Positions 1 through 64,000 of a stretch of 64,000 nucleotides of DNA are shown piece by piece. Numbering within the stretch: the stretch's first letter is position 1; each line of letters opens with the position of its first letter. The DNA is from a bacterium (GTDB taxonomy: Bacteria; Cyanobacteriota; Vampirovibrionia; Gastranaerophilales; Gastranaerophilaceae). The notes under the pieces were generated by a model that saw only the letters and a list, made by a program, of their open reading frames with translations, did not search any database and was not told the DNA's origin. Position numbers and translations under genes: made by a program. The stretch lies in contig JAGCBH010000029.1 of the NCBI GenBank assembly GCA_017652265.1, positions 1-64,000 on the forward strand, read 5' to 3'.

Positions 1-290
1 ATTTAATCTACGCTAACTTACGTTCGCGTCTGTTCTTTTGAATCATTTTCTACTAGAATTAACAAGTTATTCTTTGTCTTTCGCTATTCTGTTTTCAATG
101 TGCGTTACTGTTTGTATTCTTATCTGAAATAACAAGGCCGGGTAAAATATTAACCTGTTTTCGGTTACCACCCAAACTGTCAACGCTTTTGCTGCTGACA
201 ACCTTTATTATTTCGGCTTAACCTAATCGCACAAAAGCTTGTACGCTCAAGTGCGCAATTTATTTTTTCACGAACATTTTCTTATGTCAA
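1..290 (-). other. Non-coding, structured left edge; possible rRNA-operon leader or spacer
   Basis: No convincing protein gene lies here. The stretch is less AT-rich than most intergenic DNA in this window and holds several short inverted repeats, such as GGTAACC/GGTTA around 150-170. Read on the minus strand it contains CACATTGAAAACAGAATA near 93-110, which resembles the TTGAAAACTGAATA-type segment of rRNA leaders and 16S-23S spacers. A TTGACA hexamer is at 290-285 on the minus strand, but I could not find a convincing -10 partner. If the idea is right, an rRNA gene would lie off the left edge on the minus strand. No rRNA sequence itself is visible. Confidence 0.25.
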
Positions 291-305
291 TTTAATTTTT
301 ACGAT

Positions 306-368
306 TTGTAAACGAATATTAACAATTTTTTTAAAATTATTAAAGAAATTATAAATATATGCCGATAT
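306..368 (+). promoter_or_regulatory. SigD/FliA-like promoter with upstream inverted repeat
   Basis: TAAAGAAA at 341-348 and GCCGATAT at 361-368 are separated by 12 bp. This is TAAA-N16-GCCGATAT, an excellent match to the flagellar sigma-28 (SigD/FliA) consensus, 55 bp before the ATG at 424. A 20-bp inverted repeat (TTGTAAA at 306-312, TTAACAA at 319-325) sits exactly 15 bp upstream of TAAAG. The paralogous gene at 55675 has the same arrangement with identical spacings, which argues against chance. Confidence 0.75.
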
Positions 369-423
369 ACAGATTAATCGAACTGTAATAAATGTATTGT
401 AAAAAATTACCGAAAGGAAAACA

Positions 424-2511
424 ATGGGTTTAGCAGCATCACAGGCAAGATTTTTAGGTATAACAGCAAGAAAGAACGCTTGCGAACTCCGCTCCATGGA
501 AATTGCTCAGGAGCGTTTGTCTGTGTCTAATCAATTAAGTCAGGCAAGTCAGAACTATATGACAAGCCTTAATGCAACTAAGCTTATTTGGAATCCTGAA
601 CGTACTGACGATTATATTTATCAATTGGATTATGCCAGTATGTCCAGACCGTCAGCTTATAATGATTTTAATCTTCAACTTTTGACTAATATAAAAGGGC
701 AAACAGTTTTAGATACCTCGTTTTATGAGGCTCTATGCAATTTACCGAATGGCGCAAAATTCAAAGGAGAAGATGGATCTTATCACTCTTTTGATGATTA
801 TAAAAACGGTGGTATTGAAAGATCTGAAGCTAACTTTAAAAAGTTTATTCAAGCATTAAATGAGCAGGGAATAATTAATAATGCTTATATGCAGGAAATG
901 TTTTCTGCAATGAATTATACGTCGTCCAATGCTGATTCTGTGGCGTATGCGCCTAATAACGGTTTTGGCGAAAACTTGGCGAATATTGGGGAGGTTTATT
1001 CAACTGATCTTATGGGATTGTGTGAATACGTTGATGACTTTACTATATTCTCCCAAAATGAAGATGATGGCGGTTATTTGCAAGACTTGTATAATAAATA
1101 CGGATCAAATCCGATAGCTCCGACTCCTTACGATATGGCAAATGATGTTTATGAAGCTTTGACCTTTGAAGATTTTCTTTCAACAGTATATAGTATGGAA
1201 AATCATAGTACCGGATCAACGGGTATATCGGTAGTACAAAATGCTGTAACTCCTCAGCCGGCGGAAGTTTATTTCAAAGCAGCCTTAAGAGATAATGGCG
1301 GTGATTTTACTCATGAATGGCACGTAGATGATCATACTGATCAGACGCATGTATATCATAACATACCGGACTGGAGTATAACAGATGACTTTCAATTGAA
1401 TTTTGCTGATTTAATGGGTAAAAATGATGTTGCTCTTGTTGGGTATTACAGATGCAAATATGGCGTTAATGGCGGTAATTATTACAATATAGAACAACAA
1501 GGTGCTACTAGTGCGGACTTTATAAAATCAATTGATTCATTTGTTGATAATCTTGTGTATTTGGCAAAAAATTTCTTTGAATATGATGGAGGAGAAGATG
1601 CAGAAGCACTTGAACAAACGGTAAGAGTTATTAAGAGCCTGTATAAAAATTCTAATGGGTCACTTAGAACTATTGATGGTAATTTTCAGTATGTTGATGG
1701 TATAGATCATATTGACAGTGCCAGTGGCACTGATGCCGATCGCCCATGGAGTAACATAGATAGTGGTAAACCTGGATATACACATACATATTGTGATAGT
1801 TATAGCGGAGGTGTACCAGACTACAATAATTATTTTATTACTGTAGAACAGACTTCAATTGATAAACAAGGGCATTTAGCTAATGGAGATTATTATCAGG
1901 AATATACAACGGCATATGCTTTAAGTTTATCAAACTTAGCACAAGCATTCTTCACTGAGTATGAAAACCAAAGAGGTGCATGTACCGGCGGATACAATGT
2001 TGCGACCAGTACAGGGTATCTGGGTGATTGTAATTTAATTACTATGGATCAAAACTATGTCTATGACTATATTGACGCAGGAACAACAAATCCGACAGGT
2101 GAAATTACTCAGATTTTGAACTATTTCTCACAAATGTTTAACCAAATTTGTGTTAAAGGCTATACTTATAATCCTGCTGTTGAGGATCCTGCAAAGATGC
2201 AGAATATGATTAAAAACGGATCTCTTATGGTTAGCACAATAGCTGATGATAATTACTTCTATCAATATGATTATCAGGCATACGGTGTTGGCGGCGGATA
2301 CTTTAAGGAAGTTGCAGATGAAGATGCAATAACCGCTGCAGAAGCTGAATACAAAGTAAGACAGGCTCAACTCAATGCAAAAGAAGAAGAATTGGCTGTT
2401 GATATGCAAAACGTTGAAGCTGAACTTGCAGCTTTAACCACCGAATATGACACGGTTAAGAACCTTATCAATAAATCAGTTCAAAAAGACTTCACAACTT
2501 GCGGCGGTTAA
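424..2511 (+). CDS. Large MGLAASQAR-family protein, possibly exported
   Basis: Function is not recognised. The 695-residue product starts MGLAASQARFLGITAR, followed by an amphipathic helical stretch to about residue 60, then a long acidic Asn/Asp/Tyr/Gly-rich middle region. It ends in a coiled-coil helix (about 620-690, AKEEELAVDMQNVEAEL) closing with a VQKDF motif. There is no signal peptide or membrane segment. The same N- and C-terminal modules recur in the 847-residue protein at 55675, while the middles differ. Conserved terminal helices around a variable centre is the topology of flagellar axial proteins, and the SigD-like promoter agrees, but no sequence homology to flagellin or FlgK/FlgL can be claimed. 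The RBS is GAAAGGAAA just before ATG. It overlaps nothing and is convergent with the sugar kinase 12 bp away. Confidence 0.85.
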   Translation: MGLAASQARFLGITARKNACELRSMEIAQERLSVSNQLSQASQNYMTSLNATKLIWNPERTDDYIYQLDYASMSRPSAYNDFNLQLLTNIKGQTVLDTSFYEALCNLPNGAKFKGEDGSYHSFDDYKNGGIERSEANFKKFIQALNEQGIINNAYMQEMFSAMNYTSSNADSVAYAPNNGFGENLANIGEVYSTDLMGLCEYVDDFTIFSQNEDDGGYLQDLYNKYGSNPIAPTPYDMANDVYEALTFEDFLSTVYSMENHSTGSTGISVVQNAVTPQPAEVYFKAALRDNGGDFTHEWHVDDHTDQTHVYHNIPDWSITDDFQLNFADLMGKNDVALVGYYRCKYGVNGGNYYNIEQQGATSADFIKSIDSFVDNLVYLAKNFFEYDGGEDAEALEQTVRVIKSLYKNSNGSLRTIDGNFQYVDGIDHIDSASGTDADRPWSNIDSGKPGYTHTYCDSYSGGVPDYNNYFITVEQTSIDKQGHLANGDYYQEYTTAYALSLSNLAQAFFTEYENQRGACTGGYNVATSTGYLGDCNLITMDQNYVYDYIDAGTTNPTGEITQILNYFSQMFNQICVKGYTYNPAVEDPAKMQNMIKNGSLMVSTIADDNYFYQYDYQAYGVGGGYFKEVADEDAITAAEAEYKVRQAQLNAKEEELAVDMQNVEAELAALTTEYDTVKNLINKSVQKDFTTCGG

Positions 2512-2523
2512 TAATTAAACCTG

Positions 2524-3570
2524 CTATTTTACGATAATTGTTTTGTAATTGGGATTTGATTTTAATTTCTTCTCAATTTCTTTAAATGTCAACAAGCCTT
2601 GTGTTGCGCCGAATTCAGAAACGACACCTGCAGAGTTAACTGATGCGTACATTAATGCCTTTGCGATATCTCCGTCTGTTCTGCTTAATGCTCCGCAAAA
2701 AGTTGAGGCAAAAGCATCGCCGGCGCCAAGCGTTGATACAACAGGCGCATCAAAAACAGGGCAGAAATAATACTTCTTGCCGTCATACGCATACGCTCCG
2801 GCACCTCCGTCAGTTATTACGATCACCTGATAATCTCTTACTTTCAATTTTTTAAGCATCTCTTTGATATCAGGGTGTATGGTTTCTTGAGAGTATTTTT
2901 TTGTGCTTGTATCAGGGCGAACTTCAATCTGAGTTGCCATAGAGGCTTCTTCTTTGTTCATAACTACAACGTGCGCGTAACTTAAAATCTTTGTCAGATA
3001 TTTAAATCCTTTTTTGATACTTGTTGTACCAGCATTGAAGCAAACATACACATCATTTTTTGCTGCAAATTTAACAATTTCATCAAGAATTTTATTACTT
3101 TCACCATTAACAGGTGCAATATATAAGAGTTTTGATTTCTTTATTGCATCAAAATTTATATCTTCTTCTCTAATCATTGCATTTGCACCGCGGTGAGCCA
3201 AAACTGTTCTGTCGCCCTGAAAACTTACAAGTATTATTGAAAAGCCGGTGCTTATTTTCTTATTTTGGACAATGTTTGATAAATCTACTTTTGTCTTTTT
3301 CAGCGAATTAATTATACCGTCAGAGTATATATCATCACCCATTTTTAATATTGTACTTGTTTTATATCCAAGATTTGCAAAATTTACTGCTGTATTAACT
3401 CCTCCGCCCCCGACTTGGGATGCAAAATTTTCAATATCCATTTTGGAGCCATACGGATAACTCATAAAGTTTGAACATTTTTCTTTTCCGCATACCGAAA
3501 CTATTTTTGCATCTTCGCACTGGACAAAAACGTCCATTGTTGCACTTCCTATAGTAATAACATCAGACAT
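2524..3570 (-). CDS. PfkB-family carbohydrate/nucleoside kinase
   Basis: A 348-residue ribokinase-fold kinase that should phosphorylate a sugar or nucleoside with ATP in the cytoplasm. The N-terminal PfkB signature is visible (GGGGVNTAVNFANLGY, about 53-68), as is the C-terminal signature with the catalytic Asp and anion hole (STLGAGDAFASTF, GAGD around 285). Length is slightly above the usual 300-330 residues. Substrate cannot be decided from sequence alone; ribokinase, adenosine kinase and fructokinase-like members all share these motifs. It is the last gene of a three-gene minus-strand run, and its ATG overlaps the end of the upstream radical SAM gene by 8 bp, so translation is probably coupled. 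Confidence 0.9.
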   Translation of the reverse strand: MSDVITIGSATMDVFVQCEDAKIVSVCGKEKCSNFMSYPYGSKMDIENFASQVGGGGVNTAVNFANLGYKTSTILKMGDDIYSDGIINSLKKTKVDLSNIVQNKKISTGFSIILVSFQGDRTVLAHRGANAMIREEDINFDAIKKSKLLYIAPVNGESNKILDEIVKFAAKNDVYVCFNAGTTSIKKGFKYLTKILSYAHVVVMNKEEASMATQIEVRPDTSTKKYSQETIHPDIKEMLKKLKVRDYQVIVITDGGAGAYAYDGKKYYFCPVFDAPVVSTLGAGDAFASTFCGALSRTDGDIAKALMYASVNSAGVVSEFGATQGLLTFKEIEKKLKSNPNYKTIIVK

Positions 3571-4495
3571 TTATAAACTCCTTATATTTGCTTCCCTGAT
3601 AAGTATCCCGCTTAATAAACTCATTGTCAATTTTATTTAAAGTATTAAATTTTTTGCCAAGCCAGCGGGGGGCTATTAAATCTTCTTTAAAGCCGTTTCC
3701 GGTTATACGGTGAATAGTAGTTGTTTCAGGTAAATATTCCAAAAAATCACAGACAGTATTAACGTATTCATCTTCGCTCATAAAACTAACTTCGCCGTTT
3801 TTATACATATCGGAAAGCTTTGTCCCTTTAACGGCACATAACATATGCAGTTTGACGCCGTCAACATTTAACTTTGCAAGAGTTTGGGCAGTCTGCATCA
3901 TTTCATCGTGAGTTTCCCACAAGCCAAGAATAACATGAACGCAAACATTTATTCCTTTTGATTTTGTCATTTCGTATGCTTTTAAGAAACAGCTAAAATC
4001 ATGTCCCCTGTTTATCTTTTCTAATGTCTTGTCATGAACAGACTGCAGGCCATATTCTATCCAAGTTTCATAATCATCTTTGTAGGATGAAATAAGGCTT
4101 AATTTATCATCATCAACACAATCCGGTCTTGTGCCGATAGATATTCCCACAATTTTGTCGTTTTTAAGTGCGGAATTATAAATTTTTTCAAGCTCATTTA
4201 CGGGTTTATATGTGTTTGTATATGCCTGAAAATATGACATAAATTTTTCGGCTCCAAAGCGTTCCGATAGATTTTTAATACCTGTTTCAACCTGCTCCTC
4301 AATTGAAAGCATGTTAGAATGTGCCCTTGAAAAACTGCCGCTTCCGTCACAAAATATACAACCGCCTGATGATAGTGTTCCGTCACGATTTGGGCACGAA
4401 AAACCAGCATCAAGAGTTATTTTATAAACCTTAACGCCGAATTTTTGCTTTAAATGAGAACTGAACTGATTATATCGTTTTTCGTTAAAGGTCAT
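3563..4495 (-). CDS. TIGR01212 (YhcC-like) radical SAM protein
   Basis: A 310-residue radical S-adenosylmethionine enzyme. The 4Fe-4S cluster triad is in the CPNRDGTLSSGGCIFC segment (about 29-44), the extended CX(n)CX2C spacing of the YhcC/TIGR01212 family. This is followed by GIGTRPDC-like SAM-binding strands (here SIGTRPDCVDDD) and the family's HMLCAVKGTKL and HRITGNG segments near the C-terminus. The exact reaction of this family is not settled. The start codon overlaps the stop of the upstream zinc-ribbon gene as TAATG, and its end overlaps the kinase start, so the three genes form a tight operon. Confidence 0.9.
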   Translation of the reverse strand: MTFNEKRYNQFSSHLKQKFGVKVYKITLDAGFSCPNRDGTLSSGGCIFCDGSGSFSRAHSNMLSIEEQVETGIKNLSERFGAEKFMSYFQAYTNTYKPVNELEKIYNSALKNDKIVGISIGTRPDCVDDDKLSLISSYKDDYETWIEYGLQSVHDKTLEKINRGHDFSCFLKAYEMTKSKGINVCVHVILGLWETHDEMMQTAQTLAKLNVDGVKLHMLCAVKGTKLSDMYKNGEVSFMSEDEYVNTVCDFLEYLPETTTIHRITGNGFKEDLIAPRWLGKKFNTLNKIDNEFIKRDTYQGSKYKEFINV

Positions 4496-4668
4496 TAACC
4501 GTTATTTTCTTGATTTTCATCATAAATCGGATAAACATAATGTTCACCGCAATTAGGACAAACGACTTCCTGCTGTTTACCGTCTTCTGTCTGAGCGACT
4601 TCAAATAAAGTTCTGCATCCCGACTGTACACATCTTATTGCCCATACAGGTCTAACTAATCTTGCCAT
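4495..4668 (-). CDS. Small zinc-ribbon-like protein
   Basis: A 57-residue protein beginning MARLVRPVWAIRC. It has two cysteine pairs, CVQSGC (13-18) and CPNC (37-40), spaced as in a zinc ribbon, followed by an acidic Asn/Glu-rich tail. An upstream in-frame ATG exists at 4719, but the start at 4668 has a strong GGAGGG Shine-Dalgarno sequence at the right distance and a plausible N-terminus, so I chose it. First gene of the operon with the radical SAM and kinase genes. A nucleic-acid or protein-binding role is possible; nothing more can be inferred. Confidence 0.75.
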   Translation of the reverse strand: MARLVRPVWAIRCVQSGCRTLFEVAQTEDGKQQEVVCPNCGEHYVYPIYDENQENNG

Positions 4669-4735
4669 ATAAATTTCCCTCCGTACCCGAATATTATCAC
4701 GAATTTTTGCAAAATGCAATTTGTAAATATAAATA

Positions 4736-4769
4736 TTAAAAACGGACAGGTGACAGCCTGCCCGTTTTT
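4736..4769 (-). terminator. Intrinsic terminator
   Basis: AACGGACAGG (4741-4750) and CCTGCCCGTT (4757-4766) form a 10-bp stem with one mismatch and a 6-base loop. It is flanked by A and T runs on both sides. It lies just after the stop of the membrane-protein gene at 4796 on the minus strand and could also act in the plus direction. Confidence 0.8.
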
Positions 4770-4795
4770 ATTTATTAGCTATACCTTAAGTTTTA

Positions 4796-5644
4796 TTATT
4801 TAACTTCAGTATCATTGTTTTGATTTGCTAAAGCTTTCTTAGCTTCTGCCTTAGCAATCATATTTTCTTTCATTCTTCCTGCAAGAGGAGTTGCAATAGC
4901 CGGTGCTACAATACGTTTACCGATAATTGTCTGTAAGAATTGCGGTATCAGCCATACTAAACCTGCAAATGCAGCTGCGTATTTAGGATAGCCCTTACCT
5001 TTATTGCTTTCAAGAGCTTTCTTAATAAGTTTATCCTGAACCGCAATTGCACCGAATCCGAATATTGCTGAGAATGTCGTAGATATAAGACCTACAACAA
5101 GGTCATACAAACCGATAAATTTACGTTTATCAGCCGGCAAATCTTCGTTTGTCATTGCTTGGATAGTATAAACTGTTGTACCTACCATTTCTTTACCTAC
5201 GTTGCCTGCAGCCAGAGCAATTGCAATACCTTTAGGACCTTTCTTTGCAAGGTATTTTATAATTCCGCTGTTTGACCATTTACTAAAGAGTTTTTTAATA
5301 AAATTAGGTACATTATCAGCAGGCACGTTACCTTCACGTGCGAACTTCTTACCTGCATTTGCTAAATCATCCTTAATAGCGCCTAATTTTTCTACTTTAT
5401 CACGCATCAAACCAAGTTCTGCTTCAGTTGCAGGATTTTTAGGTGTACCGTCACGTCTTACTTTAGACAATCTTTTTGCAATTGAATTGTATAACGGATC
5501 GTTAGAAACAGTATCTAAACCAATGTTTGCTCTTTCAAAAGCATCAACAAATTCTTGGGTTGCTTTCGGGTTAATTGTTGAATCACCGAAACTAATCTTT
5601 GAGTTGTTGTTTATATTTTTAATGTTAGGATATATCTTAATCAT
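4796..5644 (-). CDS. Putative membrane protein with N-terminal SFG motif
   Basis: A 282-residue protein of unknown function. It begins MIKIYPNIKNINNNSKISFG, a short non-hydrophobic leader ending in SFG, comparable to several neighbours (5644, 24424, 52469). A basic region follows, then several hydrophobic stretches between about 135 and 260 (for example GIAIALAAGNVGKEMVG and a VVGLISTTFSAIFGFGAIAV segment), and a short Lys/Asn tail. Its start overlaps the stop of the upstream gene as TAATG, so the two membrane proteins are translationally coupled and probably work together. An intrinsic terminator follows. Confidence 0.8.
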   Translation of the reverse strand: MIKIYPNIKNINNNSKISFGDSTINPKATQEFVDAFERANIGLDTVSNDPLYNSIAKRLSKVRRDGTPKNPATEAELGLMRDKVEKLGAIKDDLANAGKKFAREGNVPADNVPNFIKKLFSKWSNSGIIKYLAKKGPKGIAIALAAGNVGKEMVGTTVYTIQAMTNEDLPADKRKFIGLYDLVVGLISTTFSAIFGFGAIAVQDKLIKKALESNKGKGYPKYAAAFAGLVWLIPQFLQTIIGKRIVAPAIATPLAGRMKENMIAKAEAKKALANQNNDTEVK

Positions 5645-6777
5645 TATGCAACCCTCCCATCGGAATTATTTGCTGCTTCAAGAGCTGCAATTTTTTCCTT
5701 CATTTGTTCGTGGGCCAACTTATCCTGTTTTTTGATTTCGTTATGTTTCATCATTTTACCGTAGATAACATTGAGTAAAGTGCATCCTACAAATTGCGAA
5801 ATGAGAACATTTGAAACGATCTTCAAACTTTCACCAACAAGACGTTTGTTGCCGGCTGCTTTTGTATATCTGTCAAAGTGTTTTAATATATTCTTTATAT
5901 TTTCTTCGCTTACGCTGCGTTTAGCCGTGTCTTTCAGAAATTCTTCCAATTGAGTGTGTTGCATTTCTGCGTTCTTCATCTTGTAAAGAATACCTTTTTC
6001 TTCAGCGCTCAGTTTTGCATCACCAAGAACATTATCTGCAAAGGATTCAAAAATTTTCTTAAGTGTGCCGTCAGCATATTTAATATCGTCAACAACTGAT
6101 TCAGCATTTCCTTCTTTTATTGCATTTTTAACAGCATCAGTTTCTAAAAGATTTTGATCCATTATTGCATTTGTCCAGCGTTTAAACATTTTATCGTTTG
6201 TCAGCTGAATTGAAAACATTGTTGCAAATGATAACGGTTGACGATATACAGCATATTTTTTATCTTCTTTGCTTGAATTCTTTTTACCGAAAGGTGAGAA
6301 CAAAATAACCAGAGGCATTACGATGACTGTACCGATACCATACAGTAAGTTGTTTGATAATTCTTCGCCTACCCTATCTACAATGGCGTTTGTTTTATGA
6401 CCTAATCTGTATAAGAAATTGCCTTTCTTTTGTTTGCCCGTATTAATTTCTACTGCATCATTAAATCTGTTTGCAGCAGCATTAATTTTTGCTTCAAGAC
6501 CTTTTTGTTTACCTTGAAGTTTCATCCATTTAGGACGTCTTGCTAATGATATTGCAGATACACAGATAATACCAATACCCAGAGCTGTTCCCAGGATATT
6601 GGTCAGTTTTTTAAATCCAAACTTTTTCTTTTCGCCTTCTTCATTTGCCACATTAACAGCAGCTGACTTGCCGAATTTAATTTCAGCAGGAGTATTTTCC
6701 TCCGGCTTTTCGGCATGCTTAAACGGATTCTTTGCGAAATGGATTTGTGGACTTTGAATTCCGCTAATTTTAACCAT
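5644..6777 (-). CDS. Putative membrane protein, partner of the downstream gene
   Basis: A 377-residue protein of unknown function. The first 40 residues are polar and carry IHFAKNPF and EIKFGKS, the same kind of N-terminal F/G motif as the downstream protein. Membrane segments are predicted around 55-70 (ILGTALGIGIICVSAISLA), 145-165 (GIGTVIVMPLVILFSPFG) and 335-350 (VSNVLISQFVGCTLLNVIYG), with a helical cytoplasmic or periplasmic region between the last two. First gene of a two-gene operon with 4796. The upstream region holds a pair of GTTACAA/TTAACAT heptamers 10 bp apart at 6879-6895, but no clear ATACTTTAT box. Confidence 0.8.
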   Translation of the reverse strand: MVKISGIQSPQIHFAKNPFKHAEKPEENTPAEIKFGKSAAVNVANEEGEKKKFGFKKLTNILGTALGIGIICVSAISLARRPKWMKLQGKQKGLEAKINAAANRFNDAVEINTGKQKKGNFLYRLGHKTNAIVDRVGEELSNNLLYGIGTVIVMPLVILFSPFGKKNSSKEDKKYAVYRQPLSFATMFSIQLTNDKMFKRWTNAIMDQNLLETDAVKNAIKEGNAESVVDDIKYADGTLKKIFESFADNVLGDAKLSAEEKGILYKMKNAEMQHTQLEEFLKDTAKRSVSEENIKNILKHFDRYTKAAGNKRLVGESLKIVSNVLISQFVGCTLLNVIYGKMMKHNEIKKQDKLAHEQMKEKIAALEAANNSDGRVA

Positions 6778-6915
6778 TTTTGCCTCTTTCGATTAACATA
6801 ATGACTCCTATCACACTACATTGATAAATATCCCTAAATTTTATTTTTTGCCCTGTTTAAAACTTTAATTAATTAATTGTTACAAAAATTAACATTTAAA
6901 GTCGTAAAACAGAGC

Positions 6916-6937
6916 AGGAGGGTATTATTACCCTCCT
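6916..6937 (-). terminator. Perfect hairpin at the end of the isomerase gene
   Basis: AGGAGGGTA (6916-6924) and TACCCTCCT (6929-6937) form a perfect 9-bp stem with a 4-base loop overlapping the stop codon of the isomerase gene. There is no immediate T-run on the minus strand (a TTTT follows after about 6 bases), so it may be a weak terminator or an RNA-stabilising hairpin. Confidence 0.45.
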
Positions 6938-8490
6938 ATGTTCAATTTATATTCCCCTTGTTTAAATTTATTTTTGTATGTTTCAACTGATGGCTGCACT
7001 ACTTCCGGAAGTTTTTCCGGTCTTGCTTCATGCCTTTTTAAAAGTGACGTTGAGGTTTCACGTCTAAGCATACCCATATAAACTGTTTCAAAATGTTTTG
7101 TCTGGATATATTCCCCTATTGCTTCAGGTTTAATTTTGTTTCCTTCAACCTCTAAGATTTCCATCTTAAGAGGTGTAGTTTCATTATAAGTTTGCGCAAT
7201 TGCTTTTGTATAAGTCATATAGTTTGAAGAAATCGCAGGATCCATGATTGTCATTACGGTATTGTAAGATTTCCTGTTATTAGGATTATACTGGCCTTCA
7301 GTACCGTAGTGCATTGAATCAGGCGCTTTTCCTATCATAAAGTCAAAATCCTTTAAACTTTCAAGATAAAGCTGTTTTGCCCAGTTTTCCCCTCCACCTT
7401 CAAAGATTCTTCCGAAATATTGCTGCTGAATAGGCTTATAGCCGTATGCTCTTGAAAATACATTGAAAATAGCGCTTTTTGCGGCATTGTTATCTTTGAT
7501 ATTTTCAGGGTTTGTCATCTTTTCGCTTGTTTGTGCTGCAGCCTTTAAAATTCTGACCGATGTATCTTTAGGAACACCTGCATATGCAATTGTAAATAGT
7601 CCCGCATCATCAAACATGCTGAAACGGCCGCCTACATCATCGTGAATGTACAATTCTTTGATGTAATTGTTACTTTCTCCGTTTTTACTTCCTATTTTCC
7701 CTCTCAGATTTTTATCTGTTGCTTTTGCATCGGTACAAATTGCAAAATGTTCCTGAGCTTTCAATTTTGCATCTTCATCGCTAAGGCCGTCTTTTTTGTA
7801 CTCTTCAATTAAAGCATTTTCAAAACGTTTAAATCCGTCTGCGGTTTCAAAAGTAGTACCTGATTTTGAAGCAACCAAAAAGTTCAGTTCTTTAAGATTT
7901 TTGCCAGTTTCAGCTATAAAATTGTTGTAGCTTAACGGATCAATATCAGAGTAAAACATAACTTTACCCTTATTTCCTTCGCCGTTCATATTAAGCAGAA
8001 ATTCAGCAGTGTGTTTTGAACCGCCTATACCTAGAACAACCAATGCCCTTTCGCTGCCGTCAGGATTTTTTCTTGCTTTTAAGGATTGAGCCTGAACATA
8101 AATTTCATCAAGATGGCTGACTCCCGCATCATTTGTCTTTAACTGGTTTGCAGGAAGAGCTACCCATTTTAAGAACTGGCCGTCTCTGTCTTTTCTCTCA
8201 TTAAAATCAACAATAACGTTTTGCATTTTAGGCTCATATTTTGCAACTACATCATCAAAATTTTGAAATTTTGTATCATTTTGCTGCGGCATTCTGAATT
8301 CCTGTTTATAACCTTTAAAACTCAAAGGCGCAACAAGAGTATAAGCCTTGTATGTTTCAACTGGTGTAGGCTTTAAAATATCTCCTGTGTTGTTTGAAGC
8401 AAGTGTAATTGCGGGTTTATATGTATCTTTGTAAGAAATAAGTCCCAAATCAGGCGTCTGTAATGCCGCCAAACTTAATAATGAAATCAT
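6928..8490 (-). CDS. pgi: Glucose-6-phosphate isomerase with N-terminal extension
   Basis: Interconverts glucose-6-phosphate and fructose-6-phosphate. The 520-residue product shows the PGI/SIS signatures VVLGIGGSKHTAEF (about 150), the GGRFSMFDDAGLFTI segment (about 290) and FEGGGENWAKQLYLESL (about 370). The start at 8490 has a good AAAGGAG RBS; the longer frame to 8544 lacks one. The first 70 residues before the isomerase fold are unusual: hydrophobic (MISLLSLAALQTPDLGLISY), then Thr/Asn/Pro-rich, and ending with PLSFKGY, similar to the N-terminal F/G motif of neighbouring putative envelope proteins. The C-terminal part (from about 430, with TKHFETVYMGMLRRE) is present. Single-gene transcript. 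Confidence 0.88.
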   Translation of the reverse strand: MISLLSLAALQTPDLGLISYKDTYKPAITLASNNTGDILKPTPVETYKAYTLVAPLSFKGYKQEFRMPQQNDTKFQNFDDVVAKYEPKMQNVIVDFNERKDRDGQFLKWVALPANQLKTNDAGVSHLDEIYVQAQSLKARKNPDGSERALVVLGIGGSKHTAEFLLNMNGEGNKGKVMFYSDIDPLSYNNFIAETGKNLKELNFLVASKSGTTFETADGFKRFENALIEEYKKDGLSDEDAKLKAQEHFAICTDAKATDKNLRGKIGSKNGESNNYIKELYIHDDVGGRFSMFDDAGLFTIAYAGVPKDTSVRILKAAAQTSEKMTNPENIKDNNAAKSAIFNVFSRAYGYKPIQQQYFGRIFEGGGENWAKQLYLESLKDFDFMIGKAPDSMHYGTEGQYNPNNRKSYNTVMTIMDPAISSNYMTYTKAIAQTYNETTPLKMEILEVEGNKIKPEAIGEYIQTKHFETVYMGMLRRETSTSLLKRHEARPEKLPEVVQPSVETYKNKFKQGEYKLNIGG

Positions 8491-8641
8491 GAGTACTCCT
8501 TTATGCAAAATATCGAGAACTGTGCAGAACTGCAATTCCCACATGTTGATTAAAATACAAACATAATTTTTTTTGTCTATATATTTAACAATTTTTTACA
8601 AATATTCACTATATATAATCTTTTTTTGATATAATTAGGTT

Positions 8642-9115
8642 ATGGGGCAAATAATCAAAAGGGAAAATATAAAGGAGTTTGTTTCCAAACTGCGTATGAG
8701 CGGCAAAACCGTTGTCGTAACAAACGGATGTTTTGACATTCTTCATGTAGGCCATGTCAGATATTTACAAAAATCAAAATCCTTTGGCGATTATCTGATA
8801 GTTATGCTTAATTCGGATAAATCAGTTAAGCTTATCAAGGGCGAAGACCGCCCTATTAACAACGAAAATAACAGAGCTGAGGTCTTATGCGCACTAAGTT
8901 GTGTTGATTTTGTTGTCTTTTTTGATGAAAATAGCCCAGGCAGTCTTATTGACGAAATTAAGCCTGATGTTTATACAAAAGGTGCTGACTATACGATTGA
9001 AACTTTGCCTGAACGTGATATAATTGAGAAAAACGGAATAAAAACAGAATTCATAGAATTTGTTCAGGGACAATCAACAACGAATATAATTAATAAAATA
9101 GGTAATAAGGAGTAA
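8642..9115 (+). CDS. rfaE2: D-glycero-beta-D-manno-heptose 1-phosphate adenylyltransferase
   Basis: A 157-residue nucleotidyltransferase that activates heptose-1-phosphate with ATP to ADP-heptose for LPS core synthesis. The class signature [16 protein letters not shown] contains the catalytic HxGH, and [16 protein letters not shown] plus [14 protein letters not shown] match the RfaE C-terminal domain. The kinase half found fused in E. coli HldE is absent here, as in many lineages. A TATAAT box lies at about 8629-8634, so close to the ATG that the transcript could be nearly leaderless. First gene of the rfaE2-lpxD-lpxC-fabZ run. Confidence 0.88.
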
Positions 9116-9120
9116 ATATT

Positions 9121-10233
9121 ATGAGAAGTTTTTCTGTTGAAGAAATTACACAAATCGTAGGCGGAATGTTATCAAAATCTGAGAGTCCGTCAATTACGAG
9201 AATTGCACCTCCGCTTTTGGCGGATGAAAATTGTTTGGCTCTTGCGCTTGGTGAAGAAGAAATTGCAAATCTTTCCAAATCAAAGGCAAAAGCTGCACTT
9301 GTTCCGTTAGGTGTAAACATTGACGGTTTTACCACAATTGAAGTTGAGCGTCCGCGTCTTGCAATGATGAAATTGATAAGCTTGTTCTATGAAGAACCTA
9401 AAATTATGACCGGCAGCAGCAACATTCATCCGTCAGCAGTTATTGATGAAACCGCATCAATTGGAGAAAATGTCCAAATCGGGCCGAATGTTGTTATTTC
9501 GTCACATGCAAAAATTGGTAGCGGTACAAAAATTCTTGCAAATACATATATCGGTAATAACACCATAGTAGGTGAAAATTGCTTCTTCCACGCAGGTATT
9601 AATATCGGTGATAACATCAAATTGGGTGACAAGGTAATTCTTCATAACGGAGTTTCAATTGGTGCAGACGGTTTCAGCTTTGTTACGGAAAATCCGAACA
9701 ACATTGAACAAGCGCGTGCTGAAGGCGAAATTAAAGATCAAAAGACCGAACAGGTTATCTTTAAAATTCCCTCTATAGGCGGCGTTATTATCGGGAATAA
9801 TGTTGAAATCGGTGCCAATACAACTATTGACAGAGGAACTATTGAGAATACTGTTATCGGTGATAACACAAAAATTGACGACCAGGTTATGATAGGTCAT
9901 AACTGCCGTGTAGGTCAGGGTTGTTTAATTGTTTCCCAGGTAGGTATTGCAGGCAGCTGCGTTATAGGTGACAGAGTAGTTTTGGCAGGGCAGGCAGGTT
10001 TGGCTGATCACATCGAAATCGGAGCAGATTCAATTGTTGCCGCTAAAGCTGGTGTTACAAAGAGTTTCCCTGAAAAATCTATCGTTGTAGGTATTCCTGC
10101 TGTACCTAGAAAAGAATTTATTAAACAATTAAAAACAATGAAAGATGCTCAGGAAATTATTTCAAAATTCCGCAAATTTGAACCTATGCTGAATGATTTT
10201 CAGATGGATATGAAGGAAACGGCTAAGATATAG
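9121..10233 (+). CDS. lpxD: UDP-3-O-acylglucosamine N-acyltransferase
   Basis: Third step of lipid A synthesis: transfers a 3-hydroxyacyl chain from acyl carrier protein to the glucosamine nitrogen. The 370-residue protein has the LpxD N-terminal uridine-binding domain (1-100), then a long left-handed beta-helix of hexapeptide repeats (for example [11 protein letters not shown] and [10 protein letters not shown]), and a C-terminal helix. The histidines in [13 protein letters not shown] and MIGHNCR correspond to the catalytic region. Slightly longer than the E. coli enzyme. It starts 5 bp after rfaE2 and its stop shares a base with the GTG start of lpxC. Confidence 0.95.
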
Positions 10234-11057
10234 TGCAAATTGTAACTTTAAAAAATGAAGTTGAGATAACAGGCAACGGCTTAATGAAAAATAAGCCGTG
10301 CCGTGTTGTTTTGAAACCGTCAAATGAGGGAAAAATCAGGTACTTTGTAAAAGATTATGCTCCTTTTGAGGCTTCGGTTGATAATGTTATTTCCACTGAC
10401 CATTGTGTAACTTTAGGCAGCGGAAGGGCACACGCAGTTCTGGAAGAACACTTGTCTGCTGCGCTTGCTCTCAGCGAAATTAATTCAGTTGATATTTATA
10501 CTGACAATGATGAAATTCCTATTTTAGACGGAAGCTCAAAAATATGGTGTGAACTTTTTAAATCGGCGGGAATTGATAAACCACTTCTTTATAAGCCTGA
10601 TTATTATACGGTAAAAGAGCCGGTTTTCTACTTGAACGGCAAGACAAGTCTTGTTATTATACCTGAAAGCGAACTTTTTATATCTTATGCGGTAAATTAT
10701 GACCACAAAGATTTAAAAAATCGCTGGGTAAACATTGATTTTAATCATCTTGATGAAATCAGAGATGCAAGAACTTTCGGATACTACAAAGAACTTAAAA
10801 AATATCAGATGCTTGGGTTTGCTCATGGTGTAACAAGAGATAATACTGTAGGTATGCTTGATGACGGCGGTTATACAACAGAATTGAGATCGGAATATGA
10901 ACCTGTTAAACATAAGATCCTTGATTTAATCGGGGATTTTTACCTGACAGGTGTAAATCCTTTACACATGAAAGCTCAGATATTAGTCAAAGAAGCAGGC
11001 CACGCGGTTCATATTAAAGCGGCAAAAGTATTGAAAGATAAATTGATTAAACTATAA
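10233..11057 (+). CDS. lpxC: UDP-3-O-acyl-N-acetylglucosamine deacetylase
   Basis: The zinc-dependent committed step of lipid A synthesis. The 274-residue product contains LEEHLSAALAL (zinc-binding His) and the HKILDLIGDFYLTG motif (second zinc His and Asp), plus the general-base region near HMKAQILVKEAGH. Translation starts at GTG, overlapping the lpxD stop by one base, so it is coupled. Slightly shorter than the roughly 300-residue enterobacterial enzyme. It belongs to the lpxD-lpxC-fabZ order common in diderm bacteria. Confidence 0.95.
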   Translation: MQIVTLKNEVEITGNGLMKNKPCRVVLKPSNEGKIRYFVKDYAPFEASVDNVISTDHCVTLGSGRAHAVLEEHLSAALALSEINSVDIYTDNDEIPILDGSSKIWCELFKSAGIDKPLLYKPDYYTVKEPVFYLNGKTSLVIIPESELFISYAVNYDHKDLKNRWVNIDFNHLDEIRDARTFGYYKELKKYQMLGFAHGVTRDNTVGMLDDGGYTTELRSEYEPVKHKILDLIGDFYLTGVNPLHMKAQILVKEAGHAVHIKAAKVLKDKLIKL

Positions 11058-11067
11058 GGAGAGAATT

Positions 11068-11511
11068 ATGGCAGATGAGCAAGTATTGAATTTTGATACC
11101 GTTGAAATTATGAAGATGATACCTCACAGGTATCCGTTTCTGCTTGTTGATAGAATTACGGAATGTGTACCGGGAAAATATTCAAAGGGATATAAAAATC
11201 TCACAATGAACGAAGAATTTTTCCAGGGGCATTTCCCTGATAATCCGATAATGCCCGGTGTTCTGCAGCTAGAAGCGATGGCTCAATGTTCTGCACCTAT
11301 ATTAATGACTTTGCCTCAATTTCAGGGTAAACTTGCGCTTTTTGCGGGTATGGAAAATGTAAGATTTAAAAATATTGTTCGTCCCGGTGACAGACTTGAT
11401 ATGGAAATTGAATTGTTAAAGCTTAAAGGTCCTATCGGAAAATCTCACGCTATCGGAAAAGTCAATGGCGTTGTTGTTGTTGAAGCTGATATGACTGTTT
11501 GCATGAAGTAA
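11068..11511 (+). CDS. fabZ: 3-hydroxyacyl-[acyl-carrier-protein] dehydratase
   Basis: Dehydrates 3-hydroxyacyl-ACP in fatty-acid elongation and competes with lipid A synthesis for the same precursors. The 147-residue hot-dog protein shows HRYPFLLVDRI and the catalytic GHFPDNPIMPGVLQLEAMAQ region (His and Glu). RBS AAGGAGAG is well placed. It ends the lipid A run; lpxA, which often follows, is not present, and the next gene is rfbF about 120 bp away. Confidence 0.95.
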   Translation: MADEQVLNFDTVEIMKMIPHRYPFLLVDRITECVPGKYSKGYKNLTMNEEFFQGHFPDNPIMPGVLQLEAMAQCSAPILMTLPQFQGKLALFAGMENVRFKNIVRPGDRLDMEIELLKLKGPIGKSHAIGKVNGVVVVEADMTVCMK

Positions 11512-11631
11512 TATTCTGCCCGTTTGAGATTAAGTAAATGTTATAATATATCTTAATATATAAAAGACTTAAGCTGTAGTTTATGGTAAAATATCCCATT
11601 ATAACTAAGAAAAAAGGAGAATTTGCGAAAT

Positions 11632-12432
11632 ATGAAAGTAGTTATCCTTGCAGGCGGTTTGGGAACGAGACTATCTGAAGAAACCAAATTATTGCCAAAA
11701 CCTATGGTTGAAATAGGCGGAAAACCAATTTTATGGCACATTATGAAGATATACTCCTATTATGGCTTTAATGATTTTGTAATCTTAACTGGTTACAAAT
11801 CTCACGTTATAAAAGATTATTTTGTGCACTATTATCAGCAGTATTCTGATATTACAGTTGATATGGCTAATAATTCCGTTGAAATTCACCGTATACAGAC
11901 TGAACCTTGGAAAGTTACAATTTTGTATACAGGTCAGGATACTATGACAGGCGGAAGAATTAAAAAAGCGCAGGAATATATTGGTAATGAACCATTTATG
12001 CTAACGTACGGTGACGGTGTTGCTGACATCAATATAAATGAGCTTCTTAAATCTCATAAAGAATCTGGTAAATCTATCACAATGACAGCAGTTCAACCTT
12101 CAGGCCGTTTTGGGGCACTTGTTATACGCGATGACAATGTTATTACATCCTTCATGGAAAAACCGAAAGGTGATGAATCTTGGATTAACGGCGGATTTTT
12201 CGTTTGCGAACCTGAAGTATTTGATTATATTCCGTCAGGTGACGATGTTATTTTTGAACGTGCACCGTTAGAAAATCTTGCTCACGACAGGAAACTGAAC
12301 GCATATAAACACTATGGTTTTTGGAAGCCGATGGATACTTTACGTGAGAAAAACGAATTAACCGAGTTATGGATGTCGGACAAAGCTCCTTGGGCACTTT
12401 GGTTAAATAATAAAGAGGTGTTGCATGTTTAA
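11632..12432 (+). CDS. rfbF: Glucose-1-phosphate cytidylyltransferase
   Basis: Makes CDP-glucose from CTP and glucose-1-phosphate, the first step of CDP-3,6-dideoxyhexose pathways. The 266-residue protein has the nucleotidyltransferase signature LAGGLGTRLSEET and KPMVEIGGKPILWHIM, plus YGDGVADININELL for metal and sugar binding and the C-terminal FWKPMDTLREKNEL. A TTG three codons upstream is possible, but the family start MKVVILAGG fits the ATG at 11632. The spacing to GGAG is longer than usual. Its end overlaps rfbG by 8 bp. Confidence 0.93.
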   Translation: MKVVILAGGLGTRLSEETKLLPKPMVEIGGKPILWHIMKIYSYYGFNDFVILTGYKSHVIKDYFVHYYQQYSDITVDMANNSVEIHRIQTEPWKVTILYTGQDTMTGGRIKKAQEYIGNEPFMLTYGDGVADININELLKSHKESGKSITMTAVQPSGRFGALVIRDDNVITSFMEKPKGDESWINGGFFVCEPEVFDYIPSGDDVIFERAPLENLAHDRKLNAYKHYGFWKPMDTLREKNELTELWMSDKAPWALWLNNKEVLHV

Positions 12433-13510
12433 TGATTTTTATAAAGGAAAACGTGTTCTTATTACAGGACATACAGGCTTTAAGGGCTCGTGGCTGGTTT
12501 TGTGGCTTAAATCACTTGGCGCTGAAGTTTTGGGGTATTCTTTAGAGCCAAATACAAACCCATCTATGTTTGAAGAGTTAGAAATATATTCACATTGTCG
12601 TAATGAATTTGCGGACATTTTGGATGAAAAAAAATTAAAAGAGGCGTTTGATGTTTTTCAGCCTGAAATAGTTTTTCACCTTGCGGCACAACCGCTTGTT
12701 AGGCGTTCTTATTTGGAACCAGTTTTAACATATAAAACTAATGTCATTGGTACATTGAACGTTCTTGAAGCCGCGCGAAATTGTGGCAGTGTAAAGGCCT
12801 TTGTTAACGTAACAACAGACAAATGCTATGAGAACTGTGAAAGTAATCACGCATATAGCGAAAATGAACCTATGGGCGGATACGATATGTATTCATCATC
12901 AAAAGGATGTGTTGAAATTATGTCGTCTTCATACAGGCGTTCATTCCTGCAGGAAGAAAATTCTATGGCTATGGTTACCGCCCGTGCGGGAAACGTTATT
13001 GGCGGCGGAGATTGGGCTGATGACAGACTTATTCCTGATTGCATAAAAGCAATAAATAATGGTGTAGATATTGAACTCAGGTATCCTGATTCTGTTCGCC
13101 CTTGGCAGTATGTTTTAGAACCTTTGTCGGGGTATTTACTATTAGGCCAAAAGTTGTATGAAAACGGAAACGAATTTGCTCAAAGTTTTAACTTTGGCCC
13201 TGACACTGATAAAGTGCTTACCGTATATGACATAGCTCAAACTGTTTGCCATTTGTACGGTAAAGGAAATGTTACTGTTAACAAGGAAAATTCTTTACAC
13301 GAAGCAGGACTATTGACACTGAATATAGAAAAAGCAAAAAGAGTTTTAGGCTGGACGCCGACATATTCCGTTAGCAAGGCATTATCAAAATCAGTTGAAT
13401 GGTACAAGCATTTTTTTGATAAAGATACAAATATGTATGAATTTACGCTAAGTCAGATAAAAGAGTATGAGGAAAGTATATTGTGGAACAGGAATTACGC
13501 AATAAGGTAA
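12425..13510 (+). CDS. rfbG: CDP-glucose 4,6-dehydratase
   Basis: Converts CDP-glucose to CDP-4-keto-6-deoxyglucose using bound NAD. The 361-residue short-chain dehydrogenase has the Rossmann motif ITGHTGFKGSW (GxxGxxG), a catalytic Thr in VTTDKCYEN, and YSSSKGCVEIM (YxxxK). RPWQYVLEPLSGYL and the RARAGNVIGGGDW-like segment (here TARAGNVIGGGDW) are typical of RfbG. The RBS AGAGGTG lies inside the end of rfbF, and its 3' end overlaps rfbH by 28 bp, so the three genes are translationally coupled. Confidence 0.95.
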   Translation: MFNDFYKGKRVLITGHTGFKGSWLVLWLKSLGAEVLGYSLEPNTNPSMFEELEIYSHCRNEFADILDEKKLKEAFDVFQPEIVFHLAAQPLVRRSYLEPVLTYKTNVIGTLNVLEAARNCGSVKAFVNVTTDKCYENCESNHAYSENEPMGGYDMYSSSKGCVEIMSSSYRRSFLQEENSMAMVTARAGNVIGGGDWADDRLIPDCIKAINNGVDIELRYPDSVRPWQYVLEPLSGYLLLGQKLYENGNEFAQSFNFGPDTDKVLTVYDIAQTVCHLYGKGNVTVNKENSLHEAGLLTLNIEKAKRVLGWTPTYSVSKALSKSVEWYKHFFDKDTNMYEFTLSQIKEYEESILWNRNYAIR

Positions 13511-14850
13511 AAGACGCGGCAAGAGAATATTATAAAGCGGTTTACGGAAATAAACGTGAATTTGATTATATCCCGCCAAGCGGAAAACTTTTAGGCGAAG
13601 ACGAATTAATGAATATGATAGATGCTTCCCTAGATATGTGGCTTACTGCGGGCAGATTTAATCAGGAATTTGAGAAAAAATTTGCTCAGTATTTGTGTGT
13701 AAAATATGCGCTTTCAACAAATTCAGGTTCTAGCGCAAACTTATTGGCATTATCCGCTTTAACTTCGCATAAATTGGGCGATAAACGGCTTAAAAAAGGT
13801 GATGAGGTTATTACCGTTGCTGCTGCTTTTCCGACAACCGTAAACCCGATTATTCAAAACGGACTTGTTCCTGTCTTTGTTGACTGCGAAATTGGTACTT
13901 ATAATATTGATGCCGACAAAATTGAAGAGGCAATTTCTTCTAAAACAAAAGCAATTTTTATTGCTCATACTCTTGGTAACAGTTATGATTTGGATAAAGT
14001 TATGGAAATTGCCCGCAAATACAAATTATGGGTTATTGAGGACAGTTGTGATGCGCTGGGTGGTGAATATAACGGCAAAAAAATTGGTACAATAGGACAT
14101 ATAGGAACCTTTAGTTTTTATCCGGCTCATCATTTAACAATGGGTGAGGGTGGCGCTGTTGTAACAAACGATCCGCAATTATATAAAATAATTATGTCAT
14201 TTAGGGACTGGGGACGTGACTGTTGCTGCCCGCCTGGACGTGACGGTGTTTGCGGAAAAAGATTTACTCAACAGCTTGGAAATCTTCCTTTTGGGTATGA
14301 TCATAAATACACATATTCTCATCTTGGATACAATTTAAAAATTACTGACTGGCAGGCCGCTTTAGGGTGCTCCCAAATTGATAAACTTGATGGATTTCTT
14401 GAAATTCGCCGTCATAATGCTGAATTGTTAACTGAAAAACTGTGTGATTTAAGAGATTATTTGATTTTACCTGTTATAAAGGACGGTGTAAAGCCATCCT
14501 GGTTTGGCTATTTGATTTCAGTTAAAGAAAGTGTACCATTTTCAAAACAAGAAATGGTTGAGTACCTGGAAAGCCATGGTATCGGTACGCGTCAGTTATT
14601 TGCAGGTAATATATTAAGGCAACCAATGTTTGTGTGCGATGAACAAATACAATTCAGAATAGGCAATTCTCCTCTTTTGAATTCAAAAGATCTTGATGAA
14701 AATTTGTATTCAAAGCTACCAAATACTGAATTTATTATGAGGAATACTTTCTGGGTAGGTACATTCCCGGCTTTGGGTGAAAGTGAAATCAGCCGAATTG
14801 CTGACACTATACATGCGTGTGTAAGTGAAAAAGCGGGAGCCTTTGCATAA
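13483..14850 (+). CDS. rfbH: CDP-4-keto-6-deoxyglucose-3-dehydrase (E1)
   Basis: A pyridoxamine-phosphate, iron-sulfur enzyme that removes the C3 hydroxyl of CDP-4-keto-6-deoxyglucose. The 455-residue protein has the aminotransferase fold, but the catalytic Lys is replaced by His in FYPAHHLTMGEGGAV, a hallmark of E1 dehydrases. The [2Fe-2S] cysteines are in WGRDCCCPPGRDGVCGKRF. The start is GTG, inside rfbG, with a TGAGGA RBS. E1 normally needs a flavin/iron-sulfur reductase (E3, RfbI/AscD), and none is visible in this window, so the partner must be elsewhere or different. Confidence 0.94.
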   Translation: MEQELRNKVKDAAREYYKAVYGNKREFDYIPPSGKLLGEDELMNMIDASLDMWLTAGRFNQEFEKKFAQYLCVKYALSTNSGSSANLLALSALTSHKLGDKRLKKGDEVITVAAAFPTTVNPIIQNGLVPVFVDCEIGTYNIDADKIEEAISSKTKAIFIAHTLGNSYDLDKVMEIARKYKLWVIEDSCDALGGEYNGKKIGTIGHIGTFSFYPAHHLTMGEGGAVVTNDPQLYKIIMSFRDWGRDCCCPPGRDGVCGKRFTQQLGNLPFGYDHKYTYSHLGYNLKITDWQAALGCSQIDKLDGFLEIRRHNAELLTEKLCDLRDYLILPVIKDGVKPSWFGYLISVKESVPFSKQEMVEYLESHGIGTRQLFAGNILRQPMFVCDEQIQFRIGNSPLLNSKDLDENLYSKLPNTEFIMRNTFWVGTFPALGESEISRIADTIHACVSEKAGAFA

Positions 14851-15701
14851 TGAATATATTGTTGACAGGTTCCGGCGGTTTTATCGGTAAAAATATTAAA
14901 AACAGTATAAACAATAAGTATAATTTGCTTACACCACGCTCTTATGAATTGAATTTGTGTGATAAAACCGCGGTAAATAATTATTTTTCCGATAACAAAA
15001 TTGATTTTATAATCCATTGCGCATCAACAGGCGGAGCCAAAGGAATTGATGATCCCGTTGATACAATTGAAACAAATGTTTCTATGGTTAATAATCTTTT
15101 AAAATATAAAAATGATAGTACAAAAGTTATGCTTTTCGGCTCAGGTGCAATGTATAATAAATCAAGAAATCTCCATAAAGTAAAAGAATCTGAAATAGGT
15201 AAATACATTCCTAAAGATTTATACGGACAGTCAAAAGTTAAAATATCAGAAATTACGCGCAGTCGTGATGATGTTTTATGCCTGAATATTTTTGGCTGTT
15301 ACGGTTACGGTGAAAAAGAAAGCCGTTTCCCAAGTTATGCGGTTAATCAAAACCTGAATCATCAGACGATTTTTATTAATCAAAATGTCGTTTTTGATTA
15401 TTTATTCGTGGAAGACATGGTTAAAATTGTTGAATATTTTATTGAAAATCAATGGCAGGACAGTGTGATAAATATAACACCGCAAATTAGTGTAAGTTTA
15501 TTGGAAATTGCGCAAACTGTTAATGAGATTTCTGATTTTAAAAGTGAAATTATCGTTAAAAATCCTGTTATGAATTATGAATATACCGGAGATAATTCAC
15601 TTTTAATGAAAAACATTCCGTCATTTAGTTTTACGGATATAAAAGACGGTATTAAAAAATTATATGATTACAATAGAAATTTTGTTGCTATAATGTCGTA
15701 A
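14850..15701 (+). CDS. NAD-dependent epimerase/dehydratase, probable nucleotide-sugar reductase
   Basis: A 283-residue short-chain dehydrogenase with GSGGFIGKNI (GxxGxxG) at the N-terminus and YGQSKVKISEI (YxxxK) around 125. Sequence style resembles the reductases that finish CDP-3,6-dideoxysugars (abequose, paratose, tyvelose and yersiniose branches) and GDP-fucose synthase. A 4-keto reductase acting after rfbFGH is the simplest role; reducing a branched acetyl group, as YerF does, is an alternative. Its ATG overlaps the rfbH stop by one base, and the aldolase gene follows after 12 bp. Confidence 0.8.
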   Translation: MNILLTGSGGFIGKNIKNSINNKYNLLTPRSYELNLCDKTAVNNYFSDNKIDFIIHCASTGGAKGIDDPVDTIETNVSMVNNLLKYKNDSTKVMLFGSGAMYNKSRNLHKVKESEIGKYIPKDLYGQSKVKISEITRSRDDVLCLNIFGCYGYGEKESRFPSYAVNQNLNHQTIFINQNVVFDYLFVEDMVKIVEYFIENQWQDSVINITPQISVSLLEIAQTVNEISDFKSEIIVKNPVMNYEYTGDNSLLMKNIPSFSFTDIKDGIKKLYDYNRNFVAIMS

Positions 15702-15713
15702 AGAGGAAAAATT

Positions 15714-16526
15714 ATGAATACACTGGAAAAGAAAATGGTTAATACGCTGATTGATTTGAGAGAAAATCATGATGTTGTTAGTGTTAAAGCGGAATTTGAA
15801 GCGGAAGGAACACGACTTGAAGAGGCATTACGCTTAAAAGAGGTTGTAACGAAAGCCAATCTTGATCTGACAATTAAAATAGGCGGTTGTGAAGCGATAA
15901 AAGATATGTATGACGCAAGAACAATAGGTGTCAGCGCTATTGTTGCACCTATGATAGAAACGCCTTATGCTCTTAAGAAATATGTTCAGGCAGCAAAATT
16001 TGTATTTCCTGATGAAGAACGACAAGATCTTAAATTTTTGGTTAATATTGAAACGATAACGGGATTTGCAAATATTAACGAGATGATGACTTCAGAACCG
16101 TTTTCTGAAATCAACGGTATAGTTTTGGGCAGGGTTGATATGACCGGCTCTATGGGACTTACACGTGAAGACATTAATTGCGATAAAATTCTGGAAATTG
16201 CAAAATCGCTTTCTGCTAAAATGCAGTCATCAAATAAAGATATGGTTATCGGCGGCGGAGTTTCGGCTCATTCACTACCGTTTTTTAAGCAGTTACCTTA
16301 TTTATCAAGATTTGAAACTAGAAAAATTATTTTTGATGCTCAAAAAGCACTTAAAAATCCTGATGCAGGAAACGGTATACTAAAGGCAGTCGGATTTGAA
16401 CTTATGTGGTTGAGAAATAAGCGTGAATTTTACGGAATGATTTATAAAGAGGATGAAGCAAGACTTCAAATGCTTGAGGCTCGTTATAAAAAATTAATTG
16501 AAGAAGCAGGTGGAGTTTATGCTTAG
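15714..16526 (+). CDS. HpcH/HpaI aldolase/citrate-lyase-like protein
   Basis: A 270-residue TIM-barrel protein of the HpcH/HpaI/CitE class, which form or cleave C-C bonds with pyruvate or acyl-CoA using a divalent metal. Family features include the metal-binding Glu in VNIETITGFANI and the following LGRVDMTGSMGL. Placement between a nucleotide-sugar reductase, a phosphatase and a thiamine-diphosphate enzyme is unusual and suggests it makes or breaks a carbon branch on a sugar or sugar precursor. Substrate cannot be deduced. RBS GAGG lies at the reductase stop, and its end overlaps the HAD gene by 8 bp. Confidence 0.8.
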   Translation: MNTLEKKMVNTLIDLRENHDVVSVKAEFEAEGTRLEEALRLKEVVTKANLDLTIKIGGCEAIKDMYDARTIGVSAIVAPMIETPYALKKYVQAAKFVFPDEERQDLKFLVNIETITGFANINEMMTSEPFSEINGIVLGRVDMTGSMGLTREDINCDKILEIAKSLSAKMQSSNKDMVIGGGVSAHSLPFFKQLPYLSRFETRKIIFDAQKALKNPDAGNGILKAVGFELMWLRNKREFYGMIYKEDEARLQMLEARYKKLIEEAGGVYA

Positions 16527-17187
16527 TAAATTTGATAATTGCATATTTGATCTTGACGGAACTATAGTAAATTCATCACCGGAGGTTTTAAAATGTTTTA
16601 AAGAAGCATTTATAAAAGCAGGATGTGAAGTTGTGGAAAGCAGATTTACTTCTGACGTTATCGGGCCTCCTTTAAAAGAAATTATTGAAAATCTTGCATT
16701 TAATATTAATGACGAAAATAAAATTGCGGAAATTATTTCAAATTTTAGACAAATTTATGATTATGACACCAACGACATAAGCACTGTTTTTGATGGAATG
16801 TATGAATTGTTAACCGAACTGAAAAAATCAGGTAAAAAACTCTTTATAGCCACATTTAAGCCGACTATACCTACAATGCGGCTTCTGGAACATTTAAAAC
16901 TTGATATGTTTGATGATATTTATACTATTGATAAGTTCGGTCAGCCTATATCAAAGGCAGAAATGATAGAAGATATAGTATCAAAATATAAATTGTCAAA
17001 GTATAAAACTGTTATGATAGGTGATGCCTCCGGTGATGTTATTGCGGCAAGTGAGGCAGGAATAACAGGAATAGGTGTTCTTTGGGGCTATGGAACGGAT
17101 AAATCTTATTTGATTAAAAATTCGGATTATGTTGTTAGTAATGCAGGGGAATTATTATGTCAAAAATTAAATTGTCCGACTACATAG
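16519..17187 (+). CDS. HAD-superfamily hydrolase, probable phosphatase
   Basis: A 222-residue haloacid dehalogenase-type phosphatase, closest in style to phosphoglycolate phosphatase (subfamily IA). Motif I is FDLDGTIVNSSPEV (nucleophile Asp and second Asp), motif III is the Lys region PISKAEMIEDIV, and motif IV is MIGDASGDVIAASEAG. I chose the ATG at 16519 because it has an AGGTGGAG RBS and leads straight into motif I. It overlaps the aldolase by 8 bp and the thiamine-diphosphate enzyme by 31 bp, so all are co-translated. A sugar-phosphate or ketoacid-phosphate substrate is likely. Confidence 0.85.
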   Translation: MLSKFDNCIFDLDGTIVNSSPEVLKCFKEAFIKAGCEVVESRFTSDVIGPPLKEIIENLAFNINDENKIAEIISNFRQIYDYDTNDISTVFDGMYELLTELKKSGKKLFIATFKPTIPTMRLLEHLKLDMFDDIYTIDKFGQPISKAEMIEDIVSKYKLSKYKTVMIGDASGDVIAASEAGITGIGVLWGYGTDKSYLIKNSDYVVSNAGELLCQKLNCPTT

Positions 17188-18941
17188 CAAAAAGATTAAA
17201 AGAACACGACGTTGAACACTTTTTTATGGTTTCAGGCGGCGGTGCTATGCATCTTAACGACAGTTTGGGGCATGTAATTCCTTATACTGCAAATCATCAT
17301 GAGCAAGCCTCATCATTCTGCGCAGAGGGTTATGCTCGTTTGAACCAAAAACTTGCGGTTGTTAATGTTACAACAGGCCCGGGCGGATTAAACTGTCTAA
17401 ACGGTTTATTCGGACAATGGACCGACAGTGTTCCTGTTTTATACATTTCAGGGCAGGTAAAATATTCAACCACAATGTCATCATGCAAAGATATTCCTCT
17501 CCGCCAGTTTGGCGATCAGGAAGTTGATATTATTTCTGTTGTAAAGTCCCTCACAAAATACGCAAAAATGGTTACAGAGCCGAATGAAATCAAATACCAT
17601 ATTGATAGAGCCATATATGAAGCAACACACGACAGGAAAGGCCCTGTTTGGCTTGATATTCCTATGAATATCCAAGGGGCAATAATTGATGAGGATGAGT
17701 TGATTGAATTTACGGCAAATAAAGAATCAAAAAGTGATATAGGTAATATTGATTTAGTAATTAATAAACTCAAATATGCCAAACGTCCTTTAATAGTCGC
17801 GGGTAACGGCATTCATTTATCGGAAACGGAAAATATATTTTTAAAAATGCTTGAGACTTCTGATATTCCCGTTGTCACAACATTTAACGGCGTTGATTTA
17901 CTTCCGACTGACCATAAAAATTTCTGCGGAAGAATCGGTACGGTGGGGCAAAGGGCAGGTAATTTTACTTTGCAAAATGCCGATGTGATTTTATTTTTGG
18001 GTACACGCAACAATATTCGTCAGGTCAGTTATAATTGGGAAAATTTTGCTAAAAATGCCTATAAAATTGTTGTTGATATTGATAAATCAGAACTTGATAA
18101 ACCGACAATTATTCCGGATTTTAAAATTAACGCTGATTTGGCTGAATTTCTGCCGAAACTGGCAGAAAAAGTTGTTGATGTTAATGTTTCTGAAAAGTGG
18201 CTTGAATTTTCTAAAAATCTTGTTAAAAAATACGATTTTGAACATACGACAGAATATCATTCAAATAATGGCATAATTAATGTTTACGACTTTGTTCATA
18301 CCCTAACGGAATGTTTGAAAGAAAATGATATTATGGTTTGCACAAATGGTTCGGCTTGTGTATGTTCTCATCAAACAGGTATTATCAAAAATGACCAGAG
18401 AGTATTTTGGAATTCCGGTGATGCTTCAATGGGCTATGGTTTACCTGCTTCAATTGGTGCCTATTTTGCCGCTCAAAACAGACACGTTATATGTCTTGAA
18501 GGTGACGGCTCTATTATGATGAATATTCAAGAGTTGCAGACAATAAGTCATAATAAACTGCCAATAAAAATATTTGTTATAAACAACGCCGGATATTCTT
18601 CTATACGCCAGACACAAAGAAACTTCTTTAACGGGCATATGACAGGCTCAGGTGCAGATTCAGGTGTAAGTGTTCCTGATTTTGTAAAAGTCGGGGAAGC
18701 ATTTGGTATAAAATCGATTAGAATTTCTAATCCGCAAACTATGCAGAGTGAAATTCGCGAAGTATTAAAACAAAATCAGCCGATTTTGTGCGAAGTAATA
18801 ACGGAAAAAGAATATGCCTTTTCACCGAAGCTTTCAGCCAAAAAACTTGATGACGGAACAATGATTTCACCATCATTAGAAGATATGTTTCCGTTTTTAC
18901 CAAGGGATGAATTTATGGCTAACACAATAAAAGAGCAATAA
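17157..18941 (+). CDS. Thiamine-diphosphate enzyme of the acetolactate-synthase family
   Basis: A 594-residue three-domain ThDP enzyme. The catalytic Glu is in NHHEQASSFCAEGYAR, the ThDP-Mg motif runs from EGDGSIMMNIQEL to INNAGYSSIRQ, and a middle Rossmann domain lies between. Related enzymes are acetolactate synthase, glyoxylate carboligase and YerE, which adds a two-carbon acetyl unit from pyruvate to a CDP-3,6-dideoxy-4-ketohexose. Co-transcription with rfbFGH makes a YerE-like C-C ligase the most attractive role, but this is inference; decarboxylases share the fold. The start at 17157 has an AGGGGA RBS inside the HAD gene. Confidence 0.85.
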   Translation: MSKIKLSDYIAKRLKEHDVEHFFMVSGGGAMHLNDSLGHVIPYTANHHEQASSFCAEGYARLNQKLAVVNVTTGPGGLNCLNGLFGQWTDSVPVLYISGQVKYSTTMSSCKDIPLRQFGDQEVDIISVVKSLTKYAKMVTEPNEIKYHIDRAIYEATHDRKGPVWLDIPMNIQGAIIDEDELIEFTANKESKSDIGNIDLVINKLKYAKRPLIVAGNGIHLSETENIFLKMLETSDIPVVTTFNGVDLLPTDHKNFCGRIGTVGQRAGNFTLQNADVILFLGTRNNIRQVSYNWENFAKNAYKIVVDIDKSELDKPTIIPDFKINADLAEFLPKLAEKVVDVNVSEKWLEFSKNLVKKYDFEHTTEYHSNNGIINVYDFVHTLTECLKENDIMVCTNGSACVCSHQTGIIKNDQRVFWNSGDASMGYGLPASIGAYFAAQNRHVICLEGDGSIMMNIQELQTISHNKLPIKIFVINNAGYSSIRQTQRNFFNGHMTGSGADSGVSVPDFVKVGEAFGIKSIRISNPQTMQSEIREVLKQNQPILCEVITEKEYAFSPKLSAKKLDDGTMISPSLEDMFPFLPRDEFMANTIKEQ

Positions 18942-18981
18942 ATCTATGTTTGTGCTAGTATTTTATTAGGATTAATCAAAG

Positions 18982-20766
18982 ATGCTTAAGAAATATATAG
19001 ACTTATTAAAAGAACAACGCTTTATTAAAAATTATTTACTTATGTGGCCGTACATCAAGCCTGTTTGGCCAAGAGCTTTGATGTCTATGTTAATATGTAT
19101 TCCTATCGGTTCGCTTGATGCTGTTATAGCACTTGCCCTGAAACCTTATATGGATTTGGTTATGGTTGAAAAAACCGTTGCATCTCCGTGGTACATACCG
19201 CTTGGTATTGTTGCATTTACATCAATTCAGGGTTCATTGAAATATATTTCAGCATATTTGTCCACTTGGGTTGGCGGAAAAATCACAAACAGCCTTAAAT
19301 TTGATATGTTCCAAAAAATTCTTACCCTGCCTACATCATTTTTTGATAAAAAGAAATCAGGTGATGTTGTATTCCAATTTAACAATATGGCCGATATGGC
19401 GTGTTCGGGTTTGCTTGATAATTTAAGTGTATTTACCCAAAGAATTTTCTCATCACTATCTTTAATATGTGTATTATTTTATAACTCCTGGCAATTGGCT
19501 TTGGTATCGGTTTTCGTTTTGGGACTTGCCTTTGCACCGGCAGCAAAGCTGCGTAAGAGAATAAAAAGTGTAATGGATAAAACAGTTATGGCAGATTCAG
19601 CTATTATTACCGCCTATAACGAAGTATTTGCCGGTAACAAGACCATAACCTCATTTAATCTGGCTAAGGTTGAAACCTTTAAATTTAAAGATATTCTTAA
19701 ACACGTATTTAATTTGAGAATTAAGATGGTTCAAAGAACTCAATGGCTTTCACCTATGATGCACGTAATCGTATCTGTCGGTATAGCTGCGGCAATTGGT
19801 TATGGCAGCCATTTGATTTTAACAGGAGCAATTACGGCTGGTAATTTTGTATCATTTATAACTGCTTTGATATTACTATATACCCCTGTTAAAAATATCG
19901 GGACAAACCTTAATGCAGTTCAGTTTTCGTTCTTTGCTATTGAAAAAATATTTGCAAAATTGAATATTGTACCTTCAATAAGGGATAAAGAGAATGCTAT
20001 TAAATTACAACTTGGTTCTCATAATGTAATTGAGTTCAGAGATGTAAGTTTTCATTATATTGCCAATACCCCTGTTTTGAAAAATATAAATTTAAAAGTT
20101 CATGAAGGACAAACCATTGCGCTTGTCGGTAATTCAGGAGGCGGTAAAACAACTATAGTTAACCTTTTACCGAGATTTTATGACGTTAAAGCAGGTGCAA
20201 TTACTATAAATGATATTGATATAAGAGACTATACGCTTCACTCATTGCGTCAAAATATTGCGGTAGTATTTCAGGATAATTTCCTGTTTAACGGAACAAT
20301 TAAAGAAAATATTATGCTGGGTAATGAACACGCAACTGAAGAACAGCTCAATACTGCAATAAGAATGGCATATTTGGATGAATTTATTTCAACGTTAAAA
20401 GATGGTTTGGATACTCAGATAGGTGAACGCGGAATAATGCTTTCAGGCGGGCAAAAACAACGTGTTGCAATTGCAAGAGCATTTTTAAAGAATGCACCTA
20501 TTATCATACTTGATGAAGCGACATCTGCACTCGACAACAAAGCAGAAGCAATCGTTCAGAAAGCTATTGATAACCTTATGCAGGATAAAACGGTATTTGT
20601 TATTGCACACAGGCTTTCAACCGTACAAAATGCCGATAAGATAGTCGTTATTAATCAGGGCGAAATTGCCGAAAGTGGAACGCATGAGGAGCTTATGAAG
20701 ATAGAAAACGGAGCTTACCAAACATTATATAATATGCAGTTTAAAAAGCAGGAAGCACCGGTTTAA
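18982..20766 (+). CDS. MsbA-type ABC exporter half-transporter 1
   Basis: A 594-residue ABC exporter with an N-terminal six-helix membrane domain (about 30-320) and a C-terminal ATPase. Walker A is GNSGGGKTTIV, signature LSGGQKQRVAIARA, Walker B IIILDEATSALD, and switch His VIAHRLSTVQNADK. Sequence and length fit the MsbA/lipid-flippase group rather than peptide or drug exporters, and the location right after nucleotide-sugar genes suggests export of a lipid-linked glycan or lipid A. It is followed 30 bp later by a close paralogue, so the two may form a heterodimer. Confidence 0.9.
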   Translation: MLKKYIDLLKEQRFIKNYLLMWPYIKPVWPRALMSMLICIPIGSLDAVIALALKPYMDLVMVEKTVASPWYIPLGIVAFTSIQGSLKYISAYLSTWVGGKITNSLKFDMFQKILTLPTSFFDKKKSGDVVFQFNNMADMACSGLLDNLSVFTQRIFSSLSLICVLFYNSWQLALVSVFVLGLAFAPAAKLRKRIKSVMDKTVMADSAIITAYNEVFAGNKTITSFNLAKVETFKFKDILKHVFNLRIKMVQRTQWLSPMMHVIVSVGIAAAIGYGSHLILTGAITAGNFVSFITALILLYTPVKNIGTNLNAVQFSFFAIEKIFAKLNIVPSIRDKENAIKLQLGSHNVIEFRDVSFHYIANTPVLKNINLKVHEGQTIALVGNSGGGKTTIVNLLPRFYDVKAGAITINDIDIRDYTLHSLRQNIAVVFQDNFLFNGTIKENIMLGNEHATEEQLNTAIRMAYLDEFISTLKDGLDTQIGERGIMLSGGQKQRVAIARAFLKNAPIIILDEATSALDNKAEAIVQKAIDNLMQDKTVFVIAHRLSTVQNADKIVVINQGEIAESGTHEELMKIENGAYQTLYNMQFKKQEAPV

Positions 20767-20796
20767 TAAATAACTTCGGAAAGGGATTAGGGAAAT

Positions 20797-22626
20797 ATGA
20801 AACTCAGCGAAACAAGTGCAAAAAATTCTTTCAGGTACAGTTGGCTTTTACAGCGCGCATTTCCTTTTATAAAACCCGTACTGACAAGAGCAATACTAGG
20901 TGTTCTTGTTGCAATTCCTGTCGGTGCTCTTGATGGTGTTGTTGCACTTGCTCTTAAACCGTATATGGACTATGTTGTAGGTCAAAAAGACCTTATTTTT
21001 ACCATGTTTGGCAGCACTCACACAATATCCTGTTCAACTTTAGCATTAATAATACCTTTTGCAGTAATATTTTTTGCAGTATTTCAGGGGGTATTACGTT
21101 ACCTTAACGGTTATCTGACAGACTGGACAAGCCAAAAGATTACTAACGCAATTAAAATCGCTTTGTTTAACAGATTAGTTTATATGGATACCGCATTTTT
21201 TGATGAAAACCCTTCAGGCTCAATTATAACAAGATATTTAACCGATCCCGATACCGCATCTAAGAATCTTGTTAACTCTTTGAAGAATATTATAACAGGT
21301 GTTTTTGGTGCTTTGAGTTTAATTTGCGTTATGCTGTACAGTTCCTGGAGACTTGCAATAATCGGTGTTGTAGTTTTATGTATTGCATTTGTACCTGTTG
21401 CACTCATCAGAAAGCGAATTAAACGCACATCTAACAAAAATATGGTTATTGATGGCAACATCACGACCAATTTCAATGAAACATATTCGGGTAACCGCGT
21501 TATGCGCGCTTACGGTTTAGAAAACAGACAAAAAGAAATCTTCAAAGAAAATATAATTAATTCATTCAACAACAATATGTCACTGGTTAAACGTGCGGGG
21601 TGGATGTCGCCTCTTATGTATTTGATTGCATCATTCGGTATAGCAATAGTTCTTTGGTACGGAACCCACCTTATAACATCAGGTATAATGACAGCGGGAA
21701 GTTTCGCATCATTTGTAACTTCTTTGCTTTTACTATATAAACCTGTTAAAACGTTAGGCAAAACGCTTACTGATTTGCAGAATATATTTGTTGCACTGGG
21801 CAGAGTGTTTGAACTGTTTGATATAGAACCTGAATTAAAAGACACACCTACTGCAATTAAATTGAGTGGTTTAAATGACAGCATATCCTTTAACAATGTA
21901 TATTTTGAATACCAAAAAGGACATCCGGTTATCAAAAATCTTAATCTTTTTGTGAACAAAGGCGAAACAATTGCAATTGTAGGAAATTCAGGCGGCGGAA
22001 AATCAACAATAGTAAATCTTATAGCAAGATTTTACGATGTAACGGCGGGATCTGTCTGTATTGATAATATAGATATAAGAAACTATACTCTTAAAAGTTT
22101 GAGAAGTAATATTTCATTCGTTTTTCAGGATAATTTTTTGTTTTCCGGTACTATCCGAGAAAATATTCTGATGGGTAATCCGTCTGCAACAACTGAAGAA
22201 CTTTTTGAGGTCGTAAAAGCTGCACATCTGGAAGAAATGCTTGATGAACTGCCTGATGGTATTGATACTGTTATTGGTGAGCGAGGAACATCTTTATCCG
22301 GCGGTCAGCGCCAGCGTGTTGCTATTGCAAGAGCAATGATTAAAAAAGCTCCGGTAGTTATACTGGATGAAGCCACTTCGGCACTTGACAACAAATCTGA
22401 AGCTGTTGTTCAAAAGGCTCTTGATAACCTTATGAAAAACAGAACTGTTTTTGTTATTGCTCACAGGTTATCAACAATACAAAACGCAGACAGAATTGCC
22501 GTTATTAATGAAGGTGAACTTGTTGAACTGGGTACTCATGATGAACTGATGAAATTGTCTGACGGCCAGTATAAAGCACTCTACACAATGCAATTCAAAA
22601 ATCAGGAACCCGCTGTTGTGAATTAG
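20797..22626 (+). CDS. MsbA-type ABC exporter half-transporter 2
   Basis: A 609-residue paralogue of the preceding gene, similar from end to end (shared KPYMD, SFASFVTSLLLLYKPVK-like and ATPase segments). Walker A GNSGGGKSTIV, signature LSGGQRQRVAIARA, Walker B VVILDEATSALD and VIAHRLSTIQ are all intact, so both members of the pair should hydrolyse ATP. It differs mainly in the N-terminal 30 residues and an insertion near the first periplasmic loop (QKDLIFTMFGSTHTISC). It starts 30 bp after its twin with an AAAGGGAT RBS and ends the plus-strand cluster, converging on the minus-strand gene at 22654. Confidence 0.9.
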   Translation: MKLSETSAKNSFRYSWLLQRAFPFIKPVLTRAILGVLVAIPVGALDGVVALALKPYMDYVVGQKDLIFTMFGSTHTISCSTLALIIPFAVIFFAVFQGVLRYLNGYLTDWTSQKITNAIKIALFNRLVYMDTAFFDENPSGSIITRYLTDPDTASKNLVNSLKNIITGVFGALSLICVMLYSSWRLAIIGVVVLCIAFVPVALIRKRIKRTSNKNMVIDGNITTNFNETYSGNRVMRAYGLENRQKEIFKENIINSFNNNMSLVKRAGWMSPLMYLIASFGIAIVLWYGTHLITSGIMTAGSFASFVTSLLLLYKPVKTLGKTLTDLQNIFVALGRVFELFDIEPELKDTPTAIKLSGLNDSISFNNVYFEYQKGHPVIKNLNLFVNKGETIAIVGNSGGGKSTIVNLIARFYDVTAGSVCIDNIDIRNYTLKSLRSNISFVFQDNFLFSGTIRENILMGNPSATTEELFEVVKAAHLEEMLDELPDGIDTVIGERGTSLSGGQRQRVAIARAMIKKAPVVILDEATSALDNKSEAVVQKALDNLMKNRTVFVIAHRLSTIQNADRIAVINEGELVELGTHDELMKLSDGQYKALYTMQFKNQEPAVVN

Positions 22627-22653
22627 AGGTAAGCAACATCAAGCGAGATATGC

Positions 22654-23859
22654 TTATGAGCCTCCGCTTCCGTTTCCATTGCCAAGAAAATTTGATGTTC
22701 GTGGTACAAATGACATATTTTCATTTGTGAAGCTTCGGCTGTTGATTCCAAGTGTATTTTGTTGACTGAGATTATTAATTAATCTGTTACGATTTCTGTT
22801 AGCTCTCCGTGTGTTTCCATGCGTAATTCTTCTTTCATATTTTGCTTGATCTTTTTGAAGACTTTCCATTTCCTTTTCTTCGTCTTCTTTCATTTTATCA
22901 AGTCTTTTCTGCTGTTTTTCAATTTCAGTCTTAAGTTTTGGTAATTCTTTGAAATCGTTTTCAAGTTTGGTTTTCTTTTCGTCAAGTGAATCACGACTTT
23001 TTTGGGTTTGCTCTTTTTGCTTAGATAAACGCTTTTGTTCTGCCTCTTTTTGCGTTTTTTGTTGTTCTTTTTGGGTTTTATTATTTTCTGCTTGAGTTTT
23101 TTGTTCGGTCAACTCTTGTATTTGACTATCATTAGAACCATTATTGTTGGAAGCCTGAAGTGAAGCAATTTGAGTTTCTAAAGATGATATTTGAATACCT
23201 AAACTATCAATATCTGTACCAAGCTGGGTAATTTCACCATCTAAAGTTGTAATTTGTTGACCAAGTGACTCAATAGTGCTATCTGCTTGTGCGATACTGC
23301 TTACATAATTTTGATAATTAGTATTATAATCATTTTCTATTGTTGTTGCCGTATTTGTAGCACTTGTAATAGCGCTTTGCAAAGCTGATGATGTTGTCGC
23401 ACTTTGCATAGCGGATATTGCAGCCTGGCTTGTAGATTGTTCTGTTGTTGCACCGCCCCCGGTTGCATCTCCGCCCTTATTTGTAGCAGAACCAAAAATA
23501 TTTGCAGCTTGAGTTAATGCTGATATAGAAGTATTAATAATAGACGATGTTGAATTATTATTGTTTGTATTTGTTGTACTTGAGCTTGATGATGAACTGC
23601 TTGAACCGCTGTTTTTATGGCAAGCTAAGAAATCATTAATATCAGGATATTGTTGTTGCAATGAAGGAGTACTGTAGTAAATATTACGCAGGTTCATTTC
23701 CTGCTCAGGTGTCAGAGCATTTTTAGTACGATTACCGCCGTATACACTGCTGTTAGCATTACTTGATGAAGAACTTGATGTACAAGAACTGTAAATGCTG
23801 CTGGCGGTGCCAACGACTAATTGACCTAATTGTATCAATTGGTTAAAATCTAAACCCAT
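22654..23859 (-). CDS. Ser-rich coiled-coil protein of the ATACTTTAT regulon
   Basis: Function unknown. From the start at 23859 (purine-rich AGAGAGAG before ATG; the longer frame to 23919 would begin inside the promoter) the protein has 401 residues. It opens with MGLDFNQLIQLGQLVVGTA, has a Ser/Asn/Thr-rich low-complexity region to about 210, a long heptad coiled coil (about 210-360) rich in Gln/Lys/Glu, and a basic Arg/Asn-rich then Gly/Ser tail. No signal peptide of the usual kind. The upstream region has the complete ATACTTTAT promoter architecture. Extended rod-like shape suggests a surface or secreted structural role. Confidence 0.8.
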   Translation of the reverse strand: MGLDFNQLIQLGQLVVGTASSIYSSCTSSSSSSNANSSVYGGNRTKNALTPEQEMNLRNIYYSTPSLQQQYPDINDFLACHKNSGSSSSSSSSSTTNTNNNNSTSSIINTSISALTQAANIFGSATNKGGDATGGGATTEQSTSQAAISAMQSATTSSALQSAITSATNTATTIENDYNTNYQNYVSSIAQADSTIESLGQQITTLDGEITQLGTDIDSLGIQISSLETQIASLQASNNNGSNDSQIQELTEQKTQAENNKTQKEQQKTQKEAEQKRLSKQKEQTQKSRDSLDEKKTKLENDFKELPKLKTEIEKQQKRLDKMKEDEEKEMESLQKDQAKYERRITHGNTRRANRNRNRLINNLSQQNTLGINSRSFTNENMSFVPRTSNFLGNGNGSGGS

Positions 23860-23889
23860 GATATACTCTCTCTTTTGTACTCTAAATAT

Positions 23890-23950
23890 ATAAAGTATAT
23901 AAATAAGGGCAAATTTCACATGTTACGGAAATTGTTACAATACTTTACAT
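23890..23950 (-). promoter_or_regulatory. ATACTTTAT-class promoter of the gene at 22654
   Basis: On the minus strand: heptamers ATGTAAA (23950-23944) and TTGTAAC (23940-23934), starts 10 bp apart, then 35 bp, then ATACTTTAT (23898-23890), with GAAATT ending 13 bp before the box. The box is 30 bp from the ATG at 23859. Confidence 0.7.
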
Positions 23951-23951
23951 A

Positions 23952-24236
23952 TTATTTTCTGTTAAAGAATGCGGTCAAAAATGCATCTAAAAGTTCTTTT
24001 AAAAAATCTATAATTGAAAATTTAACATTAACTTCAATTTCTTTTTCAAACATATTGGAAGTGCCAAATGTATCAAGAATATTGTCATCAAAAAGATTTT
24101 TTGTATCTTTTTGTCCTTTTTTTCTTCTTCTGCCTCTTCCCATATAGCCCAAATTACCGGCTCCGCCGTCATTTTGCATGCTGGCTGCCGCTTTTATTAC
24201 CGGTTGTGATGAAAGTATATTTGCATCAAAACTCAT
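23952..24236 (-). CDS. Small hypothetical protein of the ATACTTTAT regulon
   Basis: A 94-residue protein of unknown function. The start MSFDANILSSQPVIKAAAS at 24236 is preferred over 24251 because GAGG lies about 10 bases before it. The middle is Gly/Arg/Lys-rich (GYMGRGRRRKKGQK) and the C-terminus is an amphipathic/hydrophobic helix (FSIIDFLKELLDAFLTAFF) that could insert into or lie on a membrane. It lies directly upstream of the coiled-coil gene on the same strand but has its own ATACTTTAT promoter, so the two are probably separately transcribed members of one regulon. Confidence 0.7.
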   Translation of the reverse strand: MSFDANILSSQPVIKAAASMQNDGGAGNLGYMGRGRRRKKGQKDTKNLFDDNILDTFGTSNMFEKEIEVNVKFSIIDFLKELLDAFLTAFFNRK

Positions 24237-24269
24237 AACTTTTTTCCTCAATTAGTTCCCTGTATATAT

Positions 24270-24322
24270 ATAAAGTATATTCTGTACAAAAAATTGTTAC
24301 ATTTTATAATGCGAATTTACAA
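24270..24322 (-). promoter_or_regulatory. ATACTTTAT-class promoter of the gene at 23952
   Basis: On the minus strand: ATACTTTAT (24278-24270) preceded by ACAATT with 13 bp between. The upstream heptamers are less regular here than at the other six sites: TTGTAAA at 24322-24316 and ATGTAAC at 24302-24296, 20 bp apart instead of 10. The box is 34 bp from the ATG. Confidence 0.6.
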
Positions 24323-24423
24323 TTCTTAATAATTAATAATTTAACATTTAAATCGGGAGTATAATGTAAATTAAGCTATTTAACTCATATTTATGGGATT
24401 AAGTTGGAATAAAGGAGTATTTA

Positions 24424-24975
24424 ATGAGAATTTATCCGGTAAATAATGTGCCGTCAGGCTCTTTGCAACCGACTACTGAGCAAAATTTCGGCGGTATATG
24501 GATGCGCCACAGCAAATATTATATTAACAACACAAATTATTGTGCTGGAGTTTTCCATAGTTACAAAGACGGTAAGCATCTGACAGTATTCAGAGACCGA
24601 TTAGGAAGGACTCTTAAAGAAAAGGGAAGCTGCGGCCTCACAAAAAAAGAAGGAAAGCAAATTTGGGAATTTTTATTTGAAAATAATGAAACTATGAACG
24701 GATACTTGGCTCTTAAAAAATTACGCGGTTTTATACTCCAAAAAACATATAAAAATGACAAGGGTATCCTGTATATGGAAAAAGAAGATTCCGCACTCAT
24801 TACTTCTGCTAAAGAAAAACTGAATTTATCCGTAATTAATAAAAAAATTGAAGAATTTGAACGCAAGAATAACTTATTACCAAAACCTCAACCGGAACCT
24901 TTTATAAAGAGAAAACGTATTACAACACCTGACGAACTTCTTGATCAAATCTACAATAAGGGCCCTGTGTATTAA
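24424..24975 (+). CDS. Hypothetical protein with N-terminal NFGG motif
   Basis: A 183-residue protein, not recognised. It begins MRIYPVNNVPSGSLQPTTEQ and then NFGGIW, the short polar leader plus F/G motif seen in several other proteins of the window. The rest is a compact alpha/beta-looking, basic domain with three cysteines and a Pro/Lys-rich linker before the C-terminus (KPQPEPFIKRKR). No signal peptide or membrane segment. RBS AAAGGAG is well placed. A TATAAT box is at 24360-24365 without a good -35. It is divergent from the gene at 23952. Confidence 0.75.
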   Translation: MRIYPVNNVPSGSLQPTTEQNFGGIWMRHSKYYINNTNYCAGVFHSYKDGKHLTVFRDRLGRTLKEKGSCGLTKKEGKQIWEFLFENNETMNGYLALKKLRGFILQKTYKNDKGILYMEKEDSALITSAKEKLNLSVINKKIEEFERKNNLLPKPQPEPFIKRKRITTPDELLDQIYNKGPVY

Positions 24976-25008
24976 GGTGTAATTTATTTTTGCTTTGTAT
25001 AAATTCGT

Positions 25009-25037
25009 AAAAAAAACCTCACAAAATATGTGAGGTG
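25009..25037 (-). terminator. Strong intrinsic terminator, minus direction
   Basis: ACCTCACA (25016-25023) and TGTGAGGT (25029-25036) form a perfect 8-bp stem with a 5-base loop. On the minus strand it is followed by an unbroken run of eight T (25016-25009). It ends either transcripts from the protease gene at 25147 or a short transcript from the promoter at 25084-25144. Confidence 0.85.
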
Positions 25038-25076
25038 TAATCTTTAGTGAATAGGAATAAGGAATATTTTCTCTCT
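25016..25076 (-). ncRNA. Possible small RNA or decayed gene between promoter and terminator
   Basis: An ATACTTTAT-class promoter (box 25092-25084) is followed on the minus strand by about 50-70 bp with no start codon, then the strong terminator at 25009-25037. Transcription would yield a short RNA of roughly 60 nt beginning with a purine-rich CGAGAGAGAAAA segment like that preceding start codons of other members of this regulon. It could be a real small RNA, or the leader of a gene since lost. Exact ends are not determinable from sequence. Confidence 0.4.
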
Positions 25077-25083
25077 CGTATAT

Positions 25084-25144
25084 ATAAAGTATATAAAGCA
25101 TGTCCAATTTTAGATTTTAATTATTTTGTTACAAATCTTTACAA
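25084..25144 (-). promoter_or_regulatory. ATACTTTAT-class promoter with no gene behind it
   Basis: On the minus strand: TTGTAAA (25144-25138) and TTGTAAC (25134-25128), starts 10 bp apart, 35 bp, then ATACTTTAT (25092-25084), with AAAATT 13 bp before the box. One of the most perfect sites in the window, but only a terminator follows it. Confidence 0.65.
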
Positions 25145-25146
25145 AG

Positions 25147-25803
25147 TTATTTTTGGTTATTTATGGCAAGCATTCTTTTGGCTTCATTTATAGGAATTGC
25201 AAACCCTATCCCTATATTTGAAATATTGTTATCAGGATTATAAATTGCCTGATTTATTCCGATAACTTCGCCTGATGTATTAATCAAAGGACCTCCGGAG
25301 CACCCGGGATTTATTGCCGCATCTGTTTGAATACGGCCTTTTGCATAGTCGATTCTTGAAACTATTCCCTGTGTTAACGTACCTGAAAAACCGAACGGGT
25401 TGCCAATTGTTAAAACTTTTTGGCCGATTTTTACATCATCGGAGTCTCCAAGTTTTATTGTTTGTAATTTAACAGAAGGTTCAATTTTTATCAGCGCCAA
25501 ATCTTTGTTATGAGGAGATTTTGTCAGCACTTTTGCCTTATAAACCTTGCCGTCTGAGGTTGTAACTTCAATATCCTTTGTTTTTTCAACAACATGCGCA
25601 CCCGTAATAATTGTTCCGTTTTCATCAATTATGCAGCCCGTTCCTGCCGAAAAACCGTTTTTCATAACGCCGTCAATTGTAACAATTGCGGGATTAACTC
25701 TTTCATACAAATTAATATAAATTTCCTCATCCTGCATATAGCCAAAGGCTGAAACTGCTGAAATAACCGACAAATATAATAAAGTTAATAAGTATTTATG
25801 CAT
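25147..25803 (-). CDS. Exported trypsin-like serine protease (HtrA/DegP catalytic domain only)
   Basis: A 218-residue chymotrypsin-fold protease. MHKYLLTLLYLSVISAVSA is a Sec signal peptide, so it acts in the periplasm or outside. The catalytic triad is visible: His in ITGAHVVE, Asp in HNKDLALIKI, Ser in NPGCSGGPLIN. The segment GNPFGFSGTLTQGIVS is typical of HtrA proteases, but the PDZ domains are missing, so substrate binding or oligomerisation must differ. The start at 25803 follows GGGG; the longer frame to 25830 would bury the signal peptide. It probably serves protein quality control or processing of surface proteins. Confidence 0.88.
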   Translation of the reverse strand: MHKYLLTLLYLSVISAVSAFGYMQDEEIYINLYERVNPAIVTIDGVMKNGFSAGTGCIIDENGTIITGAHVVEKTKDIEVTTSDGKVYKAKVLTKSPHNKDLALIKIEPSVKLQTIKLGDSDDVKIGQKVLTIGNPFGFSGTLTQGIVSRIDYAKGRIQTDAAINPGCSGGPLINTSGEVIGINQAIYNPDNNISNIGIGFAIPINEAKRMLAINNQK

Positions 25804-25881
25804 TAAAACCCCGTTTGATATTATTCTCACACGTTGTTTAAATTAAAAAATCAGGTATATTTATTAGTCCAAAATATATTC

Positions 25882-25910
25882 TTGTATTTATTAAAACTTT
25901 AAGGTATAAT
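25882..25910 (+). promoter_or_regulatory. Housekeeping-type promoter of the ycf23-like gene
   Basis: TTGTAT (25882-25887) and TATAAT (25905-25910) are separated by 17 bp, 43 bp before the ATG at 25953. Confidence 0.6.
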
Positions 25911-25952
25911 GATAGTGTAAAAAGTACATTTAATAAATCAGGAGAAATAAAA

Positions 25953-26711
25953 ATGAGCAGAATTGAATTATTTAGACAACACTTAATTGAAAAAAGAGCT
26001 GTCAAAGTTATCGCAGGTATTGATAATTTTGATTCAGAAAAAGTTAAAATGGTTGTAAACGCCGCTGAAGCAGCAGGCGCAAGTGCAGTTGATATCTGTG
26101 CTGACGAAAACATTATCAGAGAAGTTCGTGAAATGACAGAACTTCCTATCTTTGTTTCTTCAGTTGTTCCATCAGAACTCGCAAGAGCAGTTGAACTTGG
26201 AGCTGATGCAATTGAACTTGGCAACTTTGATGCTTTATACAAAAAAGGTATGATGTTCTCAGCATTAGAAGTTATGTCATTGGTTAAAGAAACTTTATCA
26301 CTTTTGGGTGAAAACAGAGTATTCTTCTCTGTAACTATTCCTGGTGAAATTTCTATAGCAGAACAGATTGATTTAGCAAGAGAACTTGAATATATGGGAA
26401 TTGATGTTATCCAAACAGAAGGTCACTATTCAAATAATGAAAACTATGAAGGTGTAAGAGGCCTTATGGACAGAGCTCAATTGACTTTATCAAACACTAT
26501 TGAACTTTCAAGAAACGTTGATATGGCAATTATGACTGCAACAGGTATCAATTCAACAACTGCACCATTTGCATTCGCAGCAGGCGCAAGCGCAGTTGGT
26601 ATCGGCTCTTGCGTTAACAAGTTAAATTCAGAAATTATGATGATTGCTACAATCAAATCAATCATTGAAATCGCTGAAAAGAACAAACAAGAAGTTTTGG
26701 AACTTGTTTAA
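25953..26711 (+). CDS. ycf23: DUF561 / Ycf23-family protein
   Basis: A 252-residue TIM-barrel-like protein of the DUF561/Ycf23 family, found in cyanobacteria and algal plastids, whose biochemical role is unknown. Recognisable segments are KVIAGIDNFDSEKV at the N-terminus, ASAVDICADENIIREV, FVSSVVPSELARAV and the C-terminal FAAGASAVGIGSCVN, which resembles a phosphate-binding strand-loop of TIM-barrel synthases. Codon use is strongly biased and the promoter is good, suggesting high expression. It stands alone between its own promoter and a strong terminator. It is one of the best taxonomic clues in the window. Confidence 0.85.
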   Translation: MSRIELFRQHLIEKRAVKVIAGIDNFDSEKVKMVVNAAEAAGASAVDICADENIIREVREMTELPIFVSSVVPSELARAVELGADAIELGNFDALYKKGMMFSALEVMSLVKETLSLLGENRVFFSVTIPGEISIAEQIDLARELEYMGIDVIQTEGHYSNNENYEGVRGLMDRAQLTLSNTIELSRNVDMAIMTATGINSTTAPFAFAAGASAVGIGSCVNKLNSEIMMIATIKSIIEIAEKNKQEVLELV

Positions 26712-26732
26712 TCTTGCAATTACACTTTATTT

Positions 26733-26762
26733 AAAAGCTCCCGTTTCAGCGGGAGCTTTTTT
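26733..26762 (+). terminator. Intrinsic terminator of the ycf23-like gene
   Basis: GCTCCCG (26737-26743) and CGGGAGC (26750-26756) form a perfect stem with a 6-base loop, extended by A/T pairs and followed by six T. Confidence 0.92.
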
Positions 26763-26864
26763 AATTAAGATTTGTAAAATAAATTAAGCAAATAATATTT
26801 AAAATAGCAAAATTTAAAATTTTCGTTTTTTTTCAACCTGTGAGAATTGCAGAAGGAGTATAAT

Positions 26865-27164
26865 ATGAATGTAAAACAAATTTCACCGTCATCACAGGTC
26901 GGTAAAGCTATTAAAAGAGGAACGACAATCGTACTTGCCGTTGTTATGGATGCCAAAACACGCAAAGCATATGAATCTGATTCAAGTTTTAGAGAAAAGG
27001 TTGACAGATTCGAAAGAACCCATGATGGTGATATTACTTTAGTGGCTACTAATCAACACCCTGACGAATGGTCAGACCGGGTATGGTACGCTGATGTTAT
27101 TGCTATAGCTAATGATGGCAATGGCCATGTAACTACAAATAAGATTGATAATATAGAAGTATAG
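26865..27164 (+). CDS. Small hypothetical protein
   Basis: A 99-residue protein, not recognised. It starts MNVKQISPSSQVGKAIKRG and ends with a short acidic/Asn segment. The only hydrophobic run (TTIVLAVVMDA, about 20-30) reads as a beta strand rather than a membrane helix. The ATG at 26865 follows AAGGAGTATAAT, a good RBS, so the longer frame starting at TTG 26847 is not used. It lies between the ycf23-like terminator and prfB and may be monocistronic. Confidence 0.65.
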   Translation: MNVKQISPSSQVGKAIKRGTTIVLAVVMDAKTRKAYESDSSFREKVDRFERTHDGDITLVATNQHPDEWSDRVWYADVIAIANDGNGHVTTNKIDNIEV

Positions 27165-27213
27165 ATCTATTTTTTATATAGCTTTATTTTTATGTTTATA
27201 GTAGTATTGTCCT

Positions 27214-28300
27214 ATGGAACTTAAACAGTTTGCAATTGATATAAATAAACGTCTGATTGCACTAAAGGAGTATCTTTGACTCAGATAAGCTTCAAAATGA
27301 GTTGTCTGAGGCTGAAAATCAGATGAGCTTGCCTGAAGTTTGGAACGACAAAGATAAATCCTCTAAATTAGGTGCTAAAATTCGTGATTTAAAAGAAACA
27401 CTTGAAACGTTTGAGCGATGGGAAACAATTATTAGTGATGCTCAGATTGCTGTTGAACTGGATGATGAAGAACTTTTAAAAGAAAGCGAAACTAAACTTC
27501 TGCAAGCGGAAAAAGAAATAAATTCTTTTGAACTTCGCCGAATGCTTAACGGCGAATATGATGATGCGGATGCGATTATAACGGTTATAGCAGGTGCCGG
27601 AGGTACTGATGCTCAGGACTGGGCAAGTATGCTCCTCAGAATGTATTTACGCTGGGCTGAAAACAGAGGCTGGAAAACTGAGTTATTGGATAAACTTGAC
27701 GGAGACGAAGCCGGTATTAAATCAGCAACGGTAAAAATCAGCGGGAAATTTGCTTTTGGGTATTTCAAAGCTGAACGAGGTGTCCACAGGTTAGTAAGAA
27801 TTTCACCTTTTAACGCAAACGGTAAGCGACAGACAAGTTTTGCATCTTTAGAGGTTTCACCGATTATAGAAAATTTTGAAAAGGATATTGTGATACCTGA
27901 TGATGATATTGAATTTGAAGCAATGCGTTCATCAGGCGCAGGCGGGCAGAATGTCAATAAAGTTTCTTCTGCGGTGCGCATACTTCATAAACCTACGGGA
28001 ATAGTAATTAAATGCCAGCAGGAGCGATCTCAACTTCAGAACAGAGCTATTGCAATGGAAATTCTTGCATCAAAATTACTGGCAATGAAACAGGAAGAAC
28101 ACGAAAAGAAATTGGCACAGCTAAAAGGCGAAAATGTTGATGTAAACTTTGGCTCACAAATACGCTCTTATGTATTTCATCCTTATAAAATGGTTAAAGA
28201 CCACAGAACCGGATATGAAGTCGGCAATGTTGATGCAGTTATGGACGGTGATCTTGACGGGTTTGTTGAAGCATATTTGAAGCAATCAATGAGTTTATAA
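27214..28300 (+). CDS. prfB: Peptide chain release factor 2 (programmed +1 frameshift)
   Basis: RF2 ends translation at UGA and UAA. The frame begins at ATG 27214 ([14 protein letters not shown]), meets an in-frame TGA at 27277, and continues in the +1 frame from GAC at 27278, giving a 361-residue product, normal for RF2. The stop-codon recognition tripeptide SPF is in [13 protein letters not shown] and the catalytic GGQ in [13 protein letters not shown]. Without the frameshift only 21 residues would be made. xerC/D follows 36 bp later. Confidence 0.95.
27265..27280 (+). promoter_or_regulatory. prfB autoregulatory +1 frameshift site
   Basis: AAGGAG serves as the internal Shine-Dalgarno-like sequence, followed by TAT CTT TGA C. 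Slippage on CTT-T skips one base so that TGA is bypassed. This is the classic RF2 feedback site: when RF2 is scarce the ribosome pauses at UGA and shifts. AGGAG-TATCTTTGAC closely matches the E. coli element. Confidence 0.95.
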
Positions 28301-28336
28301 CTTTTCAAATTAATAAAAAAATGCTAAAATTCGTAT

Positions 28337-29182
28337 ATGCAGGAATTACCGTTATATCTTGAATATCTGGAGCTTGAACGAGGACTGGCCAAAAATACAA
28401 TTGAAGCTTACGAACGTGATATTTGCGCCTTTTTTGATTATTTTAACAACTCAGAGGATATTTCAAGGAGCGGCTTAAATTCTTACATTTATTACCTTAA
28501 AGAAAATAAATATGCACCTTCAAGTATTTCCCGCAAAATTGCCGCAATAAAAGGATTTTACAAATGGGCTTGCGCAAATGATTTAATAAAAACAAATCCG
28601 TCTGAATTTGTTGAGCAGTTAAAACTTCCTAAAAGGCTGCCAAAAGTTCTGACTATTGACGAAATAAACAAGCTTTTTGAAAACGAATTAACACCTGACG
28701 AACGCCTTATACTGGAATTGTTGTACGGATGTGGACTGCGTGTTTCTGAACTTGTTGAGTTAAATATAAATGACATTAACGTTAACGCTAAATTTTTAAG
28801 ATGTATCGGTAAAGGATCAAAGGAAAGAATTATTCCTATCAATAAAAACACGATAAAAGCCCTAAAAGATTATGAACCGCACAGAAGCCTCATTATTGAA
28901 CAATATTTAATTGTAACTAATAAGTTGATGATGCATGATAGCGGGCGATTATATACAAGACAGGATGTTTGGCGTTTTATAAAGAAAATGGGCAAAAAGA
29001 TTAATAAAATTATATCTCCGCATACATTAAGACATTCTTTTGCAACACATTTACTTGAAAACGGAGCGGATTTAAGGGTAGTACAGGAGCTTTTGGGGCA
29101 CAGTGATGTATCAACTACTCAACTTTATACACACATCAGCAAAAAGCGGCTTAAAGAAGTTTATTCTGATATATGGAAATAA
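28337..29182 (+). CDS. XerC/XerD-type tyrosine recombinase
   Basis: A 281-residue site-specific recombinase, expected to resolve chromosome dimers at a dif site. The N-terminal SAM-like DNA-binding domain spans 1-85. Catalytic residues are visible: Arg in YGCGLRVSELVEL, Lys in GKGSKERIIPI, HxxR in HTLRHSFATHLL, His in LLGHSDVSTTQ and the nucleophile Tyr in QLYTHIS. Length is slightly below 295-300, the usual range. XerC and XerD cannot be separated by eye. No attachment site or prophage is adjacent. The RBS is weak and it may be co-transcribed with prfB. Confidence 0.9.
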   Translation: MQELPLYLEYLELERGLAKNTIEAYERDICAFFDYFNNSEDISRSGLNSYIYYLKENKYAPSSISRKIAAIKGFYKWACANDLIKTNPSEFVEQLKLPKRLPKVLTIDEINKLFENELTPDERLILELLYGCGLRVSELVELNINDINVNAKFLRCIGKGSKERIIPINKNTIKALKDYEPHRSLIIEQYLIVTNKLMMHDSGRLYTRQDVWRFIKKMGKKINKIISPHTLRHSFATHLLENGADLRVVQELLGHSDVSTTQLYTHISKKRLKEVYSDIWK

Positions 29183-29215
29183 AAAAGCGATATGCATTAA
29201 AACATACCGCTTTTT
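29182..29215 (+). terminator. Bidirectional intrinsic terminator
   Basis: AAAAAGCGATATG (29182-29194) and CATACCGCTTTTT (29203-29215) pair with one mismatch. It lies between the convergent recombinase and transporter genes and can serve both. Confidence 0.8.
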
Positions 29216-29232
29216 ATTTATTTTATAAACAT

Positions 29233-30615
29233 TTACGCTCTTTTCATCTCATCAATCCATAACATAGTACATACTACTATACAGATTGCGGCCGAACCGC
29301 CCCAAAATGCCAATGCGCCGTTCCACCCGAATTTATCAACCATAAAACCGGTACCGGTTGCTGATAATACTGCACCCAAGTAGCCGAAAGTTCCCATTAA
29401 TCCGGTTACGGCAGCTGCAACCTTTTTAGAACTGCTTTCAATTGCACATAATCCGCCAATCATCATTTGAGGTCCGTATGTAAATGCGCCCAATAAACCG
29501 ATAATTACAAAATCAAGTGCGCCAATAGTATTAATTTTTAATAATATTACCATAGTCAGAACACCTATTAAGTATATTAAATTAACAGGAGCTCGTTTGC
29601 CTTTGAATAATTTATCCGATATAAGGCCGGCGCAAATTGTTCCGGCAATACCGAATAAAGGTAAAGCACTCAGTTTTTGAGCGGCAAGTTCTAATGAATT
29701 ACCCTTATCTTCACTTAAATATTTAACCATCCAGTCTTCAGCACCAAAACGAATAACATAAACAAAAATGTATGCTATTGCTAACATCCATATAGTTTTA
29801 TTACAAATAACACTCTCTTTTATGACCTGAAGATATGTTCTGTTATCTGTTTCTGCATTTGATTCTTTTTTTACAGCTTTTTCTTCTCTGTAAGTTTCAA
29901 CATCAGGCAAACCTAAAGATTGTGGTCTGTCGCGAAGTCTATCTATAAGCCAGATTGCTGCCAAAATAGCAAGAGTTGCCGGAGCAAAGAATGCCATTCT
30001 CCAACCGAAATGTTGAACTAAAGCACCTGAAATGATAACACTAAGGAATGTACCAACCTGGTGTGAGCATGACCATAAAGACCATTTTGTACCGCGTTCG
30101 GAATTTGAATACCAGTATGTCAATGTTTTAGCAATTGAAGGGAAACCTGCTGACTGGAACCAGCCTGACGCACCCCAGAAAAATACAAACAGCCACAAAA
30201 GAATTGTGTTTGTCGGTAATCCAAAGAATGTAAATTCACCCGGAGTAATAAATACCGCAGAAAGAGCAAAACAAAGGTTTGCAATAGCAGTCATTATTAA
30301 CGCTGTCGGCAAAAATTTTCTGACATCCGCTCCATCAGCCAAAACCCCGTTAACGAATTTACCGATACCGTAGGTCAGATACAGGGAACTTCCGATTAAA
30401 CCAAGTTCAGTATTTGTAAAACCGAATTCTTCCGAAATCCCCGGCAAAGCTACAGCTATATTCTTTTTACAAAGATAAAATATTGTATATCCGATAAAGC
30501 ATGAATAAAACATTCTCAAACGCCAGTGAGAATACATTTTATCAACTTTTTCTTTATCCTGTATGGGTTCCGCCACAGGAGGCTCTTTGAAAAATTCAAA
30601 AAATTTACTTGCCAT
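29233..30615 (-). CDS. MFS transporter, organophosphate:phosphate antiporter family
   Basis: A 460-residue membrane protein with 12 expected helices. N-terminal segments YTIFYLCKKNIAVALPGISE and GIGKFVNGVLADGADVRKFLP are characteristic of the OPA group (GlpT, UhpT, UhpC), which exchange sugar phosphates or glycerol-3-phosphate for inorganic phosphate. The central loop (about 215-245) is Arg/Glu/Lys-rich. The substrate is not decidable; GlpT- or UhpT-like uptake is likely, and a UhpC-type sensor is less likely without an adjacent two-component system. Monocistronic and convergent with the recombinase gene. Confidence 0.88.
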   Translation of the reverse strand: MASKFFEFFKEPPVAEPIQDKEKVDKMYSHWRLRMFYSCFIGYTIFYLCKKNIAVALPGISEEFGFTNTELGLIGSSLYLTYGIGKFVNGVLADGADVRKFLPTALIMTAIANLCFALSAVFITPGEFTFFGLPTNTILLWLFVFFWGASGWFQSAGFPSIAKTLTYWYSNSERGTKWSLWSCSHQVGTFLSVIISGALVQHFGWRMAFFAPATLAILAAIWLIDRLRDRPQSLGLPDVETYREEKAVKKESNAETDNRTYLQVIKESVICNKTIWMLAIAYIFVYVIRFGAEDWMVKYLSEDKGNSLELAAQKLSALPLFGIAGTICAGLISDKLFKGKRAPVNLIYLIGVLTMVILLKINTIGALDFVIIGLLGAFTYGPQMMIGGLCAIESSSKKVAAAVTGLMGTFGYLGAVLSATGTGFMVDKFGWNGALAFWGGSAAICIVVCTMLWIDEMKRA

Positions 30616-30721
30616 TAATAATTCCCTTCATATACTAACTTCTGCGCTCATCCGCTCTCATTTCGGATTGTACCAAAAAAATGCAACGCATGCACATATT
30701 CTATAAAATTTGTAATATAAC

Positions 30722-31171
30722 TTATTTTCTGCTATCCAAATAATTTCTTAATTCCTGCTCAAAATTGTTAATGTTAACTTTCTTTTTATAATTATTTTTC
30801 TTATCGTAAATATAAACAGTCGGAATTGATCTTATATTAAAATGCTGAGATAACTTGCTGTCCTTATCGGCATTAACTTCGACATATCTGTATCCGACAA
30901 CACGATGTTTTACTGCGTTATAAGCAGGTTTAAATCTTTTGCACCCGCCGCACCAGTCCGTATAAAAAAATAAAACAACAGGTTTTGTATCTTCGGTTTC
31001 AACCGAAATATCATTAGTTTGAACAGATTTAGATGGTTCAGGTAACTTATACTCTGTCTGCGCAATAGGAGCCGGATTTTCAACGGGCGTCTTTGAGGAA
31101 AAATCTCCAAAAATACAGTAGAAACCTGCAATTACCATAACAATAAATAAGCATATAGTTTTAAAATCCAT
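30722..31171 (-). CDS. Membrane-anchored thioredoxin-like protein
   Basis: A 149-residue thioredoxin-fold protein. Residues 1-22 (MDFKTICLFIVMVIAGFYCIF) form a signal anchor, then a Pro/Thr/Glu-rich linker to about 60, then the redox domain with active site FYTDWCGGCKRF and the cis-Pro loop IRSIPTVYIYD. WCGGC is a variant of the usual WCGPC, which often shifts redox potential or substrate. It should work outside the cytoplasmic membrane, perhaps with the VKOR-DsbA protein at 47600 or in cytochrome or envelope protein maturation. The exonuclease gene lies 19 bp upstream on the same strand. Confidence 0.85.
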   Translation of the reverse strand: MDFKTICLFIVMVIAGFYCIFGDFSSKTPVENPAPIAQTEYKLPEPSKSVQTNDISVETEDTKPVVLFFYTDWCGGCKRFKPAYNAVKHRVVGYRYVEVNADKDSKLSQHFNIRSIPTVYIYDKKNNYKKKVNINNFEQELRNYLDSRK

Positions 31172-31190
31172 TTAATCAGCAACTCCGGAT

Positions 31191-32105
31191 TTATTTACAT
31201 TTAACAATTTGAATATTTCTGTTTTCAAGTACTTCAAAACGTGCCGCACACAGTATATCTTTCTGTTCATCCGTCAATCCATGACCGTTTGCAAGCCTGT
31301 CAAGAAAACCGTTATTAAGTTTAATTGCCTTAGATAAGGCCCCAACTTCAATCAATACATCTCTGACTTTATCAAAATCGTATCCGAACGACTGCTTTGA
31401 AGTATAGGTCAGCATATCACCGGACTGAGACGTTATAGGAGCTCCGCCTTCTTCAAAATATAATTTAAAGACAGACTTTAAATCCTGCAATTCGGACTGA
31501 AGCGTTGTAACAGTATTTTGAATACGCAAGTACCTTTCAAACAAATATTCAACATTTTGTATTTGTTTAAGTTCCCAGTTATATTTTTCGTCAAAAAGTT
31601 TTTTCAGTTTCGGATAACTTTGCGCCAAAGCCATAGTATCCGCCATAGCCCTGTGATGATTTGTTAAATCAACGTTAAACATCTCACTCAAACGATCAAG
31701 TCCATGAGATTCCAAATCAGGAAAAACCTCTCTGAACATTTGTTGAGTATCAATTCTCGGATTTTCAATTTCTTTATTAAATACACGTTTTGATGCTTCA
31801 TTCAAAAATGAATAATCAAAAATAGCATTGTGGGCAACTATAGGATAGTCACCAATAAAATCAAGAATTTTTGGCATCGCTTCAGCTTCTGTCGGCGCAT
31901 CGGCTACCATTTCCTGAGTAATTCCGTGTATTGCCATGCTTGATTTTCTGATGTGCTGTTCCGGGTTTATTAACGTCTGAAATTCATCGGTAATTTTACC
32001 GTTTTCCAGCCTGACACCAGCAAATTCAACTAATCTCTCCCTTGTGAAATCCAGTCCTGTAGTTTCCGTATCCAGGACAATTTCAATAATTTTTTTTCTT
32101 GCCAT
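31191..32105 (-). CDS. DnaQ-like 3'-5' exonuclease
   Basis: A 304-residue DEDDh exonuclease. Motifs are Exo I VLDTETTGLDFTRERLVEF (D and E), Exo II VAHNAIFDYSFLNE (D) and Exo III NHHRAMADTMALAQ (H and D), placing it with DNA polymerase III epsilon subunits. The C-terminal 120 residues (ELKQIQNVEYLFERYLRIQ onward) are not part of the nuclease fold and look helical. It may be the replicative proofreader or a stand-alone repair exonuclease; no polymerase gene is adjacent. Divergent from trxA. Confidence 0.88.
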   Translation of the reverse strand: MARKKIIEIVLDTETTGLDFTRERLVEFAGVRLENGKITDEFQTLINPEQHIRKSSMAIHGITQEMVADAPTEAEAMPKILDFIGDYPIVAHNAIFDYSFLNEASKRVFNKEIENPRIDTQQMFREVFPDLESHGLDRLSEMFNVDLTNHHRAMADTMALAQSYPKLKKLFDEKYNWELKQIQNVEYLFERYLRIQNTVTTLQSELQDLKSVFKLYFEEGGAPITSQSGDMLTYTSKQSFGYDFDKVRDVLIEVGALSKAIKLNNGFLDRLANGHGLTDEQKDILCAARFEVLENRNIQIVKCK

Positions 32106-32203
32106 TTCCCAATCCTGTAAGACTACCTAACTATATTATCATAAAAATATAAATTTGTGCTAGAATATAACAATACTTATAAATTTTCAGATACGGAGGG
32201 ACT

Positions 32204-32527
32204 ATGGCACAGGCAATAGAAGGTAATGTTGATAATTTTGAAGAAGAAGTCGTTAAATCAGACAAACCTGTAATGGTTGATTTCTGGGCAACATGGTGTG
32301 CTCCATGCAGAAAATTATCTACGCTTTTGGATGAAGTTGCAAATGACTTTGGGGACAAGATTAAATATGTTAAAGTTAATACGGATGAAAGCGCTCCTGT
32401 TGCTGCCGATTATTTTGTAAGCGGCTTGCCTACGGTATTGCTATTCAAAGACGGTCAACCGGTAGAACGCATGGTAGGATTTTTATCAAAATCGACCCTA
32501 ACTTCAAAGATAGAAAAGCACCTCTAA
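32204..32527 (+). CDS. trxA: Thioredoxin
   Basis: A 107-residue cytoplasmic disulfide reductase. The active site DFWATWCAPCRKL has the WCAPC variant common in cyanobacterial and plant-type thioredoxins, and the cis-Pro loop is SGLPTVLLFKDGQ. Length and layout are those of a standard thioredoxin. RBS ACGGAGGGA is strong, and a TGCTAGAAT extended -10 lies near 32157-32166. Its stop overlaps the end of nifS on the opposite strand by 4 bp. Confidence 0.94.
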   Translation: MAQAIEGNVDNFEEEVVKSDKPVMVDFWATWCAPCRKLSTLLDEVANDFGDKIKYVKVNTDESAPVAADYFVSGLPTVLLFKDGQPVERMVGFLSKSTLTSKIEKHL

Positions 32528-33720
32528 AAACCTTTTAACTTTTTCAGAGCGTTTAATTCATCCTGATAAGGTGAAATAGCACAAAGTTTTTCAATTATAG
32601 GCGGCAGTTTTTCAATAACGTAATCAATTTCTTTTTCTTTTGTAAAACGGCTTAATGAAAAACGTATGCTACCATGAATAGATGTAAACGGAACATTCAG
32701 AGCTCTTAGTACATGGCTTGGTTCTAATGAACCTGACGTGCATGCGCTTCCTGAGCTTGCGCAAATACCGATATCAGACAAATGCAATAGTATCAATTCG
32801 CCTTCAATATATTCAAAACCAATGTTTGTAGTATTTGGCACTCTGTTATTAATACCTGCGTTTACTCTTGCATTATAAATTCGCTTTATGATACCGCTTT
32901 CAAGTTTATCCCTTAATCTTTTAACTTCAGTTGATTCATATTTAAGAGCATCTTTTGCCATCTCGGCAGCAAGCCCCATACCTGCAATATACGGAACATT
33001 CTCAGTTCCCGCACGCTTGCCTCTTTCCTGATGGCCGCCAATAATCAAAGGAGTGATAAGTGTCTTTGAATTAACATAAAGCGCTCCGACACCCTTAGGT
33101 GCGTGGAATTTATGTCCTGAAACACCCATTGCATCAACGCCCAAGTCCTGAACATCTATATTAATTTTACCGGCAGCCTGAACGCCGTCAGAGAATACTT
33201 TTGTTTCAGGATTTTTTGCTTTAACAATTTCAACGATCTTCTTTATCGGGAAAATAACACCTGTTTCATTATTGGCATACATAACGGACACAAGAGCAGT
33301 ATCCGAATTAACTTTTTCATCCAGTTCTTCAAGGTTTAATTCACCGTTTGAATTTACCCCGATATAGTCCGCTTTGTAACCTTCTTTTTCAAGTTGTTTA
33401 TAAAGATTCAAAACACATGGATGTTCAACTTTAGTCGTTATTATGTGACGTTTGTTTTTGTTCATGTTTAACATTCCGCGTATAGCAAGATTTGCACTCT
33501 CAGAACCGCAAGATGTGAAAATTATTTCTTTTTCGTTTTCTGCATTATAAAAATATTTCATCTGTTCTCTGGCTGCTTTAATTGCATCAGAAGCGGAACG
33601 TGCAAATTCATACATTGATGATGCATTTCCGTATTTTTCGCCAAAATACGGCATCATCACCTTAATGACTTTATCGTCAACCTTAGTAGTTGCATTGTTG
33701 TCCAAATATATCAAATTCAT
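32524..33720 (-). CDS. nifS: Cysteine desulfurase (NifS/IscS)
   Basis: A 398-residue PLP enzyme that takes sulfur from cysteine for iron-sulfur cluster assembly. The PLP Lys is in VSGHKFHAPKGVGALY, the N-terminal signature is YLDNNATTKVD, and the active-site Cys loop is SSGSACTSGSLEPSHVL. It starts 2 bp after nifU on the same strand, so the two are co-transcribed. NifS/NifU here most likely serve general iron-sulfur biogenesis; no nif structural gene is present. Confidence 0.95.
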   Translation of the reverse strand: MNLIYLDNNATTKVDDKVIKVMMPYFGEKYGNASSMYEFARSASDAIKAAREQMKYFYNAENEKEIIFTSCGSESANLAIRGMLNMNKNKRHIITTKVEHPCVLNLYKQLEKEGYKADYIGVNSNGELNLEELDEKVNSDTALVSVMYANNETGVIFPIKKIVEIVKAKNPETKVFSDGVQAAGKINIDVQDLGVDAMGVSGHKFHAPKGVGALYVNSKTLITPLIIGGHQERGKRAGTENVPYIAGMGLAAEMAKDALKYESTEVKRLRDKLESGIIKRIYNARVNAGINNRVPNTTNIGFEYIEGELILLHLSDIGICASSGSACTSGSLEPSHVLRALNVPFTSIHGSIRFSLSRFTKEKEIDYVIEKLPPIIEKLCAISPYQDELNALKKLKGF

Positions 33721-33722
33721 TA

Positions 33723-34562
33723 TTAAACCTCTATAACTTCAATGTCTTTATCAACGGCATTTCTTAATGTGTTTTCAACAAATCCTTTTAATGTCATCAT
33801 GGAATTTTTACATCCCGAACATTTGCCTCTGAGTTTTACATAAACCTTATTACCGTCAATATCCTGTAAAGTAATATCTCCGCCGTCTTTTTGAAGTTCA
33901 GCCGCAATTTGTGTATCTATAATTTTCCCTATTTTAAGAATTTTTTGTGCGGCAGATAACGGTGCGTTTTCTTCCTTAGCAACTTTTTGATAATACGTAT
34001 CAATAATATCTTTGATTGCCTCTTTACAGTGTCCGCATGCCCCGCCAGCTTTCGTGTAATTTGTAACTTCTTCAACAGTTTTTAATCCGTTTGTTTTGAT
34101 GGCATCCCAAATCTGGTTTTCTGTTACATCAAAACATTTGCATATAACTTTATCTGCAGACTTATTACTGTTAATTTCATCTAACGACACATAACCGTCA
34201 GCGTGATATGACTTAAGAGCGTCTTCTAAGGCTTCATAACCCATAACGGAACAGTGCATTTTTTCAGGCGGTAAACCGCCCAGCGCATCTACTATATCTT
34301 TGTTTGTAATCTTACGGACTTCATCAAGAGTTTTGCCGATAATCATTTCAGTCAGCATACTTGAACTTGCAACCGCAGAACCGCAGCCGAAAGTCTGAAA
34401 CTTAGCGTCAATTACCACATTATCCTTGATTTTTAAATATATTTTAAGCTGATCACCGCAAGAAAGTGAACCTGCAAGCCCGACAGCGTCCGCATCATCA
34501 ATCTTGCCGACATTTCTTGGATTTCTGTAATGATCAATAACTTTTTCAGAGTAATCCCACAT
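33723..34562 (-). CDS. nifU: NifU-type iron-sulfur scaffold (three domains)
   Basis: A 279-residue full-length NifU. Residues 1-125 are the IscU-like scaffold (Cys in GSLSCGDQLKIYL, FGCGSAVASSSM and MHCSVMGYEAL). Residues 135-190 are a BFD-like [2Fe-2S] domain (VICKCFDV and ACGHCKEAI). Residues 205-279 are the NifU C-terminal scaffold with RGKCSGCKNSM. All ligand cysteines are intact. AAGGAGAAG precedes the ATG. First gene of the nifU-nifS operon; it faces away from the ncRNA candidate. Confidence 0.95.
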   Translation of the reverse strand: MWDYSEKVIDHYRNPRNVGKIDDADAVGLAGSLSCGDQLKIYLKIKDNVVIDAKFQTFGCGSAVASSSMLTEMIIGKTLDEVRKITNKDIVDALGGLPPEKMHCSVMGYEALEDALKSYHADGYVSLDEINSNKSADKVICKCFDVTENQIWDAIKTNGLKTVEEVTNYTKAGGACGHCKEAIKDIIDTYYQKVAKEENAPLSAAQKILKIGKIIDTQIAAELQKDGGDITLQDIDGNKVYVKLRGKCSGCKNSMMTLKGFVENTLRNAVDKDIEVIEV

Positions 34563-34662
34563 TTTTTACTTCTCCTTACAATTATTCTATCTCAAAAAAA
34601 CTTTTAATTAACCCGCAAAAGTCTAAGTGTTAATTTTTATAAAATTATTTTTCTTTAAAATC

Positions 34663-34691
34663 TTGACATTTTTTAATCGGTAATGTATATT
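34663..34691 (+). promoter_or_regulatory. Strong housekeeping-type promoter of the ncRNA candidate
   Basis: TTGACA (34663-34668, perfect consensus) and TATATT (34686-34691) are separated by exactly 17 bp. The expected start is about 34697, well before pflB, and this is the best vegetative promoter in the window. Confidence 0.8.
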
Positions 34692-34695
34692 GAAA

Positions 34696-34889
34696 ACCGT
34701 AGTAAGTGTTTTTTGAACACTTGTTATTCAATCTTTAACGATTACATTAGGGATTGGGGACTTATAAATATACATTTACAAAAGATATACAATCACATGA
34801 TAGTTTAGCATAACAAACATAAACTATACGTTTACCCTAATAATTACCTTTTGGTACGATTACCCCGTTACTAATCGGTAATTTTTTTT
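34696..34889 (+). ncRNA. Structured RNA candidate (6S-like architecture)
   Basis: About 194 nt without a reading frame, between a consensus promoter and a T-run. The 5' end ACCG-TAGTAA (34696-34705) pairs with TTACTA/CGGT at the 3' end (34868-34879), leaving a 2-base bulge. An inner stem pairs ATTAGGG (34746-34752) with CCCTAAT (34835-34841), and an apical hairpin pairs TAGTTTA (34801-34807) with TAAACTA (34820-34826). A small 5' hairpin GTGTT/AACAC sits at 34706-34720. A closed rod of this length with an internal loop resembles 6S RNA (ssrS). A pflB leader element is the alternative. No known riboswitch signature was recognised. Confidence 0.55.
34857..34889 (+). terminator. Terminator of the ncRNA candidate
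   Basis: ATTACC (34859-34864) and GGTAAT (34877-34882) pair, followed by a run of eight T ending at 34889. A second ATTACC at 34843-34848 could compete for the same GGTAAT, and the closing stem of the RNA also uses part of it, so alternative folds exist. Confidence 0.6.
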
Positions 34890-34996
34890 AGCAAAAATTT
34901 TTACAATTTTAACTTAATAATAATTTATAATTAGGAGACTTTTATTTGATTTAGGTTTATAATTAAAAGACACATAATTTGCAAAAGGAGAAAATA

Positions 34997-37084
34997 ATGC
35001 AGGGTGCATTGATTAGGGAAAGTGTTCTGCCTTTGTTTGACTTTAAACCCGGAAAATGGCAGACGGAGATTAATGTCAGAGATTTTATACAAACAAATTA
35101 TACCCAATATACAGGTGACAGTTCATTCTTAGCTGAGCCGACAGAAGCAACCAAAAAGCTTTGGAGCAAGTGTTGTGAACTTTTGGCTGAAGAACGCGCA
35201 AAAGGCGGTGTTCTGGATATGGATACCGATATAATTTCAACAATAACATCGCATGGTGCGGGTTATATTGATAAAGATTTGGAACAAATTGTGGGGCTAC
35301 AGACTGATAAGCCTCTAAAACGTGCACTGCAACCGTTTGGCGGTATTCGTATGGCAGAAACTTCATGCAAATCATACGGATATGAAGTTGATCCTAAAGT
35401 AACGGAAATATTTACAAAATACAGGAAAACTCATAACCAGGGCGTATTTGATGTTTATACTCCTGAAATGAAAGCTGCAAGACATTCCGCAATAATCACA
35501 GGTTTGCCTGATGCCTATGGCAGAGGCCGTATTATCGGTGATTACAGGCGTGTTGCACTTTACGGTATTGACAGACTTATTGATGACAAAATTCAGCAAT
35601 ACCAGACACTTGAAGGCGAAATGTCACCTGAAAAAATACAATTAAGGGAAGAGGTAACCGATCAGATAAGCGCACTCAAAGACATGAAAAAGCTTGGTGA
35701 AATATACGGTTTTGATATTTCCCGTCCTGCGCAGAATGCAAAAGAGGCTGTTCAATGGTTATATTTCGGATATTTGTCTGCTGTTAAGGAACAAAACGGC
35801 GCTGCAATGAGTATCGGCAGAACCTCTACATTCCTGGATATTTATATTGAAAGAGATTTAATCAGAGGTACTTTAACAGAAAGCGAAGCTCAAGAACTTA
35901 TTGATCATTTCATTATGAAATTAAGACTTATTAAATTCGCAAGAACTCCTGAATACAATGAACTATTTTCAGGTGATCCTACCTGGGTAACCGAATCTAT
36001 TGCTGGTATGGGGGTTGACGGCAGGCCGCTGGTTACTAAAAACTCATTCAGATACCTGCACACTTTAGAAAATTTAGGTACTGCACCTGAACCAAATTTA
36101 ACAGTTTTATGGTCAACAAAGTTACCTAAAAACTTTAAAGAATACTGTGCAAAAATATCTATTAAAACATCTTCGGTTCAATACGAAAACGATGACCTTA
36201 TGAGACCTGTTCACGGCGATGATTATGCTATTGCATGCTGCGTATCGTCAATGGTTATGGGTAAGGAAATGCAATTCTTCGGAGCAAGAGCAAACCTTGC
36301 AAAATGTCTGCTTTACGCAATAAACGGCGGTATTGATGAACGGTTAAAAGTCCAGGTAGGGCCTAAATTCAGCCCTATAACATCAGAATATCTGGATTTC
36401 AATGAAGTTATAGAACGATATGATGCTATGATGGAATGGCTTGCAGGGCTTTATGTTAATACCCTTAATGTTATTCACTATATGCATGATAAATATTGCT
36501 ACGAAAAAGCTCAGATGGCGTTATTGGATTTGCACGTAAAAAGATACTTTGCAACGGGTATTGCAGGTTTATCGGTTGTGGCAGATTCACTTTCAGCTAT
36601 TAAGTATGCGAAAGTTAAAACTATAAGAGATGAAAACGGACTTGTTGTAGATTACGAAATTGAAGGTGATTTTCCTAAATACGGAAACAATGACGACAGA
36701 GTTGACCAAATTGCAGTTGCCGTTGTTAAAGGCTTTATGGCTAAAATCAGAAAACACACGACATACAGAAATTCAATCCCGACAACATCTATCCTCACGA
36801 TTACGTCAAACGTTGTTTACGGAAAGAAAACAGGTAACACTCCTGACGGAAGAAAAGCCGGTGTTCCTTTGGCTCCGGGTGCTAACCCAATGCACGGACG
36901 AGATACAAACGGCGCTGTTGCATCTTTGGCTTCTGTTGCCAAGTTACCGTTTAAGGATGCTCAAGACGGTATCTCTAATACCTTCTCTATAATTCCGAAT
37001 GCATTAGGAAAAGACGAAGTATTTTTAGGGAATATGAACTTTATTTCTTTAAATAAAGGATGTTGTGAAAAGAACATAATATAA
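34997..37084 (+). CDS. pflB: Pyruvate formate-lyase core, lacking the glycyl-radical domain
   Basis: Cleaves pyruvate with CoA to acetyl-CoA and formate during fermentation. The 695-residue product has the PFL barrel, with the catalytic Cys pair in [14 protein letters not shown] (about 414-415) and pyruvate-site residues in [12 protein letters not shown] 34997 follows AAAGGAG. Unlike the usual 740-760-residue enzyme it stops after [13 protein letters not shown], before the domain carrying the radical Gly; its last residues ([10 protein letters not shown]) do not match the family. The missing domain is the next gene, in the same order. The break falls in the linker, so the pair may be a working two-subunit enzyme. 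Confidence 0.92.
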
Positions 37085-37100
37085 GAAAGGGTTTATAATT

Positions 37101-37337
37101 ATGACAACTCAACAGGAAGAAAATTTAATTAATTTACTTGACGGATATGTTGAAAAAGGCGGACACCACTTGAATGTTAACGTTTTTAACCGGGAAACGT
37201 TAATTGATGCACAACAACACCCTGAAAAATATCCGCAATTAACGGTTAGAGTTTCAGGGTACGCCGTAAATTTTAACAAATTAACAAAAGAGCAGCAGGA
37301 TGATGTAATTTCACGTACATTCCACGGCTCTCTGTAA
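37101..37337 (+). CDS. Stand-alone glycyl-radical domain of pyruvate formate-lyase
   Basis: A 78-residue protein equal to the C-terminal domain of PFL. It opens [16 protein letters not shown], continues with [15 protein letters not shown], and holds the radical glycine in RVSGYAVNF (Gly 53). It ends RTFHGSL like intact PFLs. It begins 17 bp after the core gene with an AAAGGG ribosome-binding site. E. coli GrcA/YfiD is the known precedent for a separate glycyl-radical subunit, but that protein rescues a damaged full-length PFL, whereas here the core itself lacks the domain. Confidence 0.9.
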
Positions 37338-37352
37338 GGTTATCTAATATTT

Positions 37353-38081
37353 ATGCAATTATCAGGTAAAATTCACTCAATTGAGACTTGCGGTACTGTT
37401 GACGGACCTGGAGTAAGGTTTGTTGTGTTCTTACAAGGGTGTCCCATGAGATGCCAGTATTGCCACAACCCTGATACATGGGCTTTTGTCGGCGGACAAG
37501 AAATGAGTGTTGAAGAAATTCTTTCTCAATTTGACGGGGTTAAAGAATTTCTTAAAAACGGCGGAATTACCGCAACCGGCGGGGAACCGCTTGTTCAGAT
37601 TGATTTTGTAACAGAATTATTTAAGTTGGCTCAAGAACAAAATATCCACACCGCATTAGATACATCCGGAATTTTGTTTGATATAAATAACACAACAAAA
37701 ATTGATGAACTTTTAAAATTTACAAGCCTTGTAATGCTTGATATTAAGCACATTGATGATGATGAACATAAAAAACTTACAGGACATTCCAATAAAAACA
37801 TTCTTAATTTTGCACGCTATTTATCGGATAAAAATATTCCTATGTGGATTCGGCATGTTGTTGTTCCGACAATTACGGATAAACCTGAATATCTTAAAAA
37901 ATTAGGTGAATTTATTGGAACATTGAAAAATGTGCATGCTCTTGATGTGTTGCCGTACCACGATTTGGCAATTTCTAAATATGAAAAACTGGGTATAAAC
38001 TACCCATTAAAAGGTATTCCGCCTCTGACAAAAGAGCAGGCAATTATTGCAAGAGATACAATTGTTTCAAGCATGAAATAA
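37353..38081 (+). CDS. pflA: Pyruvate formate-lyase activating enzyme
   Basis: A 242-residue radical SAM enzyme that abstracts a hydrogen from the PFL glycine to make the radical. The 4Fe-4S motif is GCPMRCQYCHNPDTW (CxxxCxxC), with GGITATGGEPLVQ for SAM binding. Length is as in E. coli PflA. It starts 15 bp after the glycyl-radical-domain gene, so core, radical domain and activase form one operon, which supports the split enzyme being functional. A terminator follows. Confidence 0.95.
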   Translation: MQLSGKIHSIETCGTVDGPGVRFVVFLQGCPMRCQYCHNPDTWAFVGGQEMSVEEILSQFDGVKEFLKNGGITATGGEPLVQIDFVTELFKLAQEQNIHTALDTSGILFDINNTTKIDELLKFTSLVMLDIKHIDDDEHKKLTGHSNKNILNFARYLSDKNIPMWIRHVVVPTITDKPEYLKKLGEFIGTLKNVHALDVLPYHDLAISKYEKLGINYPLKGIPPLTKEQAIIARDTIVSSMK

Positions 38082-38085
38082 TCAT

Positions 38086-38116
38086 CTCATTGTCGTATCG
38101 TAATACAATGAGTTTT
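38086..38116 (+). terminator. Intrinsic terminator of the pfl operon
   Basis: CTCATTGT (38086-38093) and ACAATGAG (38105-38112) form a perfect 8-bp stem followed by TTTT. Confidence 0.75.
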
Positions 38117-38132
38117 ATATTATAATTCCTTT

Positions 38133-39095
38133 ATGCAAAATATTCTGGAAATTAAAAATCTGCATTTGGGCTTTAAAAAAGATGACCAATTTTTTGAAGC
38201 TGTACATGGAGTTAATTTTGATTTAAGAAAAGGTGAGCTCCACGCGCTTGTGGGGGAATCCGGATGCGGTAAAACAGTTACCGCTATGAGTATATTAAAA
38301 CTTCTCCCTAAAACAGCTGCAATTACTGAAGGTGAAGTTATTTATAAAGGCGAAAATATACTTAACTATACAAACGCTCAGATGAACAAAATTCGTGGTG
38401 CTCAAATTGCACTCATTCCGCAAGATCCAATGACATCACTAAATCCGCTTTATACTGTAGGAAATCAGATATTGGAAGTTTTGAGACTGCACAAATATCT
38501 TGAAGGTGCAGAGGCCGAAAAAAAAGCGATTGAAGCGTTCGATTTAGTCAAAATTCCGGATGCTAAAAACAGATTAAAATCATATCCGCATGAATTTTCG
38601 GGCGGAATGAAGCAACGTGCAATAATTGCTATGGCACTTGCTTGTGATTCAGAGATAATTATTGCAGATGAACCGACAACGGCGCTTGATGTGACAATTC
38701 AGGCACAAATAATGAATATTCTGTCTGACATTAAGAAAGAAAAACAAACATCAATAATTCTTATAACTCACGATTTGGCATTAGTACATGAAAATGCCGA
38801 CAGAATATCAGTTATGTACGCAGGTGAAATTGTTGAGCATGGCAAAAATAAGGAATTCTTTAATAATCCTAAACACCCTTATACAAACGCTTTAATTAAT
38901 TCGCTTCCAAATACAGGTAAAGATATATTAGACACAATATCAGGCAAGCCGCCGACTATAGAAGAAATTATATCAGGCTGTAAATTTAACCCTCGATGCA
39001 AATTTTGTGATAAATCCGTCTGCATAAAAGATGAACCGCCAATTATACAAATTTCACCTACACACATCGCAAAATGTGCACTCATACGTGACTAA
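38133..39095 (+). CDS. Oligopeptide/dipeptide ABC transporter ATP-binding protein
   Basis: A 320-residue ATPase of the OppD/DppD type. Walker A is GESGCGKTVTAMSIL, the signature FSGGMKQRAIIAMAL, Walker B EIIIADEPTTALD. The C-terminal extension with NPRCKFCDKSVC is typical of OppD/OppF members, where these Cys may bind an iron-sulfur cluster. The permeases, the binding protein and the second ATPase are not next to it, so it is an orphan ATPase or its partners are elsewhere. It ends 4 bp into the convergent gene at 39092. Confidence 0.9.
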   Translation: MQNILEIKNLHLGFKKDDQFFEAVHGVNFDLRKGELHALVGESGCGKTVTAMSILKLLPKTAAITEGEVIYKGENILNYTNAQMNKIRGAQIALIPQDPMTSLNPLYTVGNQILEVLRLHKYLEGAEAEKKAIEAFDLVKIPDAKNRLKSYPHEFSGGMKQRAIIAMALACDSEIIIADEPTTALDVTIQAQIMNILSDIKKEKQTSIILITHDLALVHENADRISVMYAGEIVEHGKNKEFFNNPKHPYTNALINSLPNTGKDILDTISGKPPTIEEIISGCKFNPRCKFCDKSVCIKDEPPIIQISPTHIAKCALIRD

Positions 39096-39406
39096 TTTTT
39101 AGGTTTAAATTCAATGCTATCGGGGATATTTTTCGCCAATATGTAGTGTTCATAACTCAAAGCATAATTATAAAGGGCATTAATAAGGATTCTGCCGCTA
39201 TCAGATTTTCCAAGAATTAGAAATTCATTATAAGAGTTTTGAGCAAGCATAATTTCCGTATGTATAATTCTTTGCCAGTGCTGAACCGGTTCGGTATTTA
39301 AAGTTTCTCTTATCCAGTCTGTAAGAATATAAACGGCACTTTTTTCACCGTCAATTATCAGATTTTTATGTTCAATAATATATTTTGCAAATTCGGCTAA
39401 AATCAT
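39092..39406 (-). CDS. Hypothetical protein downstream of comF
   Basis: A 104-residue, mostly helical protein, not recognised. It has no signal peptide or transmembrane run. Notable segments are LTDWIRETLNTEPVQHW and LINALYNYALSYEHYILA. It is the last gene of a SNF2-comF-hypothetical run on the minus strand and follows comF without a gap, so it is likely co-translated. Its relation to DNA processing is only suggested by this neighbourhood. Confidence 0.65.
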   Translation of the reverse strand: MILAEFAKYIIEHKNLIIDGEKSAVYILTDWIRETLNTEPVQHWQRIIHTEIMLAQNSYNEFLILGKSDSGRILINALYNYALSYEHYILAKNIPDSIEFKPKN

Positions 39407-40069
39407 CTATATCCTCGGCGTTGTTGTAGCAAGACAAGTAATATCATTGTAACCTGCACGTTTTAAGGTCTTAATCATTTCTGAAAATGTTGTCCCTGTT
39501 GTCGTAATATCATCAATCAAGAGCAACTTCCCTTCAATTTTTATATCATCATTAACCTCAAAAGCATCAGCAAGATTTAATGCACGTTCTTTCATATTCA
39601 GAAGATATTGAGGTTTTGTGTATTTAATCCTTTTTATAAGATTATCAGAATACTCATACCCGGAAAGTTTGCAGAATTCTTTACCCACAAGCTCCATATG
39701 GTTATATTTACGCTTTTTAAGGCGATTTTTATGCAAAGGTACCGGGATAACAGTATATTTATCATCCGGCGATGCAACATTTTGCCAGTATTCCCACATA
39801 AATTTTGCCTGATAATACGCTAAATCCCACTGATTATGATATTTAACACCGCGAATTAACTTTTGCAAATTTTTCTCATATAATCCGGCACAATAAACAG
39901 GGACTCCGTCAAGAAAAATGAATTCGTCATAATTTAAAAATTCAAGACTGTCATAGCACTTTTGGCACATCTTAACACAATCTTTTGAACTGTGGCAAAA
40001 ATAGCACTTCTTTTTGTAGATCCAATCCAAAAGATGTGATAATTTCTGAACAAAAGCAAATAAATCCAT
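39407..40069 (-). CDS. comF: ComF-family phosphoribosyltransferase-like protein
   Basis: A 220-residue protein with an N-terminal zinc finger (CYFCHSSKDCVKMCQKC, about 22-38) and a C-terminal phosphoribosyltransferase fold with the PRPP loop LLLIDDITTTGTTFSEM. ComF proteins are needed for natural transformation in some bacteria and are also linked to DNA repair. Competence genes are not seen nearby. It starts 3 bp after the SNF2 helicase gene on the same strand. Confidence 0.9.
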   Translation of the reverse strand: MDLFAFVQKLSHLLDWIYKKKCYFCHSSKDCVKMCQKCYDSLEFLNYDEFIFLDGVPVYCAGLYEKNLQKLIRGVKYHNQWDLAYYQAKFMWEYWQNVASPDDKYTVIPVPLHKNRLKKRKYNHMELVGKEFCKLSGYEYSDNLIKRIKYTKPQYLLNMKERALNLADAFEVNDDIKIEGKLLLIDDITTTGTTFSEMIKTLKRAGYNDITCLATTTPRI

Positions 40070-40072
40070 ACT

Positions 40073-43000
40073 CTAGTCCACCGAGAAGATTTCTTCAATA
40101 TCTTCCATAGTAAGTGATTTTGTAATATTTCTGTCTATTGAAATTACGCTGTCAACAAGGTCTCGTTTGAACATCTTAAGCTTTTGAATTTTTTCTTCAA
40201 CAGTGTTTTTAGTAATAAGTCTGTAAACAAATACTTTTTTCGTTTGCCCGATACGGTATGCCCTATCAGTAGCCTGATCTTCAACGGCAGGATTCCACCA
40301 AGGGTCATAATGTATAACATAATCTGCGCCTGTCAGGTTAAGACCTGTACCGCCAGCTTTAAGACTTATGAGGAATATCGGAACCGTAGGGTCAGTGTTG
40401 AAGCTTTCAACAGCTTCCTGACGATCTTTTGTTTTACCTGTAAGATAAGAGTATTTAATACCTTCTCTTTCAAGCCAAGCTTTAATTATGTCGAGCATTT
40501 CAACAAATTGGCTAAATAAAAGAACTCTGTGGCCCTCTGATATAATTTCTTCAAGCATAACTTTGAGTTTTTCAAATTTACCTGAAGATATAATCTTTTT
40601 GACATTTTCCTTGTCATAAAGTCTAGGGTGACAACAGATTTGACGAAGTCTGAGTAATGCTGAAAATATTGATAATCTGCTTTTTTCAAGACCTTTTTCT
40701 TCAATAGATTTGAACAATTCTTCTTTAGTACTATCCAAAACTTGAAGATAGAAGTCTTTTTGTTCATCCGTAAGTTCGCAGTATGCAACGTTTTCAACCT
40801 TATCAGGCAGGTCTTTTGCAACATCGCGTTTCATACGGCGCAAGATAAATGGAAAAATCTGCATTTTCAAGCGTTTTTCAACTGTTTTATCTTCGCGCTC
40901 CATAATCGGTGAAACGTAACGATAATTAAATTCGTGCATATCAAATAAGAATCCCGGCATAAGGAAGTCAAATACAGACCACAATTCTTCAAGTTTGTTT
41001 TCTATCGGGGTACCGGATAATGCCAATTTATGATCAGCCTGAAGTTTTTTAACCGCCTGAGCCGTCTGAGAGCCCGCATTCTTAATGTTTTGAGATTCAT
41101 CAAGAATTACATATCTGAAATTAAAATCTTTTAATTTTGCTATATCACGTCTTATGAGAGCATAACTCGTGATAATAATGTCATACTCAGGAATTTTCTT
41201 AAACAAAGATGCTCTTTCAGTACCGGTTATCCTAAGATGGGTAAGTTCTGGTGCAAATTTTTCAATTTCATTTTCCCAGTTAAATACAACGGTTGTAGGG
41301 CAGACAACAAGTGTCGGCATAGGCCCGTCAGTATCTTTTGCTTCCTGAAGAACAGTAAGTGCCTGTAAAGTCTTACCAAGCCCCATATCATCAGCCAAAA
41401 TACCGTTCAGACCGTATTTATACATAAACCACAACCAGCCAAAGCCTTTTTTCTGATATTCCCTAAACTCTGCATGGACTTCTTTAGGTAATGCAATGGA
41501 ATCAGAAGTTGAGAAACTAGACATCTGAGACCAAAATTCTTCAAATTCTTTACTTAAATTTGTTTCTACGTTTAAGTTTTTTAATTCGGAAATAAGTCCT
41601 GCACGGTACGTTTTAACAATAAACTTGTTGTCATTATTTCTGTAAACGTCAAACGTGTTAAACGCTTTCATCAGTGCATACAAATCCTGTGACGGGAATT
41701 CAACAAAACCTAATGTCCTTATACGGCTGTATTTTTCACCGCTTTGCAAAATCTCATATACTTCATCAAACGGCAGTACGTTTTCGCCAACTCTACCGTA
41801 CAAATTAATTTCAAAAGAATCTTTTGTTTCTGCGCTGAAATCAATATCTGCGCAAAGCGTAAATTTCTCATCAAGAACTTTAAAGAAATTCATATCGTCT
41901 TTTTCAACAAACTTCCAGTCCTCACCGGCTTGTTTTATATGATAATTATAAAAATCTATGGCATTTTCTTTTTCCAGTGCAAGGTTGTTTGTCTGCATCG
42001 GAACAAAACGGCAAGCTAAAAGCATATTATATGCAGCTTGTTCGTGATCAATATCTCTTTTAACCCAGTAAATCAAGTCTTCATTAGGTTTTTTAACTGT
42101 AACGTACGGCAATTTTTTACCCGTAGTTTTTGAATACGGAACTCTTACGCCGTCATATTCAAATTCCAAAGAGGCTTTTAACGACTGGTCATAATCTATA
42201 CCCAAAGATACCACCTTAACAGGCGGTCTGCTTTCAAGCATAAGTTTAGAAATATTTTCATCAACATTAACTTTTATAACCTTTTGAATATCAGGTAAAT
42301 CTTCATAGATAAATTTTCCGCCCTCAGCATCTTTAAGCTCTGTGAAAGATGATTTCAATATATTTGCAGGAATAGCCTGCATAGCAACATTGGTCGGGAA
42401 AATCACGTTTTTGTATCTGCCCCATTTAAGATGTTTTGAAAAATATCTGACCTCTTCAAGCGGATAAATATCATCACTGTCAGGTCTGTGCCATTCAAGA
42501 GCAAGTAACAACGTACCGCTCTGACCTGAAGTTACCGACAATTCAAGCTGCCATTCCTTATCAGTAAATTTTAAACGTTCCTTCGTTTTTTCATCAAGAA
42601 CTTCATCGGCTTTTGCAAGCAATTCAAACATCGGACCGAATTTTGTAATCGGAATATCATACCAGCCTGCTTTTTTATCCTGTCTTGAAATCAATAAAAG
42701 TTGTTTAAATATCTCAATTTCAACCATTTGAGAATTATTCAGTTTAAACTTTTTATTGTTCCTTTGTTCATCAATAATTCCGCGCAAAACATTTTCAATT
42801 TGTCTTACAATTTTGCCGTTTTCACGTGAGCGGACAAGTATTGAGAAAAAATTAACCTTGCGTTTTGAATTAAAGTGGAAGATATAACTTCCGTCGGGTT
42901 CTTCCGTTAAGGCAGTATCTTCATCAGGGAAATCAGTATGGATACCTAATTTAGTTTCCAGCCAGTCCTCATATGCGTGCTCATTAATCGCTTTTAAGGC

Positions 43001-43255
43001 AATTGCAACGGCGTGCTTGCACCATTCATCTTTTAAAGGACAATTACATCTTGCTTCAACCTTATTTTTCTTAAATATCAAATCAGTATTATAAAAAGCC
43101 TGAAAATTACCCTTAACTTTACCCATATAAAAATTCTTTTCAGGATAAGATTCCAAAATCATTCCGCCTTTGGAATAAAGCTCATAGCCGCGTCTCCACG
43201 CACCTGCTCCGGCTTTTTCTTTTAGGAACTTATAGTTAAATTCTTCATTCGCCAT
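40073..43255 (-). CDS. SNF2-family DNA-dependent ATPase with SWIM zinc finger
   Basis: A 1060-residue helicase-like protein. The N-terminus has a SWIM zinc finger (ARCNCPLKDEWCKHAVAIAL, about 69-88), a beta-rich region follows, and the SNF2 core fills the last 480 residues: Walker A ADDMGLGKTLQAL, Walker B VILDESQNIKN, motif III LSGTPIENKLEELW, and motif VI QATDRAYRIGQTKKVFVYRL. Bacterial members such as HepA-like and SNF2/SWIM proteins remodel nucleoprotein or assist RNA polymerase recycling; the precise role is unknown. First gene of the SNF2-comF operon. Confidence 0.92.
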   Translation of the reverse strand: MANEEFNYKFLKEKAGAGAWRRGYELYSKGGMILESYPEKNFYMGKVKGNFQAFYNTDLIFKKNKVEARCNCPLKDEWCKHAVAIALKAINEHAYEDWLETKLGIHTDFPDEDTALTEEPDGSYIFHFNSKRKVNFFSILVRSRENGKIVRQIENVLRGIIDEQRNNKKFKLNNSQMVEIEIFKQLLLISRQDKKAGWYDIPITKFGPMFELLAKADEVLDEKTKERLKFTDKEWQLELSVTSGQSGTLLLALEWHRPDSDDIYPLEEVRYFSKHLKWGRYKNVIFPTNVAMQAIPANILKSSFTELKDAEGGKFIYEDLPDIQKVIKVNVDENISKLMLESRPPVKVVSLGIDYDQSLKASLEFEYDGVRVPYSKTTGKKLPYVTVKKPNEDLIYWVKRDIDHEQAAYNMLLACRFVPMQTNNLALEKENAIDFYNYHIKQAGEDWKFVEKDDMNFFKVLDEKFTLCADIDFSAETKDSFEINLYGRVGENVLPFDEVYEILQSGEKYSRIRTLGFVEFPSQDLYALMKAFNTFDVYRNNDNKFIVKTYRAGLISELKNLNVETNLSKEFEEFWSQMSSFSTSDSIALPKEVHAEFREYQKKGFGWLWFMYKYGLNGILADDMGLGKTLQALTVLQEAKDTDGPMPTLVVCPTTVVFNWENEIEKFAPELTHLRITGTERASLFKKIPEYDIIITSYALIRRDIAKLKDFNFRYVILDESQNIKNAGSQTAQAVKKLQADHKLALSGTPIENKLEELWSVFDFLMPGFLFDMHEFNYRYVSPIMEREDKTVEKRLKMQIFPFILRRMKRDVAKDLPDKVENVAYCELTDEQKDFYLQVLDSTKEELFKSIEEKGLEKSRLSIFSALLRLRQICCHPRLYDKENVKKIISSGKFEKLKVMLEEIISEGHRVLLFSQFVEMLDIIKAWLEREGIKYSYLTGKTKDRQEAVESFNTDPTVPIFLISLKAGGTGLNLTGADYVIHYDPWWNPAVEDQATDRAYRIGQTKKVFVYRLITKNTVEEKIQKLKMFKRDLVDSVISIDRNITKSLTMEDIEEIFSVD

Positions 43256-43349
43256 AAATTTCTGATTAATCCAATCTCTTTTTCGCTCACCATAGCTTGA
43301 ATTTAACGGGCAATGGAAATTTACTCCATGAATTCAAACTTTATGGAAT

Positions 43350-43378
43350 GATTATTGCACATTTTTCACAAAAATGCA
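43350..43378 (-). promoter_or_regulatory. Housekeeping-type promoter of the SNF2 gene
   Basis: On the minus strand TTGCAT (43378-43373) and AATAAT (43355-43350) are separated by 17 bp, 95 bp before the start codon. Confidence 0.5.
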
Positions 43379-43379
43379 A

Positions 43380-43552
43380 GAAAAATTTTATGTCCGAGAA
43401 ACTTTTGATATATGATACGTGAGCAAAAGTTTTGAGTGGCGTATTAGACAGCACTCTGCCGAAAAAAATGTGACTAAATATCACGTTTTTTGAGAAGAAA
43501 ACGTACGGTTCGCGGTTCAGCGAAACGATAGTGGCGGAGAACTGCTTTTACT
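43380..43552. other. Non-coding region with several hairpins
   Basis: Part of a 350-bp gap between the SNF2 gene and the large gene at 43606. It has no reading frame of note but has ACTTTTG/CAAAAGT, GAGTG/CACTC, a GTGA/TCAC hairpin followed by six T near 43469-43491, and a locally GC-richer patch at 43500-43545 with TTCGC/GCGAA. A short ACGTACGGTTC recalls group II intron domain V, but the rest does not fit. It could encode a small RNA on the plus strand. Confidence 0.35.
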
Positions 43553-43580
43553 TAAAAAGGGTGCGATATAACCGCACCCT
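43553..43580 (-). terminator. Intrinsic terminator of the gene at 43606
   Basis: GGGTGCG (43559-43565) and CGCACCC (43573-43579) form a perfect 7-bp stem extended by one A-T pair, followed by TTTTT on the minus strand. Confidence 0.85.
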
Positions 43581-43605
43581 CCTTTCAATTCTGAAATAAT
43601 TAATA

Positions 43606-45255
43606 CTATGATGTCGCTGTCGGTGCAGCAGGCCATTGGCCGCCGAATAATGTAAGTATCTGCTGAATCAAACTCTGCGCAGCAGCATCTCCATTGTTTA
43701 AATTAATATTATATCCAGCTGAATTATCATCATTATCATCAGACCATATTTTCGTAATACTATTACCATCGGCATTTAAATAATACTCTACCTGATTATT
43801 AACAGTATAACCTTCGGTATTTTCATTTGCTGTGTCTGTACGTATAATAACGTAATGAGTTCCATCCGGTTGTGTTCCAACATATATAGCTTTATTTTCT
43901 GTAGAAATAATTCTAACATTGTCCCCTGCTGTAGTAGAATACTCTTCAACTTCAGGTCTTGGATTTGCATTAACAAACTCTTCAACCATACGGTTTGTTG
44001 CATTCATAGCGTTGTTACGTTCTTTTTGCTTTCTTATTGCAGTTGAATTATCTGCACCCGGCTCATGGCTGACACCGCTTTTTCTATAAACATCCAATTC
44101 TGCCTGTGGATCAACTCTGTAGTTAGCAACATCTAATTCTGCTAAATGATCTTGCGGTATAATGACATTTTCTTTTAAATTAAACCAGCCATGATGAGAA
44201 CGATTACTTGCTTTCGCGTTAGCTGCTTTAAATGCTGCATATCCCTCAGGATTACTAGTTTTATCAAAACCAAGTCTTGATGCTGTTTCATCAAAGCTTT
44301 CACCCGCTCTGGCATGGGATATAACATTGCCATTTGCATCATATTCCATTTCAACATCAAAGTTACCATGAGCTAATGTGGTTGTTCCGTCAGATGACGT
44401 CGTTTTTACCGTATTATTATCAAGATACTCAAGATCTTTTCTGTTCGTTAAGTTGTCATTACCATCTAAAGTAAACTGGTTTGTCAATCTATTATTTTGA
44501 TCTTGTTGATTTATAACTGTAGTACCGTCACCGTACCAGTATGTTCTTGTACACAATGTATTTCCGTCAGCATCCATATATTCCCGTGTAATAGGATCAT
44601 TCATAACATCACCGGTAAATGAATCTTTGATTTTAGATATACCATCCGGCAATACTCCGGTACCAAGATCCACTATATCCTCAATAACATCATCAGTTGT
44701 AATCTCTCTTGTACGATTAGTTGTCAAAACCGTCGTTCCGGTGCTGTCATATAACTTTTCAATTTGAGAGCCATCTTGTGCAACCTCTGTTGACTTTTCA
44801 AGGACAGATACATCTTTGCCCTCTGCATTTGTAGTATGTCTATATGTTTCAACTAAATGACCGTTACCACTATAATTTACAGTAACATTATTATCTGTAT
44901 CACGTGTGGCTTCAATAACTCTATCCTGATCGCCACCCAAGACATTCAAAAATTCTTCTATAAGCCCTCTTGATTCTCTGCGCGAAATATTATCCATTCC
45001 ATAATCTTTCAAGAAGTCCCTTGCTTCACCTTTGGACAGCCTTGAACCGTCAGCCGCCGCGTTAAGACTATTATAAAATTCTGCCAATTCCGTTGCATCA
45101 AGAATCTTGTTTCTGTCTTTATCAGCTTTGTCAAACAGGCTTTGACAATTCTGACTTGTCGTGTTAAAAGCACTTCTTTGTACACCCTTATCAAAACTTT
45201 TTTGAACACGGTGTCCCCAGCCGAATTTCAAATTAATACTTGGATTTTCGCCCAT
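43606..45255 (-). CDS. Large EF-hand-containing protein of the ATACTTTAT regulon
   Basis: A 549-residue protein of unknown function, beginning MGENPSINLKFGWGHRVQ, without signal peptide or membrane helix. Residues 45-56 (DKDRNKILDATE) form a canonical calcium-binding EF-hand loop, and a second weaker helix-loop-helix follows. From about 120 the chain is beta-rich with repeated YxDxxGNxL-like turns (for example YMDADGNTLCTRTYWYGDG and MEYDANGNVISHARAG), loosely like RHS/YD repeats. This composition suits an extracellular calcium-stabilised protein. It has its own ATACTTTAT promoter and a terminator, so it is monocistronic. Confidence 0.82.
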   Translation of the reverse strand: MGENPSINLKFGWGHRVQKSFDKGVQRSAFNTTSQNCQSLFDKADKDRNKILDATELAEFYNSLNAAADGSRLSKGEARDFLKDYGMDNISRRESRGLIEEFLNVLGGDQDRVIEATRDTDNNVTVNYSGNGHLVETYRHTTNAEGKDVSVLEKSTEVAQDGSQIEKLYDSTGTTVLTTNRTREITTDDVIEDIVDLGTGVLPDGISKIKDSFTGDVMNDPITREYMDADGNTLCTRTYWYGDGTTVINQQDQNNRLTNQFTLDGNDNLTNRKDLEYLDNNTVKTTSSDGTTTLAHGNFDVEMEYDANGNVISHARAGESFDETASRLGFDKTSNPEGYAAFKAANAKASNRSHHGWFNLKENVIIPQDHLAELDVANYRVDPQAELDVYRKSGVSHEPGADNSTAIRKQKERNNAMNATNRMVEEFVNANPRPEVEEYSTTAGDNVRIISTENKAIYVGTQPDGTHYVIIRTDTANENTEGYTVNNQVEYYLNADGNSITKIWSDDNDDNSAGYNINLNNGDAAAQSLIQQILTLFGGQWPAAPTATS

Positions 45256-45299
45256 AGCATGCTCTCTTTCATTTTAATTAAAAAAACTCTCTTAAAGTA

Positions 45300-45359
45300 A
45301 TAAAGTATTTTTTTATTTAAAATTGCAGATAAACTTAAAAAATTAACAAAAGTTAACAA
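45300..45359 (-). promoter_or_regulatory. ATACTTTAT-class promoter of the gene at 43606
   Basis: On the minus strand: TTGTTAA (45359-45353) and TTGTTAA (45349-45343), starts 10 bp apart, then 34 bp, then ATACTTTAT (45308-45300). GCAATT lies 12 bp before the box, so one base is missing from the spacer and both distances shorten together. The box is 45 bp from the ATG. Confidence 0.7.
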
Positions 45360-45438
45360 TAAAATTTGTTGCATAAGTGGCAATTTTTCTTTCTGTGTTG
45401 TAGTATAATTCTAAGGATTAGGAAAAACTGGGGGATTT

Positions 45439-47073
45439 ATGGCAACAAAATATATTTTCGTTACGGGCGGTGTTGTTTCATCACTGGGAAAAGGTATAGT
45501 CGCAGCATCATTAGGGCGATTATTAAAAGCAAGAGGATTTAGCGTTGTCATTCAAAAATTTGACCCATATATTAACGTTGACCCCGGAACAATGAGCCCG
45601 TTTCAGCACGGCGAAGTTTTTGTAACCGATGACGGCGCAGAAACCGACCTTGATCTTGGGCATTATGAACGCTTTATTGATACCGATTTGGGACATATTA
45701 ATAACGTAACGTCAGGAAGCGTATATCAAACCGTCATTAACAAAGAACGACATGGTGATTATCTTGGCGCCACTGTTCAGACTATTCCGCATATTACAAA
45801 TGAAATCAAATCAAGACTTAAAAAAGCTACACAACAGTTTAAGCCGGACTTTTTAATCGCTGAAATCGGCGGTACAATAGGTGACATTGAAAGTTTACCA
45901 TTCATTGAAGCTATCAGACAATTCCGAAGTGAAGCAGGATTCGGAAATTCCATATCAATACACGTTACATTACTTCCGTATCTTCCGACATCCGGAGAAC
46001 TGAAAACAAAACCGTCACAACATAGTGTCACAAATCTGAGAAGTTATGGTATTCAGCCTGAAATTTTGGTATGCAGAACATCTAAACCTATACCGAAAAA
46101 AGAAAAGGAAAAAATGGCGCTGTTCTGTTCTGTGCCTTTGGATGCAGTAATTGAATGCAAAGACATGAAAAGTATTTATGAAGTACCGCTTTCACTGGAA
46201 GAACAAAATTTTGCGGGCGTTGTACTAAATCGCTTAATGATGGAATATAAAGAACCTGATTTGTCTGACTGGAAAAATTTGGTTGATAAAATTAAGAACC
46301 CGAAACACACTATAAAAATCGCCATTGCAGGTAAATATACAAAATTATCAGATGCCTATATTTCTGTAGTTGAATCTTTAAAGCATGCAGGCTATAAGTT
46401 TGATGCACAAATTGAAATAAAGTGGATAAATTCGGAAGAATGTGTCGATTATGATAAGGCCAAAGAGGCTCTCTCCGATGTTGACGGACTTGTTGTTCCG
46501 GGAGGCTTCGGTGTTAGAGGGATTGAGGGCAAATTAAACGTAATCAGATACGCAAGAGAAAATAATCTGCCGTTTTTGGGCCTCTGCCTTGGTATGCAAT
46601 GCGCTGTTATTGAATTTGCCAGAAACGTGGTAAACCTGAAAGACGCAAATTCTACGGAATTCTCAGAAAGTACACTATATCCTGTCATTGATCTTATGAC
46701 CGAACAAAAACACGTTGAAGGCTACGGCGGTACAATGCGGTTAGGGAAATACGAATGCCGTATTAAAAATGATACAAAAGCATTCAGCGTATATGGTACT
46801 GATAAGATTTTTGAACGTCACCGTCACAGATATGAAGTTAATAATGAATACAGACAGATGATAGCCGATGCGGGAATGGTATTTTCAGGGCTGTCACCTG
46901 ACGGTATGCTGTGCGAAATGATTGAACTTCCTCAAAATGACTGGTTTGTTGCATGCCAATTTCACCCTGAATTTAAGTCCCGCCCTGAAAGACCGCACCC
47001 ATTGTTCCTTGGGCTTATTGATGCCGCATACAAAAAAGCTGTAAAAACCGACAAATCATTGACTAAAGTTTAG
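45439..47073 (+). CDS. pyrG: CTP synthase
   Basis: Makes CTP from UTP, ATP and glutamine. The 544-residue protein has the synthetase domain ([20 protein letters not shown] at the N-terminus) and a C-terminal class I glutaminase (about 290-535), with the nucleophile Cys in [17 protein letters not shown] and the His/Glu pair in [10 protein letters not shown]. Full length and intact. A TATAAT box lies at 45414-45419, close to the ATG. It supplies CTP for the CDP-sugar cluster among other uses. Convergent with queH, 0 bp apart. Confidence 0.97.
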
Positions 47074-47619
47074 TTATCTTTGGCTAAATCGGCACCCGCA
47101 GTAATTCTGGCGATAAAGATTTAAATCTTTTGCGATTATGTTTGTCTTTAAAAAACCATCCTGCTTTTTAAAATCAATATCAAGATAATTCAAATTCGTA
47201 TCTCTGGCAATATTTTTACCGATGCCTGAGAGCAACGTAAAATTTTTGTGAGGACTTATAACAATTGATGTTGTGAAATTTTTGATACCAAGATTTTTAG
47301 CCGTTTCAGCGGACTTTCTCAAACGCAATTCAAAACATAAGGGACACCTGTCACCTTTTTCAGGACAGTCCTCATAGCCTTTTACATATTTCAGAAAGTC
47401 ATTTTCATCATAAATTTCTTCTATTAGTTCAACATCCATAGCCTTGCAAAGTTTACGCTCAGCCTCAAGACGTTTTTGATACTCAGAAGCAGGGTAAATA
47501 TTGGGATTATAAAAATACACGACAACCACATACCCCATATCTTTTAATAGTTCTATGGGGTACGCCGAACATATTGCGCAACATGCGTGAAGCAAAACTT
47601 TATTTTCTTTTTGCTCCAT
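47074..47619 (-). CDS. queH: Epoxyqueuosine reductase QueH (DUF208)
   Basis: Last step of queuosine tRNA modification, reducing epoxyqueuosine; QueH is unrelated to QueG and carries an iron-sulfur cluster. The 181-residue protein has LLHACCAICSAYP with the paired and downstream cysteines, DRCPLCFELRL, and the C-terminal YCGCRFS. It overlaps the VKOR-DsbA gene by 20 bp and is the last gene of the rpoZ-PNP-VKOR-queH run. No other queuosine biosynthesis gene is present, so the precursor may be salvaged or made elsewhere. Confidence 0.9.
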   Translation of the reverse strand: MEQKENKVLLHACCAICSAYPIELLKDMGYVVVVYFYNPNIYPASEYQKRLEAERKLCKAMDVELIEEIYDENDFLKYVKGYEDCPEKGDRCPLCFELRLRKSAETAKNLGIKNFTTSIVISPHKNFTLLSGIGKNIARDTNLNYLDIDFKKQDGFLKTNIIAKDLNLYRQNYCGCRFSQR

Positions 47620-48799
47620 TGCGCTCCAGCCAGATTTGAGTTTCTTTCATTCCGCTCATACCCATTTTTTTATGTTCGCCTACAATCAGGAACGGAGTAC
47701 CGCTAAGACCTTTTGCAAGAGCTTCATCAATATCATTTTCAATGAGTTTTTTAACCTTTAAAGATTTGGCATCTTTTTTTAATTTATCCATATCAAGTCC
47801 CAAATCCTCACCGATTTTTAAAACAGCCTCTTCATTATCCGGTTGATCCGCAAACAGATGAGCCGCAAAATCATTAAATTTGCCCTGCTCCATTGCAGCT
47901 TCAGCGTAACGCGCTTTCATACAGGAATTATCATGGCCTTTTATAGGCATATATTTGTTACATTCATTATCCAGCGGGTAATTTTTATGTATAAACTGAA
48001 CATTCGGATACATTTTTGTCAGATAATAAAGTTGAATGTGCAAATATCTGCAGACCGGACAGTCATAATCCGAATAAACCTCAACAATTACGGGAGCATC
48101 AGGAGATCCAAGATAGTTACCCGATATGAGATATTTTTCAATTTTAGCCTTTTTAAGTTTATCAAATTCTCTGCTGTTTTTAACCTGAGGAGCAAGTACC
48201 ATTGTTACTGTTGTATAAGTTAAAACTGAAATTCCGGCAACTACACAAATACAAAAAGCAATTAAATATTTTTTTACCTTTATTGCATCAATAAAGTCGC
48301 TTACTGACTGCTTTAAAGCGCCCCAGAACGAACCTTCCTTAAGAGATCTTACTGCAACAAATGCAATTGCAAGATTTAAAATGTATGTAAATGCGCAAAA
48401 TACGCAGAGTTTTCTTATCTGGAATAAGCTTACACAAAGCAAAATTATTGAAACAATGAATGAAAATAAGCCTAAAACAGCAATATAATCATATGGGTTT
48501 TTAAACACTTCCATAAACTTAAATAATCTGATTTTTTTAAGATCATCAACTTTAAGCATTACCCATACAAATATGTACCATAGCATTCCCCAAAGAGCCA
48601 GAGGGACACCGAAGAACTGGGATTCACTTGTTCTTGCAACAGCATCACAATCCATAAATTCATTTATCGCACATATACTTGGCGATGCATCAACCGCAAA
48701 AAGAGCATTGTAATACACAATTGCCAATTCAACCGTTGCACATAAACCAAGCCCTGCCAATACAAGTATTATAAGTTTTTTTATCTCTTCTTTAGTCAT
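47600..48799 (-). CDS. VKOR-DsbA/thioredoxin fusion, disulfide-bond formation
   Basis: A 399-residue membrane protein that should make disulfides in the periplasm, passing electrons to quinone. Residues 1-150 are the four-helix vitamin K epoxide reductase domain with loop Cys in SICAINEFMDCDAV and the active CVFCAF pair. A fifth helix (about 180-200) leads to a DsbA-like thioredoxin domain (220-399) with SDYDCPVCRYLH and cis-Pro SGTPFLIVG. VKOR fused to a thioredoxin-type domain is characteristic of cyanobacteria and some other phyla. This implies that exported proteins with cysteines are oxidised. Confidence 0.92.
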   Translation of the reverse strand: MTKEEIKKLIILVLAGLGLCATVELAIVYYNALFAVDASPSICAINEFMDCDAVARTSESQFFGVPLALWGMLWYIFVWVMLKVDDLKKIRLFKFMEVFKNPYDYIAVLGLFSFIVSIILLCVSLFQIRKLCVFCAFTYILNLAIAFVAVRSLKEGSFWGALKQSVSDFIDAIKVKKYLIAFCICVVAGISVLTYTTVTMVLAPQVKNSREFDKLKKAKIEKYLISGNYLGSPDAPVIVEVYSDYDCPVCRYLHIQLYYLTKMYPNVQFIHKNYPLDNECNKYMPIKGHDNSCMKARYAEAAMEQGKFNDFAAHLFADQPDNEEAVLKIGEDLGLDMDKLKKDAKSLKVKKLIENDIDEALAKGLSGTPFLIVGEHKKMGMSGMKETQIWLERNGAKRK

Positions 48800-48810
48800 A
48801 TTTCACTCCT

Positions 48811-49617
48811 TTAAAGGTTTTTCACTATCTTTCTTATCAAATTTTTAAAATCTTTCTTTGCAATATCAGCATTCTCAATAACTTCGGAATGTGAAAGTTT
48901 TTTGTCACTTACGCCTGCCGCATAATTAGTTATACAACTTATACCCATAACATTCATTCCGCAGTAATTTGCAACGATAGCCTCAGGTACTGTTGACATA
49001 CCGACAGCATCAGCACCCATAAGCCTAAACATATTAATTTCTGCAGGAGTTTCGTAACTTGGGCCGGATGTTGCCAGATAAACACCTTCTCTTAGTTTAA
49101 TCCCCAAATCTGCAGCACACTTTTTAGCCAAATCTCGCAGATTTTTCTTATAAATCTCACTCATATCAGGGAATCTTGTACCCAGTTTATCATTATTTTT
49201 ACCTACTAACGGATTTACACCCATAAAATTTATGTGATCAGTAATCAGCATCAAATCAGCCGGGTTAAATCTTTTGTTTACTGCCCCTGCAGCGTTTGTC
49301 AGAATTACCGTTTTAACGCCAAGAAGCTTAAAGACTTTAACAGGCATAGTAACCTTATCCAAAGACAAGCCTTCATAGTAATGAACTCGCCCCTGCATGA
49401 ACAAAACATTCTTGCCCTCAAATTCTCCCAAAACAAGTCTGCCTTTGTGCCCCTCAACTGTCGGGGCAGGAAAATCAGGCAATTCACCGCTTTCATCTAT
49501 CGTAATACCATTGACTTCATCTGCAAGTTCGCCTAGACCTGAACCTAAAACGATACCTATTTCAGGCTCAAAATTCAGCAATTTATTTTTAATAAAATTT
49601 ACAGAATCACTAATCAT
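48811..49617 (-). CDS. punA: Purine nucleoside phosphorylase
   Basis: Phosphorolytic cleavage of inosine and guanosine, for purine salvage. The 268-residue trimeric-type PNP has the phosphate-binding GIVLGSGLGELADEV, HKGRLVLGEFEGK, the MQGRVHYYEGLSLDKVTMP segment, and NAAGAVNKRFNPADLMLI, with the purine-binding MSTVPEAIVANY near 215. Full length. It sits between the probable rpoZ and VKOR-DsbA with small gaps (21 and 11 bp), so it is co-transcribed. Confidence 0.94.
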   Translation of the reverse strand: MISDSVNFIKNKLLNFEPEIGIVLGSGLGELADEVNGITIDESGELPDFPAPTVEGHKGRLVLGEFEGKNVLFMQGRVHYYEGLSLDKVTMPVKVFKLLGVKTVILTNAAGAVNKRFNPADLMLITDHINFMGVNPLVGKNNDKLGTRFPDMSEIYKKNLRDLAKKCAADLGIKLREGVYLATSGPSYETPAEINMFRLMGADAVGMSTVPEAIVANYCGMNVMGISCITNYAAGVSDKKLSHSEVIENADIAKKDFKNLIRKIVKNL

Positions 49618-49638
49618 CTTATCAAATAAAGAATAAAA

Positions 49639-49878
49639 TTAACCTACCAAACGGTTATCATCAGCCTCAGAGGCTTTAACCATTATAGCGTGTTCAACAG
49701 GATTTTCATGTTTAAACTGACCGTCAAAACTGTCATCAAAAGCAAAATCTTCGTGAGCCTTCTTAGCCTGAGTCTCATCAACAAGTTTTTTTGCAAGTTC
49801 GGCAATTTCATACACAAGTTTATATCTGTTTTCGGTGTTCTCGTTTAAATCCCACGCAACTCTTATGATTTGATCCAT
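49639..49878 (-). CDS. rpoZ: Probable RNA polymerase omega subunit
   Basis: A 79-residue protein. The segment ENRYKLVYEIAELAKKLVDE matches the omega helix pattern (NRY/F-x-LV followed by an A-x-x-A-R-like helix), and HENPVEHAIMVKASEADD matches the C-terminal conserved stretch where omega contacts the beta-prime subunit. Length fits omega (65-95 residues). The similarity is short, so the call is tentative; it could be another small helical protein. It begins the PNP operon with AAAGAGGTA as RBS and is divergent from rpsT. Confidence 0.6.
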   Translation of the reverse strand: MDQIIRVAWDLNENTENRYKLVYEIAELAKKLVDETQAKKAHEDFAFDDSFDGQFKHENPVEHAIMVKASEADDNRLVG

Positions 49879-49959
49879 AATATACCTCTTTAATTACTCT
49901 TTAAAACTATAATATTATAATAAATTCAATTTTGCAAGTATAAATTTTACGCTGAACAC

Positions 49960-49987
49960 TTGCAAAAAATTATTCAACATGTAGAAT
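49960..49987 (+). promoter_or_regulatory. Housekeeping-type promoter of rpsT
   Basis: TTGCAA (49960-49965) and TAGAAT (49982-49987) are separated by 16 bp. The leader contains TGCGG/CCGCA (50017-50021, 50031-50035) as a hairpin just upstream of the RBS, which could take part in S20 autoregulation. Confidence 0.5.
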
Positions 49988-50055
49988 ATACTTGCTCACA
50001 TCCTCAGTGTAGTAAATGCGGAGTCATTAGCCGCAACAAGGAAAAGGAATATAAA

Positions 50056-50328
50056 ATGGCAAACATTAAGTCAGCAAAGAAAAGAATATTAGTTGCAGAA
50101 AAGAACAGAATCAGAAACGTTGCAGTTAAATCATCAATCAAAACTGCTGTTAAGAAAGTTTTGGAAGCTGCAAACAGCGGTTCTAAAGATGAATTAAATT
50201 CAGCACTTTCAAATGCATACAAATTATGCGACAAGGCTGTTTCTAAAGGTGTTTTACACAAAAATACAGCTGCAAGAAAAAAATCAAGACTTACTAAGGC
50301 TGTTAATAAAATCAGCGCTTCTAAGTAG
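50056..50328 (+). CDS. rpsT: 30S ribosomal protein S20
   Basis: A 90-residue, highly basic helical protein binding 16S rRNA. It starts MANIKSAKKRILVAEKNRIR, the standard S20 N-terminus, and ends AVNKISASK. The ATG at 50056 follows AAGGAAT; a longer frame to 49960 would run through the promoter. Codon use is strongly biased as in highly expressed genes. It has its own promoter and terminator. Confidence 0.96.
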   Translation: MANIKSAKKRILVAEKNRIRNVAVKSSIKTAVKKVLEAANSGSKDELNSALSNAYKLCDKAVSKGVLHKNTAARKKSRLTKAVNKISASK

Positions 50329-50340
50329 ATTTGATAAACT

Positions 50341-50373
50341 AAAAAAACTCTCCGTTAACGCGGAGAGTTTTTT
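50341..50373 (+). terminator. Bidirectional intrinsic terminator
   Basis: ACTCTCCG (50347-50354) and CGGAGAGT (50361-50368) form a perfect 8-bp stem with flanking A and T runs. It serves rpsT and probably the convergent gene at 50381. Confidence 0.9.
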
Positions 50374-50380
50374 GTTACAT

Positions 50381-52303
50381 TCACGCCATATTTTCTTTTT
50401 GCTCAATTTCAATTTCGTAAGCTCTTTGTAATCCTACATCACCGGCCATTGCAAGCTGCCATTTGTCTATTATGATACTATACAACCTGTCTTCCTTTAT
50501 GTCGTGAATATATTTTTGAGGATTTGTAAACACTAAGGCTATTGCTTCCTCATCAGATAGTTGTGTAAACAATTCCGCTCTTCTTACAGGGTCATTAGTT
50601 GTCTTAATTTCCTCAATAATTTTAGAAGAATCTGCCTCCGCAACATCATCTTCAGATGAACTGTTTGGATTTATAAAATTCATCGGCATAGAAGCTTTAT
50701 TTACAACAGCGGCACCCGACGGATCCGTAGCGACACCAAAATAATTAACACCGTTACTTTCATCAAACAAATCCTGACTGCCAAAAATATTTACCGCTCC
50801 GTAACCTGCTGTCGAATAGTCATTATTATCTGATGCGTATGAGCTATACCCTCTGTCTCCGGAGGCGTCTGTTGTACTATCAGAATTTATTTTTTCTGCA
50901 TTAATTTCTGTTTCAGCCTGTTTTAATAATTCCGTAAATTTAGAACCGCACGATTCATCGTCAGAAAATAACTTTTGGATTTCTTCAGAACTGTTTCTCC
51001 AAAATGCTTCAAATTGCATTGCAGTTAAAGGGGAATTTCCTTTTTGAGTTTCTTCGATAATCTCCTGAGCAATAATTTTCTTAAATTCATCATCAGCATC
51101 TTTTGCAAATGCGGCTTTGGTAGCCGTATTAACACCGGCATCATTTAAAGCATTATTCAATACATCCGCACCGATAATTTTATTATCGCCATCAAGCAAG
51201 GAATACAATGCTTTTAACAGCAATGCGCCCTCTGCTGTATCAGCCGCAGTTGCTAGTATTTCAGCTATTCTTTTCTGTTGTTCTTCAGGCGATAAATCTT
51301 TTAATTCTGCAATAAGTTTTTCTTTAACTGCATTTTCAAGATATTCATCATAATCCTGCCCGTTTGCAAGAGCTTCAAGCCTTTTTTCTTCACTCTTAAT
51401 ATCTGCGCAGAATTCACCGTTACCACCTGAAGGCAAATTAATGTTTGTTAAATCACCATTATTATCATTTGCGATTTCACTGATTCTGTCATATTCTTTT
51501 TGTTCTAATTCACTTAATTGGGCACCACCGGCCATTTTTGCCTGTAAATATTGGTATTCTATTGCCATAAAGTTTTTGGATGTTAATAAGCTGTTTATAT
51601 CAGTAATACCGTTTACATCTATATTTTTAACTTTACCGTCTTTTACGAATTGAAGTATGTCATTATAATATTGCTGGTGCTCACCGTCTCTTTCTATCGC
51701 ATCAGAAGCGTTTCTGCAGCTTTTACGTGAAGCATCGCCATTTGCTATTGCGTTTGCCTGCACGTCAGCATTATTCATTACTGATTTTCCCAATCCACTA
51801 TTTTGATATGCATTTTGCGCATCAATCATATCTGCAGTTCTATCAGTGGCAGTTGTTGTAGCATAATACTCTTCTTCAGAAGTTATATTTCTGCTTCTCA
51901 TACCTTCCTGAATACCTCTGCACATAGCATCATACGCATAAACTAAATTATTCTTATCAGCTTCACTAAGATTTGATATATCAATACCCATTCTATCTCT
52001 GATAATTTCAAGTTTTCTCTCTCTGACAAGTTCAATAATTAAAGCACGATCATTTGCCACACTTAAGCCTTCATTTGCAGCTAAAATTTCACGTGTAATC
52101 TGAGCACTATCTATAAATAAATCATTATTCATATATTCTAATTGCGCAATTATTTCATCAACAGAAACCGGCACTTCAGAAGATACAACATTTTCGTTAT
52201 TATATGTAAATACACAATTAATTTTTGTTTCACTTTGTTCAACAACGCCAGATGATTCAGATACAGGTATTGTCGGAACCTCTTGTATCGGCTTCATAGC
52301 CAT
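50381..52303 (-). CDS. Large helical protein of the ATACTTTAT regulon (family A)
   Basis: A 640-residue acidic protein of unknown function without signal peptide or membrane helix. It starts MAMKPIQEVPTIPVSESSG and ends in an acidic helical region (EIEIEQKENMA). Residues about 213-275 form a unit (ILQFVKDGKVKNIDVNGI, then IEYQYLQ) that also occurs twice in the paralogue at 53235. After it come GDLTNINLPSGGNGEFC, a helical region with SPEEQQKRIAEILATA, and a Ser/Asp/Asn-rich linker. It has the complete ATACTTTAT promoter, 37 bp before the start. RBS CAGGAGAG. Function cannot be named. Confidence 0.82.
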   Translation of the reverse strand: MAMKPIQEVPTIPVSESSGVVEQSETKINCVFTYNNENVVSSEVPVSVDEIIAQLEYMNNDLFIDSAQITREILAANEGLSVANDRALIIELVRERKLEIIRDRMGIDISNLSEADKNNLVYAYDAMCRGIQEGMRSRNITSEEEYYATTTATDRTADMIDAQNAYQNSGLGKSVMNNADVQANAIANGDASRKSCRNASDAIERDGEHQQYYNDILQFVKDGKVKNIDVNGITDINSLLTSKNFMAIEYQYLQAKMAGGAQLSELEQKEYDRISEIANDNNGDLTNINLPSGGNGEFCADIKSEEKRLEALANGQDYDEYLENAVKEKLIAELKDLSPEEQQKRIAEILATAADTAEGALLLKALYSLLDGDNKIIGADVLNNALNDAGVNTATKAAFAKDADDEFKKIIAQEIIEETQKGNSPLTAMQFEAFWRNSSEEIQKLFSDDESCGSKFTELLKQAETEINAEKINSDSTTDASGDRGYSSYASDNNDYSTAGYGAVNIFGSQDLFDESNGVNYFGVATDPSGAAVVNKASMPMNFINPNSSSEDDVAEADSSKIIEEIKTTNDPVRRAELFTQLSDEEAIALVFTNPQKYIHDIKEDRLYSIIIDKWQLAMAGDVGLQRAYEIEIEQKENMA

Positions 52304-52339
52304 AACAATACTCTCCTGTTTATTATTTTTATATTGTTT

Positions 52340-52400
52340 ATAAAGTATATTTTAACTTTCGGATTTCACAAAAATCATCTTTTGTAACAAAACTTTACAA
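52340..52400 (-). promoter_or_regulatory. ATACTTTAT-class promoter of the gene at 50381
   Basis: On the minus strand: TTGTAAA (52400-52394) and TTGTTAC (52390-52384), starts 10 bp apart, 35 bp, then ATACTTTAT (52348-52340). GAAATC lies 13 bp before the box. Confidence 0.72.
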
Positions 52401-52468
52401 ACTTATTTTCGAAAAATAAAAGCACAAACGTCACACAAAATATTTGCTTTCTTACAATTGCAAATTTA

Positions 52469-53083
52469 TTATTTATAATATGCTGTCGGTTGATCAAGAG
52501 CATTAACTCCGCAATATGAAGCTACCCTTCCGCCTTCCATTCGCTCTATTCTGACTTCACTTTCATTTGGCGGCATATCATTACGCTGTATCCTTGTAAC
52601 CTTATGATTAGGAAGATTTAAATTCTGGGTATTGGCAAGACGAACATCCTGCGGAGATAATTCATTTGGATTACCGTCAACTGCAGCCAAATGGCTTATC
52701 ATATTATACATATCTTCATTCATAGGTAATGTATATAGCGATTCATTTTTTTCATTATAAATTCCGAAACCAAGCAGGTCATCAACCGTTACTGCATATT
52801 TTGTCCCGTTGAAATCAAAGGTATAATCTGCATCATCTGCTATACCCAGACGTCTAACCTGTTCCTGCCCATTGTTTTGCCTAACCGACATATAAAGTAC
52901 TACACTTACCGCTGCAACAAATCCCAAGACTTTTTGCCCAAGCCGTTTAAGAGCTGTAACGACCTTTGATGCGTGGCCGAAGTTTGGGTTAGTCGCATAC
53001 GGCACAGGCGCAGGACAAGGCTGCTGAGGACTGTTATTAAATTTTGAAACATAATCATAACTTTTGATTGCAGAAACTCTCAT
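52469..53083 (-). CDS. Membrane-anchored hypothetical protein with NFG motif
   Basis: A 204-residue protein beginning MRVSAIKSYDYVSKFNNSPQ, with Pro/Cys-rich spacer and NPNFGHASK (about 33-41), the same leader style as neighbours. One hydrophobic segment (about 52-66, VLGFVAAVSVVLYMS) is probably a membrane anchor, followed by a mixed alpha/beta domain (DYTFDFNGTKYAVTVDDLLG). I chose the ATG at 53083 because GGGAG precedes it; 53098 has none. The upstream region has the heptamer pair TTGTTAA/TTGTAAA at 53186-53170 and a degenerate TACTTGTA box, so it may be a weaker member of the ATACTTTAT regulon. Confidence 0.75.
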   Translation of the reverse strand: MRVSAIKSYDYVSKFNNSPQQPCPAPVPYATNPNFGHASKVVTALKRLGQKVLGFVAAVSVVLYMSVRQNNGQEQVRRLGIADDADYTFDFNGTKYAVTVDDLLGFGIYNEKNESLYTLPMNEDMYNMISHLAAVDGNPNELSPQDVRLANTQNLNLPNHKVTRIQRNDMPPNESEVRIERMEGGRVASYCGVNALDQPTAYYK

Positions 53084-53190
53084 AAATGTATCTCCCATAT
53101 TAACCAGCGTGATTTGCTACACTATTAATACAAGTAAATACAAATTTTTTCAACTGTTAAGATTTTTTATTTACAAAACTTAACAAAGTC

Positions 53191-53208
53191 TCACACTATT
53201 AAGTGTGA
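53191..53208. repeat. Perfect inverted repeat between two genes
   Basis: TCACACT (53191-53197) and AGTGTGA (53202-53208) with a 4-base loop. It lies 27 bp after the stop of the gene at 53235 and upstream of the gene at 52469. There is no T-run, so it may be an operator or an mRNA end hairpin rather than a classical terminator. Confidence 0.45.
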
Positions 53209-53234
53209 TCTAGAATTTCTATGATAACTGCAAA

Positions 53235-55451
53235 CTACACCATAAATTCCTGTTGATCATTTTTAACTATATTATCGTAGAAATTACCGACAGAAGTTAT
53301 TACGCCTTTTTGTCTGTCAATAAGAGCAAGAGTTTTTTGGTGGATGTCACTCATACCTCTTGTTACGTAATATGTTTTTTCAAGCCCCCAGCTGTTTGCA
53401 ACGCTTTCAAATTTAGAAGAGTTGTTAGCAATCTTAGTTAAAATATCTTTTCTGTCAGCCGCTGAAGTTGCTTCGTCAAGCAATTTTACGATTTGCGAAC
53501 TTGACATATTAGCAATAGATTCAGTTTTTGTATCAGTCGTTTCAGTAGTTTTATTTTCAGGTTGATTTTGAGGCATACGACGAGGTCTAAAGCGACGGAA
53601 ACGAGGTCTGTATCTGTTATTATCTTCGGTTCTTCTTGTGTCATTCGTTGATATGACATCAGATACACCCAAAACAGATGTTCTGTTATCGTTGCCTGAG
53701 GCAATAAACACATTGTAATGAGATACATCACCGGTTGTTTGTCCGCCTGACTGCTGAGATGCAGTATTTGTTACGCCTGAATGCTGATGTTGCGGTATGC
53801 CTAATTTTTCAAGAATATCAGGATGTTGTTCTAATATATTACCGACTCCATCAACAACTTCGGCACGATTTGGTTCCGGAATACTATCTATAATAACCGG
53901 AATTTCAGCAATATCCTCAGGTTTGCCTGAATCAACAATTACGCCTATTGCATCAGGAATGCCGTTTATTATATTCTGATCACCGGTTTCTGCAAGCTCC
54001 CCGACTTTACCGGCCGGATGTTCGTATCCTGCAACAATAGAAGGAAGTTCTTCTTTTTGTTCAGATGTAAACGCACCGTCTTCACCATTTTTAATTTCCT
54101 CGCAAATATTATCTGTTACTATTTGTTGTAAATCTTCACTTGCATCTTGCGCAACGACAGATATAACGTGAATTGAGTTTCCTGCATCTTCAGCTGCATT
54201 GTTAAATGCTTCTGATTTAACAACTCCTTCTTTTTCAAGTTTTACAAGTAACGTTAATAATAGCCAAGCTTCCCGCTTATCTTTTGCAGTTTGTAATATT
54301 TCAGAAATCTTAGCCTGCTGTTCTTCAGAAGATAATTCTGCCAAATCGCCTCTAAGTTTTGTTTCCAGATTGTTTCCGGATATTTTGTTAATAGTTTTTT
54401 GTAAGAAAGAGCAGTTTCTGAACTCTTCGCAATAAGAACCATCACCGAATTGGGATATTTTAACATTGGATAAATCTCCGCCATATAATTTAGCCAAAAT
54501 ATCCAATACTTCTAATTCACCCTGATCGTGCTCGCTCAATTCGCCATTTTCTTTTTTGTCAAGCAAATACTGATACTCAATGTTAAAATACTGAGATGAT
54601 TTCATCAGATCCTTTATAGAATTAATGTCTGAAACATCAATCCCCTGAACTTTGCCTGATTTTACAAAATCAAGGACATTTTGCATATATTCAAATTTCT
54701 CATATTTTTTCTGTTGAAATTCTGTTAATTCACCATTTTCTTTTAATGACTGCAAATATTCTAACTCAATACTCATTAAATCAGGAGACCTCAGAAGATC
54801 TTTAATTGAATTTATACCCGTTGTATCACAACCTGTTACTTTTCCTTCCTGAACAAATTGAAATAAATTGTATGTATATTCGTTACTGTCAACAATTCTT
54901 TTCAATGCAGCGTTATCCTGAAGTTTATCTTCATTTCCCTCTGCATACTTAATTGCGCCGCGATATCTGTCAATCATACGTTCTTTTCCATCGACCTGCG
55001 CAATATATTCATCAAGAGTTAAACCTCTTCTTCTGGCACCGAATATTGCACCATATAAAATAACATCCAGCTCATCCTCAAGCTGTTTCTTTTGAGCTTT
55101 GGTCATGCCGCTGATATCGTACTTTTCACCAAATAATTCTTCGCATTTTTTAATCTTAAATGCTAATCTTGTATCATCTATTTCGCCTGATCTAAGTAAT
55201 CTGTTCCAAAATCCGTCAGGATTATAATCCGGATTTTCTTCCTGAATATATTTGGTAATTTCATCTTCGTATTCAATTCGAGAAATATTTAAGCTCCCGT
55301 CATAGGTATATTCATGACCGTCAACAACATATTTGTATCCGGCTGAGCGTTGCAAAATCGGCTCCACCGTCATATTATCTGACGCTGAAGGGATTTGTGT
55401 TATCGTTTTGGATTTTGGTACTTGAATCTCCGATACCGGATTTGTGCTCAT
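53235..55451 (-). CDS. Very large helical protein of the ATACTTTAT regulon (family A)
   Basis: A 738-residue paralogue of the gene at 50381, function unknown. After a polar N-terminus (MSTNPVSEIQVPKSKTITQI) and a helical region comes a tandem repeat of about 62 residues (units at about 194-255 and 256-318, each with FVxxGKVxGxD, INSIKDL and IExxYL). The paralogue has one unit. A shared GDLSNV-Cys region and SSEEQQAKISEIL segment follow, then a Gln/Thr/Arg-rich linker (RPRFRRFRPRRM) and a C-terminal helical module. No signal peptide. The start is preceded by GAGGGTATTTCT and an ATACTTTAT promoter. Confidence 0.82.
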   Translation of the reverse strand: MSTNPVSEIQVPKSKTITQIPSASDNMTVEPILQRSAGYKYVVDGHEYTYDGSLNISRIEYEDEITKYIQEENPDYNPDGFWNRLLRSGEIDDTRLAFKIKKCEELFGEKYDISGMTKAQKKQLEDELDVILYGAIFGARRRGLTLDEYIAQVDGKERMIDRYRGAIKYAEGNEDKLQDNAALKRIVDSNEYTYNLFQFVQEGKVTGCDTTGINSIKDLLRSPDLMSIELEYLQSLKENGELTEFQQKKYEKFEYMQNVLDFVKSGKVQGIDVSDINSIKDLMKSSQYFNIEYQYLLDKKENGELSEHDQGELEVLDILAKLYGGDLSNVKISQFGDGSYCEEFRNCSFLQKTINKISGNNLETKLRGDLAELSSEEQQAKISEILQTAKDKREAWLLLTLLVKLEKEGVVKSEAFNNAAEDAGNSIHVISVVAQDASEDLQQIVTDNICEEIKNGEDGAFTSEQKEELPSIVAGYEHPAGKVGELAETGDQNIINGIPDAIGVIVDSGKPEDIAEIPVIIDSIPEPNRAEVVDGVGNILEQHPDILEKLGIPQHQHSGVTNTASQQSGGQTTGDVSHYNVFIASGNDNRTSVLGVSDVISTNDTRRTEDNNRYRPRFRRFRPRRMPQNQPENKTTETTDTKTESIANMSSSQIVKLLDEATSAADRKDILTKIANNSSKFESVANSWGLEKTYYVTRGMSDIHQKTLALIDRQKGVITSVGNFYDNIVKNDQQEFMV
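54498..54872 (-). repeat. Two tandem 62-residue repeats inside the gene at 53235
   Basis: Coding DNA for the two units described in that gene (FQFVQEGKVTGCD, LLRSPDLMSIELEYL; DFVKSGKVQGIDV, LMKSSQYFNIEYQYL). About 40 percent of positions are alike, so the duplication is old and visible at protein level. Confidence 0.65.
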
Positions 55452-55476
55452 AGAAATACCCTCATGTAATATATAT

Positions 55477-55538
55477 ATAAAGTATATTATTTTGAGATAA
55501 TTGACATATATCCTCTATACATTTACAAAAATTTACAA
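55477..55538 (-). promoter_or_regulatory. ATACTTTAT-class promoter of the gene at 53235
   Basis: On the minus strand: TTGTAAA (55538-55532) and TTGTAAA (55528-55522), starts 10 bp apart, 36 bp, then ATACTTTAT (55485-55477). TCAATT lies 13 bp before the box. The box is 26 bp from the ATG. Confidence 0.7.
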
Positions 55539-55564
55539 TTATTTTAACTACTTTCAAAAGGTTT

Positions 55565-55627
55565 TTGTTAACATTTCTTTACAAAAAAGAGCGAATTATT
55601 AAAGTCGGAATAAAAAAATACCGATAA
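55565..55627 (+). promoter_or_regulatory. SigD/FliA-like promoter with upstream inverted repeat
   Basis: TAAAGTCG (55600-55607) and ACCGATAA (55620-55627) are separated by 12 bp, i.e. TAAA-N16-(G/A)CCGATA, the sigma-28 consensus. A 20-bp inverted repeat (TTGTTAA at 55565-55571, TTTACAA at 55578-55584) lies 15 bp upstream. Spacing is identical to that of the promoter at 306-368. Confidence 0.75.
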
Positions 55628-55674
55628 GGATAAAGAAGATATGTATTTACTTTAACAATAAGGAAATCTAAACA

Positions 55675-58218
55675 ATGGGTTTAGCAGCATCACAGGCAAG
55701 ATTACTCTCAATAACATCAAGGAAATCGAGCGCACAATTTGAGTCGATGAGATTATCGCACCAAAAATTGGCGCTTTCACGTAGCCTGACTGATGTTTCA
55801 AATGATTACCAGAACGCATTAAACAAAACGAAATTATACTATGATTTTTACGGCAACGGTTCTACAGACAATATTCTTTCATACGACTTGTTAATGAGAC
55901 CGTCTGCAATAAACGAATATTCTCCTGTATTGATAACCAACCAACAGAACAGAGTTGTTTTGTCCTCAAATCTTGCAGCAGCAGCAAGAGCTGCAGGTAT
56001 TCCGCAGGAAGGTTTGGATGGTTACATTGATACGCATACTCGTAACAAATTTATTGGCACGTTATCCGGCCTTGGCGAAATTGATGCGCCTACAGCGAGT
56101 GTAATCCAACAAACAGAATATAATCCGAAAGTAGGTCTTGGATATACCTCAGATGTATATATGGTAACCGAATCAGATAACTATGAAGTTTTTGAAAAAA
56201 GACTTCAAAGAACACAACTTTCAAAATATGCCGGTTTGAGTGCAAACGATCTTAAAACACCTACTGATACAACAAGTACCGGTATTATGGCGAGTGTGTT
56301 GACTACTCAGGGAACAAGTTTGTATTCACCACTAATTGCAGATAATCAAATAGAAAGATTAACAGATACGCAAGAATTTAAGTTCTGTCAAAATGGTACA
56401 TCATTCGGCGAAAGTCTTTTAAAATGGAATGATTTATCATTATATGACATTTTATATGGCAATGAAGATATCATTCTTACACAGAACGTACAAAGAGGTG
56501 TTGATGCAACAGATGCACTGGATCCTAATCAGTATGATGATATGATAAACGTTGTTAAAACAGTTATTGATTTATTAGCTGATGAATTGGAACAAACTTA
56601 CGGTCTTGATGAATCCGTAATGATGGCAATAAATCAAGCATATGTAAACATGGATGCCGCCGCATGGGGTAATGGTGATTCTCCTAAACTGGCTGTATCA
56701 ACGTTAGGAGCTGCAGATTACAGAACTGATATTGAAACAGGTTCTCATACTCTTAACTGGAGAGGGTTAGGTTATGCTGTTGCAGGCGATGGCGATCCGG
56801 TATGGTGTGACGAGGATGATGAAAGGCAGAACTTCTGTACTGTTCTGGGCTTTATGGGGGATCCATCTTCGTATACTGGTAATGATGATGATGAAACTGA
56901 AGTCGGAAGTTTTACATCAGATATTGCAGCAGGTAATTTATACCTAAATTACAAAGATGATGGCATTCTTTTACATCTTCCTTGTTATTCTGAATGGCAA
57001 AACTGTGGTAATAATAAAAGAGGTTTTGGATTTTATAATACAGCAGAAGATAATCCATATTCATCGGTATCAGGTCAACAAGATTATTGTTATGAACCCG
57101 GAAATATTTGGGTATCTTTACCTAACGGCGTAGAATCAGGTAAAAACATGAAATATATTGTACCAATATCTGATGGAAGTCATGTTTATTGGACCGGCGA
57201 TGCTTCCGCTATTGCGTACGCTTTCGTACAAGAGCCAACTCCACATCTGGCAGAGGTCATAATAACTTTAGATACTGCCGATTGTAATGATTTAGATTGG
57301 GATGATATTGACCCTTGGGAATATTATGGCTTAGACATGACACAACAAGAATTTAAACAATATTGTGAGGAAGTATTAGGTCTGGAAGACGTCGACCACA
57401 TTGAAGGTCATGGTGTAAACATTGCAAGACGAAACGCCATGGTAAACGCTATTGATGGTGCAGCTAATAACCTTGCTCTATTTAACTTATATGACTGTAC
57501 AAGTGACCATTCAGAAGCAAGTGATGACAGAGATAACAATAAAAACTTTGGTGGTAACTACGGTTCTATAAACTTATCAGCATTTGTTCAGGCATGGTAC
57601 ACATACTTTATGCAATCAATTGCAATGACAAAACAAAACGATCCTGAAGCTACAAATGAAGAAAAAGATGCAGCAAGTCAGATATTAAATGGTAGCGGTG
57701 CTGCAAAAGTAAGATTTCACTCTCAAAATGCTAATTCCAAATTGATATCAGATAGCTCTTTTAACCTATACCGTGATGCATTCACCTTTGAAAAAGCACA
57801 GGTTATGGTAGAAGATGGTATCGCAGAAATCGCATCATTCTACGATACAATTATCAACCAAATCTGCGAATACGGCTGGACAGAAAACAACCAGGTGAAA
57901 GAAGATACCTGTTACCTGCAGGAAATGCTTCAGTCTGGCAAAATGTTCCTGTTCAAACTTGCTAATGACAACTACTACTATCAAAAAGGTTATTCAACAG
58001 ACACGTATATAAAAGAAATTGCTGATGAAACTGCAATAGCAGAAGCAGAAGCAAAATATAAGACCCAAAAAGCACGCATTAACGCAAAAGAAGAAGAAAT
58101 TGACGTTAAAATGCGTAACCTTGACACCGAAATATCATCCCTTGAAAGCGAATATGAAGCTGTCAAAAAGATGATATCAAATAACGTACAAAAATCGTTC
58201 ACAAGATATCAGTCATAA
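55675..58218 (+). CDS. Large MGLAASQAR-family protein, possibly exported
   Basis: An 847-residue paralogue of the protein at 424, unknown function. Both share the N-terminal module (MGLAASQARLLSITSRKSS, then a helix to about 60) and the C-terminal helical module (ANDNYYYQKGYSTDTYIKE, then coiled coil to NVQKSF); the middle 600 residues are divergent, acidic and rich in Asp, Asn, Tyr and Gly. It has several cysteines, no signal peptide and no membrane helix. RBS AAGGAAA. The FliA-like promoter and terminal-helix topology hint at flagellar-type export. It is followed by a terminator. Confidence 0.85.
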   Translation: MGLAASQARLLSITSRKSSAQFESMRLSHQKLALSRSLTDVSNDYQNALNKTKLYYDFYGNGSTDNILSYDLLMRPSAINEYSPVLITNQQNRVVLSSNLAAAARAAGIPQEGLDGYIDTHTRNKFIGTLSGLGEIDAPTASVIQQTEYNPKVGLGYTSDVYMVTESDNYEVFEKRLQRTQLSKYAGLSANDLKTPTDTTSTGIMASVLTTQGTSLYSPLIADNQIERLTDTQEFKFCQNGTSFGESLLKWNDLSLYDILYGNEDIILTQNVQRGVDATDALDPNQYDDMINVVKTVIDLLADELEQTYGLDESVMMAINQAYVNMDAAAWGNGDSPKLAVSTLGAADYRTDIETGSHTLNWRGLGYAVAGDGDPVWCDEDDERQNFCTVLGFMGDPSSYTGNDDDETEVGSFTSDIAAGNLYLNYKDDGILLHLPCYSEWQNCGNNKRGFGFYNTAEDNPYSSVSGQQDYCYEPGNIWVSLPNGVESGKNMKYIVPISDGSHVYWTGDASAIAYAFVQEPTPHLAEVIITLDTADCNDLDWDDIDPWEYYGLDMTQQEFKQYCEEVLGLEDVDHIEGHGVNIARRNAMVNAIDGAANNLALFNLYDCTSDHSEASDDRDNNKNFGGNYGSINLSAFVQAWYTYFMQSIAMTKQNDPEATNEEKDAASQILNGSGAAKVRFHSQNANSKLISDSSFNLYRDAFTFEKAQVMVEDGIAEIASFYDTIINQICEYGWTENNQVKEDTCYLQEMLQSGKMFLFKLANDNYYYQKGYSTDTYIKEIADETAIAEAEAKYKTQKARINAKEEEIDVKMRNLDTEISSLESEYEAVKKMISNNVQKSFTRYQS

Positions 58219-58275
58219 CAAAGAATTAAAATAAAAGAATGAGCGTTCAAACATAAAAAAGGTGGCTTTGTAAAA

Positions 58276-58336
58276 AGAGAAAGTAAATACGTAAGAGAGA
58301 GTAAATACGAAGACAATAAAGAGAGAGAGTAAATAC
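58276..58336 (+). repeat. Three copies of AGAGAGTAAATAC
   Basis: AGAAAGTAAATAC ends at 58290, AGAGAGTAAATAC at 58308, and AGAGAGAGTAAATAC at 58336, between the stop of the gene at 55675 and its terminator. The copies resemble purine-rich leaders seen before start codons in this region. Function unknown. Confidence 0.5.
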
Positions 58337-58355
58337 CGGCGACAGCCGGTTTTTT
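58335..58355 (+). terminator. Intrinsic terminator of the gene at 55675
   Basis: ACCGGC (58335-58340) and GCCGGT (58345-58350) with loop GACA, followed by TTTTT. Confidence 0.85.
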
Positions 58356-58367
58356 ATTATACAAAAT

Positions 58368-58391
58368 AAAAAGGAGGTTTATAAAACCTCC
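58368..58391 (-). terminator. Intrinsic terminator of the gene at 58449
   Basis: GGAGGTTT (58373-58380) and AAACCTCC (58384-58391) form an 8-bp stem with a tight loop. On the minus strand TTTTT follows (58372-58368). Confidence 0.8.
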
Positions 58392-58448
58392 ACGCTACGC
58401 TATTACACACTTTTATTTGGAAATTAGGATTATTATATTCATAAATTA

Positions 58449-59336
58449 TTATTCGCTTCTGGCGCTTGAAACCAAACCGACAACCGCACCTATTGCAAGG
58501 ATACCTGCTACTACCCAGTTTTTACTAATTGCCTTTCTTACGCCTTGATTTCCAAGGAGCTTGCATATTCCGAAACCTGTGCCCAAAGCTGTTACAACAC
58601 CTGCTGCCCGGCCAGCTGCCGCATGATTTTGAGCCTTATCTGACATCGGAGTTCCTGTAATATCTCTTGCCGTTTCTTCTGCACTGCCTTTCATGAATAG
58701 GCCAAAGCTTGCTGTATTTATAAGTTTTCTTATAAATATCGGTTTTGCATATTGTTGCAGTTGATCAGCCATTGTAAAATACGGATCATTGGTCTTTGTT
58801 TTTATATACTGTTCATAGTATTCTCTTGCAGTACCCGCTAGCATTGCAGGATCTTCCGCATATTGAGGATACATTCTTGCAAACGCCTCAACATAATCGT
58901 CCCAGGCCTCTTTTATATGCCTTTGGTCATCACCTTTAATTCGGCGTTCCAAATTCTGCATTTTAGTTATTATAATTCTGTTTGGCCCGTTTACTGCCAT
59001 TTCATTATCACGATTCATTTCTATTGAACGTCTGTTGTAATCCATATTAAATTGCTGGTTTTGGAACATCCAGTCGTAATAGCCCTGAGTATTACCGCCA
59101 TAAGGGCCGTATCCGCCATATGGCATACCGTAACCGAATCCGTAACAGCCAAGGCAACCCATTCCGCCATATGTATTGCCAAATGTGGAATTATCAAACA
59201 GGCTTCCCTGGAAACTCATGTTATCGTACATCATCGGATAACTTCCGCCAACATCATATCTTGGTCCGTACCTTCTGACATCACCGCTGTGATCTACAAA
59301 TGTGCCATCATTAACACAATCGCAATTGATTCCCAT
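58449..59336 (-). CDS. Gly/Tyr-rich protein of the ATACTTTAT regulon
   Basis: A 295-residue protein of unknown function starting MGINCDCVNDGTFVDHSGD. The first 90 residues are Gly/Tyr/Met/Asn-rich (CYGFGYGMPYGGYGPYGG) like many surface or structural proteins, and hold four cysteines. A helical, charged middle (about 100-200) and a C-terminal region with hydrophobic helices (TALGTGFGICKL, VVAGILAIGAVVGLVSS) follow, so it may be anchored or membrane-active. No signal peptide. It carries a very regular ATACTTTAT promoter. RBS GGAGTAAGG is well placed. Confidence 0.8.
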   Translation of the reverse strand: MGINCDCVNDGTFVDHSGDVRRYGPRYDVGGSYPMMYDNMSFQGSLFDNSTFGNTYGGMGCLGCYGFGYGMPYGGYGPYGGNTQGYYDWMFQNQQFNMDYNRRSIEMNRDNEMAVNGPNRIIITKMQNLERRIKGDDQRHIKEAWDDYVEAFARMYPQYAEDPAMLAGTAREYYEQYIKTKTNDPYFTMADQLQQYAKPIFIRKLINTASFGLFMKGSAEETARDITGTPMSDKAQNHAAAGRAAGVVTALGTGFGICKLLGNQGVRKAISKNWVVAGILAIGAVVGLVSSARSE

Positions 59337-59376
59337 AACCTTACTCCAAATTAAATTTTCTACCTACCTTATCTAT

Positions 59377-59437
59377 ATAAAGTATTTTTTTATTCAAAAA
59401 TTGCCTTTTAAAGAATTTTTGTAACGTTTTGTTACAA
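59377..59437 (-). promoter_or_regulatory. ATACTTTAT-class promoter of the gene at 58449
   Basis: On the minus strand: TTGTAAC (59437-59431) and ACGTTAC (59427-59421), starts 10 bp apart, 35 bp, then ATACTTTAT (59385-59377). GCAATT lies 13 bp before the box. The box is 41 bp from the ATG. Confidence 0.72.
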
Positions 59438-59532
59438 AAAAAACAAATTAAGTCAAAAAAAAAGCACATTTTGTTTTTATTAAAAAGTCGTCAAAATTTG
59501 CATTAATAGTGTGTTTTTAGTAATATACATTT

Positions 59533-60663
59533 ATGATGAAACAGTGTTTTGAAAAGATTAAAAATTTAAAGATTTTGGATAAGTTTATACTCTCACAGGT
59601 AATAGAAGTTTTCATTATGGGGGTATGCATATTCACGTCTATAATCTTCGCATCAGATACGTTTATAACTCTGATTAAGCAGATAACGATGTTTGGAATA
59701 CCGTTTTCGGTTGCTTTTCGCATAGTCATACTCAATTTACCGGGGATTATCGTCATGACAATTCCTCTTGGTGTTCTTATGGCGACAGTCATGACATTAA
59801 ATAAACTGAGCTTATCAAGTGAAATAACGGTTTTACGCTCATGCGGAATTGGTTTAAACAGAATTGCAAAGCCCATTTTCGCATTTTCTATCGTAATGGC
59901 TTTGTGTTGCTTTGTTATTAACGAAAGCATAGTTCCGGTCATGTCAAAGCAGGCCAAAGACCTTGCTTTATGGTCTTTCGGGCAGAAAAATATACCTGAC
60001 GGGAAAGAAAACTTTGTATTTAAGGAGCTTAACGATTCAAACGGCTTAAAACGCTTGTTTTATGTAGGCAAATGCGAAGACAGAGTTTTGCAAAATGTTA
60101 CAGTTCTTGACACTTCAAAAGAGGGAACAATTCAAGTATTGCAAGCAATTGAAGGCAGTACTGACGAAAACGGCTGGAACTTCAACAAAGGTGCAATTTA
60201 TACCATGACAAGCGACGCGCAGGTTTTAAACACATCATTATTTGATAAATTTAACATAAAATTTGCCGTTGATTTATCAAAAGAAATGAACAAAAATATT
60301 GCAAAAGAAATGAATATTGGAGAACTCGTAGAATATATAAGCAGTACGGATTTTACTGACCATCCTAAGCGCAGAAACAGGCTATATATCGAGTTATTTG
60401 ATAAATTTGCGCTGCCTATAACAACTATTGTTCTTGTATTAATCGGAGTTCCGCTATCAATAACACCTCCGAGAGTACGATACAACAGAGGTTTTCTGTT
60501 CAGTATTTTGATAATATTTGCATACTATCTTGTGCGGGCATTATCAATATCTTTTGGCAGCGGCGGAGTAATTCCTCCGTTTCTGGCGGCGTGGCTGCCT
60601 AATCTGATTCTGCTGACTGCAGGCGGAATAATGTATTACAAAAAAGTTTATACAATATCTTAA
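59533..60663 (+). CDS. LptF/LptG-family LPS export permease
   Basis: A 376-residue YjgP/YjgQ-type permease, part of the LptBFG complex that pulls LPS out of the inner membrane. The pattern is clear: two or three helices at the N-terminus (FIMGVCIFTSIIFASDTFIT; LPGIIVMTIPLGVLMATVM), a large periplasmic beta domain (about 140-260), and C-terminal helices beginning LPITTIVLVLIGVPLSI. It agrees with the lipid A genes at 8.6-11.5 kb. One protein is present; bacteria usually have two, so the second may lie elsewhere or this one may act as a homodimer. The gene at 60669 follows 5 bp later. Confidence 0.9.
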   Translation: MMKQCFEKIKNLKILDKFILSQVIEVFIMGVCIFTSIIFASDTFITLIKQITMFGIPFSVAFRIVILNLPGIIVMTIPLGVLMATVMTLNKLSLSSEITVLRSCGIGLNRIAKPIFAFSIVMALCCFVINESIVPVMSKQAKDLALWSFGQKNIPDGKENFVFKELNDSNGLKRLFYVGKCEDRVLQNVTVLDTSKEGTIQVLQAIEGSTDENGWNFNKGAIYTMTSDAQVLNTSLFDKFNIKFAVDLSKEMNKNIAKEMNIGELVEYISSTDFTDHPKRRNRLYIELFDKFALPITTIVLVLIGVPLSITPPRVRYNRGFLFSILIIFAYYLVRALSISFGSGGVIPPFLAAWLPNLILLTAGGIMYYKKVYTIS

Positions 60664-60668
60664 AAATT

Positions 60669-61319
60669 ATGGAAGAAAAAAATAATAACATTTTTAATAA
60701 TAATTCTCAAACTTCGGCAGGACTTGCCGAAGATAATATCTTTGCAAATGATATTGTTATAAAACCGCGTCTGAACGGCATGGACGTTACCATGCTTAAT
60801 GAGTCGGCAGGCAACGATAATATTGATGATTTAACCATTGAGCTTGGATTAAAAATATCAAAACTTGAAGAAGAACTTGATGATTTGCACAACAAAATCG
60901 TTGCAACAGAACGTCTGGGTAAACTTCAGGATGTAATCAGATTAAAAGTAAAAGAAAAAGAACTTCAAACAAAATTAGAAGAACTAAAACACGAATACTC
61001 TCAGCACAAATCTTTAATAAAACCGATTATCAGACAGAAACTCAAAAAGCGTTCTAAGATTTCGGCAATAAAGACCGTACAGAAGTGGATTCTGAGAAAA
61101 ATCCTTGCAAAATTATCAAAAAAGCTGAAAGTTGCAGCACAAATCAGTGAATCACTTGATATTTTACACGGTATCAACAGAAGCGTTGATGAACTTATAG
61201 AAATGAAAGTCCCGTACGGTGAAAATGCCGAAAACTACCGCAAACTGACTTCATATCTTTATCGTGCAAACAAAGTCCACGCACAGATTTTAAGAGCAAT
61301 GAACAGAACTAATCAATAA
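60669..61319 (+). CDS. Coiled-coil protein downstream of lptF/G
   Basis: A 216-residue, highly charged helical protein. It starts with an Asn-rich polar segment (MEEKNNNIFNNNSQTSAGLA), then a long coiled coil (about 55-120, ISKLEEELDDLHNKI), a basic helical stretch (KLKKRSKISAIKTVQKWILRK) and a C-terminal helix. No signal peptide or membrane segment. It starts 5 bp after the permease gene, so it is co-transcribed, and a role in envelope assembly is possible but not demonstrable. It converges on the AAA/TPR gene 3 bp away. Confidence 0.75.
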   Translation: MEEKNNNIFNNNSQTSAGLAEDNIFANDIVIKPRLNGMDVTMLNESAGNDNIDDLTIELGLKISKLEEELDDLHNKIVATERLGKLQDVIRLKVKEKELQTKLEELKHEYSQHKSLIKPIIRQKLKKRSKISAIKTVQKWILRKILAKLSKKLKVAAQISESLDILHGINRSVDELIEMKVPYGENAENYRKLTSYLYRANKVHAQILRAMNRTNQ

Positions 61320-61322
61320 TAA

Positions 61323-64000
61323 CTATTCTTTAATTCCGCTCAGTTCTTTAAACGAATTCAGTACTTTCTGCGCCTTTGACTGCTCTCTGAACAGACTGTT
61401 GTTTTGGATTTTCCTTATGGTTTTAAGGCTTCTTTCATACATGACATTTGCCATTTGAAGAAAATCTTTCTGATGCGGAGATTTTTTCAGCCCCATTTCC
61501 TGATAAAGTTTACCGTATAACAGGTACAAACGGGCAATTAAATCATTGAGTTCATTTTGCTGTGCAACCCTCAAGCCCTGTTCCAGATACATTTTAACGG
61601 TTACAAAATCGCCCTTAATCGTAAAGGCTTTAGCAAGCGTCATAAGAAGTAATATCTGGAATATATTATTTGAAATCTTAGGGTTGTTTGCGACATCAAG
61701 AGCTTTTTGCGCAATATCTATCGCTTTGTCCGGACCTTCCGTATTCATAATTGACTCCGCAATGAAGTACCAGCATAACAATGCGCCAAGTGCAATCTTT
61801 TCGTTAGAAAAATGTTCCAACTGCTCATTATAAATTTCAAGACCTTTTGAAATCTGCTCATTATCGGCAAAAATCTTTCCTAAAAGTGTTTTCATGAAAT
61901 TCTTGGTAAACGTATCAAAATTGTTATTAGCAAATGTAACTATTTCAAACAAATCTTCCTGAATATTGTCATATTCTTTATTCATAAATCTGTTTATAAT
62001 GTTGATAAAATTCCATTTTAAAATATTTTCATTGCTCAGTTTCACTTCGTTTGAAGCATCCAAAATTTCCTGCAAATGTCTGTTTGAATTTGTATAATCC
62101 CCGCAAATTGTATCAGCAAACGCAAATAACAGGTGGCACTTCATTAAGAAATCATTATCCTGAATCTGACCTCTTTCAATTGCATTTGTAAGAAGTGAAA
62201 TAACCTCTCTGACTGATTTATCGCCCTGAAGAACATAAGCCTCACCCAAAAGATGGCAGGTTTTAAGCCACGTATCATAAAGCAATTCGTGAGAAATGTT
62301 TTTATTTTTTGCTTTTCCGCCCAAATATTTATCAATCACAGGTAAAATATCATTATTAATCAAATCCGTAACTTCCCCGCAATTACCTATAGAAAGAAGG
62401 GCTTTCAGTTTTGAAACTTTAATTAAAGCAATTTCCAAATCCTTTTCAGGGCTTAATTTTTCCAAAATTCTGTTCACACTTTCAACTACACCAAAATATT
62501 TACCGGAATACTGGCAACTCTGAACCATATATGAAAGTAATTCAATTTCTTTTACACTGTTCCCTATTCCCTGGGCATTTGATATTGCATCCGGAAGATA
62601 ATCCAGCGCTTCACTTGATTTATAAAGGGTTAAAATTTTACCTAATCTTTCGGAAATATTAAATCTTATATTAAGAGTTTTGTTATCATCAAGTTCGTTA
62701 ATAAGCGCAAGGCACTGCTTTTGAGAAATTATATAAAGATTTACATCCCCGATATATGAACATAAATTTGCATTCTTTGTCCAGACTTCAAGAGCTTCGT
62801 TTTTATTATGGAGATTCTGCAAAATTATTGCCATTAAAGTATTTGATTTAAGGTTAAAGCCTTTTAAAATTGAATAAATACGCTTATTAATATCTATAAA
62901 ATTAGGTTCATTTTTAGAAATTTTTGATATACTTTCCCAAAGATATGAACTTACAAATTCATATATAAACTCATCTTTTGCCCGAATATATCCGTAATCC
63001 GTCAAAGCATTAAATATATTCAGAGCTTCTTCCGCTTTTAATTGGAAAACTTCTTTCATTAAATTGAAATCAATTTTCTGTCCTATAACGGAAGCGCATA
63101 TTAATAAATCAAATGCTATAGGATATTTGTTCTTTAATAAATAAAGTCTTCTCTCAACCAATTCATCAAGCGTTAACGGCAAAATAAAATCAATTCCGTA
63201 ACGCAGACAATCATTTTTAAAATCAATACCTGACTTTATATACCCCGGGTTTCCTTTAGATTTTTTATATATTTCACGCTTTTCGCTATCAGGTAAAATT
63301 CTGTTTATATCATGAACACACTTATAAACATCAACGGCTTCAACCGGAGTCATAGGCGAAATTTCCAAATTCAGATAGACATGAGCATATTTTTTATCCT
63401 CTAAATAAAGATATGACTGAGCAAGCCGTGGTTCGGAATATGTCATCAGGATTTTTAAATTCTTAAAAATATCTTCTATTTTAATCAGATTCTTTAAAAA
63501 TTCGTACGACATTGCATCAATAAAATCAAAATTATTAATAACAAGAAGTATTTTTTTATCGCTTTGCAAATGAGCAAAAACTTTCATTATAATATCAATA
63601 CTTTTTTGCTTATTTTCAAATATATTTTCATAAAAATCTGTTTTAAAAGGATAGAGCATATTTATTAGCCGGTCGGCTTCATCATTGTTCAGACACGGAA
63701 ATTCATTCTTAAAATATGAAACCGCATCCTTTTGAAACTGAGAATTATTTATGCAAAAATCCGGCAGTTTCATAAGTTCCGAAAGCATTTCCTGAACAAA
63801 ACCGCAAACAGTTAACTGCGATAACGGTGAGCAAGTAGCTTTAATCATTTTCCAATCTGAATTTTTCAGCTTTGACTGAAGTTTGCCAAGGATAAAATCT
63901 TTGCCTGAACCCTTGACACCGCTCAGTGACATAATATATTTTTCATCTTCAAGAACAGCGGTAGTAAGCAATTTTACAATTTCACTTCTGGTCGGTTTAA
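61323..64000 (-). CDS. AAA-type ATPase with TPR-like helical repeats (5' end beyond window)
   Basis: At least 890 residues, and the frame is open to the right edge without a stop. The first visible residues read KPTRSEIVKLLTTAVLEDEKY, then a Walker A-like GVKGSGKDFILGKL (a variant loop, D in place of S/T), a Walker B-like KILLVINNFDFIDAM and a sensor-like LKILMTYSEPRLA, as in STAND/AAA_16 regulatory ATPases. The remaining 550 residues are alpha-helical TPR-like repeats. Such proteins are often fused to Ser/Thr kinase, cyclase or HTH domains, which would lie upstream, off the window. I did not use the internal TTG at 63971 as a start. Confidence 0.75.
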   Translation of the reverse strand, partial: KPTRSEIVKLLTTAVLEDEKYIMSLSGVKGSGKDFILGKLQSKLKNSDWKMIKATCSPLSQLTVCGFVQEMLSELMKLPDFCINNSQFQKDAVSYFKNEFPCLNNDEADRLINMLYPFKTDFYENIFENKQKSIDIIMKVFAHLQSDKKILLVINNFDFIDAMSYEFLKNLIKIEDIFKNLKILMTYSEPRLAQSYLYLEDKKYAHVYLNLEISPMTPVEAVDVYKCVHDINRILPDSEKREIYKKSKGNPGYIKSGIDFKNDCLRYGIDFILPLTLDELVERRLYLLKNKYPIAFDLLICASVIGQKIDFNLMKEVFQLKAEEALNIFNALTDYGYIRAKDEFIYEFVSSYLWESISKISKNEPNFIDINKRIYSILKGFNLKSNTLMAIILQNLHNKNEALEVWTKNANLCSYIGDVNLYIISQKQCLALINELDDNKTLNIRFNISERLGKILTLYKSSEALDYLPDAISNAQGIGNSVKEIELLSYMVQSCQYSGKYFGVVESVNRILEKLSPEKDLEIALIKVSKLKALLSIGNCGEVTDLINNDILPVIDKYLGGKAKNKNISHELLYDTWLKTCHLLGEAYVLQGDKSVREVISLLTNAIERGQIQDNDFLMKCHLLFAFADTICGDYTNSNRHLQEILDASNEVKLSNENILKWNFINIINRFMNKEYDNIQEDLFEIVTFANNNFDTFTKNFMKTLLGKIFADNEQISKGLEIYNEQLEHFSNEKIALGALLCWYFIAESIMNTEGPDKAIDIAQKALDVANNPKISNNIFQILLLMTLAKAFTIKGDFVTVKMYLEQGLRVAQQNELNDLIARLYLLYGKLYQEMGLKKSPHQKDFLQMANVMYERSLKTIRKIQNNSLFREQSKAQKVLNSFKELSGIKE

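Follow-up and report, generated by a model that had tools for sequence, protein, structure and literature searches.

A predicted RNA gene lies between a divergent nifU-like gene and a split pyruvate formate-lyase locus in the window, the 64,000-nucleotide stretch of Gastranaerophilaceae DNA analyzed here (Table 1). Its sigma-70-type promoter consists of a TTGACA hexamer at 34663-34668, a 17-nt spacer, and a TATATT hexamer ending at 34691, and the RNA would end in a T8 run at 34882-34889; the 5' end is an estimate, placed 6 to 7 nt past the -10 hexamer. A consensus promoter scan of this AT-rich region found 2 promoters against 3.1 expected, which is the level of chance, and the promoter is credible because it is conserved across seven genomes, not from the scan alone. 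Like the window, all six relatives of the same genus have the promoter hexamers with 17-nt spacing and a GGTAATTTTTTTT end. The predicted RNA is about 190 nt long in the window and about 260 to 270 nt in the relatives, and the sequence comparison lends good support to a discrete RNA gene of ~190 to 270 nt that has a promoter and a terminator to itself.

Table 1. Features of the RNA locus in the window and of related loci elsewhere; coordinates without a prefix are those of the window.
Feature	Position	Strand	Evidence or remark
nifU-like Fe-S scaffold gene	33723..34562	-	Pfam NifU_N, Fer2_BFD, NifU
Sigma-70-type promoter of the long RNA, TTGACA-N17-TATATT	34663..34691	+	Hexamers and 17-nt spacing kept in 7/7 orthologs
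Predicted long non-coding RNA (putative sponge), ~192 nt	34698..34889	+	Orthologs in 7/7 genus genomes, without a conserved ORF
5' hairpin AAGTGTT/AACACTT	34704..34722	+	7 pairs kept in 7/7, one changed on both sides
Site 1, GACTTATAAATATACATTTAC	34759..34779	+	Perfectly complementary (21/21) to the sRNA 5' region
Hairpin TAGTTTA/TAAACTA with 12-nt loop GCATAACAAACA	34801..34826	+	Invariant; its 3' arm and site 2 overlap
Site 2, ATAAA-(C bulge)-TATACGTTTACCC	34819..34837	+	Antisense to sRNA nt 1 to ~18
Terminator, ATTACC/GGTAAT stem and inner stem, then T8	34843..34889	+	Conservation, folding energies
~53-nt sRNA gene	G000:C47:7935-7992 (= L025:1469-1526)	-	Own promoter and terminator
6S RNA candidate	G000:C14:8814-8994 (L001:1501-1681)	-	Full-length to the Rfam model
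Recurring TACATTTACCCC loci	L216 (G086:C14), L217-L219 (G029), L221-L225, L230-L249		Often intergenic tandem arrays

The initial annotation had reported a perfect promoter and a T8, both of which are present and kept in all seven genus genomes, and the same conservation supports its proposal that the locus encodes a free structured RNA, ~190 nt long and flanked by a promoter and terminator of its own. These parts of its account stood, but the closing rod, the 6S identity, and the role as a pflB leader that it also put forward did not.

When the window's genome and its relatives were searched at the DNA level, the element turned up in each of the other six genus genomes. A covariance model (R2) built on the 3' 100 nt of the element and applied to 288 family genomes recovered it in 7/7 genus genomes, with no convincing eighth; a weak match in genome G112 (7.6e-4) was taken as chance because it has no sRNA-complementary site. 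The divergent nifU-like gene is the constant neighbor of the element in all seven genomes. Downstream, pflB follows in the window genome only among the seven compared, and relatives with long enough context have a rhodanese gene and/or a gene for an Lcl_C-domain protein, the domain match being below its cutoff. In the window, the pyruvate formate-lyase is split: a large ORF (34979-37084, + strand) ends within the Gly_radical domain, a separate 78-amino-acid ORF (37101-37337, + strand) bears the glycyl-radical motif RVSGYAVNF, and the pfl activase gene comes next, from 37353. A search of IMG/VR for phage carriage of the long RNA or its partner sRNA gave no exact match to either core.

The predicted fold of the region is more stable than those of dinucleotide shuffles (z of -2.52, with 2 of 200 shuffles equally good), and the seven orthologs have in common a 5' hairpin, an invariant TAGTTTA/TAAACTA hairpin, and a terminator whose loop contains an invariant GATTACCCC at 34858-34866. 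Covariation is slight because the orthologs are too similar and most paired positions are invariant; the search for compensating changes across relatives that the initial annotation advised found them at 2 of 35 pairs, but it uncovered no conserved closing rod. That rod, in which ACCG-TAGTAA would close the ends of the RNA with TTACTA/CGGT, pairs on paper and is neither favored nor conserved: its pair probabilities are about 0.001 to 0.005, forcing it shifts the predicted energy from -37.1 to -32.4 kcal/mol (a cost of ~4.7 kcal/mol), and the 5' ends of the relatives differ and are unable to form it. The ATTACC segments that had been noted lie at 34843-34848 and 34859-34864 and the single GGTAAT at 34877-34882, and all three are invariant in seven genomes, but the suggested competition is lopsided, with GGTAAT pairing at -12.5 kcal/mol with the first segment and -8.1 kcal/mol with the second. 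No ORF is conserved across the seven orthologs; ATG-initiated ORFs of at least 8 codons are absent from the window RNA, and the relatives have ORFs of 34 amino acids (two genomes), 13 amino acids (two genomes), or 8 to 9 amino acids or none.

The likely partner of this RNA emerged from the same DNA search, in which the 21-nt GACTTATAAATATACATTTAC had exact matches in many family genomes, including contig C47 of the genome that contains the window. The strand opposite these matches holds a small RNA (sRNA) gene, with TTGACA or a near match, a spacer of about 17 nt, and a -10 element followed by GGGTAAATGTATATTTATAAGTCTTGTC-nnnn-GACGAGACTTTCTTTTT, and the window RNA is therefore antisense to the sRNA. 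The sRNA is made up of a 5' GGGUAAAUGUAUAUUUAUAAGUC and a terminator hairpin, and more than 20 consecutive nt in its 5' region and at the start of the stem are invariant. Of 288 family genomes, 170 contain it according to its covariance model, nearly always as a single copy, and among the matches listed in an order-wide search, all fall within the Gastranaerophilaceae. The sRNA is thus older and wider in distribution than the long RNA. It matched no Rfam family at E ≤ 0.5. In the window genome, it lies directly downstream of an operon with genes for an ECF-type sigma factor and an LTXXQ (Spy/CpxP-like) protein, the LTXXQ match being slightly below its cutoff.

The long RNA contains two sites antisense to this sRNA, and both are kept in the relatives. 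Site 1 has a 12-nt core, ATATACATTTAC, that is invariant in seven genomes and is the main invariant block, besides the 5' hairpin, of the poorly alignable 5' half; in the relatives, the site contains a small internal mismatch yet reaches farther into the sRNA terminator hairpin. Site 2 offers an 18-nt pairing with one bulged C, including one G-U pair in the window and only Watson-Crick pairs in the relatives. Duplexes between the sRNA and the long RNA have predicted energies of -32.9 to -43.4 kcal/mol for the seven own-genome pairs, as opposed to means of -18.7 to -20.3 kcal/mol after shuffling, and the real energy was unmatched in 300 shuffles per pair. The second-site duplexes are predicted at -23.7 to -26.1 kcal/mol, and the predicted accessibility of the sites is moderate (0.26 to 0.80 unpaired).

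The words that make up these sites are largely confined to the two RNAs. Across the seven genomes, ATATACATTTAC occurs at the sRNA and at site 1, plus one stray copy in each of two genomes; TATACATTTACC occurs at the sRNA in 7/7 genomes, at site 2 in the six relatives, and also at site 1 in three of these, with six further scattered occurrences, mostly inside or antisense to unrelated ORFs. When these extra TATACATTTACC sites were considered as possible mRNA targets with a 12-mer in common with the site words, no gene recurred. An invariant 11-mer from the hairpin loop, GCATAACAAAC, which served as an internal control for the site words, had no consistently shared second locus. In two relatives, the similarity between the sRNA and the element (84% over 48 nt) continues into the promoter of the sRNA. 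As in the bacterial sRNA sponge class, complementarity to the functional region of an sRNA is conserved, and there is strong support from these comparisons that the sRNA is the predicted pairing partner of the long RNA.

The 12-nt hairpin loop GCATAACAAACA (34808-34819, + strand) is invariant in all seven long RNAs. Its conservation is not accounted for by sRNA binding, and a search found no consistent trans partner for either the hairpin loop or the terminator loop; the hairpin loop is possibly a protein-binding or second RNA-binding site.

Taken together, the element is probably a genus-specific, Hfq-independent sponge that titrates the ~53-nt family-wide sRNA, a case drawn from seven genomes of one genus. 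Under this model, the stand-alone gene would yield a long RNA that base-pairs with the sRNA and titrates it. Site 1 would cover the conserved 5' region of the sRNA and invade its terminator stem (GACUUA with UAAGUC); because site 1 reaches the 5' arm of that stem, binding should open the hairpin. Site 2 would bind a second copy of the sRNA once its own hairpin partly opens. When the long RNA is made, the sRNA would be sequestered and/or exposed to nucleases and degraded, and its removal would relieve its putative mRNA targets. Hfq (PF17209) has no Pfam match in the window genome and is present in 5 of 14 control genomes, so that a chaperone-independent mode is plausible, in which the length of the pairing may matter. 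We infer that the element is transcribed, that the duplex forms in the cell, and that control runs from the long RNA as sponge and antagonist rather than to it as a regulated target.

The main rival to the sponge reverses the roles of the two RNAs, making the long RNA a regulated partner with a function of its own, for example through the GCATAACAAACA or GATTACCCC loop, and the sRNA its trans-encoded antisense repressor. The invariant hairpin loop, being unaccounted for, leaves room for this reading. Both loops equal the sRNA sites in conservation yet have no consistent trans partner, and the sRNA is the older and more widespread of the two RNAs. The long RNA, however, has no conserved ORF, two full antisense sites for one sRNA are the anatomy of a decoy, and many genera have the sRNA but no long RNA, so that the sRNA must have other targets; we regard this arrangement as unlikely. 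If the element derived from an inverted and since decayed copy of the sRNA gene, or were a neutral repeat remnant, the complementarity would be a matter of ancestry and not of function. The 48-nt similarity that takes in sRNA promoter sequence in two relatives and the related motif arrays in other genera fit such an origin, but the site cores have stayed invariant in seven genomes as their flanks diverged, and a second, separate site, the promoter, and the terminator are all kept, making a nonfunctional remnant improbable. A type I toxin-antitoxin-like pair, with the long RNA as a small toxin mRNA and the sRNA as its antitoxin, would resemble tisB/istR, in which a small RNA and a trans RNA share ~21 nt of complementarity. 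The scale of the pairing with a small stable RNA agrees with that system; the absence of a conserved short ORF, and of any ATG-initiated one of at least 8 codons in the window RNA, argues against a toxin mRNA of this type, and the occurrence of the sRNA without the long RNA also counts against the pair, which we regard as very improbable.

The two functions originally proposed for the locus fare no better. As a cis-regulatory leader of the pfl operon, the element would act through competing ATTACC/GGTAAT helices, and it does precede pflB by ~100 nt in the window, and all three segments are invariant. Its linkage to nifU is kept and that to pflB is not, and we therefore do not read the element as a pfl leader: the six relatives keep nifU with a gene other than pflB next, R2 found the element absent from 31 other pflB loci, and the terminator precedes pflB, so that we give a leader only a slim chance. 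The 6S reading drew on the similar length of a promoter-driven free RNA ending in a T run and on a closed-rod layout. The recommended covariance-model check for 6S and other non-coding RNAs returned no Rfam match to the region (nothing in the window at the gathering score and nothing meaningful in the region at E ≤ 10), and 6S and every other Rfam family were rejected for the long RNA. Nor does the RNA fit the closed rod of 6S, whose large central bubble imitates an open promoter: the closing helix has a probability of ~0.004 and is absent in the relatives. Another contig of the same genome, C14, carries a 6S candidate (36.9 bits, E of 3.8e-6, below the 46.4-bit gathering score), which is a candidate for the divergent 6S of the lineage. 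That the long RNA itself is 6S is thus scarcely credible.

Several known systems resemble parts of the sponge arrangement. The partner sRNA resembles Yfr1 of cyanobacteria in being short and lineage-wide and in combining an ultraconserved stretch with a terminator hairpin, although its GGGUAAAUGUAUAUUUAUAAGUC is presumably not the Yfr1 motif. The element shares with IstR/tisB the ~21-nt trans pairing and differs in being without a toxin ORF, and it shares with 6S RNA (RF00013) the length class and free form of the RNA, but it is unmatched by the 6S model in a genome that has its own candidate. RosA of Bacillus subtilis (PMC8216469) is a CcpA-repressed sponge of RoxS and FsrA that was shown to destabilize RoxS. 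Like RosA, the element would be a separately encoded non-coding RNA pairing with a conserved sRNA; it differs from RosA in its unrelated sequence, in having two sites per sRNA, and in that the effect of RosA is experimental and that of the element predicted. RNA-RNA interaction or sRNA antagonism is likewise reported for sponges in Vibrio cholerae quorum sensing (PMC9732341) and Caulobacter (PMC12559287) and for CjNC140/CjNC110 of Campylobacter (PMC10470494). These are experimentally supported and have no sequence relation to the element, which is predicted.

Outside the genus, the complement of the first 11 to 12 nt of the sRNA (TACATTTACCC/C) occurs 3 to 59 times per genome searched in four distant genera, g24, g29, g50, and g56, in which the sRNA is present in variant form. 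The highest counts are 59 (G068), 57 (G029), and 54 (G119), compared with 0 to 2 for the reversed control, and in ~40 searched genomes without an sRNA match the complement never occurs more than 4 times. Many sites lie in tandem arrays of array-specific 50- to 62-nt units, mostly intergenic and of mixed orientation; repeat units in the four genera end in the exact complement of the first 12 nt of the sRNA, and many arrays hold a short hairpin, as judged by eye. Because the g24 arrays are mixed in orientation with respect to neighboring genes, they are not simply UTR target sites. Either an unrelated repeat family or another type of decoy may explain the arrays. A broader titration network, in which the 5' end of the sRNA is repeatedly matched by decoys, with a two-site sponge in one genus and repeats serving as portable binding modules in four others, is a speculative and rather doubtful extension.

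Searches of open-access papers found no described sRNAs for uncultured gut Gastranaerophilales/Melainabacteria. The present analysis adds a family-wide sRNA outside Rfam together with a genus-specific RNA that appears to antagonize it. The two would constitute a defined, predicted sRNA-sponge pair in non-photosynthetic relatives of Cyanobacteria, in a genome without Hfq by Pfam.
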